Origin: Microbacterium sp. LWH13-1.2
Lineage (GTDB): Bacteria; Actinomycetota; Actinomycetes; Actinomycetales; Microbacteriaceae
Assembly (NCBI RefSeq): GCF_038397735.1
Contig: NZ_CP151635.1
Coordinates: 2,418,001-2,482,000 of the forward strand
DNA: 64,000 nt
Reading direction: 5' to 3'
This document shows positions 1 through 64,000 of the stretch, piece after piece. Every line of letters starts with the position of its first letter. Within the stretch, counting starts at the first letter, position 1. The notes beneath the pieces were generated by a model, which was not told where the DNA came from, did not search any database, and saw only the letters and a list, made by a program, of their open reading frames with translations. The position numbers were made by a program, and so were the translations under genes.

Positions 1-2
1 TC

Positions 3-431
3 GTGTTCGATGAGGACGACGAGCAGCGCGATCGACTCGTCTCCGCCGTACGCGACCGCGCCGACGGCGTCACGATCAATCAGGCGATCCGCGACTTCTA
101 CGTGGTCGAGGTCGGCGCCAACATCGATGAGCACGGCAACGACGTGGCGCGGATCTTCCTCACCTTCCTCAATGAGACCCCCGCGCTGCGCGAGTACGCC
201 GCGAAGATGTGGCTCCGCCACGAGGATGCCCTGTCGGACGCGATCGCCGACGAGCTCGGACTCCCCGAGCCGACGGCGGAGATCCGCGTCTACGCGCGAT
301 TCGTGCTGCAGATGCAGCTGCTCGTCAACGAGCACGAAGACCAGCTCGAAATCCTCGACGCCGGCTTCGCCGTGCTCGAGAGCGGATGGGCCCCGGTCGA
401 GGCCCGGATCGTCGAGAGCAACGGCCGATAG
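3..431 (+). CDS. TetR-type transcriptional regulator, C-terminal part (5' partial)
   Basis: The visible 142 residues are all-helical and acidic and resemble the ligand-binding C-terminal domain of TetR regulators. The N-terminal helix-turn-helix is not in the window, so the gene almost certainly starts before base 1, and the GTG at position 3 is probably an internal valine. It ends 21 bases before the next gene on the same strand, so the two may be cotranscribed. The family assignment rests on helical character and length only; the ligand is unknown. Confidence 0.55.
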   Translation: MFDEDDEQRDRLVSAVRDRADGVTINQAIRDFYVVEVGANIDEHGNDVARIFLTFLNETPALREYAAKMWLRHEDALSDAIADELGLPEPTAEIRVYARFVLQMQLLVNEHEDQLEILDAGFAVLESGWAPVEARIVESNGR

Positions 432-452
432 GGCCAGCACCCGGAGCACAGC

Positions 453-1295
453 GTGAACTCCTACCGCCAGGACGACTGGGACGCGAGCCCCGTGCATCCG
501 TCGACGATCCGCGAGCCCTACCTGATGGGCACCGGCGTCGTCACCGGCGAGGACACCGACACCCATCCGCTCGCACCGCCGCACTCGCACCCCGATGCCA
601 TGCTCGCGTGGTGCTACCGCGGGACGGTCTGGGTCCAGCTGCAGGAGTCGATGTGGCGCCTCGCTCCCGGCCAGGGGGTGTGGATCCCCGCGCACACTCC
701 GCACACCGCGCGCCACGAACGCGACTCGACAGGGTGCTACACCTACATCGCGGACACGTCGCTCGTCGCTCCGATCGACGAGGTCACCCAGGTGCTGGTA
801 CCGCGCGCCGTGCAGGAGATGCTGCTGCACCTCGGCATCAACGACATGCCGACCGAGCTTCGAGTGCGCATCCAGGCCGTGCTCATCGAGATGCTGCAGC
901 ATCCGTCCGCCGAGGCCGCGGACGGGTGGGGCGAGGTGCCGTTGCCGGCTGACGAGCGCGTCCGCTCACTCGTGCAGGCCGTGCTCGCCGACCCCGGCGA
1001 CGCGCGCAGCGCGCGACAGCTGTTCCTCGCGCACGGGCTGCATGAGCGCACGGTGCTGCGCATCTTCCAGAACGACGTCGGCATGACCTTCGCCCGATGG
1101 CGCACCGGGGTGCGGATGACGCTCGCAGCCCGGCTGATCGTCGACGGCACCCCCATCGGCGCCGCCGCCCACCGGTGCGGATACTCCACGACGAGCGCGT
1201 TCTCGGCAGCGTTCAAAGAGCGCTTCGGCCTCACCCCCAGACAACACGTGGCACGCGTGCGAGCCGACTCCGCGCACCAGCTCTACTGGCGGTGA
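453..1295 (+). CDS. AraC-family regulator with N-terminal cupin domain
   Basis: This 280-residue protein has an N-terminal cupin-like sensor (about residues 30-90, with the His-rich stretch PPHSHPD and the turn PGQGVWIPAHTPH) and a C-terminal AraC double helix-turn-helix (about residues 175-275, including RCGYSTTSAFSAAFKERFG and LTPRQH). Proteins of this layout bind a small ligand through the cupin and act as transcription activators or repressors. The GTG start follows the upstream stop closely. It lies immediately upstream of, and in the same direction as, an iron-siderophore uptake operon, so a role in regulating siderophore use is plausible by position, but the ligand cannot be read from the sequence. 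Confidence 0.85.
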   Translation: MNSYRQDDWDASPVHPSTIREPYLMGTGVVTGEDTDTHPLAPPHSHPDAMLAWCYRGTVWVQLQESMWRLAPGQGVWIPAHTPHTARHERDSTGCYTYIADTSLVAPIDEVTQVLVPRAVQEMLLHLGINDMPTELRVRIQAVLIEMLQHPSAEAADGWGEVPLPADERVRSLVQAVLADPGDARSARQLFLAHGLHERTVLRIFQNDVGMTFARWRTGVRMTLAARLIVDGTPIGAAAHRCGYSTTSAFSAAFKERFGLTPRQHVARVRADSAHQLYWR

Positions 1296-1303
1296 CGCTC
1301 CCG

Positions 1304-1369
1304 GGATGACGGCATCATGTCGATTCATCGACACAAGTCGTCCGCCTGACGACACTTACGCCGTCATCC
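1304..1369. terminator. Long-range inverted repeat after the AraC gene
   Basis: GGATGACGGC at 1304-1313 is repeated as its exact reverse complement at 1360-1369. The 46-base interval holds smaller inverted repeats (for example GTCGT/ACGAC). No T-tract follows. It sits between the AraC stop and the iron box, so it could end the upstream transcript or form part of the control region. Confidence 0.4.
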
Positions 1370-1388
1370 GCGTTCTAGCATCGATCTG

Positions 1389-1407
1389 TTAGGACATGCT
1401 TACCTAA
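1389..1407 (+). promoter_or_regulatory. DtxR/IdeR-type iron box
   Basis: TTAGGACATGCTTACCTAA matches 15 of 19 positions of the actinobacterial iron-box consensus TTAGGTTAGGCTAACCTAA, with both outer half-sites intact. It lies 51 bases upstream of the start codon of an iron-siderophore lipoprotein gene. DtxR/IdeR proteins bind such boxes with Fe(II) and repress uptake genes, so the operon should be switched on by iron limitation. Confidence 0.85.
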
Positions 1408-1458
1408 CCTCGCGCCGCGTTGACGCGGCACACCCTCCCCTCTCTCTGAAGGAGAATC

Positions 1459-2526
1459 ATGACGCACGCTTCTGCGCGCCCGAAGATCCGCCGTAATGCC
1501 GCGCTCGTCGCGGCGGCACTGGCCGCCGCCCTCACGCTCGCGGGGTGCTCGGCATCCGGCGAGTCCACCGACTCGGCCTCGACCGCAGCCTCGGCCGACA
1601 GCGTGGTCATCGAGCACGCCCATGGCGAGACGGTCATTCCCGAGAAGCCGCAGCGCATCGTCACCCTCGGCTGGATGACGCCCGACATCGTCGCCGCGCT
1701 CGGCACGAACCCGGTGGGCATGGAGGAGGTCTGGGGTGCGGACGAGAGCGGATACCAGCCCTGGTTCGAGGACTTCGTCACCGAGGAGTACGGCGAGACT
1801 CCCGAGATCATCCCGTTCACGGACGACGGTCCCAACTACGAGGCGATCAAGGCACTCAAGCCCGACCTCATCCTGAGTCTCTACTCGGGGATCACCGATG
1901 TCGAGTACGAGCGTCTGACCGAGATCGCCCCGACCGTGCCCTACATCGAGCGCGCGTGGGACCCGAGCACCTGGGAGGACATGACCCGCACGATCGGCAA
2001 GGCGATGTCCGAGGACGAGAAGGCCGAAGAGCTGATCACCGAGACCGAGGAGATGATCACCTCGCTCGCCGACGAGCACCCCGAATTCGACGGCAAGACG
2101 TTCGTCTGGGGCCTGACCCTGAACGAGGGCGGCACCGACCTCGGCGTCTACCTCGAATACGACCCGCGCGTGCGCATCACCGAGGCGCTCGGGTTCACCT
2201 CGACCTCGGCCATGGACAGCTTCCTGGCAAGCGCGGAGGGCGACAACTGGTACACCGGAGTCAGCCTCGAGAAGCTCTACGACGTGCAGGCCGACCTGTT
2301 CGCGGCCTGGGGCAGCAGCGTCGACGAGGGCGAGTACACCGTCGAGAACAAGGTCGTCTCCCGCTGGGAGCCGATCGAGGCGGGCTCGTACGTGATCTAC
2401 GCCGACGACGCCCAGGCCTCCGCGATCAGTGCTCCGACCGTGCTCTCGTTGAAGTACATCCTGCCGACCTACGTCGACGACCTCGCAGCCGCATTGCAGG
2501 GCGAGCCGACGATCGCCGGCGAGTGA
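1459..2526 (+). CDS. Iron-siderophore ABC transporter, substrate-binding lipoprotein
   Basis: This 355-residue protein has a lipoprotein signal peptide: a basic start, a hydrophobic core and the lipobox LAGC with the acylated Cys at residue 30. A Ser/Thr-rich linker follows, then a FepB/FhuD-type type-III binding fold (VIPEKPQRIVTLGWMTPDIVAALG). It captures ferric siderophore outside the membrane and delivers it to the FecCD-type permeases encoded directly downstream. The ATG has an AAGGAG ribosome site and the gene is the first behind the iron box. The particular siderophore is not evident, and no siderophore biosynthesis gene is visible in this window. Confidence 0.93.
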   Translation: MTHASARPKIRRNAALVAAALAAALTLAGCSASGESTDSASTAASADSVVIEHAHGETVIPEKPQRIVTLGWMTPDIVAALGTNPVGMEEVWGADESGYQPWFEDFVTEEYGETPEIIPFTDDGPNYEAIKALKPDLILSLYSGITDVEYERLTEIAPTVPYIERAWDPSTWEDMTRTIGKAMSEDEKAEELITETEEMITSLADEHPEFDGKTFVWGLTLNEGGTDLGVYLEYDPRVRITEALGFTSTSAMDSFLASAEGDNWYTGVSLEKLYDVQADLFAAWGSSVDEGEYTVENKVVSRWEPIEAGSYVIYADDAQASAISAPTVLSLKYILPTYVDDLAAALQGEPTIAGE

Positions 2527-3608
2527 TCCGAGAGATGTCCCTGGCGACGGAAGACGGCACGGACGTCTCGATCACGGGCGCGGGGAGTCGTGCAGACGAC
2601 TCCCCGCGTCGCAACGGGACGTTGGTGGCTGGGCTGGTCGCAGCGGCCATCGTGCTGGCCGCCGCCGCCATCGCCTCGCTCGCGATCGGCAATCGCGCGA
2701 TCGACCCGGTGACGGTTCTGCACGCGGTCTTCGCCTACGACGACGAGAACCCGCTGCACCTGATGGTGATGGAGCTGCGCGTCCCGCGCACGCTGCTCGG
2801 CATCGTCGTGGGCGCGGCGCTCGCCGTCTGCGGCGGACTGATCCAGGCGTTCACCCGCAACCCCCTGGCCGACCCCGGCATCCTGGGCGTGAACGCCGGG
2901 GCGTCGTTCGCCGTGACCTTCGCGGTGGGGATCCTCGGCGTGACCACCCCCGGTGCCTACGTGCCCTTCGCGCTGCTCGGCGCCTTCGTCCTCACCGTCC
3001 TCGTCTACGTGCTCGGCTCGTTCGGACGCTCGGGCGCGACGCCGATGAAGCTGACCCTCGCCGGCGTCGCGCTCGGGGCGGCGTTCACCGGCTTCACCAC
3101 CGCGATCGTGCTGCGCGACCTCGGCACACTGCAGGTCATGCGCTTCTGGGGAGTCGGATCCATCGGCGGACGCACGCTCGACCAGCTCGCCTGGGCCGCA
3201 CCGCTCATCGTGATCGGCCTCATCATCGCGCTGCTGTGCGCACGCTCTCTCAACGCCCTCGCCCTCGGCGATGACCTGGCGCAGGCACTCGGTGCTCGCG
3301 TGCGCGTGACCCGAGTGCTGGTCATCATCGCCGTCACCATCCTCGCCGGCACGAGCGTCGCCGCGGCCGGCCCCATCGCCTTCGTCGGCCTGATGATCCC
3401 GCACGTCGTGCGCTGGTTCACCGGGCCCGATCAACGCTGGGTGCTCACCTACTCGATGATCGTCGGGCCGGCCTTCCTGCTGCTCGCCGATATCCTCGGT
3501 CGCATCGTGCTGCCCAGCGGCGAACTCCGCGTCGGCATCGTCACGGCGCTGCTCGGAGCACCGATCCTGATCGTCCTCGTCCGTCGCAAGCGGGTGAGCG
3601 GACTGTGA
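2523..3608 (+). CDS. FecCD-family iron-siderophore ABC permease (first subunit)
   Basis: A BtuC/FecCD-type permease with about nine or ten hydrophobic segments. Family hallmarks are visible: the motif RVPRTLLGIVVGAALAVCGG early on, TRNPLADPGILGVNAGA, and the C-terminal stretch AGPIAFVGLMIPHVVRW that contacts the ATPase. I chose the GTG at 2523, which overlaps the upstream stop as GTGA and suggests translational coupling. An ATG at 2535 would shorten the protein by four residues and has no better ribosome site. It should pair with the next permease to form the transmembrane channel. Confidence 0.9.
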   Translation: MIREMSLATEDGTDVSITGAGSRADDSPRRNGTLVAGLVAAAIVLAAAAIASLAIGNRAIDPVTVLHAVFAYDDENPLHLMVMELRVPRTLLGIVVGAALAVCGGLIQAFTRNPLADPGILGVNAGASFAVTFAVGILGVTTPGAYVPFALLGAFVLTVLVYVLGSFGRSGATPMKLTLAGVALGAAFTGFTTAIVLRDLGTLQVMRFWGVGSIGGRTLDQLAWAAPLIVIGLIIALLCARSLNALALGDDLAQALGARVRVTRVLVIIAVTILAGTSVAAAGPIAFVGLMIPHVVRWFTGPDQRWVLTYSMIVGPAFLLLADILGRIVLPSGELRVGIVTALLGAPILIVLVRRKRVSGL

Positions 3609-4708
3609 GCGTCGACCAGCACCCCTTCGACCAGCTGGCCGCGGCCGAGCGAGACCCCGACTTCACCCCCGTCGATCACGGTCGACGCCTCTTCCGCATC
3701 GAGACCGCCCGCGTCGCCGCGCTCATCCCCGTGCGCTCGGTGGTGGTGTGCGCGGTGCTCGTCGTCGTGATCATCGCGGCCGGTCTCGCGTCGATGACGA
3801 TCGGCGCCTACGAGGTCGACTTCGCGTCTGTGCTCCGTGCGATCTTCGACCCGTCATCCGACCCCGACATCCGTCAGGTGGTGTTCGAATGGCGACTGCC
3901 TCGCGTGCTGTTCGCCGTGCTGTGCGGTGCGGCGTTGGCCCTCGCCGGCGGCATCTTCCAATCGCTCACCCGCAACCCGCTCGGCTCCCCCGACATCATC
4001 GGCTTCGGAGTGGGCGCGCAGTTCGGCGTGACGCTGATGATGGTCGTTCTCGAGCTGAACACGTACATGTTCAAGGCGGTCGGCGCGCTCGTCGGCGGTC
4101 TGTTCACCGCCCTGCTCGTCTACGTGCTCGCGAACAGGAACACGCTGTCGTCCTTCCGACTGATCATCGTCGGGATCGGCGTCTCGGCGGGGCTCGGCTC
4201 GCTCACCTCGTGGATCCTGATCTCGGTGAGTGTCGAGAAGGCCATGATGGCGGCGACGTGGGGCGCGGGCTCCCTGGCATCCCTCGGGTTCGACCAGCTT
4301 CTCCCCGCCGCGATCGTCTTCACGGCCGTCACTCTCGCCTCGGTGCCGCTGAACCGCACCTTGCCGGTGCTCGAGATGGGCGACGACGCGGCGACCGCTC
4401 TCGGCATCAGCCCCGGCCGCACGCGCCTCGCCGCGATGGTCTTCGGGGTGGCGCTCGTCGCCCTCGTCACCGCCGCAGCCGGCCCCATCTCGTTCATCGC
4501 CCTCGCCGCCCCGCAGATCTCGCAGCGGCTGACCAGATCGAACACCCCCATGGGCACCGCCCCCGTCATGCTCACGGGCGCGGCACTCGTCGTCGTGTCG
4601 GATGCCGTCGCCCAGCTCGTCGCCGTGCCGGTCGGCGTCGTGACGGTGTCGGTGGGCGGGCTCTATCTCGCCTGGCTGCTCGCCGCCCAGTACGCGCGAC
4701 GCGCCTGA
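3605..4708 (+). CDS. FecCD-family iron-siderophore ABC permease (second subunit)
   Basis: The second FecCD permease of 367 residues, with the same family signatures as its upstream partner (RLPRVLFAVLCGAALALAGG, TRNPLGSPDIIGFGVGAQFG, AGPISFIALAAPQISQRL). A cytoplasmic extension of about 40 residues precedes the first membrane segment. Its GTG start overlaps the upstream stop by four bases, so the two subunits are probably made in equal amounts and form a heterodimeric channel. Confidence 0.92.
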   Translation: MSVDQHPFDQLAAAERDPDFTPVDHGRRLFRIETARVAALIPVRSVVVCAVLVVVIIAAGLASMTIGAYEVDFASVLRAIFDPSSDPDIRQVVFEWRLPRVLFAVLCGAALALAGGIFQSLTRNPLGSPDIIGFGVGAQFGVTLMMVVLELNTYMFKAVGALVGGLFTALLVYVLANRNTLSSFRLIIVGIGVSAGLGSLTSWILISVSVEKAMMAATWGAGSLASLGFDQLLPAAIVFTAVTLASVPLNRTLPVLEMGDDAATALGISPGRTRLAAMVFGVALVALVTAAAGPISFIALAAPQISQRLTRSNTPMGTAPVMLTGAALVVVSDAVAQLVAVPVGVVTVSVGGLYLAWLLAAQYARRA

Positions 4709-4719
4709 AAGGAACATCG

Positions 4720-5504
<785 letters not shown>

Positions 5505-5508
<4 letters not shown>

Positions 5509-7166
5509 CGACCACGCCCCGGCAGCTCTTCGCGATCGCGCTCACCTCGCAGGGCCGCGGGCTCACTCTGACCGCTGCCACCACGCTGCTCGTCGTCCAC
5601 TCGCTCGCGGAGGCCACCATCCCGGTGATCATCGGCGCGACGATCGACCGCGCCGTGCTGCCCTCCGATCCCGGGGCGCTCGCGCTCTGGCTCGGTGTGC
5701 TCGGCGGCACGTTCGTGGTGCTGACAGCGAGCTACCAGGCGGCCTCCCGCCTCATGGTCGGCGTCTACGGCTACGGCGAGCAGGCGCTGCGGCACCTCGC
5801 GCTGTCACGGATGCTCCGGCCCCGCCTCTCTCGCCGCACGACGACACCCGGAGAAGCGCTGACCTTCGTCACGTCCGACACCTACCGCGTCGCCGGGGTC
5901 GCGTGGTCGGTCGCGCAGCAGTGCGCGACGATCGCGGCGATCATCGCTGCGGCGCTCGCCATGCTGGCGATCTCGCCGATGGCCACGCTCGTCGTCTTCG
6001 CGTCGACCATCGCGATGATGGGGGTGATGCGGATGGTCTCGCGTCCTCTCGAGCGGCGAGGCTCCGTCGAGCAGCACGCGGCGACCGAGGCCGGTGCCGT
6101 CGCCGCCGACTTCATGGCGGGCTTCCGGGTGCTCGTCGGCATCGGCGCCCGCGAGGAGGCGGTGCGGAGATATGTCGTGGCCAGCGACGCGAGTCGCATC
6201 GCCGCGACGGCCGCCGGACGATCGCTCGCGTCATACGAGGCGGTGAGCTCGCTGCTCGCCGCGGTGGCCACCACCGCGCTGGCGGGCCTGTCAGCCTGGT
6301 TCGCCGCCGAGGGCCGGATCAGCATCGGCGAGCTGGTGACCGTGCTCGGCCTCGCCCAGTTCCTCAGCGGATCCCTCGCCCACGCCGGGTCGTTCCCGTC
6401 GAACTGGATCCACAAGGTCGCCTCGGCGAAGCGCCTCGCCGAGATGATCAATGCCGATGACCTGCTCGACGCACCGTCGGTGACGGCACCGGTCGACGGC
6501 GATCGCGGGGTCGTGAACCGAGCCGCGAACGGGATCGCCCTCGCCTTCCGCCCTGACCCCGAAGGGTCTGCGCGCATCGAGGTGCGCACGGGCGAGCTGC
6601 TCGGCATCCGCCCGTCCGACAGCGACAGGGCCCGTGCCCTCTCGCGCCTGCTCGGCCTGCGCACCCCACCGGAGCGGGGCAGGGTCGCGGTCTCCGTCGA
6701 CGGCACTCTGCATGACCTGAAGGACATGGATGCCGTGGACTACCGCCGACGCGTCGTCGCGCTGCCGCACCGCCACACGATCGTGACCGGCACGCTGCGC
6801 GAGGCCGTGCGCGGACACGGAGACACCGACGATCCGCAGCCTGAGCTCATCGAGGCGGCTGCGCTGCACGACACGATCGCCGAGGTCGGCGGATGGCATG
6901 CGCAGGTGGGCGAGTCGGGCAGACGGCTCTCGGGCGGGCAGCGTCAGCGCATCGGGATCGCGCGGACCCTGCACACCGACGCCGACGTCGTGGTGCTCGA
7001 TGAGCCGACCTCGGCCGTCGACGCGATCACCGAGGCGCACATCGCTCGAGCCCTCTCCGGGCTCGACCGGACCGCCATCGTGATCAGCACCTCGCCGACT
7101 CTGCTCGCCGCGTGCGACCGGGTCGTCGACCTCGCGGATGAAGGATCGGACGCCCGCCATGACTGA
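5505..7166 (+). CDS. ABC half-transporter with degenerate P-loop (first subunit)
   Basis: A 553-residue exporter-fold half-transporter: about six membrane helices in residues 1-310 followed by a nucleotide-binding domain. The LSGGQRQR signature (near residue 475) and Walker B VVVLDEPTSAVD (near 495) are intact. Where Walker A should be, near residue 364, there is LLGIRPSDSDRARAL without GxxGxGKS/T. The Q-loop Gln is His (LPHRHT) and the switch His is absent (VISTSPT). It overlaps the ATPase gene by four bases and must function with the next gene product. Placement in an iron-siderophore operon recalls IrtAB/YbtPQ-type systems, but siderophore export is equally possible. Confidence 0.85.
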
Positions 7167-8922
7167 CACTCCGACCCCACTGCTGCCGATCGCGACCGGC
7201 TCGAGAGTGCTCATCGTCATCAGGACCCTGCTACGCCGTCACCGCCGGCGATCTGCGGGCACAGCGGTGCTCTTCCTCGTGGCATCCGCTCTGGGAGTGG
7301 TGCTGCCCGCGTGCCTCGGCCGCATCGTCGACGCCGTCTCGACCGACGCGGGCATCGCGGTCATCGTCGGCTGGGTGGTCGGCGCGGGAGCCGGGGCGAT
7401 CGCCGCCGCACTCGTGATGCTCTGGGCCGCACGCGTGCTGACGGGTCTGGTGCAGGATGTGCTGGCCGCCCTGCGCGAAGACGTGTTCGCCTCGGCGATG
7501 CGCCTGCCGGTGAGCACGGTCGACGACGGCGAGACCGCCGATCTGCTCTCCCGTGTCACGGGCGACGTCGACGCGGTGGCCGAAGCCGGTGGCGATGTCG
7601 TGCCGGTGCTGCTGTCGGCGGGCTTCGCCATCGGCGTCTCCCTGGTCGCCCTGACCGCCCTCGACCCATGGCTCGCACTCGCGGGGATCGCGAGCGTGCC
7701 GTTCTACCTCCTCGGCACCCGGGCGTTCCTGCGACGCTCGCGCGTGGTGTTCCGGGAGGTTCGGGTGCGCGAGGCCGCGCGAAGCCAGGCCGTGCTCGAG
7801 GCCGTCGAGGGCATCGAGACCCTCACCGCCCTCAACGAGCAGGATCACGCCCTGACGCGCGTGCGCTCGCGGGCGGAGGACTCGATCCTGATGCAGATCG
7901 AGGGGGTCCGGGTGCGCAACCGGCTCTTCCGATGGATCAACGGCGGCGAGCTCGTCGGTCTCGGTGCGATCCTCGCCACCGGGTTCCTGCTGCAGGCGAA
8001 CGGAGCGATCACCGTGGGCATGGTGACGACGGCCGCCCTGCTTTTCCATCGGCTGTTCGATCCGGTCGGTCAGCTGATCTTCGCGCTCGACGACATCCAA
8101 CGGGCGACGATCGGTCTCGCACGGCTCGTGGGGGTGATCGATCTGGCTCCGGAGAGTGACTGCGCGGCGTCGGGCGCGACTCGCACGGTCGACGATCATG
8201 CTCGGGTCGCGCTGGATCTGCACGACGTCAGCTATCGGTATCCGACGACCGGGCGGGGGGTCACCGACGTCACGCTGCGCGTGGAGCCGGGTACGACCGC
8301 AGCCCTGGTCGGCTCGTCGGGATCGGGCAAGAGCACGCTCGCGAGGGTCATCGCAGGACACCATCCGCCGGCATCCGGCAGCGTGCGGCTCGAGCCGGCG
8401 ACGATTCCCTATTACGTGTCGCAAGAGCTTCATCAGTTCCGCGGCTCGCTCGCCGACAACCTGCGTCTCGTGGCGCCCGATGCGAGCGAAGGCGAGCTGA
8501 TCGCCGCGCTCCTCGCGGTGGATGCCGAGTGGGCGGTCGAGCTCCTCGTATCCGTCGCCCCCGCCCCGCTCGACGAGGGTCGGATCCAGCAGCTCGCCAT
8601 CGCCCGCGCACTTCTCGCCGACCCCGCTCTGGTGATCCTCGACGAGGCGACGGCCGACATCGGACTCCAGCACAGGGATGCGGTGGAGGGGGCGATCCGG
8701 GTGCTGCGGCGTGGCCGCACGACGGTGCTGATCTCGCATCGCCTGGAGCCCGTCTCGACCGCCGAGCAGATCGCGGTCTTCGACGACGGGCAGGTGGTGC
8801 AGCTCGGGACTCACGACGAGCTGCTGACAGCCGCCGGGCCGTACCGCAGCTTCTGGCGCGCCCAGATCGCCGGCGGGAGCCACCGCACCACGGCGTCCGG
8901 CTCGACGGCCGAGTGCCCGTGA
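7159..8922 (+). CDS. ABC half-transporter with degenerate signature motif (second subunit)
   Basis: The 587-residue partner of the preceding half-transporter, with an N-terminal membrane domain and a C-terminal ATPase. Here Walker A (GSSGSGKST, near residue 384), the Q-loop (YVSQEL), Walker B (LVILDEATADIG) and the switch His (LISHRLE) are intact. The LSGGQ signature is replaced by LDEGRIQQ. The start at ATG 7159 overlaps the previous gene by eight bases and has AAGGA upstream; an in-frame ATG at 7138 is possible. The pair would form one complete and one dead ATP site. Confidence 0.85.
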   Translation: MTDTPTPLLPIATGSRVLIVIRTLLRRHRRRSAGTAVLFLVASALGVVLPACLGRIVDAVSTDAGIAVIVGWVVGAGAGAIAAALVMLWAARVLTGLVQDVLAALREDVFASAMRLPVSTVDDGETADLLSRVTGDVDAVAEAGGDVVPVLLSAGFAIGVSLVALTALDPWLALAGIASVPFYLLGTRAFLRRSRVVFREVRVREAARSQAVLEAVEGIETLTALNEQDHALTRVRSRAEDSILMQIEGVRVRNRLFRWINGGELVGLGAILATGFLLQANGAITVGMVTTAALLFHRLFDPVGQLIFALDDIQRATIGLARLVGVIDLAPESDCAASGATRTVDDHARVALDLHDVSYRYPTTGRGVTDVTLRVEPGTTAALVGSSGSGKSTLARVIAGHHPPASGSVRLEPATIPYYVSQELHQFRGSLADNLRLVAPDASEGELIAALLAVDAEWAVELLVSVAPAPLDEGRIQQLAIARALLADPALVILDEATADIGLQHRDAVEGAIRVLRRGRTTVLISHRLEPVSTAEQIAVFDDGQVVQLGTHDELLTAAGPYRSFWRAQIAGGSHRTTASGSTAECP

Positions 8923-8997
8923 CCATCCCGCGCTGTGGACGCGCCCGTTCCCGAACGAGTGCGTCGATGTCCCGGTCGACGATGCCAGGATGGTCGC

Positions 8998-10191
8998 ATG
9001 GCATTCGGGATGGCGCGTGACGTGCTGCGCCCCACGGACTCTCCGCGCGCGGATCGAGTGACGTATGTCGAGCTGTTCTTCGACCTCCTGTTCGTCCTCG
9101 CGCTGACGCAGCTGTCCGCCTACCTCTACGAGAACCAGACGCCTCTGGGCGCCTTCGAGGGGGCCATCATGGTGTGCGCACTGTGGTGGGCATGGGTGTC
9201 GACCACCTGGGTGACCAACTGGCTCGACCCCGTGAAGCTGCCCGTGCGCGGGGCGGTGATCGCACTCGCCTTCGTGGCGCTCGTGATGAGCGTCTCGATC
9301 GCCGAGGCGTTCGGCGATCGCGCGTGGGCGTTCGCGATCGCCTACGTCGTGCTCCAGGTCGGGCGCACGGCCTTCATCGTGTGGGCGGCAGCCCGTCACG
9401 ACCGGCACGTGGCCCGCGATTTCTCGCGCATCCTGTGCTGGACCGTCGCCGGCGGCGCGTTGTGGATCGTCGGCGCACTGTTGCCCCTCGAATGGCAGCT
9501 GCCGCTGTGGGCCGCTGCGCTGGCGCTCGAACTGCTGGGCACGGTGCTCGGTTTTCCGGTCCCCGGATGGGGGAAGGTCCAGCTGCGCTCCTGGGATCTC
9601 TCAGGCCCCCACATCGCCGAGCGCACGTCTCTCTTCGTGCTCATCGCGCTCGGCGAAGGCCTGTTGGTCACCGGCTTCGCGTTCGTCGACAAGGAATCAT
9701 CCGCCGCATCCATCGCTGCGATGTCGACGGCGTTCGTCACTGCAGCGGCGGCCTGGTGGATCTACTTCGACCACGGCGAACGCGTCGGCGCCGAGGCGAT
9801 CGAGGCCTCAGAAGAACCTGCCCGGCTCGCCCGCACCGCGTACACCTGGGTGCATCTGCCGATCATCGCCGGCATCGTCCTGATGAGCGTGGGCGACAAG
9901 GAGACGCTCGCACTGCCCGACCAGCGCAGCCTTGCCGTGACGGTCGTGGTCGTCGGCGCACCGATCCTCTTCCTCACCGGCACGGCGCTGTTCCGTCGCG
10001 TGCTCGAGGGGCGCTGGGTGCGGGCTCAGCTCGTAGGTCTGGTGGCTCTCGTCCTGCTCGCGGGTGTCGGGTTCGTGGGCTTCGTCATCAATGCCCTCAC
10101 GCTGTCGATCACGGCCGCGCTGGTGCTCGTCGGTGTCGCAGCGGGCGAGACCGTCGAACGTCTGCGTCGAGGCCGCCGCTCAGGGGGCTGA
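8998..10191 (+). CDS. Low-temperature-requirement A (LtrA) family membrane protein
   Basis: A 397-residue protein with about ten to twelve hydrophobic segments. The N-terminal motif RVTYVELFFDLLFVLALTQL is the hallmark of the LtrA family, and HIAERTSLFVLIALGEGLL is the second family signature. LtrA was named from a cold-sensitive Listeria mutant; its biochemical role is not established. The ATG at 8998 is supported by AGGA seven bases upstream. Confidence 0.9.
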   Translation: MAFGMARDVLRPTDSPRADRVTYVELFFDLLFVLALTQLSAYLYENQTPLGAFEGAIMVCALWWAWVSTTWVTNWLDPVKLPVRGAVIALAFVALVMSVSIAEAFGDRAWAFAIAYVVLQVGRTAFIVWAAARHDRHVARDFSRILCWTVAGGALWIVGALLPLEWQLPLWAAALALELLGTVLGFPVPGWGKVQLRSWDLSGPHIAERTSLFVLIALGEGLLVTGFAFVDKESSAASIAAMSTAFVTAAAAWWIYFDHGERVGAEAIEASEEPARLARTAYTWVHLPIIAGIVLMSVGDKETLALPDQRSLAVTVVVVGAPILFLTGTALFRRVLEGRWVRAQLVGLVALVLLAGVGFVGFVINALTLSITAALVLVGVAAGETVERLRRGRRSGG

Positions 10192-10216
10192 TCGGGCGTT
10201 CAGATCCCGGACAGAG

Positions 10217-10292
10217 TGGACGCGACGGCGGGAGTCGAACCCGCAACGCCGTCAGATATGAGCTGAGGCCCGGGACCGCCCGGATCGCCGCG
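10217..10292 (-). tRNA. tRNA-like element, anticodon CAU (possible tRNA-Met or decayed tRNA)
   Basis: Read on the minus strand, exactly 76 nucleotides can be folded as a tRNA. The acceptor stem CGCGGCG pairs with CGTCGCG (one G-U), followed by discriminator T and an encoded CCA. The T-arm is perfect (GCGGG-TTCGACT-CCCGC). The anticodon loop is CTCATAT with anticodon CAT at 10258-10260, and its stem pairs at four of five positions. The D-arm is abnormal: instead of the usual 4-bp stem with A14 and A21 it is a CCGGG/CCCGG hairpin with a 4-base loop. T73 is also unusual for a methionine tRNA. It may be a divergent functional tRNA, a tRNA pseudogene or a tRNA-derived regulatory RNA. Confidence 0.45.
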
Positions 10293-10427
10293 ATGGAAAT
10301 GACGTTACCTCGCCGTGATCTGGATGACCAGCATCGTTGCGGGGATTGACAAAGTGAGTCCTCGCGTGTCGTGAGGCGTCACGCCGCGTCATCCGACTCC
10401 GTCCGGAGCGAGGTGTACGGTCACCTC

Positions 10428-11363
10428 ATGGCCGTTGATGAGGACACCGCCCCCACCAGCCTGAAGACGCATCGATACCTGCGACTGTCCCTCGTCTTCA
10501 TCGTCTTCACCCTGCTGCTCAGCGTGGTGATCCAGACGATCGTCACCTCGTGGGAGCCGTTCACTCTCGGATGGACTCCTCTGCCCTCGATCAGCCACTA
10601 CTTCTACACACCGGCTCGCACCGTCTTCGTGGGAGCTCTGATCGCGGCATCGCTCGCACTCCTCGCGCTGTCCGGGCGTGACCGCGCGACCACACTGCTC
10701 GACATCTCGGCGCTTTTCGCGCCGTTGATCGCGATCGTTCCGACCGGTCTCGCGAACCATCAGCGAGTCGGCCCGTTCGGGTGCCCTGACAACGTCGAGT
10801 GCGTACCGGTCGAGTTCCAGGGCGACATGCGACTCGGCATCGCCGTCTACGCCGTGGTCGTCGTGGCGCTCGTGATCACGATGGCCGTGATCCGGCGCCG
10901 CACCCGCACGCCGAACCCCTCGGCCCGCCTGGTGTCGATCATCGCGCTGATCACGGCGGCCGCCGTCGCCGCCCTCGCTTTCGCACCCGCACTCAACGAG
11001 CACTTCCCGTTCAACTTCTGGCCGGTGCACAGCATCCACTTCGTCGTGACCCTGCTGTTCTTCGGCGTGTTCGCCGCGGTCCCGATCCTCTACGCCGGCG
11101 GGCCGCTCGACCCCGGCGAGACCCCGCCCACTCCTCGCCAACGATCGATCTACCGGTGGATCGCAGGTCTCCTGATCGTCGACCTCCTGCTGCTCGTCGT
11201 GGCGCTCGCCTTCCGCCAGGTGTTCGGCGAGACCCCGGTCGTGCTCTTCGGCGAGGCCGTCGCGCTGATCCTGTTCGCCGCCTTCTGGTGCGTGCAGACG
11301 TTCCAGCGATGGGATGACCCGAACCCACCCTCGATCGTCGCGCGCAGACCGCTACCCGCGTGA
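10428..11363 (+). CDS. Integral membrane protein of unknown function
   Basis: I do not recognise the family. The 311-residue product has about seven hydrophobic helices. After the first there is an extracytoplasmic stretch containing SISHYFYTPARTVFVG, and a later loop has two cysteines in FGCPDNVECVP. The C-terminus is short and basic. The ATG at 10428 starts at MAVDEDT. The stop overlaps the end of the convergent WYL regulator gene by 12 bases. Confidence 0.75.
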   Translation: MAVDEDTAPTSLKTHRYLRLSLVFIVFTLLLSVVIQTIVTSWEPFTLGWTPLPSISHYFYTPARTVFVGALIAASLALLALSGRDRATTLLDISALFAPLIAIVPTGLANHQRVGPFGCPDNVECVPVEFQGDMRLGIAVYAVVVVALVITMAVIRRRTRTPNPSARLVSIIALITAAAVAALAFAPALNEHFPFNFWPVHSIHFVVTLLFFGVFAAVPILYAGGPLDPGETPPTPRQRSIYRWIAGLLIVDLLLLVVALAFRQVFGETPVVLFGEAVALILFAAFWCVQTFQRWDDPNPPSIVARRPLPA

Positions 11364-12338
11364 GCCGGGAGCGGGCGCATCGAGTGCCCGGAGCAGGCGC
11401 TCCAGCGATTCTCTGAGCTCCGCGCGATGAGGCTCGGGGAAGCTCGTCGTGTACTCGACGCCCTCGGGAATCCAGAGCAGCGCGTACATGGCCTCCCGCC
11501 AGTCCGACCCGCCGAACGGCCACCGCGTGCGACCCTCCCCCTCGGCGGTCGCGCCCTCCGACCAGGGCCCGAACATGCCCTCCATCACGGGCAGCGACAG
11601 TTCCATCACGGCATCCGCCTCGATCTTCTGCGGCGACCACGACGCGGCGATGAGCACCCGCTCCTCGATCTCCTCCTCGGTGATCTCGCGACGTGTGAAC
11701 AGCACTCGCGTGTGCTCGACCGAGACGATCCGGTCGACGCGGAAGGTCCGCCAGTCGTCGCGGTCGAGATCCCAGCACAGCAGGAACCATTTGCGTCCCG
11801 AGGGTGCGAGGGCGTGCGGCTCGACGCGACGCACGCTCTCGGCCCCCGCTCCGTCGATGTAGCGCATCCGCAGACGCTCGTGGTCGCGGGTCGCGAGAGC
11901 GATCTCCCCCAGCACGACGGGCGAGACCACCGGGGCGTCGCCGATGCGCGGTGGCTGCACGGCGGCGGCGAGCGCATTGACCCGCTGACGCAGCGCCGAC
12001 GGCAGCACCTGTTCGAGCTTCGCAAGCGCCGTCAGCGTCACCTCGGCACCGCCCACCAGCTGCTGCGTCGCGGCGACGCGAAGACCGATCGCCATCGTCA
12101 CCGCCTCGTCATCGGTGAGCAGCAGCGGGGGCACGGCGCTGCCTGCTTCTAGGCGGTAGCCGCCGGCCGCCCCTGGCGTCGACTCGACCCGGTATCCGAG
12201 CTCTCGCAGCCGATCGACGTCGCGGCGCACGGTGCGCTCGGTGACGCCGAGCCTGCTCGCCAGTTCCGTGCCGGGCCAGTGCCTGTGCGTCTGCAGCAGA
12301 TTGAGCAGGGCGAGGGCTCTGGAGGTGGTGTCGGACAT
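11352..12338 (-). CDS. YafY-type HTH/WYL-domain transcriptional regulator
   Basis: A 328-residue protein with an N-terminal HTH_11 (residues 1-60, with RLGVTERTVRRDVDRLRELGY) and a C-terminal WYL domain (LRMRYIDGAGAESVRRVEPHAL and KWFLLCWDLDRDDWRTFRVDRI). WYL domains sense small ligands or nucleic acids. It is transcribed divergently from a two-gene ABC exporter, with a palindrome in the 61-bp gap, so it probably controls that exporter and itself. Confidence 0.88.
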   Translation of the reverse strand: MSDTTSRALALLNLLQTHRHWPGTELASRLGVTERTVRRDVDRLRELGYRVESTPGAAGGYRLEAGSAVPPLLLTDDEAVTMAIGLRVAATQQLVGGAEVTLTALAKLEQVLPSALRQRVNALAAAVQPPRIGDAPVVSPVVLGEIALATRDHERLRMRYIDGAGAESVRRVEPHALAPSGRKWFLLCWDLDRDDWRTFRVDRIVSVEHTRVLFTRREITEEEIEERVLIAASWSPQKIEADAVMELSLPVMEGMFGPWSEGATAEGEGRTRWPFGGSDWREAMYALLWIPEGVEYTTSFPEPHRAELRESLERLLRALDAPAPGSRG

Positions 12339-12361
12339 GTCTTAAGATTGGCAGAGATCGC

Positions 12362-12376
12362 GGACAGGATCTGTCC
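12362..12376. promoter_or_regulatory. Candidate operator between WYL regulator and ABC exporter
   Basis: GGACAG-GAT-CTGTCC is a perfect 6-bp inverted repeat with a 3-bp centre. It sits midway in the 61-bp gap between two divergent starts, 23 bases before the exporter ATG. Position and symmetry suggest a dimer binding site for the adjacent WYL regulator. This is inferred and no known consensus is matched. Confidence 0.55.
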
Positions 12377-12399
12377 TGGTTGCGTTCTAGCCTGCAGGC

Positions 12400-13440
12400 A
12401 TGTCGAACGAATCCATCATCGAAACCGAAGGCCTCACCAAGGTCTTCACCGTCAAGAAGACGTCGGTCGAAGCGGTCACCGACCTCTCCTTCACTGCGGC
12501 GCGCGGCGAGCTCGTCGCGTTCCTCGGTCCGAACGGCGCGGGCAAGTCGACGAGCCTGCGGATGCTGACGACGCTCATCCCTCCGACGTCGGGGACCGCC
12601 CGCGTCGTCGGCCACGACATCCGCACGGATGCGGCCGGGGTTCGCGCACGCATCGGTTACGTCGGTCAGCTCACGAGCGGCAGCTTCTCGCAGCGGGTGC
12701 GCGATGAGCTGCGCAGCCAGGGCGCGTTCTACGGCATGAGCCGGCGCGACAGCATCCGCCGGGCCGACGAGCTGATCGAGTCGCTCGATCTCTCGTCGTT
12801 CGCGACCCGCACGGTGCAGCAGCTCAGCGGAGGTCAGAAGCGCCGGCTCGACATCGCGCTCGGGCTCATGCACGCGCCGCCGCTGATCTTCCTCGACGAG
12901 CCGTCGACCGGTCTCGACCCGCAGAGCAGGGCCAACCTGTGGGAGCACATCCTCGACCTGCGCACGCAGCACGGCACGACGGTGTTCCTCACGACGCACT
13001 ACCTCGAAGAGGCCGACCGCTATGCCGAGCGCGTCATGGTCATGGACAGGGGCCGCATCATCGCCGACGACGACGCGGCAGCACTGAAGGCGACGCTCGC
13101 CGGCGACGTGCTCACCTTCGGCTTCGCGAACGATGCGGATGCCGCGAACGCACGCCCGGTCGTCGCTCGTCTCAGCGGGGCCGAGGTGGCACTCGACGAC
13201 GACTCGCTGACGCTGGCCGTGCCGGACGGCGACCGACTGCTGCCGGTGATCGTGCGCGAGCTGGATGCCGCCGGCATCCTCGTCCGTCGGGCGACCGGCG
13301 TGCCTCCCACTCTCGACGACGTGTTCCTCGCCCTCACCGGGCGCACGCTGCGCGAAGCAGGAGAGGGCGGCGCCGGCGAATCCGACGCGGACAGCGCAGC
13401 CGACAGCAGCGAGAACGACAAGACAGGAGTCCTCTCATGA
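12400..13440 (+). CDS. DrrA-type ABC exporter ATPase
   Basis: A 346-residue ATPase of the daunorubicin/drug exporter (DrrA/CcmA) group. Walker A is GPNGAGKST, the signature LSGGQKRRLDIA, Walker B LIFLDEPSTGLD and the switch His lies in LTTHYLEEAD. After about residue 225 there is the extended DrrA-type C-terminal domain. The last 30 residues are acidic and low in complexity (EGGAGESDADSAADSS). It overlaps the permease gene by four bases. Substrate unknown; multidrug or lipid export is typical. Confidence 0.9.
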   Translation: MSNESIIETEGLTKVFTVKKTSVEAVTDLSFTAARGELVAFLGPNGAGKSTSLRMLTTLIPPTSGTARVVGHDIRTDAAGVRARIGYVGQLTSGSFSQRVRDELRSQGAFYGMSRRDSIRRADELIESLDLSSFATRTVQQLSGGQKRRLDIALGLMHAPPLIFLDEPSTGLDPQSRANLWEHILDLRTQHGTTVFLTTHYLEEADRYAERVMVMDRGRIIADDDAAALKATLAGDVLTFGFANDADAANARPVVARLSGAEVALDDDSLTLAVPDGDRLLPVIVRELDAAGILVRRATGVPPTLDDVFLALTGRTLREAGEGGAGESDADSAADSSENDKTGVLS

Positions 13441-14219
13441 CCACCACGACCGACACCCTCGTGCGCGCGAACCTCATGCGCGACACAAGGAACGTGCTGA
13501 CCCGCGAGCTCAAGCCGGTGCTGCGCGACCCGTTCACGCTGATCTTCAGCCTGCTGCAGCCGCTCGTGTTCCTCGGCCTGTTCGCTCCGCTCCTCATCGG
13601 CGGTTCCGGTCAGCCGGCGAGCGAGACCCTGGCGTGGTTCGTGCCGGGTGTGCTCGTGATGATCGTGCTGTTCGGCACCGGGGCGACCGGATCGAACCTG
13701 CAGTACGAGATGATGACGGGCTCGCATGAGCGCACCCTGGTCGCTCCCCTGGCCCGCTCATCGCTGCTCGTGGGTCGTGCGCTCAAGGAGATCGCGCCGA
13801 TCGTGGTGCAGGCTCTGATCATCGTGCTGATCGCGTGGCCATTCGGGTTCGCGATCGACCTGCCGGGCCTGCTCATCGGGCTCGCACTGCTCGCGGTCTT
13901 CGGCGTCGGGCTCGGATCGCTGTCGTACTCGCTGGCATTGGCCACCAAAGACCGCGAGTGGCTGTTCTGGGGAGTGCAGCAGTCGCTGATCTTCCCGCTG
14001 CTGATCCTCTCGGGAATGCTGCTGCCCCTCGATGACGGACCCGCGTGGATGCGCGCGGTCGCCGCCGTCAACCCGGTGAACTGGGTCGTGCAGGCAGAGC
14101 GGGCGCTGTTCGCGGGAGACCTCGGCGATGTCACCGTGCTCTGGGGCTGGGTGTCGGCGCTGGCCGTCGCCGCGATCGGCCTCGTGGTGGGAGTTCGGGC
14201 CATTCGCCGCAGCAGCTGA
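13437..14219 (+). CDS. ABC-2 type exporter permease (DrrB-like)
   Basis: A 260-residue ABC-2 permease with about six hydrophobic segments. The N-terminal amphipathic stretch RELKPVLRDPFTLIFSLLQPLVFLG is typical of DrrB-like subunits, as is the late segment LIFPLLILSGMLLPL. AGGAG lies seven bases before the ATG, which overlaps the ATPase stop. It forms the channel for the upstream ATPase. Confidence 0.9.
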   Translation: MTTTTDTLVRANLMRDTRNVLTRELKPVLRDPFTLIFSLLQPLVFLGLFAPLLIGGSGQPASETLAWFVPGVLVMIVLFGTGATGSNLQYEMMTGSHERTLVAPLARSSLLVGRALKEIAPIVVQALIIVLIAWPFGFAIDLPGLLIGLALLAVFGVGLGSLSYSLALATKDREWLFWGVQQSLIFPLLILSGMLLPLDDGPAWMRAVAAVNPVNWVVQAERALFAGDLGDVTVLWGWVSALAVAAIGLVVGVRAIRRSS

Positions 14220-14230
14220 GACGACAGGAT

Positions 14231-14280
14231 CCCGGCCCTGCGCCTCCTCACCCGATTCGGGCCGGAGGCGCAGAGCCGGG
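14231..14280. terminator. Bidirectional stem-loop terminator
   Basis: CTGCGCCTCC (14238-14247) pairs with GGAGGCGCAG (14264-14273). An outer stem CCCGGC (14231-14236) pairs with GCCGGG (14275-14280). It lies between the convergent ends of the exporter permease and the oxidoreductase gene. There is no T-tract, as is common in actinobacteria. Confidence 0.7.
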
Positions 14281-14289
14281 GCGCCTCGT

Positions 14290-15288
14290 TCAGGCCTCGA
14301 GCGTGGCCACGATCTTGCCCCGTCCGCCACTGGACGCGAGGTCGGCGAGGGCCGCCGGGATCTGCTCGAACGGATAGGTCTTCGAGACGACGGGCGTGAT
14401 CACCCCGTCATCCACCAGCGACGCGATGGTGCTCAGTTGCGCACCATCGGCCCGCATGAACAGGAACTCGTAGGCGACCCCGAGTCGCTTCGCCTGGCGC
14501 CGGATCTTTCGACTCAGCGCGGCGATCGCGATCCGCACCACGGCGTTCAGCTCCTTGCGCTTGGCGAACGCGGGGTCGGGCGGTCCCGAGATGCCGATCG
14601 CGAGGCCGCCGGGCCTCAGTACCCGCAGCGACCTCTCGAGATTCTCGCCGCCGAGGCTGTCGAGCACGAGGTCGTAATCCGACGGCACCTCTTCGAAGTC
14701 CTCGGTGCGGTAGTCGATCACGACGTCGGCACCCAGGCGGCGGACGAAATCGGCGTTCGCCGCGCTCGCCGTCGTGGCGACCGTGGCTCCGAGATGCTTC
14801 GCGAGCTGGATCGCGATCGAGCCGACGCCGCCCGCACCCGCGTGGATCAGGACCTTCTGACCGGGCTCGACCCGCCCCCGCTCGACCAGCGCCTGCCAGG
14901 CGGTGAGCGCCACGAGCGGGAGCGACGCGGCCTCCGCCGCCGTGATGCGCGTCGGCACGAGTGCGAGATCCGACTCGGCGACCGCGACGCGTTCGGCGAA
15001 CGCCCCCATGCGGCGCTCGTCGGGCCGGGCGAACACCCGATCGCCCGGGCGGAAGGACTCGACGAGCCCGCCCACGCGGATCACGGTGCCGGCGACGTCG
15101 TTGCCGAGGATGACAGGCAGCGAGTAGGGCAGGATCTGCGCGAACTCCCCCAGGCGGATCTTCTCGTCGAGCTGGTTGAGCCCCACGGCCTCCACCCGGA
15201 TCAGGACGTCTCGGTCACCGATCTCGGGTTCGGCGACCTCCCTCAGCTCGAGTGGCTGCGTGTACTTCGTGAGCACGAACGCGCGCAT
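14290..15288 (-). CDS. NADP-dependent quinone-reductase-like oxidoreductase (MDR superfamily)
   Basis: A 332-residue zinc-free medium-chain dehydrogenase. The N-terminal GroES-like domain shows LRVE-type strands and NDVAGTVIRVG. The Rossmann domain has the nucleotide motif GAGGVGSIAIQLAKHLGA near residue 150. No structural zinc cysteines are present, which places it with quinone oxidoreductases. The neighbouring SDR gene is on the same strand 31 bases upstream, and both lie opposite a TetR regulator, suggesting one detoxification or redox unit. Confidence 0.88.
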   Translation of the reverse strand: MRAFVLTKYTQPLELREVAEPEIGDRDVLIRVEAVGLNQLDEKIRLGEFAQILPYSLPVILGNDVAGTVIRVGGLVESFRPGDRVFARPDERRMGAFAERVAVAESDLALVPTRITAAEAASLPLVALTAWQALVERGRVEPGQKVLIHAGAGGVGSIAIQLAKHLGATVATTASAANADFVRRLGADVVIDYRTEDFEEVPSDYDLVLDSLGGENLERSLRVLRPGGLAIGISGPPDPAFAKRKELNAVVRIAIAALSRKIRRQAKRLGVAYEFLFMRADGAQLSTIASLVDDGVITPVVSKTYPFEQIPAALADLASSGGRGKIVATLEA

Positions 15289-15319
15289 GGTCGTTCTCCT
15301 TCACTCTCAGGCGTGGAGG

Positions 15320-16033
15320 TCAGACGGCCGAGGTGCGCAGCTGCGGATAGACCGCGTCGAGCGGCGCGCTGAGACCTGCCTTGAGCTGCACCGAGATCTC
15401 ATCCGCGAGCACCTCGTACTCGCCCCGCTCTGTCGCGTCGAGGATCGCCCGCACGAGGTCGGCCGGGTCGGTCTTGGGGTCGGAGACGTGCTCGGCCATG
15501 GCCGTGTCGACGTAGCCGACGTGCACGCCGACGACGTGCACGCCCGCGGGCGCCAGCTCGAGACGCAGCGAGTTGGTCGCCGACCACAGCGCCGCCTTCG
15601 TGGCGCTGTAGATGCCCCCGACCGCGAACCACGCGAGGGCCGAATGGATGTCGATGACCGTGGCTCCGTCGCGGCCCGAGAGCAGCGGGGCGTAAGCACG
15701 TGTCAGGAACAGCGGGCCGAGGAAGTTGGTCTCGACGTTGCGGCGGATCTCGTCGTCGGTATGCGTGAGGATACCCGCCGTCGGCACGGAGGCGCCGGCG
15801 TTGTTGATCAGCACGGTCACGTCGGATGCCGCCTCCACGGCATCGCGGATGGACTGCGCATCGGTGACGTCGAGCGTCAGCGGCACGATCCGCGCGTCTT
15901 CCCACTCGCGCGGCGTGCGGGCGCTGGCGTAGACCTTCGCAGCTCCCCGTTCGAGCGCCTGGTGCACGAACTGGGTGCCGATACCTCCGTTCGCGCCTGT
16001 GACGAGGACGACAGCTCCGTTGAGTGAAGGCAT
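15320..16033 (-). CDS. Short-chain dehydrogenase/reductase (SDR)
   Basis: A 237-residue classical SDR. It has the coenzyme motif TGANGGIG near residue 12, NNAG (INNAGAS) near residue 80, and the catalytic YSATK with an upstream Ser in the active-site region. The start at 16033 (MPSLNGAVVLVTG) has a purine-rich AAAGAG upstream. It is probably cotranscribed with the downstream MDR oxidoreductase and is divergent from a TetR gene. Substrate not predictable. Confidence 0.9.
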   Translation of the reverse strand: MPSLNGAVVLVTGANGGIGTQFVHQALERGAAKVYASARTPREWEDARIVPLTLDVTDAQSIRDAVEAASDVTVLINNAGASVPTAGILTHTDDEIRRNVETNFLGPLFLTRAYAPLLSGRDGATVIDIHSALAWFAVGGIYSATKAALWSATNSLRLELAPAGVHVVGVHVGYVDTAMAEHVSDPKTDPADLVRAILDATERGEYEVLADEISVQLKAGLSAPLDAVYPQLRTSAV

Positions 16034-16096
16034 GGACCGCTCTTTCTTCTTTACGACTTCTTCTTGCGACAATGAGGGACATCGCTGAGCGTGTGC

Positions 16097-16111
16097 ACTG
16101 GCGACTCCAGT
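16097..16111. promoter_or_regulatory. Candidate TetR operator
   Basis: ACTGG-CGACT-CCAGT is a perfect 5-bp inverted repeat in the 120-bp gap between the SDR and TetR genes. A second loose repeat, AGTC-N6-GACT, follows at 16108-16121. The position suits a local TetR-type repressor; the assignment is inferred. Confidence 0.4.
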
Positions 16112-16153
16112 CATAACCGACTGTACTCAGTTTCTATTCCGAGAGGATCCCGC

Positions 16154-16756
16154 ATGTCGAGCCAAGCCGTACCTCTCGGGCGACGCGAGCGGAACAAGCA
16201 GCAGAAACTCGAGCGGATCACCGCGGCCGCAGCCGAGCTCTTCACCGCCCACGGCATCGACGACGTCACGACTCAGCAGATCGCCGAGAAGGCGGACGTC
16301 GGCACAGGGACGCTCTTCCTCTACGCCAAGACGAAGGGCGAACTGCTTCTGCTCGTGCAGAACGCGCACTACGCCATGGCGCTGGACAGCGGACGAACGG
16401 CGGCCGCGGCGACGGATGACACCCTCGACGCGACCATGGCCCTTCTCCGCCCGATCATCGAGTGCAATCGGGTGCAGGTCGAGAACGGCCGCACCTACCT
16501 CCGCGAGATGGTGTTCGGCAACCCGGCCGACGCGCACCACGCCGAGGCCCTGCGGATCGTCGGCGAGACCGAGGCGGCACTGACCGGCATCCTGAGCCGC
16601 GATCCGCGGATCGACGCGCACCGCGCCCCGATACTCGCCCGCATCGTCTCGGCCGCGATGTTCGTCACCATGGCGGCGAGCGTCAACGCCGAAGCGAGTA
16701 TCGACGAGATCGCCGACGATGTCAGGACCCAGGTCGGCGCACTGCTCGATCGGTGA
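16154..16756 (+). CDS. TetR-family transcriptional regulator
   Basis: A 200-residue TetR protein. Residues 8-60 form the helix-turn-helix domain (ITAAAAELFTAHGIDDVTTQQIAEKADVG, then GTLFLYAKTKGELL). The rest is the helical ligand domain. The ATG at 16154 has GAGAGGA upstream. It is divergent from the SDR/MDR oxidoreductase pair, which it probably represses. Confidence 0.92.
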   Translation: MSSQAVPLGRRERNKQQKLERITAAAAELFTAHGIDDVTTQQIAEKADVGTGTLFLYAKTKGELLLLVQNAHYAMALDSGRTAAAATDDTLDATMALLRPIIECNRVQVENGRTYLREMVFGNPADAHHAEALRIVGETEAALTGILSRDPRIDAHRAPILARIVSAAMFVTMAASVNAEASIDEIADDVRTQVGALLDR

Positions 16757-16763
16757 GATCGGC

Positions 16764-16805
16764 GCTCAGCGCTTAGAGCTCAGCGCCTAGAGCTCAGCGC
16801 CTGAT
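16764..16805. repeat. 14-bp tandem repeat, three copies
   Basis: The unit GCTCAGCGCTTAGA occurs three times head to tail (16764-16777, 16778-16791, 16792-16805) with one change in the second copy and a divergent end in the third. It fills the gap after the TetR stop and runs into the stop codon of the convergent gene. Confidence 0.8.
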
Positions 16806-18230
16806 CGAGTCGTGGAACGGGTTCGGCTCGAGCGTGATGTCGGTCGATGCATCCGCCCAGGTGCCGCCGTCGATCGGCGCGCGTCCGCGACGGAGGGCTG
16901 CGATCGCCTTCGTCGCGGGGGCCCCGATCGCCAGAGCAGCCGCACCGCCGAGCGTACGATCCTCCGAACCCAGCACGCTCGCACGGTGCCACGCCTCGTG
17001 CATCGCTCCTCCCCGTGCGGCGGGTACTCGCCTGGCAGGCAGCGCACCGGCACGGCGCAGCGCCACGAGCTGCTCGACGTGCTCCCACCAGGTCGACTCG
17101 ACCGAGGGATGGAAGTAGTTGTCGCGCAGCCAGTCGGGGTGGGGATGCCGGAATCGACCGGCCACGACCTCGTTGCGTCCACCGAGCAGACCGCTGCCGA
17201 CGAACACCGTATTGAGCAGGCTCTTGCTGACTCCGAACGAGTCCAGCGCGATCACGGGCACACCGAGCGCCACGGCTTCGACGGCCGCTGTCGAGCTGAC
17301 CGTGACGAGTCCGGCCGCCGTCGAGAGCGCGGCGGCCATCGAGGAGTACGAGACCACGAGGTTGTCGGGCAGCCGAGTGGGCAGCAGCTCGAGATACGGG
17401 TCGCGTTCGAGGTGGGTCTCGGACTCCCCCGGGCGTGAGCGCAGCTTGACGACGACTCGACGGTGAGGGTCGGCCTCGGCAGCCCGCACGAGGGTCGCGG
17501 CGATCTCCGCACGGTCGTCCCGGCCGACCGGCACCAGCGCCTGCGCGGCGAACACGATGTCGGTCGCCGGCATCCGCACCGGGCGCTCCGGCTGCGGCTC
17601 CGAAGGTGTGGGCCGTTCGGCGACGAGCGTTCCCGACGTGCCGGCCTGGTCGGCGGAGAGCACCCGCGCCCGATCGGCGGAGAGCATCCGCGATCGAGAC
17701 CGCGCGAACGGCAGCGTGGCGAGTGCCGTCGGAACCTGCACGCCGATGCGGCGACCCAGCTCGGCGAACGCCCGCTCCTCCCGATGCGAGTGCACGACGA
17801 GCAGGTCGGCATGGCGGCGGTACTCGAGGGCACCCCGCTGGGCGGGGATCGCCATTCCCGGCAGACCCGCGACGATCACCGGGCGGTGCGAGAGCGTGTC
17901 GACCAGGCGTCCCATCAGACGCACGAACGGCCCGCGCCCGGCGAGCAGGACGACGTCGGGACGCTGCCCCTCGAGCCACGCGGCAGCCTGGGCGAACCCG
18001 ATGCGGGTGACGTCGTCTGACAGCATGCCGGTGCGGGTCAGCGCCGTGCGCTGCTGCTCGACACTGGCCGTCAGGGGCGTCTTCACCAGCAGCAGGTGCG
18101 GACGGATGCCCGGCACACTGCCGAGCAGCGACGCCGACCACTTCACGAACGAGTCGGCGTCGGCGATCGCGACGACCCGCAAACCGTCCGAACTGCTCCC
18201 GCGCATTCCGCTCATGCCCATTCCGCCCAT
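16794..18230 (-). CDS. DUF6716-type putative glycosyltransferase
   Basis: A 478-residue protein with a GT-B-like layout. The N-terminal half carries VVLLAGRGPFVRLMGRLVDTL. The C-terminal half carries the motif SSTAAVEAVALGVPVIALD, seen in polysialyl- and CDP-glycerol-type transferases. I believe it belongs to DUF6716, a family found in actinobacterial nonulosonic-acid loci. Four in-frame ATGs lie within the first 25 bases, so the exact start is uncertain. It is the last gene of the five-gene minus-strand glycan operon, 25 bases after the NeuB-like gene. Confidence 0.7.
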   Translation of the reverse strand: MGGMGMSGMRGSSSDGLRVVAIADADSFVKWSASLLGSVPGIRPHLLLVKTPLTASVEQQRTALTRTGMLSDDVTRIGFAQAAAWLEGQRPDVVLLAGRGPFVRLMGRLVDTLSHRPVIVAGLPGMAIPAQRGALEYRRHADLLVVHSHREERAFAELGRRIGVQVPTALATLPFARSRSRMLSADRARVLSADQAGTSGTLVAERPTPSEPQPERPVRMPATDIVFAAQALVPVGRDDRAEIAATLVRAAEADPHRRVVVKLRSRPGESETHLERDPYLELLPTRLPDNLVVSYSSMAAALSTAAGLVTVSSTAAVEAVALGVPVIALDSFGVSKSLLNTVFVGSGLLGGRNEVVAGRFRHPHPDWLRDNYFHPSVESTWWEHVEQLVALRRAGALPARRVPAARGGAMHEAWHRASVLGSEDRTLGGAAALAIGAPATKAIAALRRGRAPIDGGTWADASTDITLEPNPFHDSIRR

Positions 18231-18255
18231 GCCCGTTCTGCCCGTGCCGTTCCGG

Positions 18256-19128
18256 TCACGCCGGAACGCGACGCAGCTTCGCCATCGGCGCGCGCTCGCT
18301 GTCGAAGACGCGCTTGACGCCGTCGCCGAGGGCCGTCTCGATCACGCGGATGTCGCGCACGAGGTGCTCGAGGCCGGTCGGCTCGAGCGAGGCCGCGTGG
18401 TCCGACCCCCACATGGTGCGGTCGAGGGTGATATGACGCTCGACGGCGACGGCGCCGATCGCGACGGCCGCGAGCGAGATCTGCAGCCCGCGCTCGTGCC
18501 CCGAGTATCCGACCGGCACGCCGGGGTAGCGGTCGCGCAGCGTGGCGATCGCCCGGAGGTTGGCCTCTTCGGGCTCGAGGGGATACGTCGACGTGGCGTG
18601 CATGAGCACGACGCGGTCGGTGCCGAGCGTGGACAGGGCGCGGTCGATCTGCTCGATCGTCGACATCCCGGTCGACAGGATGATCGGCTTGCCGGTCTCG
18701 CGCAGCGCGACGAGCAGCTCGGTGTCGGTGAGGCTGGCCGAGGCGACCTTGTGCGCCACGACGTTGAGCTCTTCGAGGAACTCGACGCTGGGCACGTCCC
18801 AGGGCGAGGCGAACCAGTCGAGTCCGAGCATCGTGGCGTGGTCGCCGATCGCGATGTACTCGTCGCGGCCGAACTCGACGCGGCGGCGGTAGTCGAGGTA
18901 GCTCATGGTGCCCCAGGGCGTCTCGCGAGGCACGTCGCGCATGTGCTCGGGTGTGGAGATCTCGGGCGTGCGCTTCTGGAACTTCACGGCGTCGGCACCC
19001 GCCTTCGCGGCGACGTCGATCAGACGCTTGGCGATGTCGACGTCGCCGTTGTGGTTGAGGCCGATCTCCGCGATGAGATAGGCGGGGTGACCGCCGCCGA
19101 TCACGCGTGAGCCGATGCTGACAGTCAT
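18256..19128 (-). CDS. NeuB-type nonulosonic acid synthase without SAF domain
   Basis: This 290-residue NeuB-fold enzyme condenses PEP with a hexose or hexosamine-type sugar to a nine-carbon keto acid. Recognisable motifs are AEIGLNHNG (residues 20-28), VKFQKR, the HKVASASL strand, ILSTGMST, the ATSTYPL segment, GYSGHE and VERHITLDRTMWGSDHAASL. GGAGGAA lies just before ATG 19128. The usual C-terminal SAF (antifreeze-like) domain of about 60 residues is missing. Whether the product is a Neu5Ac-like, Kdn-like or other acid cannot be told from sequence. The gene follows the CMP-sugar synthetase gene in the operon. Confidence 0.88.
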   Translation of the reverse strand: MTVSIGSRVIGGGHPAYLIAEIGLNHNGDVDIAKRLIDVAAKAGADAVKFQKRTPEISTPEHMRDVPRETPWGTMSYLDYRRRVEFGRDEYIAIGDHATMLGLDWFASPWDVPSVEFLEELNVVAHKVASASLTDTELLVALRETGKPIILSTGMSTIEQIDRALSTLGTDRVVLMHATSTYPLEPEEANLRAIATLRDRYPGVPVGYSGHERGLQISLAAVAIGAVAVERHITLDRTMWGSDHAASLEPTGLEHLVRDIRVIETALGDGVKRVFDSERAPMAKLRRVPA

Positions 19129-19213
19129 GGTTCCTCCGGTCGTCGAAATGGCCTTCTCCCCTGAGTACGCGCCGGGGATGAACACCTGGAGACCTGTCGG
19201 TTACCGGGGTCGG

Positions 19214-20434
19214 TCAGGCAGGCAACACCCGTTCGATCAGCTCGCGCACGGCCCCGTGCCCGCCTGTGCGCCCCAGGACGACGCGTGCCGCCTCGCGCAC
19301 GAGCGGATGCGCGTTCGCGACCGCGATCGGCCAGCCGACGATGCGCAGCGCCGGCAGGTCGTTGACGTCGTTGCCGAGGTACGCGATCTCACCGAGCGGG
19401 ATGCCGTTCTCCTCCGCCCATCCGCGCAGCGCCGACTCCTTGTCGTCGATGCCGTGCAGCACCGGCACGCGGAGCTTGTCGGCCCGCGCGCGCACGACCG
19501 GGTTCACCTCGGTCGAGAGGATGAGCATCGGAATGCCGGCACGCCGCAGCAGCGACACCCCCATGCCGTCTTCCCGGCTCACCCGCACGCGCTCGACACC
19601 GTCGGCGTCGACGGTCGCGGTGTCGTCGGTGTGCACGCCGTCGAAGTCGGTCACGATCGCCCGCACCGGAATCCGCTCGCCCGTCTCGTGCAGGGCCGCG
19701 AGCGCCCGCGCGATCCGCAACTGCTGCTCGTCGTCGATCTCGATCGCGGTCCACTCGGGCACCTCGGCGATGCGGATGCGGCCGAAGAAGCGGTGTCTCG
19801 CCTCGCGGAAGCCGTCGGCTCGGAACACGTAGAACGCCCCCGTCTCGAGGAAGTGCGGCTCGCGGTCCTGACGCCGAGGGCGGTGGGTCGCGTCGTGGTT
19901 CAGCGCCACGGCCACCCCGGCATGCGCCTGCTCCGCGTCGGGCCGCGCCCACAGGAACCCGTAGGTCTCATGCGCCGAGAACACACTGTCCGCGCTGCCC
20001 GCGCGCACCTGGCGTACGGCGTCCGCGAGCGCACCGCTGGGGATGAATGGCGACGTCGCCTGCAGGAATGCCACCACATCGACCCCCTCACCCGACCTGT
20101 CGAGCTCGTCGAGCACGTGCAGGATCGCGCTCTCGGATGACGCCGTGTCACCGGAGATCTCGGCGGGCCGTCGCACGACCCGCGCCCCGGCGGCCGCGCT
20201 CACCGCGGCGATCTCGTCGTCGTCGGTCGACACGACCACCAGGTCGACGCCGTCGGCTGCCTGCGCACTGCGCACGGCCCGCTCGATCAGCGGCACGCCG
20301 CCGACCCGTCGCACGTTCTTGCGGGGCACACCCTTCGAGCCGCCCCGTGCCGGGATGATCGCGACCACCCGGGGTGCGACGTCCTCGTGGTTCTCTTCCG
20401 TGCTCGTGTTCATGTCCGTCTTCATGGTCGTCAT
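19214..20434 (-). CDS. Fusion of CMP-nonulosonate cytidylyltransferase and KdsC-like HAD phosphatase
   Basis: The N-terminal domain (residues 22-245) is a CMP-acylneuraminate synthetase with IIPARGGSKGVPRKN at 26-40 and FLQATSPF. The C-terminal domain (255-406) is a KdsC-type HAD phosphatase with DFDGVHTDD at 263-271 and GNDVNDLPAL near the end. The first activates the keto acid as its CMP ester. The second would dephosphorylate a 9-phosphate precursor, as in pathways that start from a 6-phosphate sugar. In-frame ATGs at 20422 and 20413 are alternative starts. It begins 3 bases after the upstream gene. Confidence 0.9.
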   Translation of the reverse strand: MTTMKTDMNTSTEENHEDVAPRVVAIIPARGGSKGVPRKNVRRVGGVPLIERAVRSAQAADGVDLVVVSTDDDEIAAVSAAAGARVVRRPAEISGDTASSESAILHVLDELDRSGEGVDVVAFLQATSPFIPSGALADAVRQVRAGSADSVFSAHETYGFLWARPDAEQAHAGVAVALNHDATHRPRRQDREPHFLETGAFYVFRADGFREARHRFFGRIRIAEVPEWTAIEIDDEQQLRIARALAALHETGERIPVRAIVTDFDGVHTDDTATVDADGVERVRVSREDGMGVSLLRRAGIPMLILSTEVNPVVRARADKLRVPVLHGIDDKESALRGWAEENGIPLGEIAYLGNDVNDLPALRIVGWPIAVANAHPLVREAARVVLGRTGGHGAVRELIERVLPA

Positions 20435-20437
20435 CCC

Positions 20438-21796
20438 TCACCGTCCTCGCAGCGCGCGCCACGCGCGACCGATCCGTCGCCGCGCGCCCGACGCCGTCAG
20501 CCGCAGCTGTTCGACCCGACCGATTCCGCCGGCCGGACGCAGCGCACGGCGCACCACGGTCTCCGGCGGCGCACCCGGCAGACGCAGCTCGCCCAGCCGA
20601 TCAGGAGCGAAGTACCTGTCGCGATCGGAGGGGCGGATGCTCGTCAGCAGCTCCTCCGCACGCCCGCGCAGGTGTCCCGCGACGACCGGCTGCATCGCGT
20701 AGCCGACCGCGTCGATCAGCAGCTGCATACGCTCGGGCTGCCGATACGGCGAGTCCCGCCGGGTGAGTGCATCGACGATGGTCGCAGGCACGCGGTTGCT
20801 GTTCTCATACGGGGTCAGCCGAGAGAGCACGGTCTCGGCACCGACCGCCTCGATCTCCATGCCGAACACCGCCTGCACCGTGGGCAGAGCGGTCGAGAAC
20901 CCGGCGATGACGGCGCGCGCGTCGATCCGCTCGGCCAGCATCTCTGCAGCGAGCGCTCCGCGGTACTCGTGGAAGACGACCCCGCGCACCGCCGCCCGAT
21001 CGCGCAGTGCATCGCTCAACCGAGGCGGTGCGGCAGGATGCGGCTTGAAGACGATGTGCGCGGGCCTGAGGTCCGCGGCACGGTCGATCATGCCGATCTG
21101 CAGAGAGATCTCCTCGCTCTCGCTCACGAGCCCGAGCGCCGCCAGATACTGGCCGAGGACGAGCACGGTCGACTCCCCCTCGAGCGTGCCGACGAGATCG
21201 GTCGTGTCATCCACTCCCTCTGCTGTCTCGGCGAGCACCGCGCGGAACAGGGCAGGAGAGACCGGCACCGGCGTCGCGGTGGGTGCGCCGACCAGCGGCG
21301 TCACCCCCGACACGACGTCGGCGTGCACGACGCGGCCGATCCGGGCGGTCACCGTGTGGGGCAGACGCACGCGCATGGGCGAGTAGGTCATCAGCCCGTC
21401 GCCGATGATCGTGAGCCTGGCGTGCGGGAAGAGCATCATCAGGGTGCGAGCGGGTGCGACCTGCGGGCTCTGCACCAGCACCTCGAGGTCGTCGCCGTCG
21501 AGACTCCAGGCACGCGTGATCAGCCTGCGCAGCAGCGGCAGATCGGCGGCATCCGGCTTCCACGAGCTCGGATGCAGCGGGCCGAGCAGTGCGTCCAGAT
21601 CCTCGACCCTGTCGAACCGATCCCGAAGACTCGCCAGCTCCGGGTCGGCGAGGATGCCCACCGACGTCTCCGGCACCCGTGAGGACACGAACGGCACGAG
21701 GATGCGCTCGCCGTGCTCTCCGAGGAGTCCCCCGTCGAGCGCTGCCGCGGCCGTCACGAGTCCGTAAGCGCTGTGCAGTGCGAAGACCTGGGTCAT
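20438..21796 (-). CDS. Polysialyltransferase-like glycosyltransferase
   Basis: A 452-residue GT-B-like protein resembling the alpha-2,8-polysialyltransferase family. It opens with TQVFALHSAYGLVTAAAAL, has LTIIGDGLMTYSP in the middle and the HP motif in HIVFKPHPAAPPRLS, with GFSTALPTVQAVFG further on. It would transfer the CMP-activated nonulosonic acid to an acceptor or polymer at the cytoplasmic face. Its ATG overlaps the stop of the upstream GT2 gene by four bases. Confidence 0.8.
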   Translation of the reverse strand: MTQVFALHSAYGLVTAAAALDGGLLGEHGERILVPFVSSRVPETSVGILADPELASLRDRFDRVEDLDALLGPLHPSSWKPDAADLPLLRRLITRAWSLDGDDLEVLVQSPQVAPARTLMMLFPHARLTIIGDGLMTYSPMRVRLPHTVTARIGRVVHADVVSGVTPLVGAPTATPVPVSPALFRAVLAETAEGVDDTTDLVGTLEGESTVLVLGQYLAALGLVSESEEISLQIGMIDRAADLRPAHIVFKPHPAAPPRLSDALRDRAAVRGVVFHEYRGALAAEMLAERIDARAVIAGFSTALPTVQAVFGMEIEAVGAETVLSRLTPYENSNRVPATIVDALTRRDSPYRQPERMQLLIDAVGYAMQPVVAGHLRGRAEELLTSIRPSDRDRYFAPDRLGELRLPGAPPETVVRRALRPAGGIGRVEQLRLTASGARRRIGRAWRALRGR

Positions 21797-22773
21797 GCGG
21801 CACGACCGACCGTGCGCAGCAGCGGGGCGAGCACGCGCCGCCGCGGGCCGTCGAGTCGCGCCAGCACCGCTGCAGACTCGGTCTCGGGCAGCCGTGCGAG
21901 CAGTCCGCGGATGCCCGCGCGCATCTCGGCGCGCAGAGACGGCGTCATCCGCCGTGCCCGCACGAGGTGCCGCGAGCTGAGCGCCAGCACTGTCCACACG
22001 GCCTTCGGGAGGAAGCGGTCCGCCTCGGCATCCGCCGCCGCGATGTCGAGCACCTCGTCCATGGCCCGCACGAAGTCGAGCTGCCGCCGATCGCGCACCT
22101 GGGTGAGCGAGGTCGACACCCCTCGGCGATAGAGCAGGGCGGGAGCATCGACCACCGCGAACGAGCGGGCCTGCAGGTGCAGGCGCCAGATCCAGGGGCG
22201 GTCCTCGGCGGTGAAGAGCCCGGGGGTGAACGCCGCGAGACCGTCGTCGATCAGGCGGCGGTGCAGGACCCCCGCCCACGCGAAGGGGTAGTCGACCATG
22301 GTCGGCTCGTTCTCGGGCAGGATCGCCTCGCGCGGCGAGCCCACCCGCTCGCGCCACGGGTACGGGGCCGGCACGAGGGTGCGCACGCCGGCCTTCACCG
22401 TCACATGATCCGTGCGCAGGAAGTCGCAGCCCAGGTCGCGCAGGCGACGCGTCAGTACGTCGAGCCGCTGCGGCTGCATCCAGTCGTCTCCGTCGAGGAA
22501 GCAGAAGGCATCGCCCTCGACGTGCGCGAGTCCCTGGTTGCGAGCGCTCGCAAGTCCGTGGGGCTGCGCGTTCTCGATGACGATCGAGTGCGGGAAGCGC
22601 TCGGCGTAGCGCCGCATCAGCGTGCCGGTGTCGTCGCGGGATCCGTCGTCGATCGCGACGAGCTTGAGCGCCCCCGGATCATCGAACTGGCGGGTCAGCG
22701 TCTCGAGCGTCGTGCCGATGTACGCACCCGCGTCCTTGGCGGGCAGGATGACGGTGACGAGCGGTGTGCGCAC
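21793..22773 (-). CDS. Family 2 glycosyltransferase
   Basis: A 326-residue GT2 enzyme with a GT-A fold: VTVILPAKDAGAYIGTTLETL, then VAIDDGSRDDTG, ASARNQGL and the metal-binding FLDGDDWM. I chose the GTG at 22773 because GGGGGAG lies six bases upstream; a longer start at 22803 lacks such a site. It is the first gene of the nonulosonic-acid operon and probably builds the acceptor glycan on which the acid is placed. Confidence 0.87.
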   Translation of the reverse strand: MRTPLVTVILPAKDAGAYIGTTLETLTRQFDDPGALKLVAIDDGSRDDTGTLMRRYAERFPHSIVIENAQPHGLASARNQGLAHVEGDAFCFLDGDDWMQPQRLDVLTRRLRDLGCDFLRTDHVTVKAGVRTLVPAPYPWRERVGSPREAILPENEPTMVDYPFAWAGVLHRRLIDDGLAAFTPGLFTAEDRPWIWRLHLQARSFAVVDAPALLYRRGVSTSLTQVRDRRQLDFVRAMDEVLDIAAADAEADRFLPKAVWTVLALSSRHLVRARRMTPSLRAEMRAGIRGLLARLPETESAAVLARLDGPRRRVLAPLLRTVGRAA

Positions 22774-22928
22774 GGAACTCCCCCGGGTCGACGGTCTCGG
22801 CATGCTCGCAGGCGATCGTTGCCGGTCGGGGACGCGAGGGTGAACGCAGGGTGACGCGCGCCGATGCGTCCGCTGGGCGCGGGTACGGCGGATTCGCGCC
22901 TCGGTCTGCGATCGGCGACGATGGGTCA

Positions 22929-23840
22929 ATGCTCTGGCCGTTCGGAACGACATGGCGCCCGGTGCGGCAGAAGCGCCGTGGCACCGTCGACCTGCGTTGG
23001 CTGAGCGCGCGCACCTGGACGCGCCGCTGGTATCCGCAGGGCATCGACCTCGGGCTGTGGCATGGCAGGCGCACCCTCGCCGTGAGTTGGTTCCGACAGC
23101 AGCTCGACGGGCACCACCTGGCCTCGAGGGTCGCGTTCGTCGACCTCGACCGCTCCCGCCACCTCGACGTGCTGCTCGCCGTCGAGGAGGACGGCGAGCT
23201 TCAGCCCGCGCGGATCCACGCCGGCGGCCTGGCCTGGTTCGACGACCGCCTCTTCGTCGCAGCGACCGGCAAGGGCATCTGGGAGTTCGATCTCGCCCGC
23301 ATCCACCGCGTCCGAGGCGCGGACGCGCGACGCCTCGCGGGTGCCGGTGGGCGCGGCCTGCGCGCCACCGCACTCGTCGCGGTGCGCACCCGCGTGCATC
23401 CCGTCGACATCCGCTGCTCGTACCTCGGCCGTGTGTTCGACGACGACGGCACCCCGCTCCGCCGCGTCCTGATCGGCGAGTACACGAAGGACGACCAGGG
23501 GCGCGTCGCGGAGTTCTCCATCCCGGAGTCCGACGACGACGGTTTCCACGAGGAGAGCCGCTTCACCCCGGGCATCCGCCACATGCAGGGCGCGGTGCGT
23601 TGGGGCGATCGACACTTCATCTCGCAGTCCGACCGCTTGCACCCCGGCATCCTGTGGACCGGCGACCGCGACGCCCTGGTGCGCGACCGGGTGGCCCTCC
23701 CGGTCGGATGCGAGGACCTCGCCCTCGACCTCGACGCGAAGCTGCTGTGGTCCCTCGGGGAGCATCCGTGGCGCCGGGTGGTCCGCGGCATCCCGTTCGC
23801 TTCTCTCGGCCTCGGCGACGGACAGCGCTCGGACGGCTGA
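22929..23840 (+). CDS. Conserved hypothetical protein, possible beta-propeller-like fold
   Basis: I do not recognise the family. The 303-residue product has no signal peptide or membrane helix and is rich in short beta-strand-like repeats (LDVLLAVEED, LAWFDDRLFVAATGKGIWEFDL, FISQSDRLHPGILWTGD). Such alternation of observation-type strands recalls propellers, but this is a guess. The ATG at 22929 gives MLWPFGTTW; a longer GTG start near 22851 cannot be excluded. It is divergent from the glycan operon. Confidence 0.65.
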   Translation: MLWPFGTTWRPVRQKRRGTVDLRWLSARTWTRRWYPQGIDLGLWHGRRTLAVSWFRQQLDGHHLASRVAFVDLDRSRHLDVLLAVEEDGELQPARIHAGGLAWFDDRLFVAATGKGIWEFDLARIHRVRGADARRLAGAGGRGLRATALVAVRTRVHPVDIRCSYLGRVFDDDGTPLRRVLIGEYTKDDQGRVAEFSIPESDDDGFHEESRFTPGIRHMQGAVRWGDRHFISQSDRLHPGILWTGDRDALVRDRVALPVGCEDLALDLDAKLLWSLGEHPWRRVVRGIPFASLGLGDGQRSDG

Positions 23841-23877
23841 CAGCAGACGCCTCAGATCGCGAACGTAGACTGTCCGG

Positions 23878-24186
23878 GTGAAGAATCGCGCCCCCTTCCT
23901 CGTCTACACCGTGCTCCGACTGCTGGCGTTCCTCGTGCCGCTCGCGATCCTGTGGTTCTTCTTCCCGATCTTCCGCGAGTTCTGGTGGCTGGCCGCGATC
24001 TTCGCCGCCCTCATCGGTGTCAGCATCTCGATGCTCTTCCTCCGTGCACCGCTGACCGACGCGTCGGCACGGCTGGTCGAGCGCCGAGGCGGACGCAGCG
24101 AGGCCGAGCAGGCCGACGCGGATGCCGAGGACGAGGCGATCGACGGCTCCGCAGCCGGCGACACCGCCATCCGCCGCGAAGACTGA
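23878..24186 (+). CDS. DUF4229 small membrane protein
   Basis: A 102-residue protein with two membrane helices in the first 60 residues (FLVYTVLRLLAFLVPLAIL and WWLAAIFAALIGVSISMLFL) and a hydrophilic, acidic C-terminal tail. This fits DUF4229, a family of unknown function often found beside menA in actinobacteria, as here. GTG start. Confidence 0.8.
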   Translation: MKNRAPFLVYTVLRLLAFLVPLAILWFFFPIFREFWWLAAIFAALIGVSISMLFLRAPLTDASARLVERRGGRSEAEQADADAEDEAIDGSAAGDTAIRRED

Positions 24187-24187
24187 C

Positions 24188-25165
24188 TCAGCCGGCGAGC
24201 GCCCAGAAGAACGCGCCGGCGTAGAGCAGCGCGGTCAGCGACGTCAGCGCCAGCGCGATGACCAGCTCCTTCGACTGACGGTACGTCCAGACGATCAGGA
24301 TCGCCGGGAGCCCCGAGAGCAGCGCCAGCAGCCCGATCCAGGCGATCGGGTACAGCAGCGCGATGAAGGCCAGGATGCCGAAGGGCGCCAGCACGAACAG
24401 CGTGAACAGCACCTGTGTCGCGCGCTTGCCGATCAGCACGGTCAGGGTGCGTTTGCCGACCACACGGTCCTGATCGATGTCGCGCAGGTTGTTGGCGAGC
24501 AGCACCGCGCAGGCGAACAGCCCTGCGGCGATGGCTCCGAGCCAGGCCTGCTGCGGCAGTGTGAAGGCCTGCACCCAGGTGGTGCCCAGCGTCGCCACGA
24601 GCCCGAAGAAGATGAAGACGAAGACCTCGCCGAGAGCGTTGTAGCCGTAGGGGCGCTTGCCGCCGGTGTAGAACCAGGCGGCGATGATGCAGGCCGCTCC
24701 GATCGCCAGCATCCACCACTGCTCCGTGCGGATGACGATCGCGACCCCGACCGCCGCGGCGAGGGCGAAGAACACGAGCGCGATGACGAGCACGGTGCGG
24801 GGCTTCACGCGACCCGACGCCGTGAGACGGGCGGGGCCGACGCGCACCGCATCCGTTCCGCGGATGCCGTCGCTGTAGTCGTTCGCGAAGTTGACGCCGA
24901 TCTGCAGCAGCACCGCGACCGCGAGGCACGCGAGGGCGATGACCCAGTGGAACTCCGGCCCCGTGCTGCGCGCGGCACCGGTGCCGATCACGACCGGCGC
25001 GATCGCGAGAGGAAGGGTGCGCACTCGAGCGGCGCCGATCCAGTCGCCGACCGTGACAGGCCCCGCCTCGATGACGGGTCGCTGGGCCGGGTTGCCGCTC
25101 GCCCGCTTCGCGGGGTTGCCGCTCACACGGGTCGGATTCTTCTTGCGCTTCGAGGATGCTGCCAC
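24188..25165 (-). CDS. menA: 1,4-dihydroxy-2-naphthoate polyprenyltransferase
   Basis: A 325-residue UbiA-superfamily prenyltransferase of menaquinone synthesis. The first aspartate-rich motif is NFANDYSDG, and the second region reads NNLRDIDQDRVVGKRTL. About eight hydrophobic helices follow an Arg/Lys-rich N-terminus that contains the repeat SGNPAKRASGNPAQRP. The enzyme attaches the isoprenoid tail to 1,4-dihydroxy-2-naphthoate in the membrane. It converges with the DUF4229 gene one base away. Confidence 0.93.
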   Translation of the reverse strand: MAASSKRKKNPTRVSGNPAKRASGNPAQRPVIEAGPVTVGDWIGAARVRTLPLAIAPVVIGTGAARSTGPEFHWVIALACLAVAVLLQIGVNFANDYSDGIRGTDAVRVGPARLTASGRVKPRTVLVIALVFFALAAAVGVAIVIRTEQWWMLAIGAACIIAAWFYTGGKRPYGYNALGEVFVFIFFGLVATLGTTWVQAFTLPQQAWLGAIAAGLFACAVLLANNLRDIDQDRVVGKRTLTVLIGKRATQVLFTLFVLAPFGILAFIALLYPIAWIGLLALLSGLPAILIVWTYRQSKELVIALALTSLTALLYAGAFFWALAG

Positions 25166-25215
25166 GCAGGGAATCCTACTGGGGCACGCGATGGACGCCT
25201 GCGCCGTCGTGGCCG

Positions 25216-25860
25216 TCAGTCGCGACGGAACGTCAGGTGCGTGACACCGGACTCGGCGACCTCCGACTCGACGTCGTAGCCGTTCTCGATGCCTCGGAGC
25301 CCGTCCCAGATGCGCTCACCGCTGCCCAGCACGAGCGGAGCGACGGCGAGATGCACCCGGTCGACCAGTCCTGCGCGAAGGAACTGCCGCACGACGTCGA
25401 TGCCGCCGCCGATGCGCACGTCGTCGCTGCCCGCCGCATCGATCGCACGCGACAGGATCTCTTCCGGCGCCGCATCGACGAAGTGGAAGACCGTGCCGTT
25501 CGCGAACTCGATCGAGTCGCGGCGAGTGTGCGTGAGAACGAAGACCGGCACATGAAAGGGCGGCTCATCGCCCCACCAGCCGCGCCACTGCGGGTCATCC
25601 GGATTCTGGTGCAGACCGAACATGCCCGCGCCCATGATCTCGGCGCCGATGCCTTCGAAGTACGCGTGGGCGTACTTCTCGTCGACCCCCGTCGTGCCGG
25701 CGCCCGAGTCGTCGCCCAGAACACGGGTGCGGAACGTGCGCGTGGCCGCATACGCCGCGACCAGACGCGGCCAGTCATCCCCGAACGGCTTCTCGGGTGT
25801 CTGATCGGTGGTGGTCGCGAATCCGTCGAGGGAGACGTTGAGATCGACGCGGACTGCCAT
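25216..25860 (-). CDS. Dihydrofolate-reductase-like (RibD C-terminal) protein
   Basis: A 214-residue protein of the DHFR-like/RibD-C family: VDLNVSLDGFATT at the start, GAGMFG in the middle, and DDVRIGGGIDVVRQFLRAGLVDRVHLAVAP near the C-terminus. Members bind NADPH; the actual substrate of these stand-alone actinobacterial proteins is unknown. A DUF4287 gene lies 35 bases upstream on the same strand. Confidence 0.88.
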   Translation of the reverse strand: MAVRVDLNVSLDGFATTTDQTPEKPFGDDWPRLVAAYAATRTFRTRVLGDDSGAGTTGVDEKYAHAYFEGIGAEIMGAGMFGLHQNPDDPQWRGWWGDEPPFHVPVFVLTHTRRDSIEFANGTVFHFVDAAPEEILSRAIDAAGSDDVRIGGGIDVVRQFLRAGLVDRVHLAVAPLVLGSGERIWDGLRGIENGYDVESEVAESGVTHLTFRRD

Positions 25861-25895
25861 GATGCTCTCTCTTCTGCAGGTGCCGGGTGACGCGA

Positions 25896-26186
25896 TCAGG
25901 CGTTCGGGTTGCTGTCTTTGCCGTCGAGCCAGAGGGTGTCGGACGCATCACCGTGCGCACCGCCCTTGCCGACGTGCTTGTCACTGATCTTCGGCCCTTT
26001 GAGGATCACGTGCACCATCGCCTGGGCATGGCCGTGACCGAGGTTGTACTCCCCTTTGAGCCAGTTGAGCACGACCGTCGACTTCGTGGTCTCGTCGAAC
26101 CCCTGTTCTTTGGCGAGCTCGATGAACTGTCGAGGGGTGAGGCCGGTCTGGGTCTCGACCTTGTCGAGATAAGCCTGGAAGGACAT
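25896..26186 (-). CDS. DUF4287 domain protein
   Basis: A 96-residue protein fitting DUF4287: MSFQAYLDKVETQTGLTPRQF, then KSTVVLNWLKGEYNLGHGHAQAMVHVI. The family is small, helical and of unknown function. It is probably cotranscribed with the DHFR-like gene. Confidence 0.85.
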   Translation of the reverse strand: MSFQAYLDKVETQTGLTPRQFIELAKEQGFDETTKSTVVLNWLKGEYNLGHGHAQAMVHVILKGPKISDKHVGKGGAHGDASDTLWLDGKDSNPNA

Positions 26187-26281
26187 GGATGCTCCTGGGA
26201 GTCTGCACTGGCGGTGGGATCCTCTGCGGCGAGAGATCTGTCACAGTATGGCCCGCGCGACGCCGTTCTTCCAGAGTGCGA

Positions 26282-26752
26282 TCAGACCTCGACCGATGGC
26301 TCCGGTGCGACGGCGATGATCGGCCTGTGCTCGTAGTAGGTCTGCAGCACGACCGTGGTACGGGTGCTCACGTTCGCGGCCAGGCGGATGTCGCGGACGA
26401 GCTCTTCGAGCGCGCGGGGCGAGGCGACCCGCACGAACAGCATGTAGCTCGCGTCGCCGGCGATCGAGTGGCACGCCTCGATCGCATCGAGGTGCTCGAG
26501 GAGCTCGGGGGCGTTGTCGGGCTGAGCCGGGTCGAGAGGGGTGATCTCGATGAACGCCGAGAGCGGGGTGCCGACCAGTTCGGGGTCGAGGATCGCGCGG
26601 TATCCGGTGATGACCCCGCGGGTCTCGAGGCGGCGGAGTCGCGACTGCACGGCCGAGACCGAGAGGCCCACGGCTTCCGACAGCTGAGACAGCGTCGCCC
26701 GCCCGTCTCGAGAGATCGCGGCCAGGATCGCGCGGTCGACAGAATCATCCAT
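26282..26752 (-). CDS. Lrp/AsnC-family transcriptional regulator
   Basis: A 156-residue Lrp/AsnC protein with an N-terminal HTH (DRAILAAISRDGRATLSQLSEAVGLSVSAVQSRLRRLETRGVI) and a RAM effector domain. Such regulators usually sense an amino acid. It is divergent from the DUF6421 gene, with an inverted repeat in the 72-bp gap, and probably regulates that gene. The ATG at 26752 gives MDDSVDRAIL. Confidence 0.92.
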   Translation of the reverse strand: MDDSVDRAILAAISRDGRATLSQLSEAVGLSVSAVQSRLRRLETRGVITGYRAILDPELVGTPLSAFIEITPLDPAQPDNAPELLEHLDAIEACHSIAGDASYMLFVRVASPRALEELVRDIRLAANVSTRTTVVLQTYYEHRPIIAVAPEPSVEV

Positions 26753-26772
26753 AGATGTAAGATTATCGTCAG

Positions 26773-26793
26773 GATTCCGTATATGCCGGAATC
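26773..26793. promoter_or_regulatory. Candidate AsnC/Lrp operator
   Basis: GATTCCG at 26773-26779 and CGGAATC at 26787-26793 form a perfect 7-bp inverted repeat with a TATATGC centre. The AT-rich centre and the position between the divergent Lrp/AsnC and DUF6421 genes fit an Lrp-type site that may overlap both promoters. Confidence 0.6.
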
Positions 26794-26824
26794 TTTCCGT
26801 CAAACTCTCCGATCGGAGGTCCCG

Positions 26825-28264
26825 ATGTCCATCATTTCCGCCCACAGCACCGCTGTTCAGGCCATCGTCGGCGAACCCGAGGTCGTCGAGGACGCATCGA
26901 TCGCCGAGCAGAGCGCCGCCTGGGCGCAGCTCAAGGACGCCGCTGTCGCGATCCGCGAGATGCAGATCAAGGACGGCTCCATCCCGGATGCCGCGCACCA
27001 CGCCCCCGCACGTGAGCTCGTCGCCGCGATCACCGCCGGCATCCGTGCTCTCGCCCCCGCCTTCCCCCACGACGCCGACTACCTCGCCGCGTCGATCGTC
27101 GACTTCGACCGCTGGGCCTCCGAAGGGTTCGGTGTGCCGGACTTCCTCGACTCGCTCATGGCTTTCCAGCCTCAGCAGCACCGGATCGACGGCATCCGTC
27201 ATCTGGTCGTCTTCCCGATGTACACGCAGAACGGCTCGAGCGACCGCCTCGTCGAGGCGCTCATCGTCGAGACGATCTGGCCGGAGTTCATCGCCGCCCT
27301 CGAGGCCGGCGACTACGGCAACAAGCTGTTCGTCTCGCTGCGCCTGGTCGACTTCACGCCCGGCTACGACACCAACTCGGCCGTGCTGTTCCCCGAGACG
27401 GTCGCGATGCGCGAGATCCCGTCGTTCACGTGGGGCGCGATCTTCCAGGACCGCGAGGCCGCTCGCTACCGCCGGGTCACCCGTGCCGCCGCCGCGATCA
27501 CCAACCTCGATCTGCCGGAACGCGCGAGCGCGATGCTCGACGACCAGCAGGTGGCCGAGAAGACCTTCGTCATGTGGGACATCATCCATGACCGCACCCA
27601 CATGCGCGGCGACCTGCCGTTCGACCCGTTCATGATCAAGCAGCGGATGCCGTTCTTCCTCTACTCGCTCGAGGAGATGCGGTGCGACATGACGGCGTTC
27701 CGCGAGTCGGTGAACATCGAGCGCGCGCTCGCGGCCCGCATCGCCGCGGGTGAGCAGCTCACCGAGACCGAACAGGAGATGCACGACTACGCACACCTCG
27801 TGCAGTACGCGGTGATCTTCGACCGGATCTTCCGCTTCTCGATCACCGGCACCCGCACGCGCAACTACGACGCCGTCGGCGGACAGCTGCTGTTCGCCTG
27901 GCTGCACCAGCGTGGAGTGCTGCACTGGACCGACACCGCTCTCGCATTCGACTGGGACAACGTGCCGGATGCCGTCGTGGCTCTGGGCGACGCGATCGAC
28001 GACCTGTACTGGCACTCGATCGACCGCCCGAAGGTCGCTCACTGGCTCGCCGCGTACGAGCTCGTGCGCGGAACGCTCACGCCGCACCCGGCTTCGCAGT
28101 GGGCCCGTGGCCTGCCGGACGAGATCCTCGCCGGGGCGCCGAAGGGGTACACGGATGCGGTGATGGACGACGAGTTCCCGCTGTCGATGTTCTTCGAGAC
28201 CCTCGACAAGAAGATGAAGGCGGTCATCGAGTCGACCGTCGGCATCCGGGGCACCGACGACTGA
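26825..28264 (+). CDS. DUF6421 family protein
   Basis: A 479-residue soluble protein that I believe is DUF6421, of unknown function. Conserved-looking His/Asp-rich segments include MWDIIHDRTHMRGDLPFDPF, MHDYAHLVQYAVIFDRIFRFS and DLYWHSID, which could bind metal or form an active site. GGAGG precedes the ATG by five bases. It is divergent from an AsnC regulator and followed by an SDR gene, an arrangement suggesting an amino-acid-responsive oxidoreductase unit. Confidence 0.8.
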   Translation: MSIISAHSTAVQAIVGEPEVVEDASIAEQSAAWAQLKDAAVAIREMQIKDGSIPDAAHHAPARELVAAITAGIRALAPAFPHDADYLAASIVDFDRWASEGFGVPDFLDSLMAFQPQQHRIDGIRHLVVFPMYTQNGSSDRLVEALIVETIWPEFIAALEAGDYGNKLFVSLRLVDFTPGYDTNSAVLFPETVAMREIPSFTWGAIFQDREAARYRRVTRAAAAITNLDLPERASAMLDDQQVAEKTFVMWDIIHDRTHMRGDLPFDPFMIKQRMPFFLYSLEEMRCDMTAFRESVNIERALAARIAAGEQLTETEQEMHDYAHLVQYAVIFDRIFRFSITGTRTRNYDAVGGQLLFAWLHQRGVLHWTDTALAFDWDNVPDAVVALGDAIDDLYWHSIDRPKVAHWLAAYELVRGTLTPHPASQWARGLPDEILAGAPKGYTDAVMDDEFPLSMFFETLDKKMKAVIESTVGIRGTDD

Positions 28265-28285
28265 CTCGAATCGCGCATTTCTGGG

Positions 28286-28348
28286 GTCCGGTCGTGTGGT
28301 GCGACCGGACGCAGCGTCTGCGGCCATTCCTGCCCGGGGTGGCCGCAG
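28286..28348 (+). other. Two consecutive 9-bp stem-loops between DUF6421 and SDR genes
   Basis: The first stem is GTCCGGTCG (28286-28294) with CGACCGGAC (28302-28310), loop 7. The second is CTGCGGCCA (28318-28326) with TGGCCGCAG (28340-28348), loop 13. Both are perfect and lie in the 111-bp space between the two genes. No T-tract follows. They could attenuate transcription or stabilise the upstream mRNA. Confidence 0.7.
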
Positions 28349-28375
28349 AACTGTCTCTTCACGAGAGTTGAGCAC

Positions 28376-29017
28376 ATGAGCGTCACGGATCGCACGATCG
28401 TCCTCGCCGGAGCCACCAGCGACTCCGGCCTCGCCCTCGCACGGGCCCTCGTCGACGCGGGTGCTCGGGTGGTGGCGACCGGCCGCACCGCCGAACGCCT
28501 GGAACCGCTGCGAGTGATCGGTGCCGAGGTCGAGGTGGCGGATGCCGCCTCTCTCGGGTCGATGACAGACCTGGCCGCACGGCGGGGCACCGTCGACGCC
28601 GTGATCCCGCTGGTCGGCGGATGGCGCGGTGGCGGAGGGCTGGCCGGACAGACCGATTCCGACTTCGCCGCCCTCCTTCCCGCCCTCGAAGCGGTCAGGG
28701 CGACCAGCCGGGCGTTCGACAGCGCGCTGCGCACCTCGGACGCCGGCCGCTTCGCGATCGTCTCATCGACCGCGGCGGGCCGCCCTCTCGCGGGTGGCGC
28801 GAACTATGCGGCAGTGAAGGCGGCCAGCGAGGCCTGGACCCGCGCGGTCGCGCAGGGCTTCGCGAAGGCCGCACGGGATGCCGCGGAGCCGCTGCGCGCG
28901 GCATCCGTCGTCTTCCGAGCGAAGGCTCTCGATCCGGCATCCCTCGTGCCGAAGGTCCTGGGGCTCTGGGATGCCGACGCCGCCGATCTCAACGACCAGA
29001 TCATCACGCTCGACTGA
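28376..29017 (+). CDS. Short SDR-family protein, likely partner of DUF6421
   Basis: A 213-residue SDR. The catalytic YAAVK is present (NYAAVKAASEAW) with an upstream Ser pair (IVSSTAAG). The glycine-rich nucleotide motif is altered to GATSDSGLALA, so it fits the divergent SDR group rather than the classical TGxxxGIG pattern. The position directly after the DUF6421 gene suggests they act together. Confidence 0.82.
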   Translation: MSVTDRTIVLAGATSDSGLALARALVDAGARVVATGRTAERLEPLRVIGAEVEVADAASLGSMTDLAARRGTVDAVIPLVGGWRGGGGLAGQTDSDFAALLPALEAVRATSRAFDSALRTSDAGRFAIVSSTAAGRPLAGGANYAAVKAASEAWTRAVAQGFAKAARDAAEPLRAASVVFRAKALDPASLVPKVLGLWDADAADLNDQIITLD

Positions 29018-29062
29018 ATTCGTCAGGCGTGACCGGCGGCATCCGACGCAGTCGACGCCCGG

Positions 29063-30577
29063 TCACCCTCGCGCCTCCGGTATCTCGGGTGGCAGCCCGC
29101 GCACCGGCGGCGGTGACTCCACGAGCCGCCCGTCGTCGTTGCGCGGGTCCACATCGGGCGCCCGGGCGCCTGCATCCACGTCGCCGTCCGGATCGGTCGG
29201 AACCGTCTCGCCTGCGTCGTGCGCCGGATCCTGCTCCGGCGCATTCGCGTAGAGCTCGGTGAGCTTGCGGTACGACTTCGTGAAGAACGCCAGTGTTGCG
29301 GCGATGACCATGATGATGCCGGCGAACAGGCAGATGAGGGCGATGCCCCGAGCCTCTCCCTCCCCGAGCAGCCACTGCCACTGCTGCTGCCCCTCGGGCG
29401 TCCGCATATACGGGATGATCAGGAACTCGGCGATCGGAGCGATCAGGAACGCGGTGATCGGTGCGGCCGCGGCCTCCATCGCGGCGGCGACACCGAACAC
29501 GCGGCCCTGCCGGTCGTAGCGGACGACCTTCTGGATGATCGTCTGCTCGGCTGCCTCGACAGGGGGCACGAGCGCCATGTAGATCCACATGCCGATCACA
29601 TACAGCGGCCACCACTCGCGCAGCATGAACACCGAGCCGAGGATGCCCATGGCGATCACGACGAGCAACAGGGTACGCATGGGTTTGGCGCCGAGCCCGA
29701 ACTTCGCGACCAGGCCGCCGCCGATCAGGAAGCCGGTCGACGCGAACGCCAGCGCGAAACCCCACATCTGCGCGTCGAAGAGAGTGAGACCGTAGGGGTC
29801 CATCAGCGCCATGTACACGCCGCCGATGAGGTTGTTGAAGGTCGAGAAGATGATGAGCGCGAACAGTCCGGGGGCGAGCCTGATGGCCGCCACGCTTCCG
29901 CGGAAGTCGAGCGCGCTCTTGGCGTCGGGGTCGGGCTGGGGTGTGCCCTCGGGGATGCGGATGAAGAGCAGGTGCACGAAGGTCAGCACCATCGCGCCGA
30001 TCGCGATCGCGAGGGTCCACCCCATGCCGAGGAAGCCGATCGACAGCCCGGAGAACACGCTCGTCACGAGGAAGGCCAGCCCCTGCACCGTGCCGACGAG
30101 GCCGTTGGCGTTGGCTCGGCGGTCTTCGGGCACGAGCAGCGTGACGGTGGTCGACAGCGCGATGTTGCGCAGCTGCTCGATGACTCCGCCGAACAGGATG
30201 ACGGCCGAGAACACCCAGAACCACGGACCGCCGAGGTCGAGCAGCGCCGCCTCGGGCTGCCAGACGTAGAGCACACCGGCGACCAGGAAGGCGACGGCCG
30301 AGATGACGCTGGAGAGCAGCATCACCGTGTGCTTGCGGTTTCGGTCGACGATCGTGCCGAAGATCATCGCGAAGAAGGCGATGAACAGCATGTACGCGCC
30401 GCCGATGACACCGGTCGCGAGCACTGACTGCGTCTCGATGTACACCCAGAACGTGAGGGCGAACCACAGGAAGCTCGTCGTCACGTTCGCGATGAGCGTG
30501 TTGACGAGGACGTTCGCGAAGGCGGTCTTCGCTGCGGTGCGCTCCATGAGTTCGAGGGTAGGCGGAGCATCCGACAT
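29063..30577 (-). CDS. MFS transporter
   Basis: A 504-residue major facilitator protein with about twelve hydrophobic segments and the loop motif GTIVDRNRKHTVM between helices 2 and 3. It resembles MFS drug exporters of the macrolide-efflux group. The C-terminal 80 residues form a long hydrophilic, Asp/Pro-rich cytoplasmic tail. An ATG 30 bases downstream is an alternative start. It is divergent from the threonine aldolase gene. Confidence 0.87.
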   Translation of the reverse strand: MSDAPPTLELMERTAAKTAFANVLVNTLIANVTTSFLWFALTFWVYIETQSVLATGVIGGAYMLFIAFFAMIFGTIVDRNRKHTVMLLSSVISAVAFLVAGVLYVWQPEAALLDLGGPWFWVFSAVILFGGVIEQLRNIALSTTVTLLVPEDRRANANGLVGTVQGLAFLVTSVFSGLSIGFLGMGWTLAIAIGAMVLTFVHLLFIRIPEGTPQPDPDAKSALDFRGSVAAIRLAPGLFALIIFSTFNNLIGGVYMALMDPYGLTLFDAQMWGFALAFASTGFLIGGGLVAKFGLGAKPMRTLLLVVIAMGILGSVFMLREWWPLYVIGMWIYMALVPPVEAAEQTIIQKVVRYDRQGRVFGVAAAMEAAAAPITAFLIAPIAEFLIIPYMRTPEGQQQWQWLLGEGEARGIALICLFAGIIMVIAATLAFFTKSYRKLTELYANAPEQDPAHDAGETVPTDPDGDVDAGARAPDVDPRNDDGRLVESPPPVRGLPPEIPEARG

Positions 30578-30636
30578 TCGGTAGAGCGCGTCCCGATCTG
30601 CGGGCTCGGCCCCGCATCCGCCCGTAGGCTTGTGCG

Positions 30637-31704
30637 GTGACTATTCAGCATGACCCCGCGGTCCGCGGCTTCGCGAGCGACAACTATTCCGGCGTCCACC
30701 CCGAGGTCCTCGCGGCCATCGCAGCGGCGAACGGCGGCCACCAGGTCGCGTACGGCGAGGACGCCTATACCGAGCGGCTGCAGGAGGTCTTCCGCGGGCA
30801 CTTCGGCGAGGGCGTCCACGCGTTCCCGGTGTTCAACGGCACCGGCGCGAACGTCACCGGCCTGCAGTCGATGCTTCCCCGGTGGGGAGCCGTGATCGCG
30901 GCATCCTCCGCGCACATCAACGTCGACGAGGGCGGAGCGCCCGAGAAGATCGGCGGCTTCAAGATCCTCGCCGTGCCGACCGACGACGGCAAGCTCACCC
31001 CCGAGCTCGTCGATCGCGAGGCCTGGGGCTGGGGCGACGAGCACCGCGCGCAGCCGCTCGTGGTCTCGATCACGCAGACGACGGAGCTCGGCACCCTGTA
31101 CTCGGTCGACGAGATCCGCGCACTGGCCGACCACGCGCACGAACGCGGCATGACCCTGCACCTCGACGGCGCGCGCATCTCGAACGCCGCCGCCGCCCTC
31201 GATGTGCCGCTGCGCGCGTTCACCCGCGACGCCGGCGTCGACGTGCTGAGCTTCGGCGGCACCAAGAACGGCGCCATGCTCGGCGAGGCCATCGTGGTGC
31301 TGAACCCCGAGGCGTCGAACGGCCTGCAGTACTCGCGCAAGTTCAACATGCAGCTGTCGTCGAAGATGCGCTTCGTGTCGGCGCAGCTCATCGCGCTGCT
31401 CGAGGGCGACCTGTGGCTGCGCAATGCTCAGCATGCGAACGCGATGGCCCAGCGTCTGCGCGGCACCATCGAGGCCGGCATCGCCGCTGGCGCGATCAAC
31501 GGCGTCTCGTTCACGCAGCCGACCCAGGCGAACGGCGTCTTCGCCCAGCTCCCCGAGGGCGTCGCCGACCAGCTGCGCGAGTCGTTCCGCTTCTACGACT
31601 GGGATGCCGCGCGCAACGAGGTCCGCTGGATGTGCGGCTTCGACACCGAGGAGTCCGACGTCGACGAGTTCGTCGCCGAGCTCGCCCGTCTCACCTCGCG
31701 CTGA
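30637..31704 (+). CDS. Threonine aldolase family PLP enzyme
   Basis: A 355-residue beta-eliminating lyase/low-specificity threonine aldolase. Hallmarks include FASDNYSGVHPEVLAAIAAANGG at the start, HLDGARISNAA with the PLP-interacting Asp, and LSFGGTKNGAM with the Lys that carries PLP. It cleaves L-threonine or allo-threonine to glycine and acetaldehyde. GTG start. Confidence 0.9.
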   Translation: MTIQHDPAVRGFASDNYSGVHPEVLAAIAAANGGHQVAYGEDAYTERLQEVFRGHFGEGVHAFPVFNGTGANVTGLQSMLPRWGAVIAASSAHINVDEGGAPEKIGGFKILAVPTDDGKLTPELVDREAWGWGDEHRAQPLVVSITQTTELGTLYSVDEIRALADHAHERGMTLHLDGARISNAAAALDVPLRAFTRDAGVDVLSFGGTKNGAMLGEAIVVLNPEASNGLQYSRKFNMQLSSKMRFVSAQLIALLEGDLWLRNAQHANAMAQRLRGTIEAGIAAGAINGVSFTQPTQANGVFAQLPEGVADQLRESFRFYDWDAARNEVRWMCGFDTEESDVDEFVAELARLTSR

Positions 31705-31735
31705 GAATCCGGTCGCGGCGTCCGCGCCGCGCGGA

Positions 31736-31770
31736 GAGGCCCACCGTCAGAAGTCGTGACGGTGGGCCTC
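31736..31770. terminator. Strong bidirectional terminator hairpin
   Basis: GAGGCCCACCGTCA (31736-31749) and TGACGGTGGGCCTC (31757-31770) form a perfect 14-bp stem with a 7-base loop, followed by TT. It lies between the convergent threonine aldolase and Nudix genes. Confidence 0.85.
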
Positions 31771-31794
31771 TTCGCGTGTGCGCCGCAGCAGCGG

Positions 31795-32397
31795 CTATCG
31801 AAGCAGCCCGAGGTTGGCGAGCGCCAGGCGGATGAGCGTCCCCCGACCGCCCTCCATCTCGGCGGCCACCGCGTCGGACCCTGCAGCCTCCGCCGAGAAC
31901 CAGGTGACCTCGAGCGCGTCCTGACGCGGCTCGCACGTGCCCGTCACGGGGACCACGAACGCGAGCGAGACGGCGTGCTGCCGGTCGTCGTGGTAGGCGC
32001 TGACGCCGGGGATAGGGAAGTACTCGGCGACCGTGAACGGCAGCGGCTGCGGCGGCAGCAGCGGGAACGCCATGGGTCCGAGGTCGTTTTCGACGTGGCG
32101 GAACAGCGCGTCGCGGATCGTCTCCCCGAAGCGCACGCGCCCCGACACGATCGTGCGCGTCATCTCGCCCATCGGGGTGGAGCGCAGCAGGATGCCGATC
32201 TCGGTCACCTGCCCTGATCCGTCGGTGCGCACCGGGATCGCCTCGACGTAGAGCATCGGCAGATGACGACGCGCCTCTTCGAGCTCGAACTCGCTCAGCC
32301 AACCGGGGTTCGTGTCTCGCGCAGGGGGCTGAGCGGCGCCGAAGCCCTCGATCCCGTCGTCGGGCTCTGGGTCGGGATCAGGTGTGCGGACGGCCAT
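31795..32397 (-). CDS. Nudix-like hydrolase (DUF4916)
   Basis: A 200-residue protein of the Nudix-like DUF4916 group. The first 45 residues are acidic and Pro-rich, then the Nudix-type fold follows (LPMLYVEAIPVRTDGSGQVTEIGILLRST). The canonical Nudix box GX5EX7REUXEEXGU is not visible; GRVRFGETIRDALFRHVENDLG takes its place. Catalysis is therefore uncertain. Confidence 0.75.
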   Translation of the reverse strand: MAVRTPDPDPEPDDGIEGFGAAQPPARDTNPGWLSEFELEEARRHLPMLYVEAIPVRTDGSGQVTEIGILLRSTPMGEMTRTIVSGRVRFGETIRDALFRHVENDLGPMAFPLLPPQPLPFTVAEYFPIPGVSAYHDDRQHAVSLAFVVPVTGTCEPRQDALEVTWFSAEAAGSDAVAAEMEGGRGTLIRLALANLGLLR

Positions 32398-32512
32398 GTG
32401 TCCTTTCTACCAGCCGCACCTTCGGCCCGACACTGACTTGACATCCCGCACCGGCATACGATTCGTCCGGCCGACGGGGCGCATGTCCGCGCCCGCTGGC
32501 AGGATGGTGCAG

Positions 32513-33169
32513 GTGAGCGAAGAACTGACGATCGACGGCACCCTCACCCGCTGGTCCACCGCAGATCGGGCGGGGATGCCGCTGCTGGTGCTGCTGCACG
32601 GCTACGGAGCCGACGAGCACGACCTCTTCGGGCTGACCCCGTACCTGCCGGACGGCGTCGCCGTGGCATCCGTCGCCGCTCCTCTCTCACCCCCCTGGCC
32701 GATGCCCGGCCGCTCGTGGTACGCGATCGAGGGACTCGACGGACGCAGCTCGGACTCGGTGACCGTCGCCGCAGAGGCCTTCCTCCGCTGGCTCGATGAG
32801 GCCGCGGCGGATGCTCCAGCCGTGGCGCTCCTCGGATTCTCGCAGGGCGCGGCCGTCGCCCTCCAGGCCATGCGCCTCGACCCCGAGCGGGTCGACACCG
32901 TCGTGGCGCTCAGCGGGTACGTCGCCTCAGGAGAGCTCGCGAACGACGAGGCACTGACCGAGCGGAAGCCTCATGTGTTCTGGGGCCGGGGCACGAACGA
33001 CCAGGTGATCCCCGAAGCCCGCGTCGCGCACACCGCGCAATGGCTTCCTGCACACTCCGAGCTGTCCGGGCGCGTCTATACCGGGCTCACGCACAGCATC
33101 TCGGAAGACGAGCTCGGCGATGTGCACGCCTTCCTCACGAAATGGCTGAGCCGCACCGCGAAGAGCTGA
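32513..33169 (+). CDS. Alpha/beta hydrolase, phospholipase/carboxylesterase family
   Basis: A 218-residue esterase. It has LLHGYGADEHDLFGL (oxyanion-hole region), the nucleophile elbow GFSQG, a late Asp (GRGTNDQVIP) and His (GLTHSIS), a complete Ser-Asp-His set. It resembles the phospholipase/carboxylesterase (YpfH/PlaA-type) group. The GTG at 32513 has AGGA eight bases upstream; an ATG at 32504 is possible. Confidence 0.88.
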   Translation: MSEELTIDGTLTRWSTADRAGMPLLVLLHGYGADEHDLFGLTPYLPDGVAVASVAAPLSPPWPMPGRSWYAIEGLDGRSSDSVTVAAEAFLRWLDEAAADAPAVALLGFSQGAAVALQAMRLDPERVDTVVALSGYVASGELANDEALTERKPHVFWGRGTNDQVIPEARVAHTAQWLPAHSELSGRVYTGLTHSISEDELGDVHAFLTKWLSRTAKS

Positions 33170-33216
33170 TCCTGCAGCGCGAGGAACCGAGCCTGCGCGA
33201 AGAGCCGATCAGGCCG

Positions 33217-33254
33217 CGACACGCCCGGGGTTGCGAAACTCCGACACGCCCGGG
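33217..33254 (+). repeat. 13-bp direct repeat with promoter-like sequence before ABC-F
   Basis: CGACACGCCCGGG occurs at 33217-33229 and 33242-33254. The second copy lies between TTGCGA (33231-33236) and TATCGT (33255-33260), which have an 18-base spacing and could be the -35 and -10 of the downstream ABC-F gene. That would give a leader of about 190 bases. The rest of the 287-bp gap shows no gene I can support. Confidence 0.5.
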
Positions 33255-33456
33255 TATCGTCGTGGAGTCCTGTCCGCCGTGTCTGGAAGTCCTTTGATCT
33301 GATCCGTCGCCTCCGCGCTCATTCCTCTGCGCGCTGACCCGACGATCGCCGACTCCACGGCAGACCTTCGCCCGCTGTCCTTCGCGACGGCATCCCCGCT
33401 CAGACGGGTCCCGGGCGACCGGTGTCAGTGCACCCTCGCACTCGACAGGAGACACC

Positions 33457-35100
33457 ATGTCAGTCCCCACTCTTCATTCCTCGGTCACTCTCGACCGCCT
33501 CACGTTCACCTGGCCCGACGGCACCGCGGCGCTCGACGCGGTGTCCGGATCCTTCGGCACCGGCCGCACCGGACTCGTCGGCCGCAATGGCGCAGGCAAG
33601 TCCACGCTGCTGCGGCTGATGGCGGGCGAGCTCACCCCGACCTCGGGAGTGCTCACGGCGACCGGCGAGGTCGCCTATCTGCCGCAGCAGCTCACGCTCG
33701 ACGTCGATCGCAGGGTCGCCGATCTCCTCGGCGTCGCCGTGCCCCTGGACGCCGTCAGGGCGATCGGTGCCGGCGACGTCGATCAGGTGCACTTCGATGC
33801 GGTCGGCGACGACTGGGACATCGAGGCACGCGCCGAGATGTCCCTGGCCGAAGCGGGGCTCGCCCCCGAGTTCCTCGACCGCAGGGTCGGCGAGCTGTCG
33901 GGCGGTGAGGCGGTGCTCGTCGCGATCGCCGGCATCCGCCTGCGGCGAGCGCCGATCACCCTGCTCGATGAGCCGACCAACAACCTCGACCGTGACGCCC
34001 GCGCGAAGCTGGCGGCGATGGTGAGGTCGTGGAAGGGCACGCTCATCGTGGTCAGCCACGATCTGACGCTGCTCGAGCTCATGGACGACACCGCCGAGCT
34101 CTACGCCCAGACGCTGAGCGTGTTCGGCGGCCCGTATTCCGAATGGCGAGCCTGGCTGGATGCCGAGCAGGAGGCGGCGAGACAGGCCGAGGCCACCGCG
34201 AAGCAGGAGTTCCGCAAGGAGAAGCGTCAGCGCATCGAGGCCGAGGTCAAGCTCGCACACCGGTCGCGCACGGCGAAGAAGGCCGAGATCGAGAAGCGGG
34301 TGCCGAAGATCATCGCCCATGGTCGCAAGATGGCAGCCGAGGTGTCGGCGGGAAAGCTCCGCACAGAGGTCGGCGCGAAGGAGGATGCCGCTCGCACGGC
34401 TCTCGACGAGGCCGGGCGACGCCTCCGTTCCGACGCATCGATGAAGATCGAGCTGCCCGATCCGCAGGTGTCGCGCAGCCGCCGCATCGTGACGATCGGC
34501 GACGGCGAGCGCTCGTGGATCATCCAGGGCCCCGAACGCGTCGCGCTGGTCGGGCGCAACGGCGCGGGCAAGACGACGCTGCTCGAGAAGCTGGTGGCGG
34601 ATGCCGCCGACGGAGGGCACGACTCCGCACAGATGACTCTCGGCACGGAACACCCGGTGCTGACGGCGGCGGCTCTCACCGAACGCATCGGCTACCTGCC
34701 GCAGCGCGTCGACGGGCTCGACGAGGAGCGGTCGGTGTTCGAGAACATCGCGGATGCCGCCCCTCAAGTGCCCGAGAAGGAGCTGCGGAATCGACTTGCG
34801 AGATTCCTCATCAGAGGGGCCACCGCCGAGCGGCCGGTCGCCGCGCTGTCCGGTGGAGAGCGCTTCCGGGTGGCACTGGCGAAGCTGCTGCTCTCGGACC
34901 CCGCACCTCATCTCGTGGTGCTCGACGAACCGACGAACAACCTCGACATCGACACCGTCGATCAGCTCGTCGAGGCGCTGCGCGCCTACCGCGGGGCCGT
35001 GCTCGTCGTGAGTCACGACGACGCATTCCTCGCCAGGCTCGATCTGGACCTCACTCTCGAGATCCAGCCGGACGGCTCGCTCGCCGCGGCGACCCCCTGA
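33457..35100 (+). CDS. ABC-F family ATPase
   Basis: A 547-residue ABC-F protein with two ATPase domains and no membrane segment. First domain: [14 protein letters not shown] and [10 protein letters not shown]. Second: [14 protein letters not shown] and [11 protein letters not shown] charged helical linker lies between (about residues 225-330). ABC-F proteins act on the ribosome, either as translation factors or as antibiotic-resistance proteins that displace macrolides, lincosamides or pleuromutilins. The long leader is of the kind seen with inducible resistance ABC-F genes, but the phenotype cannot be read here. Confidence 0.88.
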
Positions 35101-35133
35101 GGTCGGCCACAGTGCCCACGCCATAACGTTCTC

Positions 35134-35328
35134 GTGTCAGAGAACCCGGCAGCGCCCGAGGTCGCCTCGACATGGGCCGCAATCACTCTGATGTCGGCGG
35201 CCTTCGCGGGCGGTGTGGTCACGATCGCGCTCGCGGTCGAGCGATCTCCCGTCGCGGCGGCGGTGTTCGGCGCCCTGAGCATCCTGGCCGTCTGGGGTGC
35301 GATCGTACTCCGGCCCTTCGCCGGGTGA
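35134..35328 (+). CDS. Small two-helix membrane protein
   Basis: A 64-residue protein with two hydrophobic helices (AAITLMSAAFAGGVVTIAL and AAAVFGALSILAVWGAIVL) joined by ERSPV. GTG start, 33 bases after the ABC-F stop. I do not recognise the family. Confidence 0.6.
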   Translation: MSENPAAPEVASTWAAITLMSAAFAGGVVTIALAVERSPVAAAVFGALSILAVWGAIVLRPFAG

Positions 35329-35466
35329 GATCCCCCACGCAGGCCCGTCTGCCACCGCGATGAAGGTGCTCACGTAGTCGGTGGTGTGCACTGCCACGCC
35401 TACAGCATGCACTCGCCCACCGACAATGGCGACGCCGATGTCGGTGGCTCGGGTGATGATGGAGGG

Positions 35467-38400
35467 ATGAGCGACGTGCTCGACCGCTTCACCCCTGCCA
35501 CGCAAGACTGGTTCCGGGGTGCCTTTCCCGCACCCACGCCAGCCCAGGCAGGAGCCTGGAACGCGATCTCGGCGGGAAAGCATGCACTCGTCGTCGCACC
35601 CACCGGCTCCGGCAAGACCCTCTCGGCATTCCTCTGGGCGATCGACAGCGTGTTCCGCGAGCGCACGGCGAGCATCGAACGCACGGGGACGAATGAGCGC
35701 GCCGGGAAGAAAGAGTCCGCAGGCAAGAAGGAGCGGAAGACCGACCGGGAGAAAGACGACTCCCGCACCCGCATCCTCTACATCTCGCCGTTGAAGGCGC
35801 TCGGCGTCGACGTCGAGCGCAACCTGCGATCGCCCCTCATCGGCATCGGGCAGTCAGCACGGCGCCTCGGCGTCGAGGCCCCGGCGGTGACGGTCGGAGT
35901 GCGCTCGGGCGACACGACATCGAGCGATCGCCGCAAGCTCGTGGCCGATCCCCCCGACATCCTCATCACGACCCCCGAGTCGCTCTACCTGATGCTCACG
36001 AGCCGCGCGGGCGAGACCCTGCGCGACGTGCATACAGTCATCATCGACGAGGTGCACGCGGTCGCCGCGACCAAACGGGGGGCCCACCTCGCGGTGAGCC
36101 TCGAACGACTCGACGCACTGCGCCGCTCGCACGGCCACGAAGTCGCCGCACAGCGCATCGGGCTGTCGGCGACGGTGCGCCCGATCGATGAGGTCGCGCG
36201 CTTCCTCGGCGGCGCCGCCCCGGTCGAGATCGTCGCCCCGCCCGCATCGAAGACGTTCGAGCTCGGTGTCGTGGTGCCGATGGACGACATGACGAACCCG
36301 CCGCCGCCTCCCGGCGCGCCGACGGATGCCGGCGACGCCGCCGACGCCGAGTACACGGAGGTCACCGGGTCCGTCTGGCCGCATGTGGAGGAGGCGATCG
36401 TCGATCGCATCCTGCAGAACAAATCGACCATCGTGTTCTCGAACTCGCGCCGCCTCGCCGAGCGTCTCACCGGACGACTGAACGAGATCTACTCCGAGCG
36501 CATCGGCGTCGTGCTTCCCGAGGCATCGGTGCCCGCGGCCATGATGGCCCAGGCCGGCGCCACCGCCGGTGCCGACCCCGTGCTCGCCAAGGCCCACCAC
36601 GGCTCGGTGTCGAAGGAGCAGCGCGCCCAGGTCGAGGAGGAACTCAAATCGGGCGTGCTGCGCTGCGTCGTCGCGACGAGCAGTCTCGAGCTCGGCATCG
36701 ACATGGGCGCGGTCGATCTCGTGATCCAGGTCGAGGCGCCGCCGTCAGCGGCATCCGGGCTGCAGCGCGTCGGACGAGCGGGCCACCAGGTCGGCGAGAT
36801 CAGCCGCGCGGCGCTCTTTCCGAAGCACCGCGGCGACGTGCTGCACACCGCGATCGTCACCGAGCGGATGCTGGCGGGCAAGATCGAGGCGATCCAGGTG
36901 CCTCGCAATCCGCTCGACATCCTCGCCCAGCAGACCGTGGCGGCCAGCGCCCTCGGCGAGATCGGCGTCGAGGAGTGGTTCGAGACCGTGCGGCGCTCCG
37001 CACCCTTCCAGTCCCTCCCCCGGTCGGCGTACGAGGCAACCCTCGACCTGCTCGCCGGGCGCTTTCCCTCTGACGAGTTCGCCGAACTGCGCCCGCGTCT
37101 CGTCTGGGACAGAGACGCCGGCACCCTCACCGGACGGCCCGGCGCACAGCGCATCGCCGTCACCAGCGGCGGTACGATCCCCGACCGCGGACTCTTCGGC
37201 GTCTTCGTCGCGGGCGAGTCGACCGGTGCCCGCGTCGGTGAGCTCGATGAGGAGATGGTCTACGAGTCCCGCGTCGGCGACGTGTTCACACTCGGCACGA
37301 CGAGCTGGCGGATCGCCGAGATCACTCACGACAGGGTCAACGTCATCCCCGCCTACGGGCAGCCGGGCAAAGTGCCGTTCTGGCATGGCGACGGCATCGG
37401 CCGTCCGTTCGAGCTGGGAGAGGCCCTCGGCAGGTTCTCGCGCGAGGTGTCGGCGGCGACACCCGAGAAGGCGGCGCAGCGGCTGATCGAGGCAGGACTC
37501 GACGAGCAGGCGCGGATGAACCTCATGGCGCACCTGACCGAGCAGCGCGAGGCGACGGGCACCCTGCCGACCGACCGCACTCTCACGGTCGAACGCGGCC
37601 ACGACGAGGTCGGCGACTGGCGGGTCATCTTGCATTCCCCATACGGCATGAAGGTGCACGCGCCGTGGGCGCTCGCGATCAACGCGCGCATCCGCGAGCG
37701 CCTCGGAGTCGAGGGCTCGGCCGTGGCGAGCGATGACGGCATCATCGTGCGCATTCCGGATGCCGAGGCCGAACCGCCCGGGGCCGAGCTGTTCGTATTC
37801 GACCCCGACGAGCTCGAGCAGCTGGTCACGCAGGAGGTCGGCGGATCCGCGCTGTTCGCCTCCCGGTTCCGCGAGTGCGCGGCCCGCGCCCTCCTGATGC
37901 CGCGGATGAATCCGAACAAGCGCACACCGCTCTGGCAGCAGCGCCAGAGGTCGGCGCAGCTGCTCGAGGTGGCCCGGCGGCATCCGACCTTCCCGGTGAT
38001 CCTCGAGACTCTCCGCGAGGTGCTGCAGGACGTCTACGACCTTCCGTCGCTGCGCAAGCTCGCGGTGTCGATCGCCGACCGCCGCATCCGACTGATCGAG
38101 ACCCAGCCGTCGCAGCCCTCGCCCTACGCACGCGACCTGCTGTTCGGCTACGTGGGCGCGTTCATGTACGAGGGCGATTCGCCGCTCGCCGAACGCCGTG
38201 CGGCCGCGCTGTCGGTCGACCCTGCGCTTCTCGGCGAGCTGCTCGGCACAGTCGAGCTGCGCGAGCTCCTCGACCCCGACGTCATCGCCCAGTTCGAGCG
38301 CGAGGCGCAGCGGCTCGACCCCGAGCGGCGCGCTCGCGGGCTCGAGGGCGTCGCCGACCTGCTGCGGATGCTCGGCCCCATGGACGCGGCCGAGATCGAC

Positions 38401-40107
38401 GCGCGCCTCGACCCCGAGACGGGTTCGGGCTCCGAGCACCTCGACGCGCTGATCGCCGCACGACGCGCGATCCCGGTCACGGTCGCCGGTACCACCAGGG
38501 TCGCCGCGATCGAAGACGCCGGCCGGTTGCGCGATGCGCTCGGCGCGGCGCTGCCCACCGGCATCCCGGTCGCGTTCCTCGAACCCCTCGCCGACCCGCT
38601 CGGTGACCTCATCGCGCGCTACGCGCGCACGCACGGTCCGTTCACGACGGATGCCGTCGCTGCGCGCTTCGGGCTCGGCGCCGCCGTCGCGCGCCACACC
38701 CTCCAACGACTCGAGCACTCGGGCCGCCTCACCAGCGGCTACTTCCTTCCCGAGGCCTCAGGCTCCGGCAACGAGACCGAATGGTGCGACACCGAAGTGC
38801 TGCGCCGCCTGCGGATGCGGTCGCTCGCCGCGATCCGCGGCAGCGTCGAACCCGTCTCGCCCGAGGCGTATGCGCGCTTCCTGCCCGACTGGCAGCATTT
38901 GGGACGCCCTTTGGAAGGACTCGACGGCGTCCTCACCGTGATCGAGCAGTTCGCCGGCGTTCCGATCCCCGCCAGCGCCTGGGAGTCCCTGGTCCTGCCG
39001 TCACGCGTGCGCGACTACTCCCCCGCCCTGCTCGATGAGCTGACCGCTGCGGGCGAGGTCATCTGGTCGGGACACGGCACGCTGCCGGGCCGCGACGGCT
39101 GGGTGTCGCTGCACCCCGCCGACCTCGCCCCCTTCACCCTCCCCGAACCCGACGACGAGATCGCTGCGGATTCTCTCGAGGCGCGAGTGCTCGCGGCGCT
39201 CGAGGCCGGCGGCGCCTACTTCGCGGCACAGCTCAAAGACATGGTCGCTGCCGAGAACGAGCAGTCCGTCCTCGAAGCACTGTGGGCGCTCACCTGGGCA
39301 GGACGAGTGACGAACGACACCTTCGCTCCGATCAGGTCACTGCTCGCGGGAGGGTCGCAGGCACATCGGGTCGCCCGCCGGGCCCCGCGCACGCGTGCCT
39401 ATCGGGGCATGTCGCTCGCCCGCACAGCACCGCGTCCGACCTCCATCGGCGGACGCTGGTCGCTGCTCCCCTCCGTCGAGACGGATGCTGCTCGTCGAGC
39501 CACCGTGACCGCCGGACTGCTCCTCGACCGCTACGGAGTCGTCACGCGCGGAGCGGTGCAGGCCGAGGGCGTACCCGGCGGCTTCGCCCAGACGTATCGG
39601 GTGCTCGCCGGTTTCGAGGAGGCGGGGCACTGCCGGCGTGGCTACGTGATCGAGCGACTCGGGGCGGCGCAGTTCGCGGCATCCGCCACGGTCGACCGTC
39701 TTCGCACCTTCGCAGGCCTCGCGGATCCTCCTCCGCGCAAGGCGGTGACACTCGCCGCGACCGACCCCGCCAACCCCTACGGTGCCGCGCTCGGATGGCC
39801 CAAGCGCGACGACGTGTCGCACCGCCCCGGCCGAAAGGCGGGCGGCCTGGTCGTGCTCGTCGACGGATCACTCGTTCTCTATCTCGAACGCGGCGGGCGC
39901 ACGGTGCTGTGCTTCACCGACGACGCCGATGTGCTGCGGGCCGCTGCGACGGACCTGGCCACGACTGCGCGTGCACGACGTCTCGACACCCTCACGGTCG
40001 AGAAGGTCAACGGCGAAGGCGTCTATGGCACCGAACTCGCGCTGGCGCTGCAGGAGGCGGGGTTCGTGGCGACGCCTCGCGGCTACACGCTCCGCAAGGC
40101 GATCTGA
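35467..40107 (+). CDS. lhr: Lhr-type ATP-dependent DNA helicase
   Basis: A 1546-residue superfamily-2 helicase matching the full-length bacterial Lhr with helicase core plus large C-terminal extension. Walker A APTGSGKT ends near residue 51, and the DEVH box (IIDEVHAVAATKRGAHL) lies near 192. The core includes ATSSLELGIDMGAVDLVIQ and QRVGRAGHQVG, motifs V and VI. Lhr unwinds RNA:DNA and DNA duplexes and belongs to a mitomycin-C-responsive repair set in mycobacteria. GGAGGG abuts the chosen ATG; a GTG nine bases downstream (35476) fits that ribosome site better, so the start may be three codons later. Confidence 0.93.
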   Translation: MSDVLDRFTPATQDWFRGAFPAPTPAQAGAWNAISAGKHALVVAPTGSGKTLSAFLWAIDSVFRERTASIERTGTNERAGKKESAGKKERKTDREKDDSRTRILYISPLKALGVDVERNLRSPLIGIGQSARRLGVEAPAVTVGVRSGDTTSSDRRKLVADPPDILITTPESLYLMLTSRAGETLRDVHTVIIDEVHAVAATKRGAHLAVSLERLDALRRSHGHEVAAQRIGLSATVRPIDEVARFLGGAAPVEIVAPPASKTFELGVVVPMDDMTNPPPPPGAPTDAGDAADAEYTEVTGSVWPHVEEAIVDRILQNKSTIVFSNSRRLAERLTGRLNEIYSERIGVVLPEASVPAAMMAQAGATAGADPVLAKAHHGSVSKEQRAQVEEELKSGVLRCVVATSSLELGIDMGAVDLVIQVEAPPSAASGLQRVGRAGHQVGEISRAALFPKHRGDVLHTAIVTERMLAGKIEAIQVPRNPLDILAQQTVAASALGEIGVEEWFETVRRSAPFQSLPRSAYEATLDLLAGRFPSDEFAELRPRLVWDRDAGTLTGRPGAQRIAVTSGGTIPDRGLFGVFVAGESTGARVGELDEEMVYESRVGDVFTLGTTSWRIAEITHDRVNVIPAYGQPGKVPFWHGDGIGRPFELGEALGRFSREVSAATPEKAAQRLIEAGLDEQARMNLMAHLTEQREATGTLPTDRTLTVERGHDEVGDWRVILHSPYGMKVHAPWALAINARIRERLGVEGSAVASDDGIIVRIPDAEAEPPGAELFVFDPDELEQLVTQEVGGSALFASRFRECAARALLMPRMNPNKRTPLWQQRQRSAQLLEVARRHPTFPVILETLREVLQDVYDLPSLRKLAVSIADRRIRLIETQPSQPSPYARDLLFGYVGAFMYEGDSPLAERRAAALSVDPALLGELLGTVELRELLDPDVIAQFEREAQRLDPERRARGLEGVADLLRMLGPMDAAEIDARLDPETGSGSEHLDALIAARRAIPVTVAGTTRVAAIEDAGRLRDALGAALPTGIPVAFLEPLADPLGDLIARYARTHGPFTTDAVAARFGLGAAVARHTLQRLEHSGRLTSGYFLPEASGSGNETEWCDTEVLRRLRMRSLAAIRGSVEPVSPEAYARFLPDWQHLGRPLEGLDGVLTVIEQFAGVPIPASAWESLVLPSRVRDYSPALLDELTAAGEVIWSGHGTLPGRDGWVSLHPADLAPFTLPEPDDEIAADSLEARVLAALEAGGAYFAAQLKDMVAAENEQSVLEALWALTWAGRVTNDTFAPIRSLLAGGSQAHRVARRAPRTRAYRGMSLARTAPRPTSIGGRWSLLPSVETDAARRATVTAGLLLDRYGVVTRGAVQAEGVPGGFAQTYRVLAGFEEAGHCRRGYVIERLGAAQFAASATVDRLRTFAGLADPPPRKAVTLAATDPANPYGAALGWPKRDDVSHRPGRKAGGLVVLVDGSLVLYLERGGRTVLCFTDDADVLRAAATDLATTARARRLDTLTVEKVNGEGVYGTELALALQEAGFVATPRGYTLRKAI

Positions 40108-40141
40108 CAGTGCGCGCGGCGCCTGCTCCTAGGCTGGACGC

Positions 40142-41041
40142 ATGATCCGGGAGTTCTTCGACGGCGTCCGCACCCTGCTTCGCGGCTTCGGCACGTGGCG
40201 GCGGCGTCCAGGCCTCATGGCACTGGGACTCGTTCCCGGCGTCATCGCGGCCATCGTCCTGCTCGCGGGGCTCATCCCCCTCGCTCTCTCGCTCGGCCCG
40301 ATCTCCGACATGCTGACGCCGTTCGCCGACGGCTGGATCCCCGCGTGGCGTTCCGCGCTCCGGGCAGCCGTCGGCATCGTCGTCTTCGTCGCCGCACTCG
40401 CACTCGCGAGCGCCGTGTTCAGCGCTCTCGCCTTGGCGATCGGCGACCCGTTCTATCAGCGCATCTGGCGAGCCGTCGAGACGGATCTCGGCGACGCCCC
40501 CGCCACGGACGGCGGCGGCTTCTGGATGGCGGTGGGCGAAGGCCTCCGCCTGGTGCTGCTCGGCATCCTGATCGCGCTCTTCGTGCTGCTCCTGGGGCTC
40601 GTGCCTCTCGTGGGCGGTTTCGTGGCCGCGGTCGCCGGTGTCGTGCTCTCGGGACGGATGCTGGCACGCGAGCTCACGGGCCGTGCCTTCGACGCCCGCG
40701 ATCTCTCGCCCGCCGACCGCGCCGCGTTGTTCCGAGGCAGCAGGGCGCGGGTGCTCGGGTTCGGCGTCGCGACGCAGCTGTGCTTCCTGATCCCCGGCGG
40801 TGCTGTCGCGGTGATGCCGGCGGCCGTGGCCGGAGCGACGGCCCTCGCCCGCACCATGCTGCAGCGCACAGCACTGCAGCAGGTCGCACACGCGACTCCG
40901 CCGCCGCCCGCGCCGGGCTCCAGTACCGCGCCGCTCCCCCCGCCTCCCGCATCGGGCGCCACCCCCGCACCGCTGCTCCCGCCGCCGCAGTCAGCTCCGC
41001 CGCAGGCCGCTCCGCCGCGTCCCGGACCAGGGCGCGCCTGA
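40142..41041 (+). CDS. EI24/CysZ-like membrane protein
   Basis: A 299-residue EI24 domain protein with about four to five hydrophobic segments (RRPGLMALGLVPGVIAAIVLLAGLIP and further helices at 80-110, 130-175). The last 55 residues are a Pro/Ala-rich disordered tail (PPPPAPGSSTAPLPPPP). The family includes CysZ-type transporters, but the role here is unknown. It lies between lhr and a Nei-type glycosylase, touching the latter by one base. Confidence 0.85.
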   Translation: MIREFFDGVRTLLRGFGTWRRRPGLMALGLVPGVIAAIVLLAGLIPLALSLGPISDMLTPFADGWIPAWRSALRAAVGIVVFVAALALASAVFSALALAIGDPFYQRIWRAVETDLGDAPATDGGGFWMAVGEGLRLVLLGILIALFVLLLGLVPLVGGFVAAVAGVVLSGRMLARELTGRAFDARDLSPADRAALFRGSRARVLGFGVATQLCFLIPGGAVAVMPAAVAGATALARTMLQRTALQQVAHATPPPPAPGSSTAPLPPPPASGATPAPLLPPPQSAPPQAAPPRPGPGRA

Positions 41042-41814
41042 TGCCCGAGGGCGACACCGTCTTCCGCGCGGCCAGACGTCTCGACGAGGCCCTGGTCGGC
41101 GGCGAGGTCACCCGTTTCGACCTGCGAGTCCCCCGCTTCGCGACCCTCGATCTGACGGGCCAGCCGATCCACTCGTCGATCGCGCGGGGCAAGCACCTGC
41201 TGCTGCGCATCGGCGACAGCACCTTGCATTCCCATCTGCGCATGGATGGCGCGTGGCTCGTCTACCGCGCGGGCGAGAAATGGCGGCATCCGGCGTTCAA
41301 GGTGCGGGCGATCGTCGGAACAGCCCAGCGCGAGGCCGTGGGCATCGACCTCGCCGAGATCGAGGTCGTGCCGACCCGCGACGAAGACGAGCTCGTCGGA
41401 TATCTGGGCCCCGACCCGCTCGGTCCGGACTGGGATGCGGCCGAGGCAGCGCGACGACTGGGCGCAGACACCCGCAGCATCCACGTCGCCCTGCTCGATC
41501 AGCGGAACGTCGCCGGATTCGGCAATGAATACGCAGCGGAACTCCTTTTCCTCCGCGGAATCCTGCCGACGACGCCCACCCCTGAGGTCGACGTCGCAGC
41601 CCTCCTCGACCTCGGCGTGCGCACGATCCGCGCCAATCGGGACCGCCGACATCGCACCTTCACAGGGGTCGATCGTCCCGGGCAGGGAACCTGGGTCTAC
41701 GGCCGCGCCGGGCGCCCCTGCAGGCGGTGCGGAACCCTCATCCGCCGCGGTGAACAGGGCGCGGACCCGACTCGAGAACGCATCACATTCTGGTGCCCTG
41801 TCTGCCAGCGCTGA
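41041..41814 (+). CDS. Fpg/Nei-family DNA glycosylase (Nei2-like)
   Basis: A 257-residue Fpg/Nei glycosylase. Its start MPEGDTVFRAARRLDEAL supplies the N-terminal Pro2 nucleophile and Glu3. The helix-two-turn-helix region is around LLDQRNVAGFGNEYAAELLFLRG. The C-terminal zinc finger is CRRC-x16-FWCPVC. It removes oxidised bases and nicks the backbone. Linkage to lhr is common in actinobacteria and suggests joint work in repair. Its start overlaps the upstream stop as TGATG. Confidence 0.9.
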   Translation: MPEGDTVFRAARRLDEALVGGEVTRFDLRVPRFATLDLTGQPIHSSIARGKHLLLRIGDSTLHSHLRMDGAWLVYRAGEKWRHPAFKVRAIVGTAQREAVGIDLAEIEVVPTRDEDELVGYLGPDPLGPDWDAAEAARRLGADTRSIHVALLDQRNVAGFGNEYAAELLFLRGILPTTPTPEVDVAALLDLGVRTIRANRDRRHRTFTGVDRPGQGTWVYGRAGRPCRRCGTLIRRGEQGADPTRERITFWCPVCQR

Positions 41815-41817
41815 GCC

Positions 41818-41888
41818 GTATCCACGCTCCGGAAGACCCCGCATCCATGCTCGGGAATGAATCCGCATCCATGCTCGGGAATGAATCC
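41818..41888. repeat. 24-bp tandem repeat, two perfect copies plus one degenerate
   Basis: A 24-bp unit starting GCATCCATGCTCGGG occurs perfectly at 41841-41864 and 41865-41888. A degenerate 23-base copy (GTATCCACGCTCCGG...) precedes it at 41818-41840. The array lies directly after the glycosylase stop. Confidence 0.85.
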
Positions 41889-41913
41889 GGTGCCCCTGTG
41901 GTTATTGATATAT

Positions 41914-41927
41914 CCGGAGAACTCCGG
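41914..41927. promoter_or_regulatory. Inverted repeat upstream of the hexapeptide-repeat gene
   Basis: CCGGAG-AA-CTCCGG is a perfect 6-bp inverted repeat, 16 bases before the GTG start. It overlaps an AT-rich stretch (TTATTGATATAT) that could contain the -10 element, so it may be an operator. Confidence 0.4.
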
Positions 41928-41943
41928 AACACGGGGAGGAATC

Positions 41944-42351
41944 GTGGGCAAGAACTACGTCGACATCGAGAACGACCAGGGCGCGACGCTGCGGTATCGC
42001 AAGCACGCCAATGGCCGCGGTCTCGTCGCGCATGGCGCGAAGGTCCATCCGAAGGCGCACATCGAAGCGGGCGCGTACATCGAACCCGGCGCGCGCATCG
42101 GCGCAGGGGCGACCATCGCCCGCGGCGCCTGGATCGAACCGGATGCCGTGATCGGCGAGGGTGCGCACGTCGACGCGCACGCACACATCGGGCAGGGTGC
42201 CGCCGTCGGTGACGGCGCGCACATCGGCGTCCGCACCGAGGTCGGAGCCGGAGCACGCATCGTCCGCGGCGCGCGCATCGGCGACGACGAGACGGTGGCG
42301 GCCGGACTGACCGTCGCCACCAACCAGAAGGGGCTCTGGCTCGCAGCCTGA
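41944..42351 (+). CDS. Left-handed beta-helix (hexapeptide-repeat) protein
   Basis: A 135-residue protein whose middle (about residues 30-120) is a run of hexapeptide repeats of the form [AIV]-G-x-G-A-x, for example VHPKAHIEAGAYIEPGARIG. That predicts a left-handed beta-helix like that of acyl- or acetyltransferases and carbonic-anhydrase-like proteins. No catalytic residues can be assigned. GGGAGGA lies just before the GTG start. Confidence 0.75.
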   Translation: MGKNYVDIENDQGATLRYRKHANGRGLVAHGAKVHPKAHIEAGAYIEPGARIGAGATIARGAWIEPDAVIGEGAHVDAHAHIGQGAAVGDGAHIGVRTEVGAGARIVRGARIGDDETVAAGLTVATNQKGLWLAA

Positions 42352-42431
42352 CCCCGCCGGCAGAGCCGACCGCCCCTGCCCACCGTGACGCCGCCTCTGG
42401 CGCGCCGCATCGGGCGGGTACCCTGGATGAC

Positions 42432-43172
42432 ATGGCGACTCAGGGACGACGACCGGCTGGACGCGCCGGCAAGGGTTCGCCCGTGCGCCGCAACAGGGCA
42501 GCACCGGCGCAGCGCTTCCCGCCTCCCCAGCCGCCGAAGAAGACCGCCAAGGTGGTCTTCGATGCCCCTGAGGCCGAGCCCGAGGAGCCCCGCACCTTCC
42601 GCCTCGGCGTCGTGCCCGGAGCCACGCCCGGCAAGTGGATCGACGCGTGGAAGCGCCGGATGCCCCATGTGCCGCTCGAGCTCGTGCCGATCGAGGTCGC
42701 GGCCCAGTCGGAGGTCATCCGTGACCTCGACGCGGCGATCGTGCGTCTGCCTCTGGAGGACGACTCGCTGCACCTGATCACGCTGTACGACGAGGTGCCC
42801 GTCGTCGTGGCGTCCGTCGAGTCTCACCTGCTCGCGGCCGACGAGCTGACCCTCGCGGATCTCGCCGGCGAGGTCGTGATGACCCCGGTCGACGATCCGC
42901 TCGGTCCTCTCGACATCCCCGGCGCCGTCGCGCCGCGCTTCGCGCCGCTTCCGGTGGCCGACGCCATCGTGACCGCGGCCGCCGGCACGGGTATCGTGAT
43001 CGTCCCGATGTCTCTGGCCCGGCTGCATCATCGCAAGGATGTGGGCCAACGCCCGCTCGTCGACGGACCGGTGTCGACCGTCGCGCTCGCCTGGCGGCGC
43101 GAGCACACGACCCCCGATGTCGAGACCTTCATCGGGATCGTCCGCGGGCGCACCACGAACTCGTCACGGTGA
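42432..43172 (+). CDS. LysR-type substrate-binding domain protein lacking HTH
   Basis: A 246-residue protein. After a basic, Pro-rich 50-residue N-terminus (GRRPAGRAGKGSPVRRNRAAP) it contains only a LysR-type effector-binding domain (FRLGVVPGATPGKWIDAWKRRMPHVPLELVPIE onward). The winged helix-turn-helix of LysR regulators is absent. Such stand-alone domains may act as small-molecule sensors or modulators. Function unknown. Confidence 0.75.
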   Translation: MATQGRRPAGRAGKGSPVRRNRAAPAQRFPPPQPPKKTAKVVFDAPEAEPEEPRTFRLGVVPGATPGKWIDAWKRRMPHVPLELVPIEVAAQSEVIRDLDAAIVRLPLEDDSLHLITLYDEVPVVVASVESHLLAADELTLADLAGEVVMTPVDDPLGPLDIPGAVAPRFAPLPVADAIVTAAAGTGIVIVPMSLARLHHRKDVGQRPLVDGPVSTVALAWRREHTTPDVETFIGIVRGRTTNSSR

Positions 43173-43279
43173 CCACGCCGCGACGATGCGGTGACGATGC
43201 CGTGACGACACCTGCGCGAGTCCGTGCCCGCAGTGTGACGGTCGCGACATCGACCCCGTCGCGTCGTCGTTAGACTCTC

Positions 43280-44005
43280 GTGGTGGTCTCGCTTCTCTAT
43301 GTCTGTGTGCGCCCCGAACTCGGGGCGGCGGATGCCGAGCACGCCTCGTTCCGACGGGCGCTCGGCGTCGACGTCGTCGACCGCCTCGATCTGCTCACCG
43401 AGCGTCTCGATCCCGCCCGCCTCGCACGCTACAGCGGCGTCGTGGTCGGCGGCTCGCCCTTCAACGTGAGCGACGAGCACAAGTCCCCGGTGCAGCTGCG
43501 GGTCGAGGCCGACCTCGAGCAGATCGCCCGACAGTCGATCGCCGGCGAGATCGCGGCCTTCTTCACGTGTTTCAGCATCGGCGTCGTGACGCGGATGCTC
43601 GGCGGCGAGGTCACCTCGGACACCCCGGAGTCCGCGAGCGCCACCGTGATCTCGACGACCGCCGCGGGCGCCGTCGATCCGGTCTTCGGGCCGAGCGCCC
43701 CCGCGCTCACCGTCTTCACGGCACACAAGGAGAGCGCTGCCGCCGTGCCCGATGGCGCAGTGCTGCTCGCCACGAACGACACCTGTCCGGTGCAGGCGTA
43801 CCGCGTGGGCACGCACCTCTACACGGCGCAGTTCCACCCCGAGCCCACTCCACGTGACTTCGCCGACCGCATGACGTTCTACCGCACCACCGGCTATTTC
43901 GACCCCGACGAGTTCGACCTCGTGCAGGGCCAGGTGCTCTCGGCATCCGTCACCGAGGGCGCAGCGCTCCTGCGCCGGTTCGCGCAGACGTTCGCCACGG
44001 CCTAG
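43280..44005 (+). CDS. Class-I glutamine amidotransferase-like protein
   Basis: A 241-residue GATase-I domain protein with the likely nucleophile Cys in FFTCFSIGVV and the His/Glu pair in QFHPEPT. The usual GxCxGHQ elbow is replaced by TCFSIG, so it belongs to the stand-alone GMP-synthase-like group rather than true GuaA. The start is one of two adjacent GTG codons. Confidence 0.8.
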   Translation: MVVSLLYVCVRPELGAADAEHASFRRALGVDVVDRLDLLTERLDPARLARYSGVVVGGSPFNVSDEHKSPVQLRVEADLEQIARQSIAGEIAAFFTCFSIGVVTRMLGGEVTSDTPESASATVISTTAAGAVDPVFGPSAPALTVFTAHKESAAAVPDGAVLLATNDTCPVQAYRVGTHLYTAQFHPEPTPRDFADRMTFYRTTGYFDPDEFDLVQGQVLSASVTEGAALLRRFAQTFATA

Positions 44006-44460
44006 CCCCGGAGCAGCTCCACCCGCTCGCGCAGGTACGCCTCCAACGGCATCCATCCTCCTGCGGTGCTCCAGTGCACCGACGGCACGCCCTCGATCAT
44101 CTTCAGCGGCCCGGACTCGCCGCCCGCGTCGACGGCATCCACATCGATCACCGTCCAGCCGATGTGCGCGATCTCGCCCTCTCCGAACCCTCCGCGCAGC
44201 GCGAGTGCCCGCCGCGCGGCGCGCTCGCGTGCGGACTCCGCCGTGTAGCCGCGCCGACCGGGATCGGCGGCGCGCAGTACCTCGGCAGTCGCGAGCGCGT
44301 GGGTTTCGGTGAGCAGCAGCACTCCGAGGTGCCAGGCCTCGCCGACCCGGACGATCCGCTGGCCACGCCAGCGCGAATCCCGCTCCTCGCCGAGCCCTTC
44401 CTTGGGCAGTCCTGCCAGGTCGGTCACGGCCTGCGTGAGCAGTGCGGATGCCGTCGTCAC
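44002..44460 (-). CDS. Conserved hypothetical protein
   Basis: Not recognised. The 152-residue product is soluble, with the stretch GRRGYTAESARERAARRALALRGGFGEGEIAHIGW and a Trp-rich C-terminal end. The GTG start overlaps the stop of the antiporter gene as GTGA, so the two are probably translated together. Confidence 0.65.
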   Translation of the reverse strand: MTTASALLTQAVTDLAGLPKEGLGEERDSRWRGQRIVRVGEAWHLGVLLLTETHALATAEVLRAADPGRRGYTAESARERAARRALALRGGFGEGEIAHIGWTVIDVDAVDAGGESGPLKMIEGVPSVHWSTAGGWMPLEAYLRERVELLRG

Positions 44461-45671
44461 AACTCTCCTTGGGGTATGTCTCGCACCGGCTTCGGGGCGA
44501 CGAGCACGGCCGCGTCGCCGCGGATCAGCATGCCGATCAGCGGGAACAGGAGCACCGACAGCATCCCCGCCCCGACGAGAGCTGCCGCGGTGCCGGTATC
44601 GATCATGTCGTGGTCCACGCCGATCGCCGTCACGGCGACGATGATCGGCAGGCCGGTGGCGGCCAGCAGTCCGAGTGCGGTGCGGTCTTTCGCGGTCGCG
44701 CCGGGTGGCGCGGAGAGCTGCGCGGTCGCCCCGCGGAGCACGAGCAGCGCTCCGAGGAACAGGGGCAGCATCAGCATCGCCGACGAGGAGGTCACGAGCG
44801 CTTCGAGGTCGAAGTTCACACCGGTGTAGAGGAAGAAGATCGGCACCAGGAAGCCGAAGGCGATCGCCTCGATCTTCGTCTCCATCGCCTCGGCATCCTT
44901 CTTCGGGGCCCTGGCCATGATGATCCGCCAGATCGCACCGGCGACGAAGGCACCGAGGAGCATGTCGAGATCGAGCATGACGCTGAGGCCGACGAGGGCG
45001 GCGACCAGCAGCAGCACGAATCTCACGCCGAACTGGTCGGAGGTGTGCAGCGTCGCGCGCACGAATGCGTGCAGACGCCCGTGCGACACCCGGTGCGCCA
45101 TGAACACCGCGAGACCCGCGAGAACCACGAAGGCGAGCAGCACCGCCGTGGCGAGAGGAGTGGTGCGGGTGCTGAGGAAGAGCGAGATCGCGATCAGCGG
45201 CAGGAACTCACCGGTCGCGCCGATCACCGTGACCGCGCGGCCGAACGGGGTGTCGGTCTCCTTCGCGTCGCGCAGGATCGGCATCAGGGTGCCGAGCGCG
45301 GTGGAACTGAGGGCGATCGCGATCACGACCGTCCCCTCGCCCGGAGCGAGCGCGAACCCGATGACGAGGCCCAGGACCACACTGATGACCCACCCGATCG
45401 AGGCGCGCGCCAGCGGCCTGCCGGCCACAGCCCGGAAGTCGATCTCCGACCCTGCGACGAAGAACAGCAGCGCCAGACCGAAGTCGCTGAGCTTCTCGAG
45501 GATGCCCGTCGGCTCGACCCAGCCGAGCACGGCCGGGCCCGCGAGGATCCCGAGGACGAGCTCGAAGACGATGATCGGCACGCGGACGACGGGGCGGATG
45601 CCGCGCGCGAGCAGCGGCGCTGCCACGGCGAGCAGCGGGATCAGCACCAGTCCGAGATCGCCCGCGTTCAC
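44457..45671 (-). CDS. Kef-type cation:proton antiporter
   Basis: A 404-residue CPA2-family antiporter with about eleven to twelve hydrophobic segments. The family motif GLALLFFVAGSEIDF includes a conserved Asp/Glu pair, followed by helices in ALSSTALGTLMPILRDAK (TALGT region) and near FFLYTGVNFDLEAL. It exchanges K+ or Na+ for protons. No RCK/TrkA-N domain is attached. GTG start at 45671. Confidence 0.87.
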   Translation of the reverse strand: MNAGDLGLVLIPLLAVAAPLLARGIRPVVRVPIIVFELVLGILAGPAVLGWVEPTGILEKLSDFGLALLFFVAGSEIDFRAVAGRPLARASIGWVISVVLGLVIGFALAPGEGTVVIAIALSSTALGTLMPILRDAKETDTPFGRAVTVIGATGEFLPLIAISLFLSTRTTPLATAVLLAFVVLAGLAVFMAHRVSHGRLHAFVRATLHTSDQFGVRFVLLLVAALVGLSVMLDLDMLLGAFVAGAIWRIIMARAPKKDAEAMETKIEAIAFGFLVPIFFLYTGVNFDLEALVTSSSAMLMLPLFLGALLVLRGATAQLSAPPGATAKDRTALGLLAATGLPIIVAVTAIGVDHDMIDTGTAAALVGAGMLSVLLFPLIGMLIRGDAAVLVAPKPVRDIPQGEL

Positions 45672-45756
45672 AGACTCAGAGTAGCGAGAGCGCGCCCGCG
45701 ATTCGCCCGGTGGTCGCATCCACGGCAGAATCGATGCACACCCCCGAGGAGCCCCC

Positions 45757-46608
<852 letters not shown>

Positions 46609-46621
46609 CGACAGCGTCGGC

Positions 46622-47668
46622 TCAGCGGCCCTCGGGCACTCCCGCGAGCATCTCGGCGAACGCCTCCGCCGCCGTCGGATAGCCGGCGAGCGGTGCCCCC
46701 TGGCCCATCCACAGCGACTGCATCTCGCCGAGATTCTGCTGGCCTGCCGCCGTGCGGAACTGCCCGGTGAGCCAGTTCTGCATCGGGAACGGGGCGATCA
46801 TGCCACCGGCCTCGATAGCGCGCACCACTGTGTTGCGGGCACCGCGGGCGAGGCGTCCGCTCATCGCGCGAGTGAGCACGGTGCCGTCGGCTGCGGTGGA
46901 TCGGATGGCCTCTCGGTGCGCGTCGTTCGCGGCGGACTCCGCCGTCGCCAGGAACGCTGTGCCCACCTGCACGCCCGAGGCTCCGAGCGCGAACGCCGCG
47001 GCGACACCTCGCCGGTCGGCGATCCCGCCGGCGGCGATCACCGGCACGTCGACGGCGTCGACGACCTGGGGAATGAGCGCGAACGTGCCGACGAGCGACT
47101 CCTCAGGCGGTCGCAGGAACGAGACCCGATGCCCTCCCGCCTCCAGCCCGGTCGCGACGACGGCATCGATCCCGACCTCGGCGAGGGCCGTGGCTTCGGC
47201 GACGGTCGTCGCAGCTCCCACGACACGGATGCCGCGGCGGTGAGCCTCGTCGACGAGCTCCACCGAGGGCACGCCGAACACGGTGCTGAGCACGGGCGGA
47301 GCGGACTCCCAGATGGCGTCGAGCTGCTCGTCGAGCGGGGGCAGGTAGCGCTCGGGTCGGCTCGGGACCTCTACGCCCACGGCGTCGTAGAACGGCTCGA
47401 GCGCCTGGGCGAACACGGTGTGCTGAGGGTTCGGTGCGACCTCGTCGCCGGTGGGCAGCCAGATGTTGACCGCGAACGGACGCGACGTCGCCTCACGCAG
47501 AGCGGCCACAGTCGAGCGGATGCGGTCTCCGTCATAGCCGTAGAGGCCGTATCCGCCGAGTCCGCCGGCTTCGCTGACCGCCGCCGTCAGGGCGACCGAG
47601 GAGAGTCCACCGAACGGACCGAGGAAGATCGGATGCTCGATGCCGAGCAGCTCACGCAGGTCAGTCAT
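46622..47668 (-). CDS. Nitronate monooxygenase
   Basis: A 348-residue FMN-dependent TIM-barrel enzyme of the 2-nitropropane dioxygenase/nitronate monooxygenase family. Visible features are EHPIFLGPFGGLSSVALTAAVSEAGGLGG at the start and VPVIAAGGIADRRGVAAAFALGASGVQVGTAFL. It oxidises toxic propionate-3-nitronate and similar compounds. Converges with purU. Confidence 0.9.
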   Translation of the reverse strand: MTDLRELLGIEHPIFLGPFGGLSSVALTAAVSEAGGLGGYGLYGYDGDRIRSTVAALREATSRPFAVNIWLPTGDEVAPNPQHTVFAQALEPFYDAVGVEVPSRPERYLPPLDEQLDAIWESAPPVLSTVFGVPSVELVDEAHRRGIRVVGAATTVAEATALAEVGIDAVVATGLEAGGHRVSFLRPPEESLVGTFALIPQVVDAVDVPVIAAGGIADRRGVAAAFALGASGVQVGTAFLATAESAANDAHREAIRSTAADGTVLTRAMSGRLARGARNTVVRAIEAGGMIAPFPMQNWLTGQFRTAAGQQNLGEMQSLWMGQGAPLAGYPTAAEAFAEMLAGVPEGR

Positions 47669-47766
47669 GCTTCGAGGCTATCGCCGCCAGGACGCTTGAG
47701 GGCAGGCGCCCGCAGTCGATCCTGCTCCCGGATCCCGGTGTTACGCTCGCTGGGAAGGAGGCGCGC

Positions 47767-48039
47767 ATGAGCGAGTGGTTCGGGCAGATGCTCGCCTTCG
47801 TCGCGTCCGCTCTCGGGATCGTCACGGTGCCGGATGCCGCCACCCTCGGTCTCGCGATCGCGTTGATCGCCCTGACGACGCTCACCATCGTCGTCGCGCT
47901 CAGTGTCTCACCGCCCTCGCCGAGCACCGCTCCGCATCCGCTGCGGGCGATCGACGTCTCGACGCTGCTGGCCCAGAGCGATCCTGACGCCGCCGGTCAC
48001 CCGCGCCCTCGTGCGCCGGGAGTCGCCGTTCCCGCGTAG
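47767..48039 (+). CDS. DUF6412-like small membrane protein
   Basis: A 90-residue protein with one or two hydrophobic helices (FVASALGIVTVPDAATLGLAIALIALTTLTIVVAL) and a Pro-rich tail. I believe it is DUF6412, typically beside a YidC-like gene, as here. GGAGG lies four bases before the ATG. Function unknown. Confidence 0.7.
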   Translation: MSEWFGQMLAFVASALGIVTVPDAATLGLAIALIALTTLTIVVALSVSPPSPSTAPHPLRAIDVSTLLAQSDPDAAGHPRPRAPGVAVPA

Positions 48040-48101
48040 TCCGTCCTCGTACGGGACTGCGCGGCTTTCGCCGACCCTTCCCGACACACGAACGGACAAC
48101 C

Positions 48102-48863
48102 ATGGACATCTTCGCCTTCCCTCCCCTGACCGCCCTCCTCGACGCTGCCTACGGCGCGCTCGCAGGGCTCGCCTCCCTTCTCGACCCCCTCGCGGGGGCG
48201 TCCTCCGCCGCCCTCGCCGTGGTTCTCGTCACCCTCCTCGTGCGCGCCCTGCTGATCCCGGTGGGGTTCTCTCAGGCCAGAGCCGAGCAGACGAGAGCGC
48301 GTCTCGCACCTCGGCTGCGCGAGCTGCAGCGACGCCACAAGAAGAATCCCGAGCGACTGCAGAAGGAGATGCTCGAGCTCTACCGCTCCGAGAACACGTC
48401 TCCGTTCGCCGGCATGCTGCCGGTGCTCGCTCAGGCGCCGATCGTGGGCCTGCTGTACACGCTCTTCATCCGGCCCGAGATCGCCGGGCACCCCAACGAC
48501 CTCTTGACGCACGACCTCTTCGGCGCTCCGCTGGGCACCAGCCTCGTCTCCTCGGTGTTCGGCGGCACCGCATCGCCGTCGACGCTGCTGGTGTTCGGCG
48601 TGCTGATCGTCATCATGCTCGTCGTCGCCGACATCACGCGTCGCGTCTTCACGCCGGCCCCGGTCGAGGGCGACTCGCCTCTGAACTCACCGGCCATGCT
48701 GCGCGTCACGAGCGCGCTGCACTATCTGACGGCGGTCTTCGCGGTGTTCGTGCCGCTCGCCGCGGCGCTCTACCTCACGGTGACGGTCGTGTGGACCCTC
48801 GTGCAGCGCACCCTGCTTCGCCGCCGCTACCCTCTGCCCATCTCCGCGGCGGTCGCCGCCTGA
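48102..48863 (+). CDS. YidC/Oxa1-family membrane insertase-like protein
   Basis: A 253-residue protein with the YidC/Oxa1 core: SSAALAVVLVTLLVRALLIPVGF, the cytoplasmic hairpin EQTRARLAPRLRELQRRHKKNPERLQKEMLELYRSENTSPFAGMLPVLAQAPI, and following helices. It lacks the long periplasmic domain of Gram-negative YidC. It is not next to rpmH/rnpA here, so it is likely an accessory insertase paralog. Probably cotranscribed with the DUF6412 gene. Confidence 0.88.
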   Translation: MDIFAFPPLTALLDAAYGALAGLASLLDPLAGASSAALAVVLVTLLVRALLIPVGFSQARAEQTRARLAPRLRELQRRHKKNPERLQKEMLELYRSENTSPFAGMLPVLAQAPIVGLLYTLFIRPEIAGHPNDLLTHDLFGAPLGTSLVSSVFGGTASPSTLLVFGVLIVIMLVVADITRRVFTPAPVEGDSPLNSPAMLRVTSALHYLTAVFAVFVPLAAALYLTVTVVWTLVQRTLLRRRYPLPISAAVAA

Positions 48864-48876
48864 CACGCCACCGTCG

Positions 48877-49863
48877 TCACTCCGGCAGCGGGATCGGCGC
48901 GGTGAACGGCCCGGTCTCGTCGTCGGGATGCGGCTCGTCGCGATCCGCCCCGTCGTCGCGGTCCGTCCCGTCGCGGTCCGATTCGGCATCCGCCGGGCGT
49001 CGCTGCCGACGCACGCCGAGCGTGGTGCCGACGCTGGCCGCGACCACGAGGGCGATCGCGAGCATCCGCAGCGGGGTCGCGCTCTGTCCGAGGATCAGCC
49101 ACCCGGCCAGAGTCGCGAACGCGGGCTCGAGACTCAGCAGCACGCCGAACACGCGCTGCGGCAGACGGCGGAGTGCGGCGAGTTCGAAGCTGTACGGGAT
49201 GACGGAGGACAGCACGGCGGTGACCGCGGCGAGCAGCAGCAGCTGCATGTCGCCGGCGACCGTGACGGCCGCGGGAACGCCGACCGGGATCAGCAGCACG
49301 GCGGCCACGACGAGCCCCACCGCGAGGCCGCTGCTGCCGGGGATGATCGCGCCCACACGGGCGCTCATCCTGATGTACATGGCCCAGAAGCCGGCCGCGA
49401 TCAGGATGAACACGAGGCCGAGCGGATCCAGCGGCTCGGAGCCGATCAGCCCGTCGATCCCCAGCAGCACCATGCCGAGCAGAGCGACGCCGACCCAGGC
49501 GGCATCCGCGAGACGCCGGGTGAGGACCGCGGCGAGCACGAGCGGGCCGAGGAACTCGATCGCGACGGCGGGGCCGAGCGGGATGCGGTCGATCGCCGCG
49601 TAGAAGAACCCGTTCATGCCCGCGAGCGACAGCCCGAAGAACACGGCGGCGAGCCACTGCGACCGGCTCCAGCGGATGGGGCGCGGCCGCACGATGACGA
49701 TCAGAAGCAGAGCGGCGATCGCGACGCGCAGCGACGTCACTCCCCACGGGCCGAGCACGGGGAAGAGCTGAGCGGCGACGGCGGCACCGAACGGCAGCGA
49801 GAGGCAGGAGCAGACGACGAGAGCGACGCCCACGAGAGGGCGGGACGACGCGGACTGCTTCAC
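48877..49863 (-). CDS. EamA-family (DMT) exporter
   Basis: A 328-residue drug/metabolite transporter with two EamA repeats of five helices each, resembling RhtA-type threonine/homoserine exporters (GVTSLRVAIAALLLIVIVRP, ALVLFLGPLVLA-type helices). The final 50 residues are a very acidic, Arg/Asp-rich cytoplasmic tail (AESDRDGTDRDDGADRDEP). Confidence 0.85.
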   Translation of the reverse strand: MKQSASSRPLVGVALVVCSCLSLPFGAAVAAQLFPVLGPWGVTSLRVAIAALLLIVIVRPRPIRWSRSQWLAAVFFGLSLAGMNGFFYAAIDRIPLGPAVAIEFLGPLVLAAVLTRRLADAAWVGVALLGMVLLGIDGLIGSEPLDPLGLVFILIAAGFWAMYIRMSARVGAIIPGSSGLAVGLVVAAVLLIPVGVPAAVTVAGDMQLLLLAAVTAVLSSVIPYSFELAALRRLPQRVFGVLLSLEPAFATLAGWLILGQSATPLRMLAIALVVAASVGTTLGVRRQRRPADAESDRDGTDRDDGADRDEPHPDDETGPFTAPIPLPE

Positions 49864-49928
49864 CCACCCAGCCTACGGGCCTGTCAGGTCGCCACGATGT
49901 CGCGAGGGGCGGCTCAGACGGGGGCGGC

Positions 49929-50279
49929 TCAGGCGGGCGGCGCGGAAGGAACCTCATCGGCGGCCTGCGCGGAACCGGGCGCCTCCTGCGGCTCGGGAAC
50001 GAGGTACAGGCCGCTGGGCGCGTTGGCGGTGAACGCCAAGGCCTCGATCCACGCCCTGTTGACCGACGGCTGCCGGCTGCCGAAGTATTTGAAGACGAGT
50101 GAGCTGCCCGGCTGCACCCACACCGTGGTGCGGCCACCGCCGACGCTGGAGTCCTCACGCCAGCTGAAGGGGAAGGGCTCAGCCCTGCGCAGCTTCGCCG
50201 TGATGACCAGCTGCAGGTGAGTGAGCGCGCGATCCTCGATCTCGGTCTTCACGCTGCCCTCGTAGATGAACTTGCCCAT
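49929..50279 (-). CDS. DUF7882-like small protein
   Basis: A 116-residue protein: MGKFIYEGSVKTEIEDRALTHLQLVITAKLRR, then SFSWREDS-type strands with GGGRTTVWVQPGSSLVFKY. Close relatives are often mislabelled ATP-dependent DNA ligase; no ligase motif is present. GGAGGAGAGG lies before ATG 50279, which settles the start. Confidence 0.75.
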   Translation of the reverse strand: MGKFIYEGSVKTEIEDRALTHLQLVITAKLRRAEPFPFSWREDSSVGGGRTTVWVQPGSSLVFKYFGSRQPSVNRAWIEALAFTANAPSGLYLVPEPQEAPGSAQAADEVPSAPPA

Positions 50280-50476
50280 GCAGCCCTCTCCTCCCATGTT
50301 CCAGGTGCATCGCATCGATCATAGGGGGAAGAAATGACATCATCCCCACTGGATGACCGGACCCCGATCGCGGCCTGTACGTGGGCGAGCTTGCGGGCCC
50401 CGGGCCACGAAGTCAACCCCCTCCGCACCCTTTTTCGTCCCGTCTATCCTGTCTCTGACTGCGAGGAGACGGCACC

Positions 50477-50998
50477 ATGAATGCACGCCACATCGACGAC
50501 CGCCCCGACGAGGGATACAGCCCCACCACGACCCATGCGGAGTTCGGTGCGGGCAACCCCCGGTTGCGCGTCTCGCGCGACGACCTGCGCTCCGAGTTCC
50601 TGCTCGAGGTCGATGTGGTGCGCATCGGCTCCGCTGCCGACAGCGAGCTGCGCCTCGATGAGGCCGACCCCGTGCACGCCACGATCACGCACGACGACCG
50701 CGACGAGTACGTCGTGGAGCTGCACGGCGAGGGCGAGATGAACACCAACCCCGACGCGGATGCCACGCACCCCGGCGAGCGCAAGCAGACCCTTCGCACC
50801 GGAGCTCGATTCACGGTCGGACCGTGGGAGCTCGTGTTCGCGCGCGACGAGTTCGCCGACCACGGCCGCCCGTACGGCGGCCGCAAGGGCGGCGAGTACT
50901 CCGATCAGCCGCTGCAGCCTCCCCGCCCCGACTACGAGGACGCGGCGAGCGTCGAGACGGATGCGCCGACGCACGACGACTCCACCGAAGAGAAGTGA
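50477..50998 (+). CDS. FHA-domain-like protein
   Basis: A 173-residue protein with an FHA-like beta-sandwich around residues 35-125: SEFLLEVDVVRIGSAADSELRLDEADPVHATITHDD, then TLRTGARFTVGPWELVFARDE. FHA domains bind phosphothreonine peptides, but the core Ser/Arg pair here is only partly matched. The last 45 residues are acidic and hydrophilic. It overlaps the CinA gene by four bases. Confidence 0.75.
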   Translation: MNARHIDDRPDEGYSPTTTHAEFGAGNPRLRVSRDDLRSEFLLEVDVVRIGSAADSELRLDEADPVHATITHDDRDEYVVELHGEGEMNTNPDADATHPGERKQTLRTGARFTVGPWELVFARDEFADHGRPYGGRKGGEYSDQPLQPPRPDYEDAASVETDAPTHDDSTEEK

Positions 50999-51510
50999 CG
51001 CAGGAGCAGTCGGCGCTGGATCGTCTGAGCGAGGTCGCCGCAGAGCGCGGACTGCGCGTCTGCGTGGTCGAGTCGCTCACATCCGGACGCCTGTCGAGCA
51101 TGATCGGCGCAGGTGGGGATGCCGGCGAGTGGTTCGCCGGCGGGATCGTCGCCTACCTCACCGACGTCAAGGAGAACCTGCTCGGTCTGACCCCCGGGAC
51201 GGACCCGTGCTCGGCCGAGTGCGCAGAGCATCTCGCCGAGAGCGCGCGACGCCTGTTCGACGCCGACCTCTGCGTCTCGACCACCGGTGTCGGCGGTCCC
51301 GATGCCGAGGGCGGGCATGAGCCCGGAACCGTGTTCATCGGATGGGCGACGGGCGACGGCGTCGGCCACCGGATGCTGGCGCTGACCGGCGGCCCTCAGG
51401 AGATCCTCGATGAGACCGTCGACACCGCGACGCGGCTGCTCGCGTTCCACGCCGAGGGGATCCGGCCCGCGGGGCCCCGGCGTACAGGCTCGCCTGCGGC
51501 ATCCGTCTGA
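50995..51510 (+). CDS. CinA C-terminal domain protein (nicotinamide-nucleotide amidase)
   Basis: A 171-residue stand-alone CinA C-terminal domain (PncC-type), with RVCVVESLTSGRLSSMI, GGIVAYLTDVKENLLG and TTGVGGPD. The family deamidates NMN to NaMN in NAD salvage. GTGA overlap with the FHA gene indicates coupling. Confidence 0.9.
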   Translation: MTQEQSALDRLSEVAAERGLRVCVVESLTSGRLSSMIGAGGDAGEWFAGGIVAYLTDVKENLLGLTPGTDPCSAECAEHLAESARRLFDADLCVSTTGVGGPDAEGGHEPGTVFIGWATGDGVGHRMLALTGGPQEILDETVDTATRLLAFHAEGIRPAGPRRTGSPAASV

Positions 51511-51520
51511 GCGCACGCGC

Positions 51521-51612
51521 TCTCTGAGCGCAGCCGCACGCGGTCGCTGAGAGCAGCCGCACGCGAACGGTGAACTCAGCTGTACCCGGTCTCTGAGCTC
51601 GGCTGAGCTCAG
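51521..51612. repeat. Degenerate 23-bp tandem repeat
   Basis: TCTCTGAGCGCAGCCGCACG... (51521-51543) is followed by a near-identical 23-base copy (51544-51566; 4 changes) and two further degenerate units ending at the convergent dehydrogenase gene. It fills the convergent gap between the cinA-like and dehydrogenase genes. Confidence 0.7.
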
Positions 51613-52697
51613 CGCCCCGGCACGAGCGCTATCCGAAGCGGAGCCCCCGGCGCGGAAGCGGCGGTGATCGCCTCGTCGATCGCCGCCAGTTGACGCACCT
51701 CGCCGACGGCCTCTGCGAACGGATACGCACGCCCTCGACCGGCGAGGAAGGCGACCGCCTCAGCGAGTTCCGCGGCGGTGTAGTTGTGCACTCCGGCGAC
51801 CGTGACCAGACGCCGCACGGTGCTCTCGGCGTCGAAGGGCACGGGGTCTGCGGGGAACACGCTGCCGACGAGCACGACAGTGCCACCGATGCCCACACCG
51901 GCGATCGCCTCGGACACGGCATGCCCCGATGCCTCGATCACGACGTCGGGATCGCAGTCGAGCTGACCCGCTCCGAACCGTGCGGCGAGGGCGAGACGGT
52001 CGGGCGCAGGGTCGAGCATCTCGACGGTCGCCCCGTGCTCCACCGCGATCGCCGCGGCAGAGAGCCCGACGAGACCCGCGCCGTGGATGCGCACTGCGGC
52101 CCCGTCGAGGTCATGATCACGCGCCGCTCTGGCCACGGCGGCCCAGGCGGTGGCGGTCGCGCAGGATGCGGGTGCGAGCACGGATGCCGGCAGCGACTCG
52201 GGCACCCGCACGATCGCCGTGCCTGCTCGCACCTGCACGTGGGTGCCGAAGGCGCCGGTGAGGTCGCCGTGCACTCCGACCCTGTCGTGGCCGTACTTGC
52301 CGAGGTCGCGGCATTTCTGCGTGAGGCCGCGTGAGCAGCGATCGCATGTGCCGCACGAGATCGTCACCGACCATACGACGCGGTCGCCGATGCGCAGAGC
52401 GGTGCCGTCGACCGCGGTCGCTCCCGCGTCGCCCGTAGCGATCACCCGCCCGACGCTCTCGTGCCCGAGCACCAGCGGCACGGGAGCCGACCGGCGCCCC
52501 TGCACGGTGTGCACGTCCGACCCGCAGATAGTCGACATCTCCACCGCGACGAGCACGTCGTGCTCGGCCAGCGCGACGCCGGGAACCGCGATCGTCTCGT
52601 GAGCGTGCCCCTGGCCGATCCACACCATGGCGGTCGCGGCCGGACGCAGCGCGACATCCCGGCGCTGTCCGGGAGGACGGATCAGCAGCGTTCCCAT
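51609..52697 (-). CDS. Zinc-dependent alcohol dehydrogenase, phosphonate-linked
   Basis: A 362-residue zinc MDR dehydrogenase. Catalytic-zinc residues lie in STICGSDVHTVQG and LGHESVGRV; the structural zinc set is CGTCDRCSRGLTQKC. The Rossmann region carries IHGAGLVGLSAAAIAVEHGA. This matches the putative phosphonate-catabolism dehydrogenases that co-occur with PhnCDE. It is the last gene of the operon, 14 bases after the phosphonatase-like gene; its substrate (an aldehyde or alcohol intermediate) is inferred. Confidence 0.85.
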   Translation of the reverse strand: MGTLLIRPPGQRRDVALRPAATAMVWIGQGHAHETIAVPGVALAEHDVLVAVEMSTICGSDVHTVQGRRSAPVPLVLGHESVGRVIATGDAGATAVDGTALRIGDRVVWSVTISCGTCDRCSRGLTQKCRDLGKYGHDRVGVHGDLTGAFGTHVQVRAGTAIVRVPESLPASVLAPASCATATAWAAVARAARDHDLDGAAVRIHGAGLVGLSAAAIAVEHGATVEMLDPAPDRLALAARFGAGQLDCDPDVVIEASGHAVSEAIAGVGIGGTVVLVGSVFPADPVPFDAESTVRRLVTVAGVHNYTAAELAEAVAFLAGRGRAYPFAEAVGEVRQLAAIDEAITAASAPGAPLRIALVPGR

Positions 52698-52711
52698 GTC
52701 GTCCGCCCGTC

Positions 52712-53473
52712 TCAGACGGTGGCGACGAGAGGCAGCAGGCCTCGCTCGGCGAGTGCGCCCTGAAGCTCCGTCACGTCGGCGAGCACCGCGTCGGCGCCGG
52801 CCTCGGTGAGCGCCCGGACGCGGTGGGCCCCGGTGAGCACACCGGCGACGAATCCCGCCCCGGCGCGGCGCCCCGACTCGACATCGCTGACGGTATCGCC
52901 CGCCACCGCGACAGCTCCGACCGACGAGGTCCGCGTGCGGATCAGCGCCATGAGAACGAGGTCGGGCGCAGGGCGCCCTCGACCGGCATCCACCGGCGAC
53001 ATCGCGAGGTCGACGAGACCGTTCCAGCCGAGACCGTCGATCAGCGCATCCCGCGTCACCGGCGCGAATCCCGTCGTGAGCACGACGGTGAGGCCCGCAT
53101 CCTTGAGGCCCTGGATCGCATCGGCCGCCCCGGGGATCTCGGTGACTCCCTGCTCGGCGACGATCTCGGCGTATGCTCCTTCGAATGCCGCAGTGGCGCG
53201 CTCCGCAGCGGCGCGATCGCCCCCGGCGAGATGCGTGAACACGTCGATCTTCGACTGGCCCATCGTCGCGCGCACATGGGCGAGGGCGTCGTCCCACGGC
53301 ATCCGATCCGCGACCCCGGTGCGCTCGGCGGCGCGCCGGAAGGCGGTCTCGACCACCCCGTCGTCGAGCACGGTCGTGCCGGCCATGTCGAGGACGACGA
53401 GCTCGAGAGCGCGGCCTTCTTCGATCGCGCGGCCCTCTTCGAGCGGACGGCCTTCTTCGATCGGAGTGGTCAT
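52712..53473 (-). CDS. Phosphonatase-like HAD hydrolase
   Basis: A 253-residue HAD enzyme related to phosphonoacetaldehyde hydrolase: LVVLDMAGTTVLDDG (DxAGT motif I, as in phosphonatase), a TTGF motif II, and GDTVSDVESGRRAGAG (motif IV). The HAD core is preceded by three near-repeats of the form LEEGRA (residues 5-23). Its ATG overlaps the upstream oxidoreductase stop as ATGA. It probably cleaves a C-P bond or a phosphate ester derived from the imported phosphonate. Confidence 0.87.
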   Translation of the reverse strand: MTTPIEEGRPLEEGRAIEEGRALELVVLDMAGTTVLDDGVVETAFRRAAERTGVADRMPWDDALAHVRATMGQSKIDVFTHLAGGDRAAAERATAAFEGAYAEIVAEQGVTEIPGAADAIQGLKDAGLTVVLTTGFAPVTRDALIDGLGWNGLVDLAMSPVDAGRGRPAPDLVLMALIRTRTSSVGAVAVAGDTVSDVESGRRAGAGFVAGVLTGAHRVRALTEAGADAVLADVTELQGALAERGLLPLVATV

Positions 53474-54633
53474 GGTGTTCCTTCCATTGCGGGTGTCCAC
53501 CCGAAGGCGGCGGTGAGATTCTCTTCGGCGAGCCCCAGACCCGTGGTCATTCCGATGCCGGTGGTCGCGGCGAGCACCAGCACCCCCTCGTCGCCCCTGT
53601 CGATGAGGAAGTCCTGCGACGCCTTGGCGTAGACGCCCTGCCAGCGCTCCAGCACACGCGGTGCCGGCATGTCGAAGAGCGCCTCCGCCTCGGCGAGGAA
53701 GGCGGCGAACGCGGCTTCGGGCTGGAAGGGCACAGGCGCTGTGGACGTGGCGTGCGAGTCGCCGATGATGAGCGTGCCGTCGGGCAGCTGCGTGTACATC
53801 TGGTTGAGGTCGAGGGCTGCGAGATCGGGGCGCTCTGCATGCAGGCGCTCCCGCAGTGCGACCGTCGCCTCGCCGTCGGCGAAGCGCCCGTACCGCACGA
53901 GCGACCAGCCCGTCAGCAGCGGGGCCGAGAGCGGATGCCGGAACGTCACCGCCGCGCGCATCATGTCGAGCGCGCAGCGAACCACCCCGATGCGCTCGGC
54001 GACCTCGGGCAGCAGCTGGTCGATGTCGTGGTTGACCGCGACGACGACGACACCTGCTGTGATCGCGCCGCGGGTCGTGTCGACGCGCCCGCCCGACACC
54101 GCTGTCACGGCGGTGCGGAAGCGGAATTCGACGCCCAGGCTCACGAGGTGCCGGACGATGGCTGCGGCCGCACTGCGGGGGTCGGTCTGCAGGTCGGTCT
54201 CGATATGGGCTCCACCGACGAGGCCGTCCGCGCGCAGCGGCGCCCGTCGCAGGAGTTCGTCGGTCTCCAGCATCCGGATGCCACCATCGGTCGCCGCCTG
54301 TTCGAGCACCGCGATCTCGTCGGCATGACGGGCCGCGACCAGGGTGCCGGATTCGCGCAGCCAGAAGCCGGCGTCGCGCGACAGGCGAAGCCACAGGTCA
54401 CGGGAGGCGTCCGCGTAGCGCCGCGCCTCCCCCGCCTGCGCACCGATGCAGAGGTGGCCGAAGTTACGGATCGTGGCGCCGACCGGAGCATCCGCCCTGT
54501 CCACGACGATGACGCGCAGGCCTCGTCGCACGGCAGCGTAGGCGGCGCCGAGACCGACGATGCCGGAGCCGACGACGACGACATCCGCCGTGTTCGCCGC
54601 CTTCCCCGCAGTGGTGAGCGCGGCGCGGGTCAT
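53470..54633 (-). CDS. FAD-dependent oxidoreductase, phosphonate-linked
   Basis: A 387-residue DAO-type flavoenzyme with the dinucleotide motif VVVVGSGIVGLGAAYAAVRRG near residue 18 and TTGIGMTTGLGLAEENL near the end. It resembles the TIGR03364 group that co-occurs with phosphonate transport. Such enzymes oxidise amines; an aminophosphonate substrate giving an aldehyde is plausible and would feed the HAD enzyme encoded next. It overlaps the neighbouring genes on both sides by four bases. Confidence 0.85.
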   Translation of the reverse strand: MTRAALTTAGKAANTADVVVVGSGIVGLGAAYAAVRRGLRVIVVDRADAPVGATIRNFGHLCIGAQAGEARRYADASRDLWLRLSRDAGFWLRESGTLVAARHADEIAVLEQAATDGGIRMLETDELLRRAPLRADGLVGGAHIETDLQTDPRSAAAAIVRHLVSLGVEFRFRTAVTAVSGGRVDTTRGAITAGVVVVAVNHDIDQLLPEVAERIGVVRCALDMMRAAVTFRHPLSAPLLTGWSLVRYGRFADGEATVALRERLHAERPDLAALDLNQMYTQLPDGTLIIGDSHATSTAPVPFQPEAAFAAFLAEAEALFDMPAPRVLERWQGVYAKASQDFLIDRGDEGVLVLAATTGIGMTTGLGLAEENLTAAFGWTPAMEGTP

Positions 54634-56366
54634 CGGAACACCTTGCGCATCCACATCGCGAGCCCTTCGACGATCAGCACCGTCGCGAGGATCATCAGCA
54701 CGATCGCGGTGACCGTCTCGTAGCGCGAGCCCTGGCTGGCGTTGAGCAGGTAGTAGCCGACCCCGCCGCCGCCGACGATGCCGAGGATCGTCGCCGCGCG
54801 GATGTTCGTGTCGAGCATGTAGAAGCTGTGCCCGATGAGCGCCTGCATGCCCTGCGGCACGGTGGCCGAGGTGTAGGTCTGCAGCCGCGTGGCGCCGACG
54901 GCTCGCAGCGCGCGCTCGGGGCCGCGGTCGACCTCTTCGAACGAGTCGGCGATCAGCTTGCCGAGCAGACCGATGCCGCCGATGGCGAGCGCGATGACTC
55001 CCGCCTGCGCCCCGAGGCCGGTGATCACCACGAGCACGATCGCGAGGATGAGCTCGGGGATGCCGCGGATGCCGACGAGCAGGAATCGTGCCACGCCTCG
55101 CGCACCGGCGCTCGGTGCGACGTTGCTCGCAGCCAGCGACCCGAGGATCAGCGAGGGCAGCAGGGTGAGCACGGTGGCGGCGAGTGCGATCGCGACGGTG
55201 TCGCGCATCGCGCTGAGCATGACGGAGGCGTCGTAGCTGCCGAACGACGGCGGCCAGAACTTGGCGGCGACCTCGGGGAGCTTCGCCCAGAAGGTGAAGA
55301 AGTCCATCCAGTTGATCTGGCTGACGACCACACTGCCGATCACGACGAGCACGGAGATCACGACGCCGGTGGTGTTGCGCACACGTTCGGCCGTCCACGG
55401 CCGACGTACGGCGCTCTGCGGAGAGGCCGCCCACGCAGGGCTCATGCTCGCGGCCTCGCCTACCCGGTCGCCGAGGCGGGGGTGGATGAGCCGGTCGATC
55501 CATGAGCGGGTGTGCTTCTGGTTGCCGAGCATCGCACCTCGCACCATGCTCGAGACGATCTCCATCACCACGCACAGGATGAAGATGACCAGGGCGATGC
55601 CGAGGCCCTTGCCGTAGTTGAGCGCCTTGAACGCGTACGACATCTCGAGTCCGAGACCTGCGACGCCGACGTAGCCGAGCACGACGCTGCCGCGCAGGTT
55701 GATGTCGTTGCGGTGCAGCACGGTCGCGACCCAGCTCGGCAGCACCTGCGGCAGGATGCCGGAGACGAACTCCTGCATCTTCGAACCGCCCGCGGCGCGG
55801 ATCGCGAGCCGGGGTCCCTCGTCGATCTGCTCGATCGCGTCGGCGAACATCTTCGAGATCATGCCGATCGAGTGGATGCCGATCGCGAGGATGCCGGGCA
55901 GGGTGCCGAGCGAGAACATGAGCACGAACGCCATGGCGAGCACGACGTCGGGAAGCGCACGGGTGAGCACGCCGACGAAACGCGCTGCGGCGCGCCATCC
56001 GTTGCCCGGGGTCGTGTTGGAGGCGGCGAGGTATGCGATCGGCACCGAGAGCACCGCAGCGAGCAGCGTGCCGACCAGCACGAGCCCGACCGTGAGGGCG
56101 ATCAGCCAGGCGAGGTCGGCAGGTTCCGGAAAGGAGAGTCCGCCGACGCGCGCCATGAAGTTCTCGGCGTTGCCCCAGCTCTGCACCATCGCCGGGATCG
56201 AGATGCCGACCTCGTTCACCGCGAGGATGCCGAGGCCGACGAGAGCAAGAAGGGTCAGCCCTGCGGCGATGCGTTCAGCCGAGATCGGACGCCGCGGGGC
56301 ACGATCGGCGACGGTCGCGGACGCGGGCACCTCGTGGGCGCGCGGTGCGTCGGAGAGGAGGCTCAT
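54630..56366 (-). CDS. phnE: Phosphonate ABC transporter permease, fused double PhnE
   Basis: A 578-residue permease made of two tandem BPD permease domains, about residues 80-280 and 375-575. Each has the EAA-type loop (DEGPRLAIRAAGGSKMQEFVSGILPQ and DRGPERALRAVGATRLQTYTSATVPQ). Most bacteria encode one domain per chain, so this single polypeptide supplies the whole channel. It overlaps phnC by four bases. Confidence 0.92.
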   Translation of the reverse strand: MSLLSDAPRAHEVPASATVADRAPRRPISAERIAAGLTLLALVGLGILAVNEVGISIPAMVQSWGNAENFMARVGGLSFPEPADLAWLIALTVGLVLVGTLLAAVLSVPIAYLAASNTTPGNGWRAAARFVGVLTRALPDVVLAMAFVLMFSLGTLPGILAIGIHSIGMISKMFADAIEQIDEGPRLAIRAAGGSKMQEFVSGILPQVLPSWVATVLHRNDINLRGSVVLGYVGVAGLGLEMSYAFKALNYGKGLGIALVIFILCVVMEIVSSMVRGAMLGNQKHTRSWIDRLIHPRLGDRVGEAASMSPAWAASPQSAVRRPWTAERVRNTTGVVISVLVVIGSVVVSQINWMDFFTFWAKLPEVAAKFWPPSFGSYDASVMLSAMRDTVAIALAATVLTLLPSLILGSLAASNVAPSAGARGVARFLLVGIRGIPELILAIVLVVITGLGAQAGVIALAIGGIGLLGKLIADSFEEVDRGPERALRAVGATRLQTYTSATVPQGMQALIGHSFYMLDTNIRAATILGIVGGGGVGYYLLNASQGSRYETVTAIVLMILATVLIVEGLAMWMRKVFR

Positions 56367-57271
56367 GAGACTCGCGCCCTGTGGAGCTGTGCGGCTTCGG
56401 TGACGCCCTCGCCGTCGGTGTTGCCCGCGGTGGTATCGCCGGCCGTCTCGAGGGCGACGTCCGCCGCGATCTCGATGAGTTCGGCCTGCACGGCCGTGAT
56501 CTCAGCGGTCGTCGTCGCGACGCGTCCGTAGATCTCCATGACCTCCGCCTTGGTGAGGTCGGTGGTCGGGGTGTCGAGCACGATCTCGCCGTGTCGCAGA
56601 CCGATGATGCGGTCGGCCCACGAGATCGCGAGGTCGACCTGGTGCAGGCTGCAGACGACGGTGAGGCCCTCGGCTGCGGCGATCTCGCGGATCAGCGCCA
56701 TGACCTGGTCGCTCGATTCGGGGTCGAGAGAGGCGACGGGCTCGTCGGCGAGCAGGACGTCGGGCTTCTGCATGAGGGCTCGTGCGATCGCGACGCGCTG
56801 CTGCTGTCCGCCAGACAGGGTGTCGCTGCGCTGGTAGGCACGGTCGAGCAGGCCGACGCGATCGAGGTGCCCGAGCGCGCGGAGCTTCGCCGCCTTCGAG
56901 TAGCCCCAGAGACCGAATCGGGGTCCGCGGACCTCGGACAGCGATCCGGTCAGCACATTCTCGAGAACAGTGAGCGAGGGCACGAGTTCGAACTGCTGGA
57001 AGATGAAGCCCACCCGGCTGCGGAGCCGACGAAGAGCCTTGCCCCTGAGGGTGGGAACCTTCGCGCCGAGGACCTCGATGTCACCGGAGGTCGGAGTCTC
57101 GAGGCCGTCGAGGTGGCGCAGCAGCGTCGACTTGCCCGAGCCCGAGAGGCCGAGCAGCACGACGACCTCGCCGCGTGACACCTGCAGCGAGACGTCCTTG
57201 AGCGCCGTCGTCGAACCGAACTTCTTGGTCACGCCCGCCAGGCGGATCAGGGCGTCGGATGCCGCATTCAT
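56363..57271 (-). CDS. phnC: Phosphonate ABC transporter ATPase
   Basis: A 302-residue ATPase with Walker A GLSGSGKST, Q-loop FIFQQFELVP, signature LSGGQQQRVAIA, Walker B VLLADEPVASLD and the His in CSLHQVDLA. Past about residue 255 it has an extra 45-residue tail (ITAVQAELIEIAADVALETAG...) not typical of PhnC. GGAGAG lies six bases before the ATG. Confidence 0.93.
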   Translation of the reverse strand: MNAASDALIRLAGVTKKFGSTTALKDVSLQVSRGEVVVLLGLSGSGKSTLLRHLDGLETPTSGDIEVLGAKVPTLRGKALRRLRSRVGFIFQQFELVPSLTVLENVLTGSLSEVRGPRFGLWGYSKAAKLRALGHLDRVGLLDRAYQRSDTLSGGQQQRVAIARALMQKPDVLLADEPVASLDPESSDQVMALIREIAAAEGLTVVCSLHQVDLAISWADRIIGLRHGEIVLDTPTTDLTKAEVMEIYGRVATTTAEITAVQAELIEIAADVALETAGDTTAGNTDGEGVTEAAQLHRARVS

Positions 57272-57340
57272 TGCATTCTCTCCAGTGGTGCGTCGTGCTC
57301 GGGTGTTCGTCGTGCTCGGGTGGTGCGCGTTTCTGTGGGT

Positions 57341-57392
57341 GAGCGCCCTTCGCCTCCCGCAGCTGCTGCGGAGGATGAGACGAAGGGCGCTC
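57341..57392 (-). terminator. Intercistronic hairpin between phnD and phnC
   Basis: GAGCGCCCTTCG (57341-57352) and CGAAGGGCGCTC (57381-57392) form a perfect 12-bp stem, with an additional inner stem around 57354-57374. It lies in the 149-bp gap after phnD and before phnC. A partial terminator or mRNA stabiliser would give more binding protein than transporter. Confidence 0.7.
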
Positions 57393-57420
57393 GACCCCGA
57401 CCGATGGTCAGTGCCGGGGG

Positions 57421-58350
57421 TCAGCCCTGGCACTGCTCCGCTTCGGTCTCCTTGCAGATGTCGCGGATCAGGTCGTAGTACGCGTCGTCGACCGGCTTCG
57501 TGGCGAAGAAGACGCTGCGGAACGAGTCCGTGTCGGCGCTGTCGATGCCGGCGGCGATGATGTCGTCGATCGTGATCTCGGAGAGTCCGTCGATGAGCTT
57601 CTTCGAGACGTCATCGGGCAGAGTCGAGGAGTAGACGAGCGGGGCGCCAGGGACCATCGTCTCGTCGATGACCTTCACGGCATCCGACTTCTCGACCTCG
57701 GAATCCTCCGCGAAGCCGACCTCGCACTCGACTCCCTCGCCGACCTTCTGCACGCTGACGTCGTGCTTGCCCGCGAAGACCGGGGTGATGTCGGCCTGGG
57801 GGTCGACGCCCGCTTCCAGCAGGTTGTACGACGGGAAGAGGTAGCCCGACGTCGACGACGGGTCGACGAAGCAGACCTTCTTGCCCGCGAAGTCCTCGAT
57901 GCTCGAGATGTCGCTGTCGGCGGGGACGATCGCCTGCGAGTAGTAGCCGGGCTCCTGGCCCTCTTCGGTGACGATCGAGGAGATCGGGGTGAGCTTCGCG
58001 CCGTTGTTGGTCGCGGTCACATAGGTGAAGCCCGAGAACGAGGCGACATCGACCTTGCCGGCGACTGCGGCCTCGATGAGAGCCGCGTAGTCGGTGGACT
58101 CGTGGTACTCGACGGACTTCCCGGTGATCTCGGCGATGTAGTCCATCAGGGGCTGGTAGTTCGTCTCGGTGTCGACCGAATCGGGGACGACGCCGAAGAC
58201 GAGCGTGTTCTCGTCGACCGCGAAGCCGCTGGCGGTGGACGACTCGTCGGCGGCGGACGAGCCGGTGGCCTCGGCGGAGCCGGAGCAGGCGGCGAGACCG
58301 AGCGCGAGGATCGCTGCGCCGGCGAGGAGGGGGAGAGCGCGGAGCTTCAT
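57421..58350 (-). CDS. phnD: Phosphonate-binding lipoprotein
   Basis: A 309-residue PhnD-type binding protein. Its signal peptide ends in LAAC with the acylated Cys at residue 22, then an Ala/Ser-rich linker. The mature part has LVFGVVPDSVDTETNYQPL, HESTDYAALIEAAVAGKVDVASFSGFTYV and CFVDPSSTSGYLFPS, typical of the PhnD/phosphite-binding family. It is the first gene of the operon. Confidence 0.92.
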   Translation of the reverse strand: MKLRALPLLAGAAILALGLAACSGSAEATGSSAADESSTASGFAVDENTLVFGVVPDSVDTETNYQPLMDYIAEITGKSVEYHESTDYAALIEAAVAGKVDVASFSGFTYVTATNNGAKLTPISSIVTEEGQEPGYYSQAIVPADSDISSIEDFAGKKVCFVDPSSTSGYLFPSYNLLEAGVDPQADITPVFAGKHDVSVQKVGEGVECEVGFAEDSEVEKSDAVKVIDETMVPGAPLVYSSTLPDDVSKKLIDGLSEITIDDIIAAGIDSADTDSFRSVFFATKPVDDAYYDLIRDICKETEAEQCQG

Positions 58351-58420
58351 GAGGACCTTTCACGGTGGGAGGGGTGATCCGTGAGCAACTCTGACAGCCC
58401 GCACGTCGAGATATATACCT

Positions 58421-58434
58421 AACTCGGAAGAGTT
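58421..58434. promoter_or_regulatory. Inverted repeat in the phnD promoter region
   Basis: AACTC-GGAA-GAGTT is a perfect 5-bp inverted repeat next to a minus-strand TATATAT (-10 candidate, about 58410-58416). Its place between phnD and the divergent GntR gene fits an operator for that regulator. A second palindromic TGTATAC lies just inside the GntR gene. Confidence 0.45.
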
Positions 58435-58519
58435 CAGGACTCGTTCACCCGCGATTTCCCCGGATGAACACGCGCACAACGGACGCCAGCCACGTCTGGA
58501 CGCCAAGTAGTATGCCTAT

Positions 58520-59263
58520 GTGGCCGAAGCTGTATACACCCAGATCGCTGACGACCTGCGCGCGCAGATCGCCGCGGGCATCCTGCGCCCCGGCGATGAT
58601 GTGCCGACCGAAGCGGATCTCGCGGCTCGATGGCAGACATCGCGCGGCCCCATCCGCAATGCACTGGCGGCGCTGAAGAGCGAAGGCCTCATAGAGACGG
58701 GCCGCGGGCGCCCCGCACGAGTGGTCGCACGCAAGGCGAGCCAGGCGGTCGACATGTCGGTGCCGTTCACACGATGGGCGCGAGATCTCGGGGTCACCCC
58801 GGGGGCGCAGACGCAGGAGCTGAGCCTGCGCCGCGCGGGTGATCGCGCGGACATGCTCGGCGTCGCACCGGATGACACGATCGTCGGCGTCGTTCGACTG
58901 CGCCTGCTCGACGGTCGCCCGACCATGCTCGAGCGGCTCTTCTACACCGAGGCGGTCGGACGAAGACTGTTCGAGGTGGACACCGACGAGATCTCGATCA
59001 CGGAGTACCTCGGCTCTGTCGGGCACCCCATCGTCGGGCTCGAGCACCAGATCGATGCGGTCGCCGCGGATGAGCAGGATGCCGCGTTGCTGCGAGTCCC
59101 CTCAGGGACGCCGATCCTGCGGCTGAGCCGCATCTCGCGCGACGCGGACGGGCACATCTTCGAGGCGTCGGAGGATCGCTACCTGAGCGAGGTCGTGCGC
59201 TTCACGGTCGCAGCGTCCGGAATATCGACGGACGGTCACTACATGCGCGCAGTGGGCGGCTAG
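58520..59263 (+). CDS. GntR/HutC-type regulator (UTRA domain)
   Basis: A 247-residue regulator with an N-terminal GntR winged helix (VYTQIADDLRAQIAAGILRPGDDVPTEADLAARWQTSRGPIRNALAALKSEG) and a C-terminal UTRA ligand domain. It is divergent from the phosphonate operon and probably controls it in response to a phosphonate or a breakdown product. GTG start. Confidence 0.92.
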   Translation: MAEAVYTQIADDLRAQIAAGILRPGDDVPTEADLAARWQTSRGPIRNALAALKSEGLIETGRGRPARVVARKASQAVDMSVPFTRWARDLGVTPGAQTQELSLRRAGDRADMLGVAPDDTIVGVVRLRLLDGRPTMLERLFYTEAVGRRLFEVDTDEISITEYLGSVGHPIVGLEHQIDAVAADEQDAALLRVPSGTPILRLSRISRDADGHIFEASEDRYLSEVVRFTVAASGISTDGHYMRAVGG

Positions 59264-59305
59264 GAGCCGGGGCAGCCGACTTCTCATCCGTGAGGGAGAG
59301 AAGCC

Positions 59306-59353
59306 GATCGCGAGCGCGATGGGGATCAGATTCCAAGGACCGCGCTCGCGATC
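59306..59353. terminator. 13-bp inverted repeat after the GntR gene
   Basis: GATCGCGAGCGCG (59306-59318) and CGCGCTCGCGATC (59341-59353) form a perfect stem with a 22-base loop, 42 bases after the GntR stop. This part of the 319-bp convergent gap (59264-59582) also holds the palindrome GGGTATACCC (59380-59389). I see no supported gene in the gap. Confidence 0.6.
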
Positions 59354-59540
59354 ACAGCGCTGGGGATGCGCTATTTCTGGGGTATACCCAATGTAAGCGC
59401 CCGGCTACACCATCGAACACGGCCTAATGTCGAGACCTCACATAGACCTTCGTCTAGTGTTTCCCGATCGAGGCTCGGAATTCCGTGGTTCATCGCCGCG
59501 GGTTCCCGGTATTTCTCTGACGCCGGAAGTGCTCGCGAGC

Positions 59541-59605
59541 GCTCGTCAGTCAAGGCTTCGCGACGGATCGGGCGCTCGTCTGTCAGGGCTTCGCGACGGA
59601 TCGGG
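59541..59605. repeat. 33-bp tandem duplication at the kinase 3' end
   Basis: A 32-base segment beginning GCTCGTCAGTCAAGGC (59541-59572) is repeated at 59574-59605 with two differences. The second copy contains the stop codon and final codons of the histidine kinase gene; the first copy, just beyond the stop, repeats the same terminal codons and stop. Confidence 0.75.
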
Positions 59606-60743
59606 CGATCGGCAGACGTGCGGCCACGACCCACCGACCATCGACTTCTCCGGCACTGAACTCACCGCTCGCGCCGAGAACGCGCTCGGCCATACGGCCG
59701 ATTCCGGTGCGGCTGGAGGAGAGCTCTCGCCGCGGCGTCACCGACAGGGGGCTGCTCACAGTCATCTGCGCCATCTCATCGTCGACGTCGAGTCGGATCT
59801 CGATCTCGCCCTGACCGGCGTACTTGAGGACGTTGGTGGCGGACTCGCGCATGATGCGGGCGAGGATGATCTCGGCAGCGCGAGGGATGCGCTCGTCCGC
59901 GGGGTCTCCGTCGAGCAATACCGAGTGCCCGGCGGATTCGAATTCCTGCTTCGCCTCATCGATGGATGCGGCGAGGTCGCCGGTCGGCATACCCTCGGAG
60001 CGAGGGCCGTCGTCGGCGAGGTCAATCACGAAGCGGAGATCGGTCATCGCCTTGCGGGCGGCGATCCGGATCGCCTCTTGCGAATCGGTGCTGGTGCGAT
60101 CGTCGTCGAGCATCTGCACGTGCAACGACACCACGGTGAGGTGGTGCGCGATGCTGTCGTGCAGCTCGCCGGCGATCCAACGTCGTTCGGCGAGTACTGC
60201 TTGGCGCTCCTGCTCGGCCTTCTCGGCCAGCTGCACTTCGAGAGTCCGCCCTCGGGCGAACGCGATACGGAGTGCGAAGCCGACGGCACCGGATACTGCG
60301 GCACCGACGAGGAAGATTGCGATGTTGAAGGCATCCCTCGAGTCGCCGGAGACGACCAGTGCGGATGCGACAAGGAAGACACCGGCATACGACAGGACCA
60401 AGGAGGTCCACCCCAGACGCACGATCAAGCCTGCCGCGAAAGCGCCGACCGTGAGCACCTGAGCTTCGATGCCGGGGATGAAGGAGAGTGCGAACACCAC
60501 GCCGAGGGCGTATGTCGCGATCAGTGGCGACCAGAGATACAAGGCCAGGACCGCGGTGGATGCGATCCCGATTGCCGCCGTCAGCGGCTCCAACCCCGGA
60601 GGGAGGAACAGTCCGACGATGTCGAAGATGAAGATCGTCCCGACCACCACCAGTACGGCGATCCGTTCGATCGTGCTGAGCTTCTCGCCCTTGCCGAGTC
60701 GGGTGACGTCTGTGCGTTCACCCGCCGAAAGACTTGAAGCCAT
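59583..60743 (-). CDS. NarL-type sensor histidine kinase
   Basis: A 386-residue kinase with an N-terminal membrane domain of about six helices (residues 25-165) and no extracellular sensor domain. The HisKA_3 dimerisation region carries WIAGELHDSIAHHLT with phospho-acceptor His195. The ATPase domain has the N-box RESATNVLKYA and GIGRMAERV. AAAGGAG lies ten bases before the ATG. It is preceded 29 bases upstream by a 15-codon peptide gene and faces the divergent response regulator, its likely partner. The ligand, entering or seen within the membrane, is unknown. Confidence 0.9.
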   Translation of the reverse strand: MASSLSAGERTDVTRLGKGEKLSTIERIAVLVVVGTIFIFDIVGLFLPPGLEPLTAAIGIASTAVLALYLWSPLIATYALGVVFALSFIPGIEAQVLTVGAFAAGLIVRLGWTSLVLSYAGVFLVASALVVSGDSRDAFNIAIFLVGAAVSGAVGFALRIAFARGRTLEVQLAEKAEQERQAVLAERRWIAGELHDSIAHHLTVVSLHVQMLDDDRTSTDSQEAIRIAARKAMTDLRFVIDLADDGPRSEGMPTGDLAASIDEAKQEFESAGHSVLLDGDPADERIPRAAEIILARIMRESATNVLKYAGQGEIEIRLDVDDEMAQMTVSSPLSVTPRRELSSSRTGIGRMAERVLGASGEFSAGEVDGRWVVAARLPIARSVAKP

Positions 60744-60772
60744 ACTTCAGTATCTCCTTTCCGCCAGATATG

Positions 60773-60820
60773 TTAACGGTAGAAGCCGAAGAAGAGTCCA
60801 ACCTGGTTCCAGAAAGACAT
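60773..60820 (-). CDS. 15-residue aromatic peptide gene (possible signal peptide of the kinase)
   Basis: A short reading frame encodes MSFWNQVGLFFGFYR and ends in TAA. It is preceded six bases upstream by AAAGGAGGTGA (60827-60837), complementary to the whole 16S anti-Shine-Dalgarno region and the strongest ribosome site I noticed in the window. The peptide has five aromatic residues among its last thirteen, two basic or polar ends and no signal sequence, similar in size to leaderless signalling peptides. It lies 29 bases upstream of the kinase gene on the same strand, so it is probably cotranscribed. It could be a pheromone, a membrane microprotein or a regulatory leader peptide. Evidence is sequence only. 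Confidence 0.7.
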   Translation of the reverse strand: MSFWNQVGLFFGFYR

Positions 60821-60907
60821 AGAGATTCACCTCCTTTATTGCACTTTTGACTAGCGATGCATTCATCTTCTCGGTGATCTGCACGCCGCACATCTGTCTC
60901 TCGTCTA

Positions 60908-60948
60908 GACCTCACTAGCCAAAGGTCCAATACATCGCGTCTGAGGTC
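60908..60948. promoter_or_regulatory. Candidate response-regulator operator in the divergent promoter region
   Basis: GACCTCA (60908-60914) and TGAGGTC (60942-60948) are an exact inverted pair in the gap between the divergent kinase operon and regulator gene. The left half lies within AGACCTCAC, and the same nonamer recurs at 59433-59441. NarL-family regulators bind short inverted heptamers, so this is a candidate binding site; it is inferred. Confidence 0.45.
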
Positions 60949-60969
60949 GCCCCCGGTTAGGCTTCCTGC

Positions 60970-61620
<651 letters not shown>

Positions 61621-61623
<3 letters not shown>

Positions 61624-61652
61624 GTCGCTGAGTCGCTGAGTCGCTGAGTCGC
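61621..61652. repeat. 8-bp tandem repeat, four copies
   Basis: TGAGTCGC is repeated four times head to tail. The first TGA is the stop codon of the response regulator gene. Confidence 0.9.
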
Positions 61653-61693
61653 TGACCTGATCGGGCGCGGCTTTCAGCCGGTGCGAGCGGATG

Positions 61694-63280
61694 TCAGCCG
61701 ATGCGAGCGAGTATGGGTGATCCGTGGCGGATCCGCGGGAGGCTGAGCCTCGGGATGCGCCAGCGCTGGTCAGGGTCCCACCATCGCGGTCCCCGCACCT
61801 GCGGGAGGCCCTCGTCCATCCGGATCTCCCACCCCCAGGTGCCGAGGGATCGGTGATGCCACCAGCACAACGGCACACCGTTGTCCGTATGCGTCGGACC
61901 ACCCCGCGCATGCTCGGTGACGTGGTGAATCTCACACCACGACGCCGGCACATGACAGCCGGGGATCAAGCATTCCTTGTCGCGGGCGATGATCGCTCGG
62001 CGTTGGTGCACGGTGAAGACCCGGTCGGTGGTGGTGATGCCGATGATCCTGCCCTCATCCATCAGCACCCGTTGGATGGTCCCGGCGCAGGCGACGTGCG
62101 CGGCGACCGAGACGGGCACGTGGGCACCGGATCCGGGGATCGTCGCCCAGCCGTTGTTGCCGCCCGCTCCGCCCGTTCCGGACGCAGCGTTCCCGAAGGC
62201 CGCACCGGCTGCGTGCGAGCCGTGAGCGGCGAGGTCTTTCGCGTCGACGGTCACGACGAGCACCGGTGACGACCCACCAAGGGTGGGCATGTCCCTGTGA
62301 CGGGCCGCGATCGCGAACACCATCGCCAGAGCGTCGTGGCGTTTCTGCGACGCGGTGCGATCATCGAGCACGCACCGCGGATCCGAGTTGAACGGATCCG
62401 GATCCGCATCCGCGTCCGCATCGACACCCGCACCCCCACGGGCACCCGTGCCCGCACCCGCACCCGCACCCGCGTCGGCATCGTCGCCGTCGCCGTCGCC
62501 GTCGCTGGGGGCGAAGTGGACTCCGGGCATGGGCGGGCCGTCACCCTTGGGGTTGAGGATCGCGTCCATGATCAGCTGCAGTTGTGCCGCGACGTCCGGG
62601 GTCAGATATCCCCGGATCGCGTGCACACCGTCCTGGAGACGCCCGATCGTGATCCCTCGCCGACGGCGGGAGTCCTCATCTTTCGGTTCCTCCCCGTCCG
62701 GGTCGAACATCGACGCGAGATCCTCCGCAAGAGCCTTCAAATCCTGCGCCGTCGGCGCCGGACCCGGCGCGTCCCCCTCGACGCCCGTGTCGACCCCGTG
62801 CCCGCGCGCGCACCCCGCCAGCGCGACATCCGCCGCCAGGCGTTGATCCACGCTGAGACGATCCCACACCTTCTCGATCGGGCCCGTCGCCGCGAGGAAC
62901 CCCGCCACCCCGACCACCCCGTCCAACAGCGCGAGCCGCAACTCCGACCACCGGGCCGGCATCCGCTCCCCCGCCAGACTCACCGGCCGTCGCACCAGAT
63001 CGACGACCGTGTCGACCCGCGATGCACCCCGCACATCCACCCGCACCGTCCGCTGCAACAACTCATTCACACCCCGACACCCCACCGAGTGCGGAAAGTC
63101 ACCCGCGTCTCCCGTCGCGATCGTCTCGACGATCACCGCCTCCGCACGCCGGAAGACAGCCCCGGCACCCTGCAACACGGTGACCCGATCCGCGTCCGAC
63201 AGCCCGGCGAGCGCGTCGTCGGACAGCACCGTGTCGAGGTCGGCGATGACCCGATCCAGAAGCTTCACCGTGCTGTTCAT
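61694..63280 (-). CDS. DUF222/HNH endonuclease domain protein
   Basis: A 528-residue protein of the actinobacterial DUF222 (13E12-repeat) family with a C-terminal HNH domain (CLIPGCHVPASWCEIHHVTEHARGGPTHTDNGVPLCWWHHRSLG). The middle has a low-complexity Asp/Gly/Ala run (GDGDGDDADAGAGAGAG, around residues 260-295) encoded by GC-rich hexamer-like repeats. The proteins are abundant and multicopy in Microbacteriaceae; their biological role is uncertain. Confidence 0.88.
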   Translation of the reverse strand: MNSTVKLLDRVIADLDTVLSDDALAGLSDADRVTVLQGAGAVFRRAEAVIVETIATGDAGDFPHSVGCRGVNELLQRTVRVDVRGASRVDTVVDLVRRPVSLAGERMPARWSELRLALLDGVVGVAGFLAATGPIEKVWDRLSVDQRLAADVALAGCARGHGVDTGVEGDAPGPAPTAQDLKALAEDLASMFDPDGEEPKDEDSRRRRGITIGRLQDGVHAIRGYLTPDVAAQLQLIMDAILNPKGDGPPMPGVHFAPSDGDGDGDDADAGAGAGAGTGARGGAGVDADADADPDPFNSDPRCVLDDRTASQKRHDALAMVFAIAARHRDMPTLGGSSPVLVVTVDAKDLAAHGSHAAGAAFGNAASGTGGAGGNNGWATIPGSGAHVPVSVAAHVACAGTIQRVLMDEGRIIGITTTDRVFTVHQRRAIIARDKECLIPGCHVPASWCEIHHVTEHARGGPTHTDNGVPLCWWHHRSLGTWGWEIRMDEGLPQVRGPRWWDPDQRWRIPRLSLPRIRHGSPILARIG

Positions 63281-63361
63281 ACCACTGAGTCAACCCGCAA
63301 CCACCGACATTCACGACCCGAAACCACCCCGAATTACCCCAGATCAGAGGCGTATTCCAAT

Positions 63362-63397
63362 CTCCCAGAATGCCGCTGGTGAGGCGGGATCTGGGAG
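63362..63397. terminator. Stem-loop upstream of the HNH gene
   Basis: CTCCCAGA (63362-63369) and TCTGGGAG (63390-63397) form an 8-bp stem with a 20-base loop. It lies in the 319-bp space between the GNAT gene and the HNH gene, both on the minus strand, so it may terminate GNAT transcripts. No gene is supported in that space. Confidence 0.45.
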
Positions 63398-63599
63398 CGC
63401 CGGGACGACAGGAGACCGGCAGGCCTCACGGCTCCGAGCGCGTCGGCAAGACACGGATGGGAACGGGAGCGAGAGCGTCGGCACGATAGGAGGATGAAAC
63501 CGAGCAAGACCCGCGGGCGGGTTCGGCAATCCCGATGGGCGGGTCCGACAGGGGCGGAACCGGTGAGCAGGACGGGAGTAGGCGGGCAGGGTCGAGAGC

Positions 63600-63998
63600 T
63601 CAGCCTCGCACCGACTCCGCCTTCAGGAACACGTCGACCGTATCCTCGCTCTCGAGCACGAAGCCGTGCCTCTCATACAACCGACGTGCCGGACTCCCCT
63701 GCAGCACGTTGAGGCGGAACGGCTGCCCAGCCGCACCACGCTCCATCAGGACGCGAGCGAGCACCGCAGAGCCCAGCCCACGCCCTTGCGAACCCGGCGC
63801 GAGGTAGAAGTGCTCGATCCACCCGGCATCGGGCTCGCCACGGACCGCGATGAGACCGACATCCTCTCCGTCCACGACGATCACGTGCGTGTTCTCCGGA
63901 GCGAACGCATCGAGGAACCGCTGGCGCACGCGCACGGGGTCGTACCGGCCCAGGCGCTCCAGATCGGGGCGCATGACGACCGCCCGCAGCTCCGCCAT
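63600..63998 (-). CDS. GNAT acetyltransferase (probably 5' partial)
   Basis: At least 132 residues of a GNAT N-acetyltransferase: the acetyl-CoA-binding LAPGSQGRGLGSAVLARVL and the C-terminal LNVLQGSPARRLYERHGFVLESE. It begins with MAELRAVVMRPDLERLGRYD, which in relatives is preceded by more sequence, so the gene probably extends past the window end. Substrate unknown. Confidence 0.8.
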   Translation of the reverse strand: MAELRAVVMRPDLERLGRYDPVRVRQRFLDAFAPENTHVIVVDGEDVGLIAVRGEPDAGWIEHFYLAPGSQGRGLGSAVLARVLMERGAAGQPFRLNVLQGSPARRLYERHGFVLESEDTVDVFLKAESVRG

Positions 63999-64000
63999 CC

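Follow-up and report, generated by a model that had tools for sequence, protein, structure and literature searches.

A conserved 15-codon gene beside a histidine kinase gene in Microbacterium and its possible place in a wider family of peptide signals

The window, i.e., the whole stretch of 64,000 nucleotides analyzed here, contains a sensor histidine kinase gene, a response regulator gene divergent from it and, in the intergenic region on the strand of the kinase, a micro-ORF of 15 codons (Table 1). The same divergent orientation of the regulator, a point absent from the preliminary description of this DNA, is seen in all 66 distinct loci of the orthologs. The N-terminal part of the kinase is strongly hydrophobic (approx. 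residues 20–165, from hydropathy) with no recognized sensor domain, and its core matches DesK in PDB over residues 166–364 only. The kinase is 97% identical to those named Microbacterium sp. Leaf159 and M. phyllosphaerae.

Table 1. Features of the locus, with positions given as those of the window.
Feature	Position	Strand	Basis or remark
Sensor histidine kinase, 386 aa, HisKA_3 (DesK/NarX type)	59583..60743	-	Pfam PF07730, PDB match, hydropathy
-10-like hexamer GATACT	60749..60754	-	Five bases before kinase ATG
Micro-ORF, 15 codons, MSFWNQVGLFFGFYR, stop TAA	60773..60820	-	Conserved in 79/79 fetched orthologous loci; dN/dS-like 0.27 in frame
Shine-Dalgarno sequence of the micro-ORF, AAAGGAGGTGA	60827..60837	-	GGAGGTG in 51/66 distinct loci, close variants in the other 15
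Imperfect inverted repeat GGACCTT..GAGGTCT	60907..60928	-	Upstream of micro-ORF; consensus TAGACcTTtGgCnAnnnAngtcT, 65 aligned intergenic regions
-10-like hexamer TAGGCT	60958..60963	+	Before regulator ATG; AGCCTA conserved on minus strand of intergenic consensus
Response regulator, 217 aa, receiver + LuxR/GerE DNA-binding domain (Response_reg + GerE)	60970..61623	+	Divergent from kinase

On the minus strand, the ribosome site AAAGGAGGTGA (60837–60827) is followed by a six-base spacer, the ATG at 60820, the codons of MSFWNQVGLFFGFYR and a TAA ending at 60773, and exactly 29 bases lie between the micro-ORF and the kinase ATG (60743). This arrangement had been described before, and each of its elements was confirmed. 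The Shine-Dalgarno match is full. Since GGAGGTG followed after 3–9 bases by ATG occurs at only two sites in the 64 kb window, the other of which encodes two residues, a micro-ORF with such a ribosome site is beyond chance. The encoded 15-mer has neither a signal sequence nor a cysteine; the 15-mer peptides are hydrophobic, aromatic and often cationic. ORFs of 15 codons are too short for gene callers, and this micro-ORF is an example of the class of genes that annotation misses.

The nearest genes of the module are, besides kinase and regulator, a DUF222 gene and a GntR/UTRA gene. Among the neighboring genes of the window, none was recognized as an exporter, protease or modifying enzyme beside the module, or as an immunity or export gene adjoining the peptide. 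The nearest transporter genes, past a GntR gene, resemble a binding-protein importer; positions 53470–59263 hold a phosphonate-type ABC importer-like cluster (binding protein, ATPase, permease, FAD oxidoreductase), judged from translations and accompanied by a divergent GntR/UTRA regulator, the GntR gene being the one domain-checked there. An imperfect tandem duplication of approx. 33 bases (gcccgatccgtcgcgaagcc...; 59541–59606) is found at the 3′ end of the kinase gene, and kinase C-termini vary in length among relatives. A short tandem repeat of cagcgact with about four units (61620–61655) lies beside the 3′ end of the regulator gene, and the DUF222 gene (61694–63280, 528 aa) has central acidic low-complexity Asp-Ala repeats.

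For the comparison of orthologs, the kinase was searched in 295 genomes of the same genus. At E ≤ 1e-40, 78 genomes gave 79 matches in all, comprising 65 full-length orthologs (58–100% identity), two partial copies (genomes G250 and G034) and 12 more distant kinases. A second collection added 14 loci, 13 titled Microbacterium and one Leucobacter, while a fifteenth (a Streptomyces kinase, 30%) was left out. The orthologous set therefore consists of 79 loci (65 + 14) with 66 distinct intergenic sequences; some genomes are in both collections. A micro-ORF with a strong ribosome site is present in all 79 orthologous loci fetched, and the spacing from Shine-Dalgarno sequence to start is 6–8 bases in all 66 distinct loci. 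Met1, Trp4 and Gly12 are invariant (66/66 distinct sequences). The micro-ORF has 15 codons in 59 of the distinct sequences, 14 in three and 13 in four, and the gap from its end to the kinase measures 29 bases in 38 of the 66 distinct loci and 28–43 bases in the others. Four 15-mers keep one cysteine (MTFWQQLCILLGIYR at locus L082, and those at L059, L064 and L066). Concerning the two partial copies, the peptide is intact in G250 (L085). In G034 (L086), the micro-ORF is frameshifted, the kinase lies in three frames and the regulator in two, which reflects either decay of the whole module or an assembly error.

Substitutions in codons 2–13 were counted by parsimony on the kinase tree. The 118 silent and 124 replacement changes give a rate ratio of 0.27, versus 1.12 and 1.53 for the other two frames of the same bases. 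For comparison, the ratio is 0.76 in the 5′ flank, 0.85 in the gap before the kinase and 0.31 in a stretch of the kinase itself. The region also carries conserved promoter-like and operator-like sequence, as would be expected if the ORF were untranslated and its conservation that of regulatory DNA. Nevertheless, variation within the ORF falls mainly on synonymous changes, in one frame only and unlike in the flanks, and we regard this explanation as extremely improbable. The proposal of a gene at this position had implied a conserved frame and ribosome site across orthologous loci as well as a synonymous bias in the peptide codons; both were found, and nothing in the comparison refutes it. Judged from its pattern of substitution, the micro-ORF is a real gene that is selected as a protein sequence.

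Co-occurrence of peptide and kinase was assessed with the exact 15-mer-type pattern, which matched 35 of 198 genomes of the genus. These are 35 of the 46 genomes with a full-length ortholog versus none of the 152 others (Fisher p about 1e-29), the latter including genomes with a broken copy (G034) or a distant kinase only. All 35 matches lie 90–143 bases from the kinase alignment. When 398 genomes sampled from the family were searched with the same pattern, three matches were obtained, i.e., the window's own genome, another genome of the genus and a locus in another genus (L099), which was rejected as the start of a long unrelated ORF. Within the genus, the exact peptide form was found only beside this kinase. 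The tie between peptide and kinase claimed at the outset is borne out by these counts, together with the 79 orthologous loci.

Both the codon test and the co-occurrence test are independent of a fixed peptide rule, which found a peptide in 92 of 101 intergenic regions with a divergent regulator versus 24 of 2020 shuffled sequences. As the rule was drawn up with the peptides already known, 92/101 is descriptive. Among the nine divergent loci missed, eight have a peptide by eye and one is the frameshifted L086. The same rule found no peptide in any of 24 loci with a same-strand regulator; four of these 24 belong to the five additional kinase matches within the genome of the window. Two genomes hold two modules with different peptides (G195 with L016 and L089; G1260 with L141 and L148). 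All genome samples were drawn from larger groups, and the frequencies refer to the sample.

Peptides at this place are not confined to the orthologs. Eleven of the 12 distant kinases of the genus (33–42% identity) have a short peptide there, e.g., MVSTYGIWEYLCQVLGLCS, MMMIRSGIWTALCRLLGLCS, MFIFSTYSGIWDWLCKTFGVCN, MRIFGILPTASLWTTLCEVLGLCK and MGIRLGLLAGPFTELCKLLRICQG (the last by eye). Ten of the 11 end with C-x5-C plus one or two residues, and the remaining one is MWYWLGQVLRIWK. The twelfth, L096, was set aside as a kinase remnant for which no divergent regulator was found. More distant kinases of the same layout are accompanied by peptides of 18–30 residues, mostly with a C-x5-C loop at the end; natural peptides of other groups include MTFWQQVGKFFGLVR and MTFWEQLARLFGAIR.

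With an alignment of nine kinases, 8 of 299 genomes matched at the family level (1e-60), and five loci from other genera (L104, L106–L109) combine a divergent regulator with a peptide of the family form, read by eye in L106 and L107. At the order level, 12 of 297 genomes matched (1e-50). Seven of the eight new loci have a peptide (L111–L114, L116–L118; those of L116 and L118 read by eye), and in L115, also of this order, the regulator is on the same strand and a peptide is lacking. L111 and L112 encode Cys-free 15-mers. L116 and L118 encode precursors of 58 and 66 residues ending ...GFFHDLMCVVLKKRC and ...GFVSDLNCFFFKRC, whose N-termini are Sec-signal-peptide-like by inspection. In the family to which the L118 genome belongs, 10 of 106 genomes matched (1e-45), with 14 matches in all; eight loci with a divergent regulator have a peptide and six with a same-strand regulator have none, where L139, the same place as L116, is counted among the eight on L116's reading. 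Three of these eight peptides are 14–15-mers of the window type (MLWYQLARILGLRP, MYIWRQLGIFFGFIR, MSFWRAVGYFLGIFH).

At the class level, 21 of 325 genomes matched (1e-50), namely six of the same genus, one of Cutibacterium type (L124) and 14 others. The latter (L125–L138) were rejected as generic kinases with same-strand regulators; the peptide rule found nothing in the 13 to which it was applied, L127 being judged by regulator orientation only. L124 and three genomes of its genus (4 of 77 searched in that family) have a divergent regulator and a signal-peptide-like precursor ending like GLCTLYPDWCFN. These Cutibacterium-type, secreted-looking peptides with a two-Cys loop lie at L154:1182–1370, L153:2694–2876, L152:2689–2868 and L124:2699–2905. 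In total, N-termini resembling signal peptides were seen by inspection at eight loci: L118 (Georgenia), L116, L140, L144, L124 and L152–L154. Named relatives of the L124-type precursor are found in Cutibacterium porci and C. avidum, where these secreted-looking proteins are annotated as “hypothetical protein”, and the assignment to Cutibacterium follows the relatives' names. Homology of this group to the window system would rest on kinase profile and gene order, not on peptide sequence. Searches of Pfam and NCBIfam with eight longer peptides and precursors gave no match above cut-off (a 15-mer is too short to scan). Below the cut-off, L154 matched WGxxGxxG with 19.9 bits (cut-off 35) and, over its N-terminal part, the AimP pheromone family with 13.5 bits (cut-off 35).

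The preliminary description had suggested a new module of Microbacteriaceae. This is too narrow, as 14–15-mers are also present in a second family of this order and the longer types reach as far as Cutibacterium. Tentatively, since it might equally turn out otherwise, we propose that these loci belong to an unrecognized family, spread across part of the Actinomycetes, in which gene-encoded peptides signal to two-component receptors. A single layout (divergent regulator, peptide gene, kinase with a promoter of its own) would then extend from unprocessed 13–15-mers (Microbacterium, Leucobacter, the second family of the order) via 18–30-mers closing with a C-x5-C loop to the secreted loop peptides of Georgenia and Cutibacterium, and some genomes would have two distinct modules.

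Concerning expression, a -10-like box lies 4–7 bases before 70 of 75 kinase starts, versus 59 of 1950 at other upstream offsets. A ribosome-site-like tetramer is absent at 4–9 bases from all these starts and present at 10–12 bases in 58 of 75; the 17 others have none at 4–14 bases, and 16 of the 17 retain a -10-like box. The sequence AAAGGAG, proposed earlier as the ribosome site of the kinase, does exist at 60760–60754, but its distance of 10 bases from the ATG is a long spacing and it overlaps GATACT. A separate promoter immediately preceding the ATG probably serves the kinase. We infer that kinase and regulator may be made mainly from leaderless mRNAs and the micro-ORF from an autoregulated promoter. 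The inverted repeat upstream of the micro-ORF, which is the single match in the window (0.05 expected), is a probable operator of the response regulator. Elsewhere in the genome, no convincing second site was found and no regulon was visible: with up to three mismatches, there are six matches genome-wide and two for a reversed-pattern control. The second-best match, L156:1501–1522 (two mismatches), was rejected as a second operator site because no clear promoter is present there; it lies approx. 130 bases upstream of a minus-strand ORF of 177 codons.

These data bear on the possibility that the micro-ORF is a leader peptide, whose translation, or stalling upon it, controls expression of the kinase. 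The constant proximity to the kinase, with the 29-base gap in more than half of the distinct loci and at most 43 bases in the others, fits such a role, and so does the tetramer 10–12 bases upstream of most kinase starts, which would allow a longer mRNA to be translated. A translational leader is nevertheless unlikely, because the kinase probably has its own promoter, as indicated by the -10-like boxes, including those at starts lacking the tetramer, and because no stable RNA structure was seen around the micro-ORF (0/66 with z below −2, mean z +0.36; the window alone, z −0.97). The locus has no Rfam match either, and longer, secreted-looking precursors stand at the same place in relatives. We therefore give the leader, which had been offered as an alternative in the preliminary description, little credence.

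The distances between peptides correlate with those between the membrane parts of the kinases once the catalytic part and the regulator are accounted for (partial Mantel r 0.53, p 0.001), versus 0.05 for the catalytic part corrected for the membrane part. Linkage explains part of this covariation, because neighboring stretches also correlate with the membrane part, namely the third codon positions of the peptide (0.43), the N-terminal tail of the kinase (0.46) and likewise the 5′ UTR (0.21) and the gap (0.19). After further linkage controls, a correlation of 0.41–0.47 between peptide and membrane part remains. An amphipathic antimicrobial helix was considered and rejected: the hydrophobic moment of the window 15-mer is not above that of its shuffles (a fraction of 0.59 is as high), and for one of five 15-mers tested, less than 5% of shuffles are as high. 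The peptide might still be an effector, i.e., a small membrane-active or antimicrobial product controlled by a two-component system whose kinase senses something else. Its hydrophobic, aromatic and often cationic composition and the very strong ribosome site would suit this role. On the other hand, the amphipathicity is unremarkable, no immunity or export gene was recognized adjoining the peptide in the window, and the peptide co-occurs with the kinase and varies in step with the latter's membrane part, partly by linkage; an effector thus appears improbable.

Based on these comparisons, we consider it moderately likely that the micro-ORF encodes the cognate ligand or a membrane-embedded modulator of the adjoining kinase in a three-gene circuit, with the regulator divergent and peptide and kinase on the opposite strand. 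The peptide would exit the cell or enter the membrane and be sensed by the membrane part of the kinase, which would then phosphorylate the LuxR-type regulator; the latter would regulate the peptide gene by binding to the inverted repeat located between the two divergent promoters, closing a feedback loop. Since the 15-mer has no signal sequence, it could possibly act from inside the membrane. The relatives with signal-peptide-like precursors suggest recognition outside the cell or in the membrane, and the secreted-looking forms favor a 15-mer acting outside. A role as signal or ligand is strengthened by these precursors, and this half of the role initially suggested for the peptide, signal or leader, stands as the best reading.

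A narrower alternative is that the peptide stays with the cell that makes it, where it would insert into the membrane and act as a feedback modulator of that cell's own kinase, the secreted-looking relatives being a separate derivation. Peptides of the window class lack a signal sequence and have only 13–15 residues, their changes track the membrane part of the kinase, and autoregulation via the operator-like repeat is probable, all of which would agree with such a modulator. However, relatives of the same layout are signal-peptide-like precursors with a C-terminal two-Cys loop, pointing to the outside of the cell, and we rate purely internal feedback as rather unlikely.

A conserved peptide and its kinase suggest overlooked peptide signaling in a bacterial group where few such systems are known. 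According to a 2016 review, evidence for quorum sensing in Microbacterium is lacking, even at the bioinformatic level (PMC4748050), and a 2023 paper describes the signals of Actinomycetota as typically enzyme-made small molecules and oligopeptides as used in Bacillota (PMC10075063). We found no description of such a peptide–kinase pair or family in the open-access papers searched. If the ligand reading is true, peptide signaling in these bacteria, skin Cutibacterium included, becomes directly testable with synthetic peptides of 15 residues.

Several known systems resemble the module in part. Leaderless short peptides of Firmicutes (SHP/Rgg pheromones, phenol-soluble modulins) are very short, hydrophobic and without a classical signal sequence, as is the window peptide. 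SHPs, however, act on cytoplasmic Rgg regulators, whereas the partner here would be a membrane kinase, and no dedicated transporter was identified; peptides of Rgg systems are exported through PptAB according to PMC7564271. DesK/DesR shares the HisKA_3 kinase and LuxR-type regulator, and the matched DesK chains have 218–224 residues, so that the comparison covers the catalytic part. Compared to the DesKR layout, gene order is divergent here and there is an extra peptide gene. MgrB and SafA have about 40–65 residues and a transmembrane helix and are not encoded beside the kinase, whereas the window peptide has 15 residues and is adjacent to it; a small peptide tuning the membrane kinase of the same cell would work alike.

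By anatomy, Agr and ComQXPA are nearest, both of which have a processing enzyme, while none was recognized beside the window module. Agr (AgrD/AgrB/AgrC/AgrA) combines a peptide ligand with a membrane kinase without a large extracellular domain, as outlined in PMC8875677. A further likeness is that many members of the window's peptide family carry a cysteine in their C-terminal part. In contrast to Agr, the regulator here is of the LuxR/GerE and not the LytTR type, the kinase belongs to HisKA_3, the window peptide is Cys-free and no AgrB was recognized among the four adjacent genes. ComQXPA of Bacillus subtilis (ComX, ComP, ComA), treated as a peptide two-component system in PMC10075063, likewise places a small peptide gene by a multi-helix kinase and a LuxR-type regulator, and its combination of a HisKA_3 kinase having a polytopic sensor part with a LuxR-type regulator is found here as well. 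The differences are that no ComQ-like gene was recognized among the four adjacent genes, that the regulator is divergent, that the peptide has 13–15 residues and no propeptide, and that the host is not a member of the Bacillota. ComX is modified on a tryptophan, and Trp4 is invariant in the peptides of the orthologous loci.
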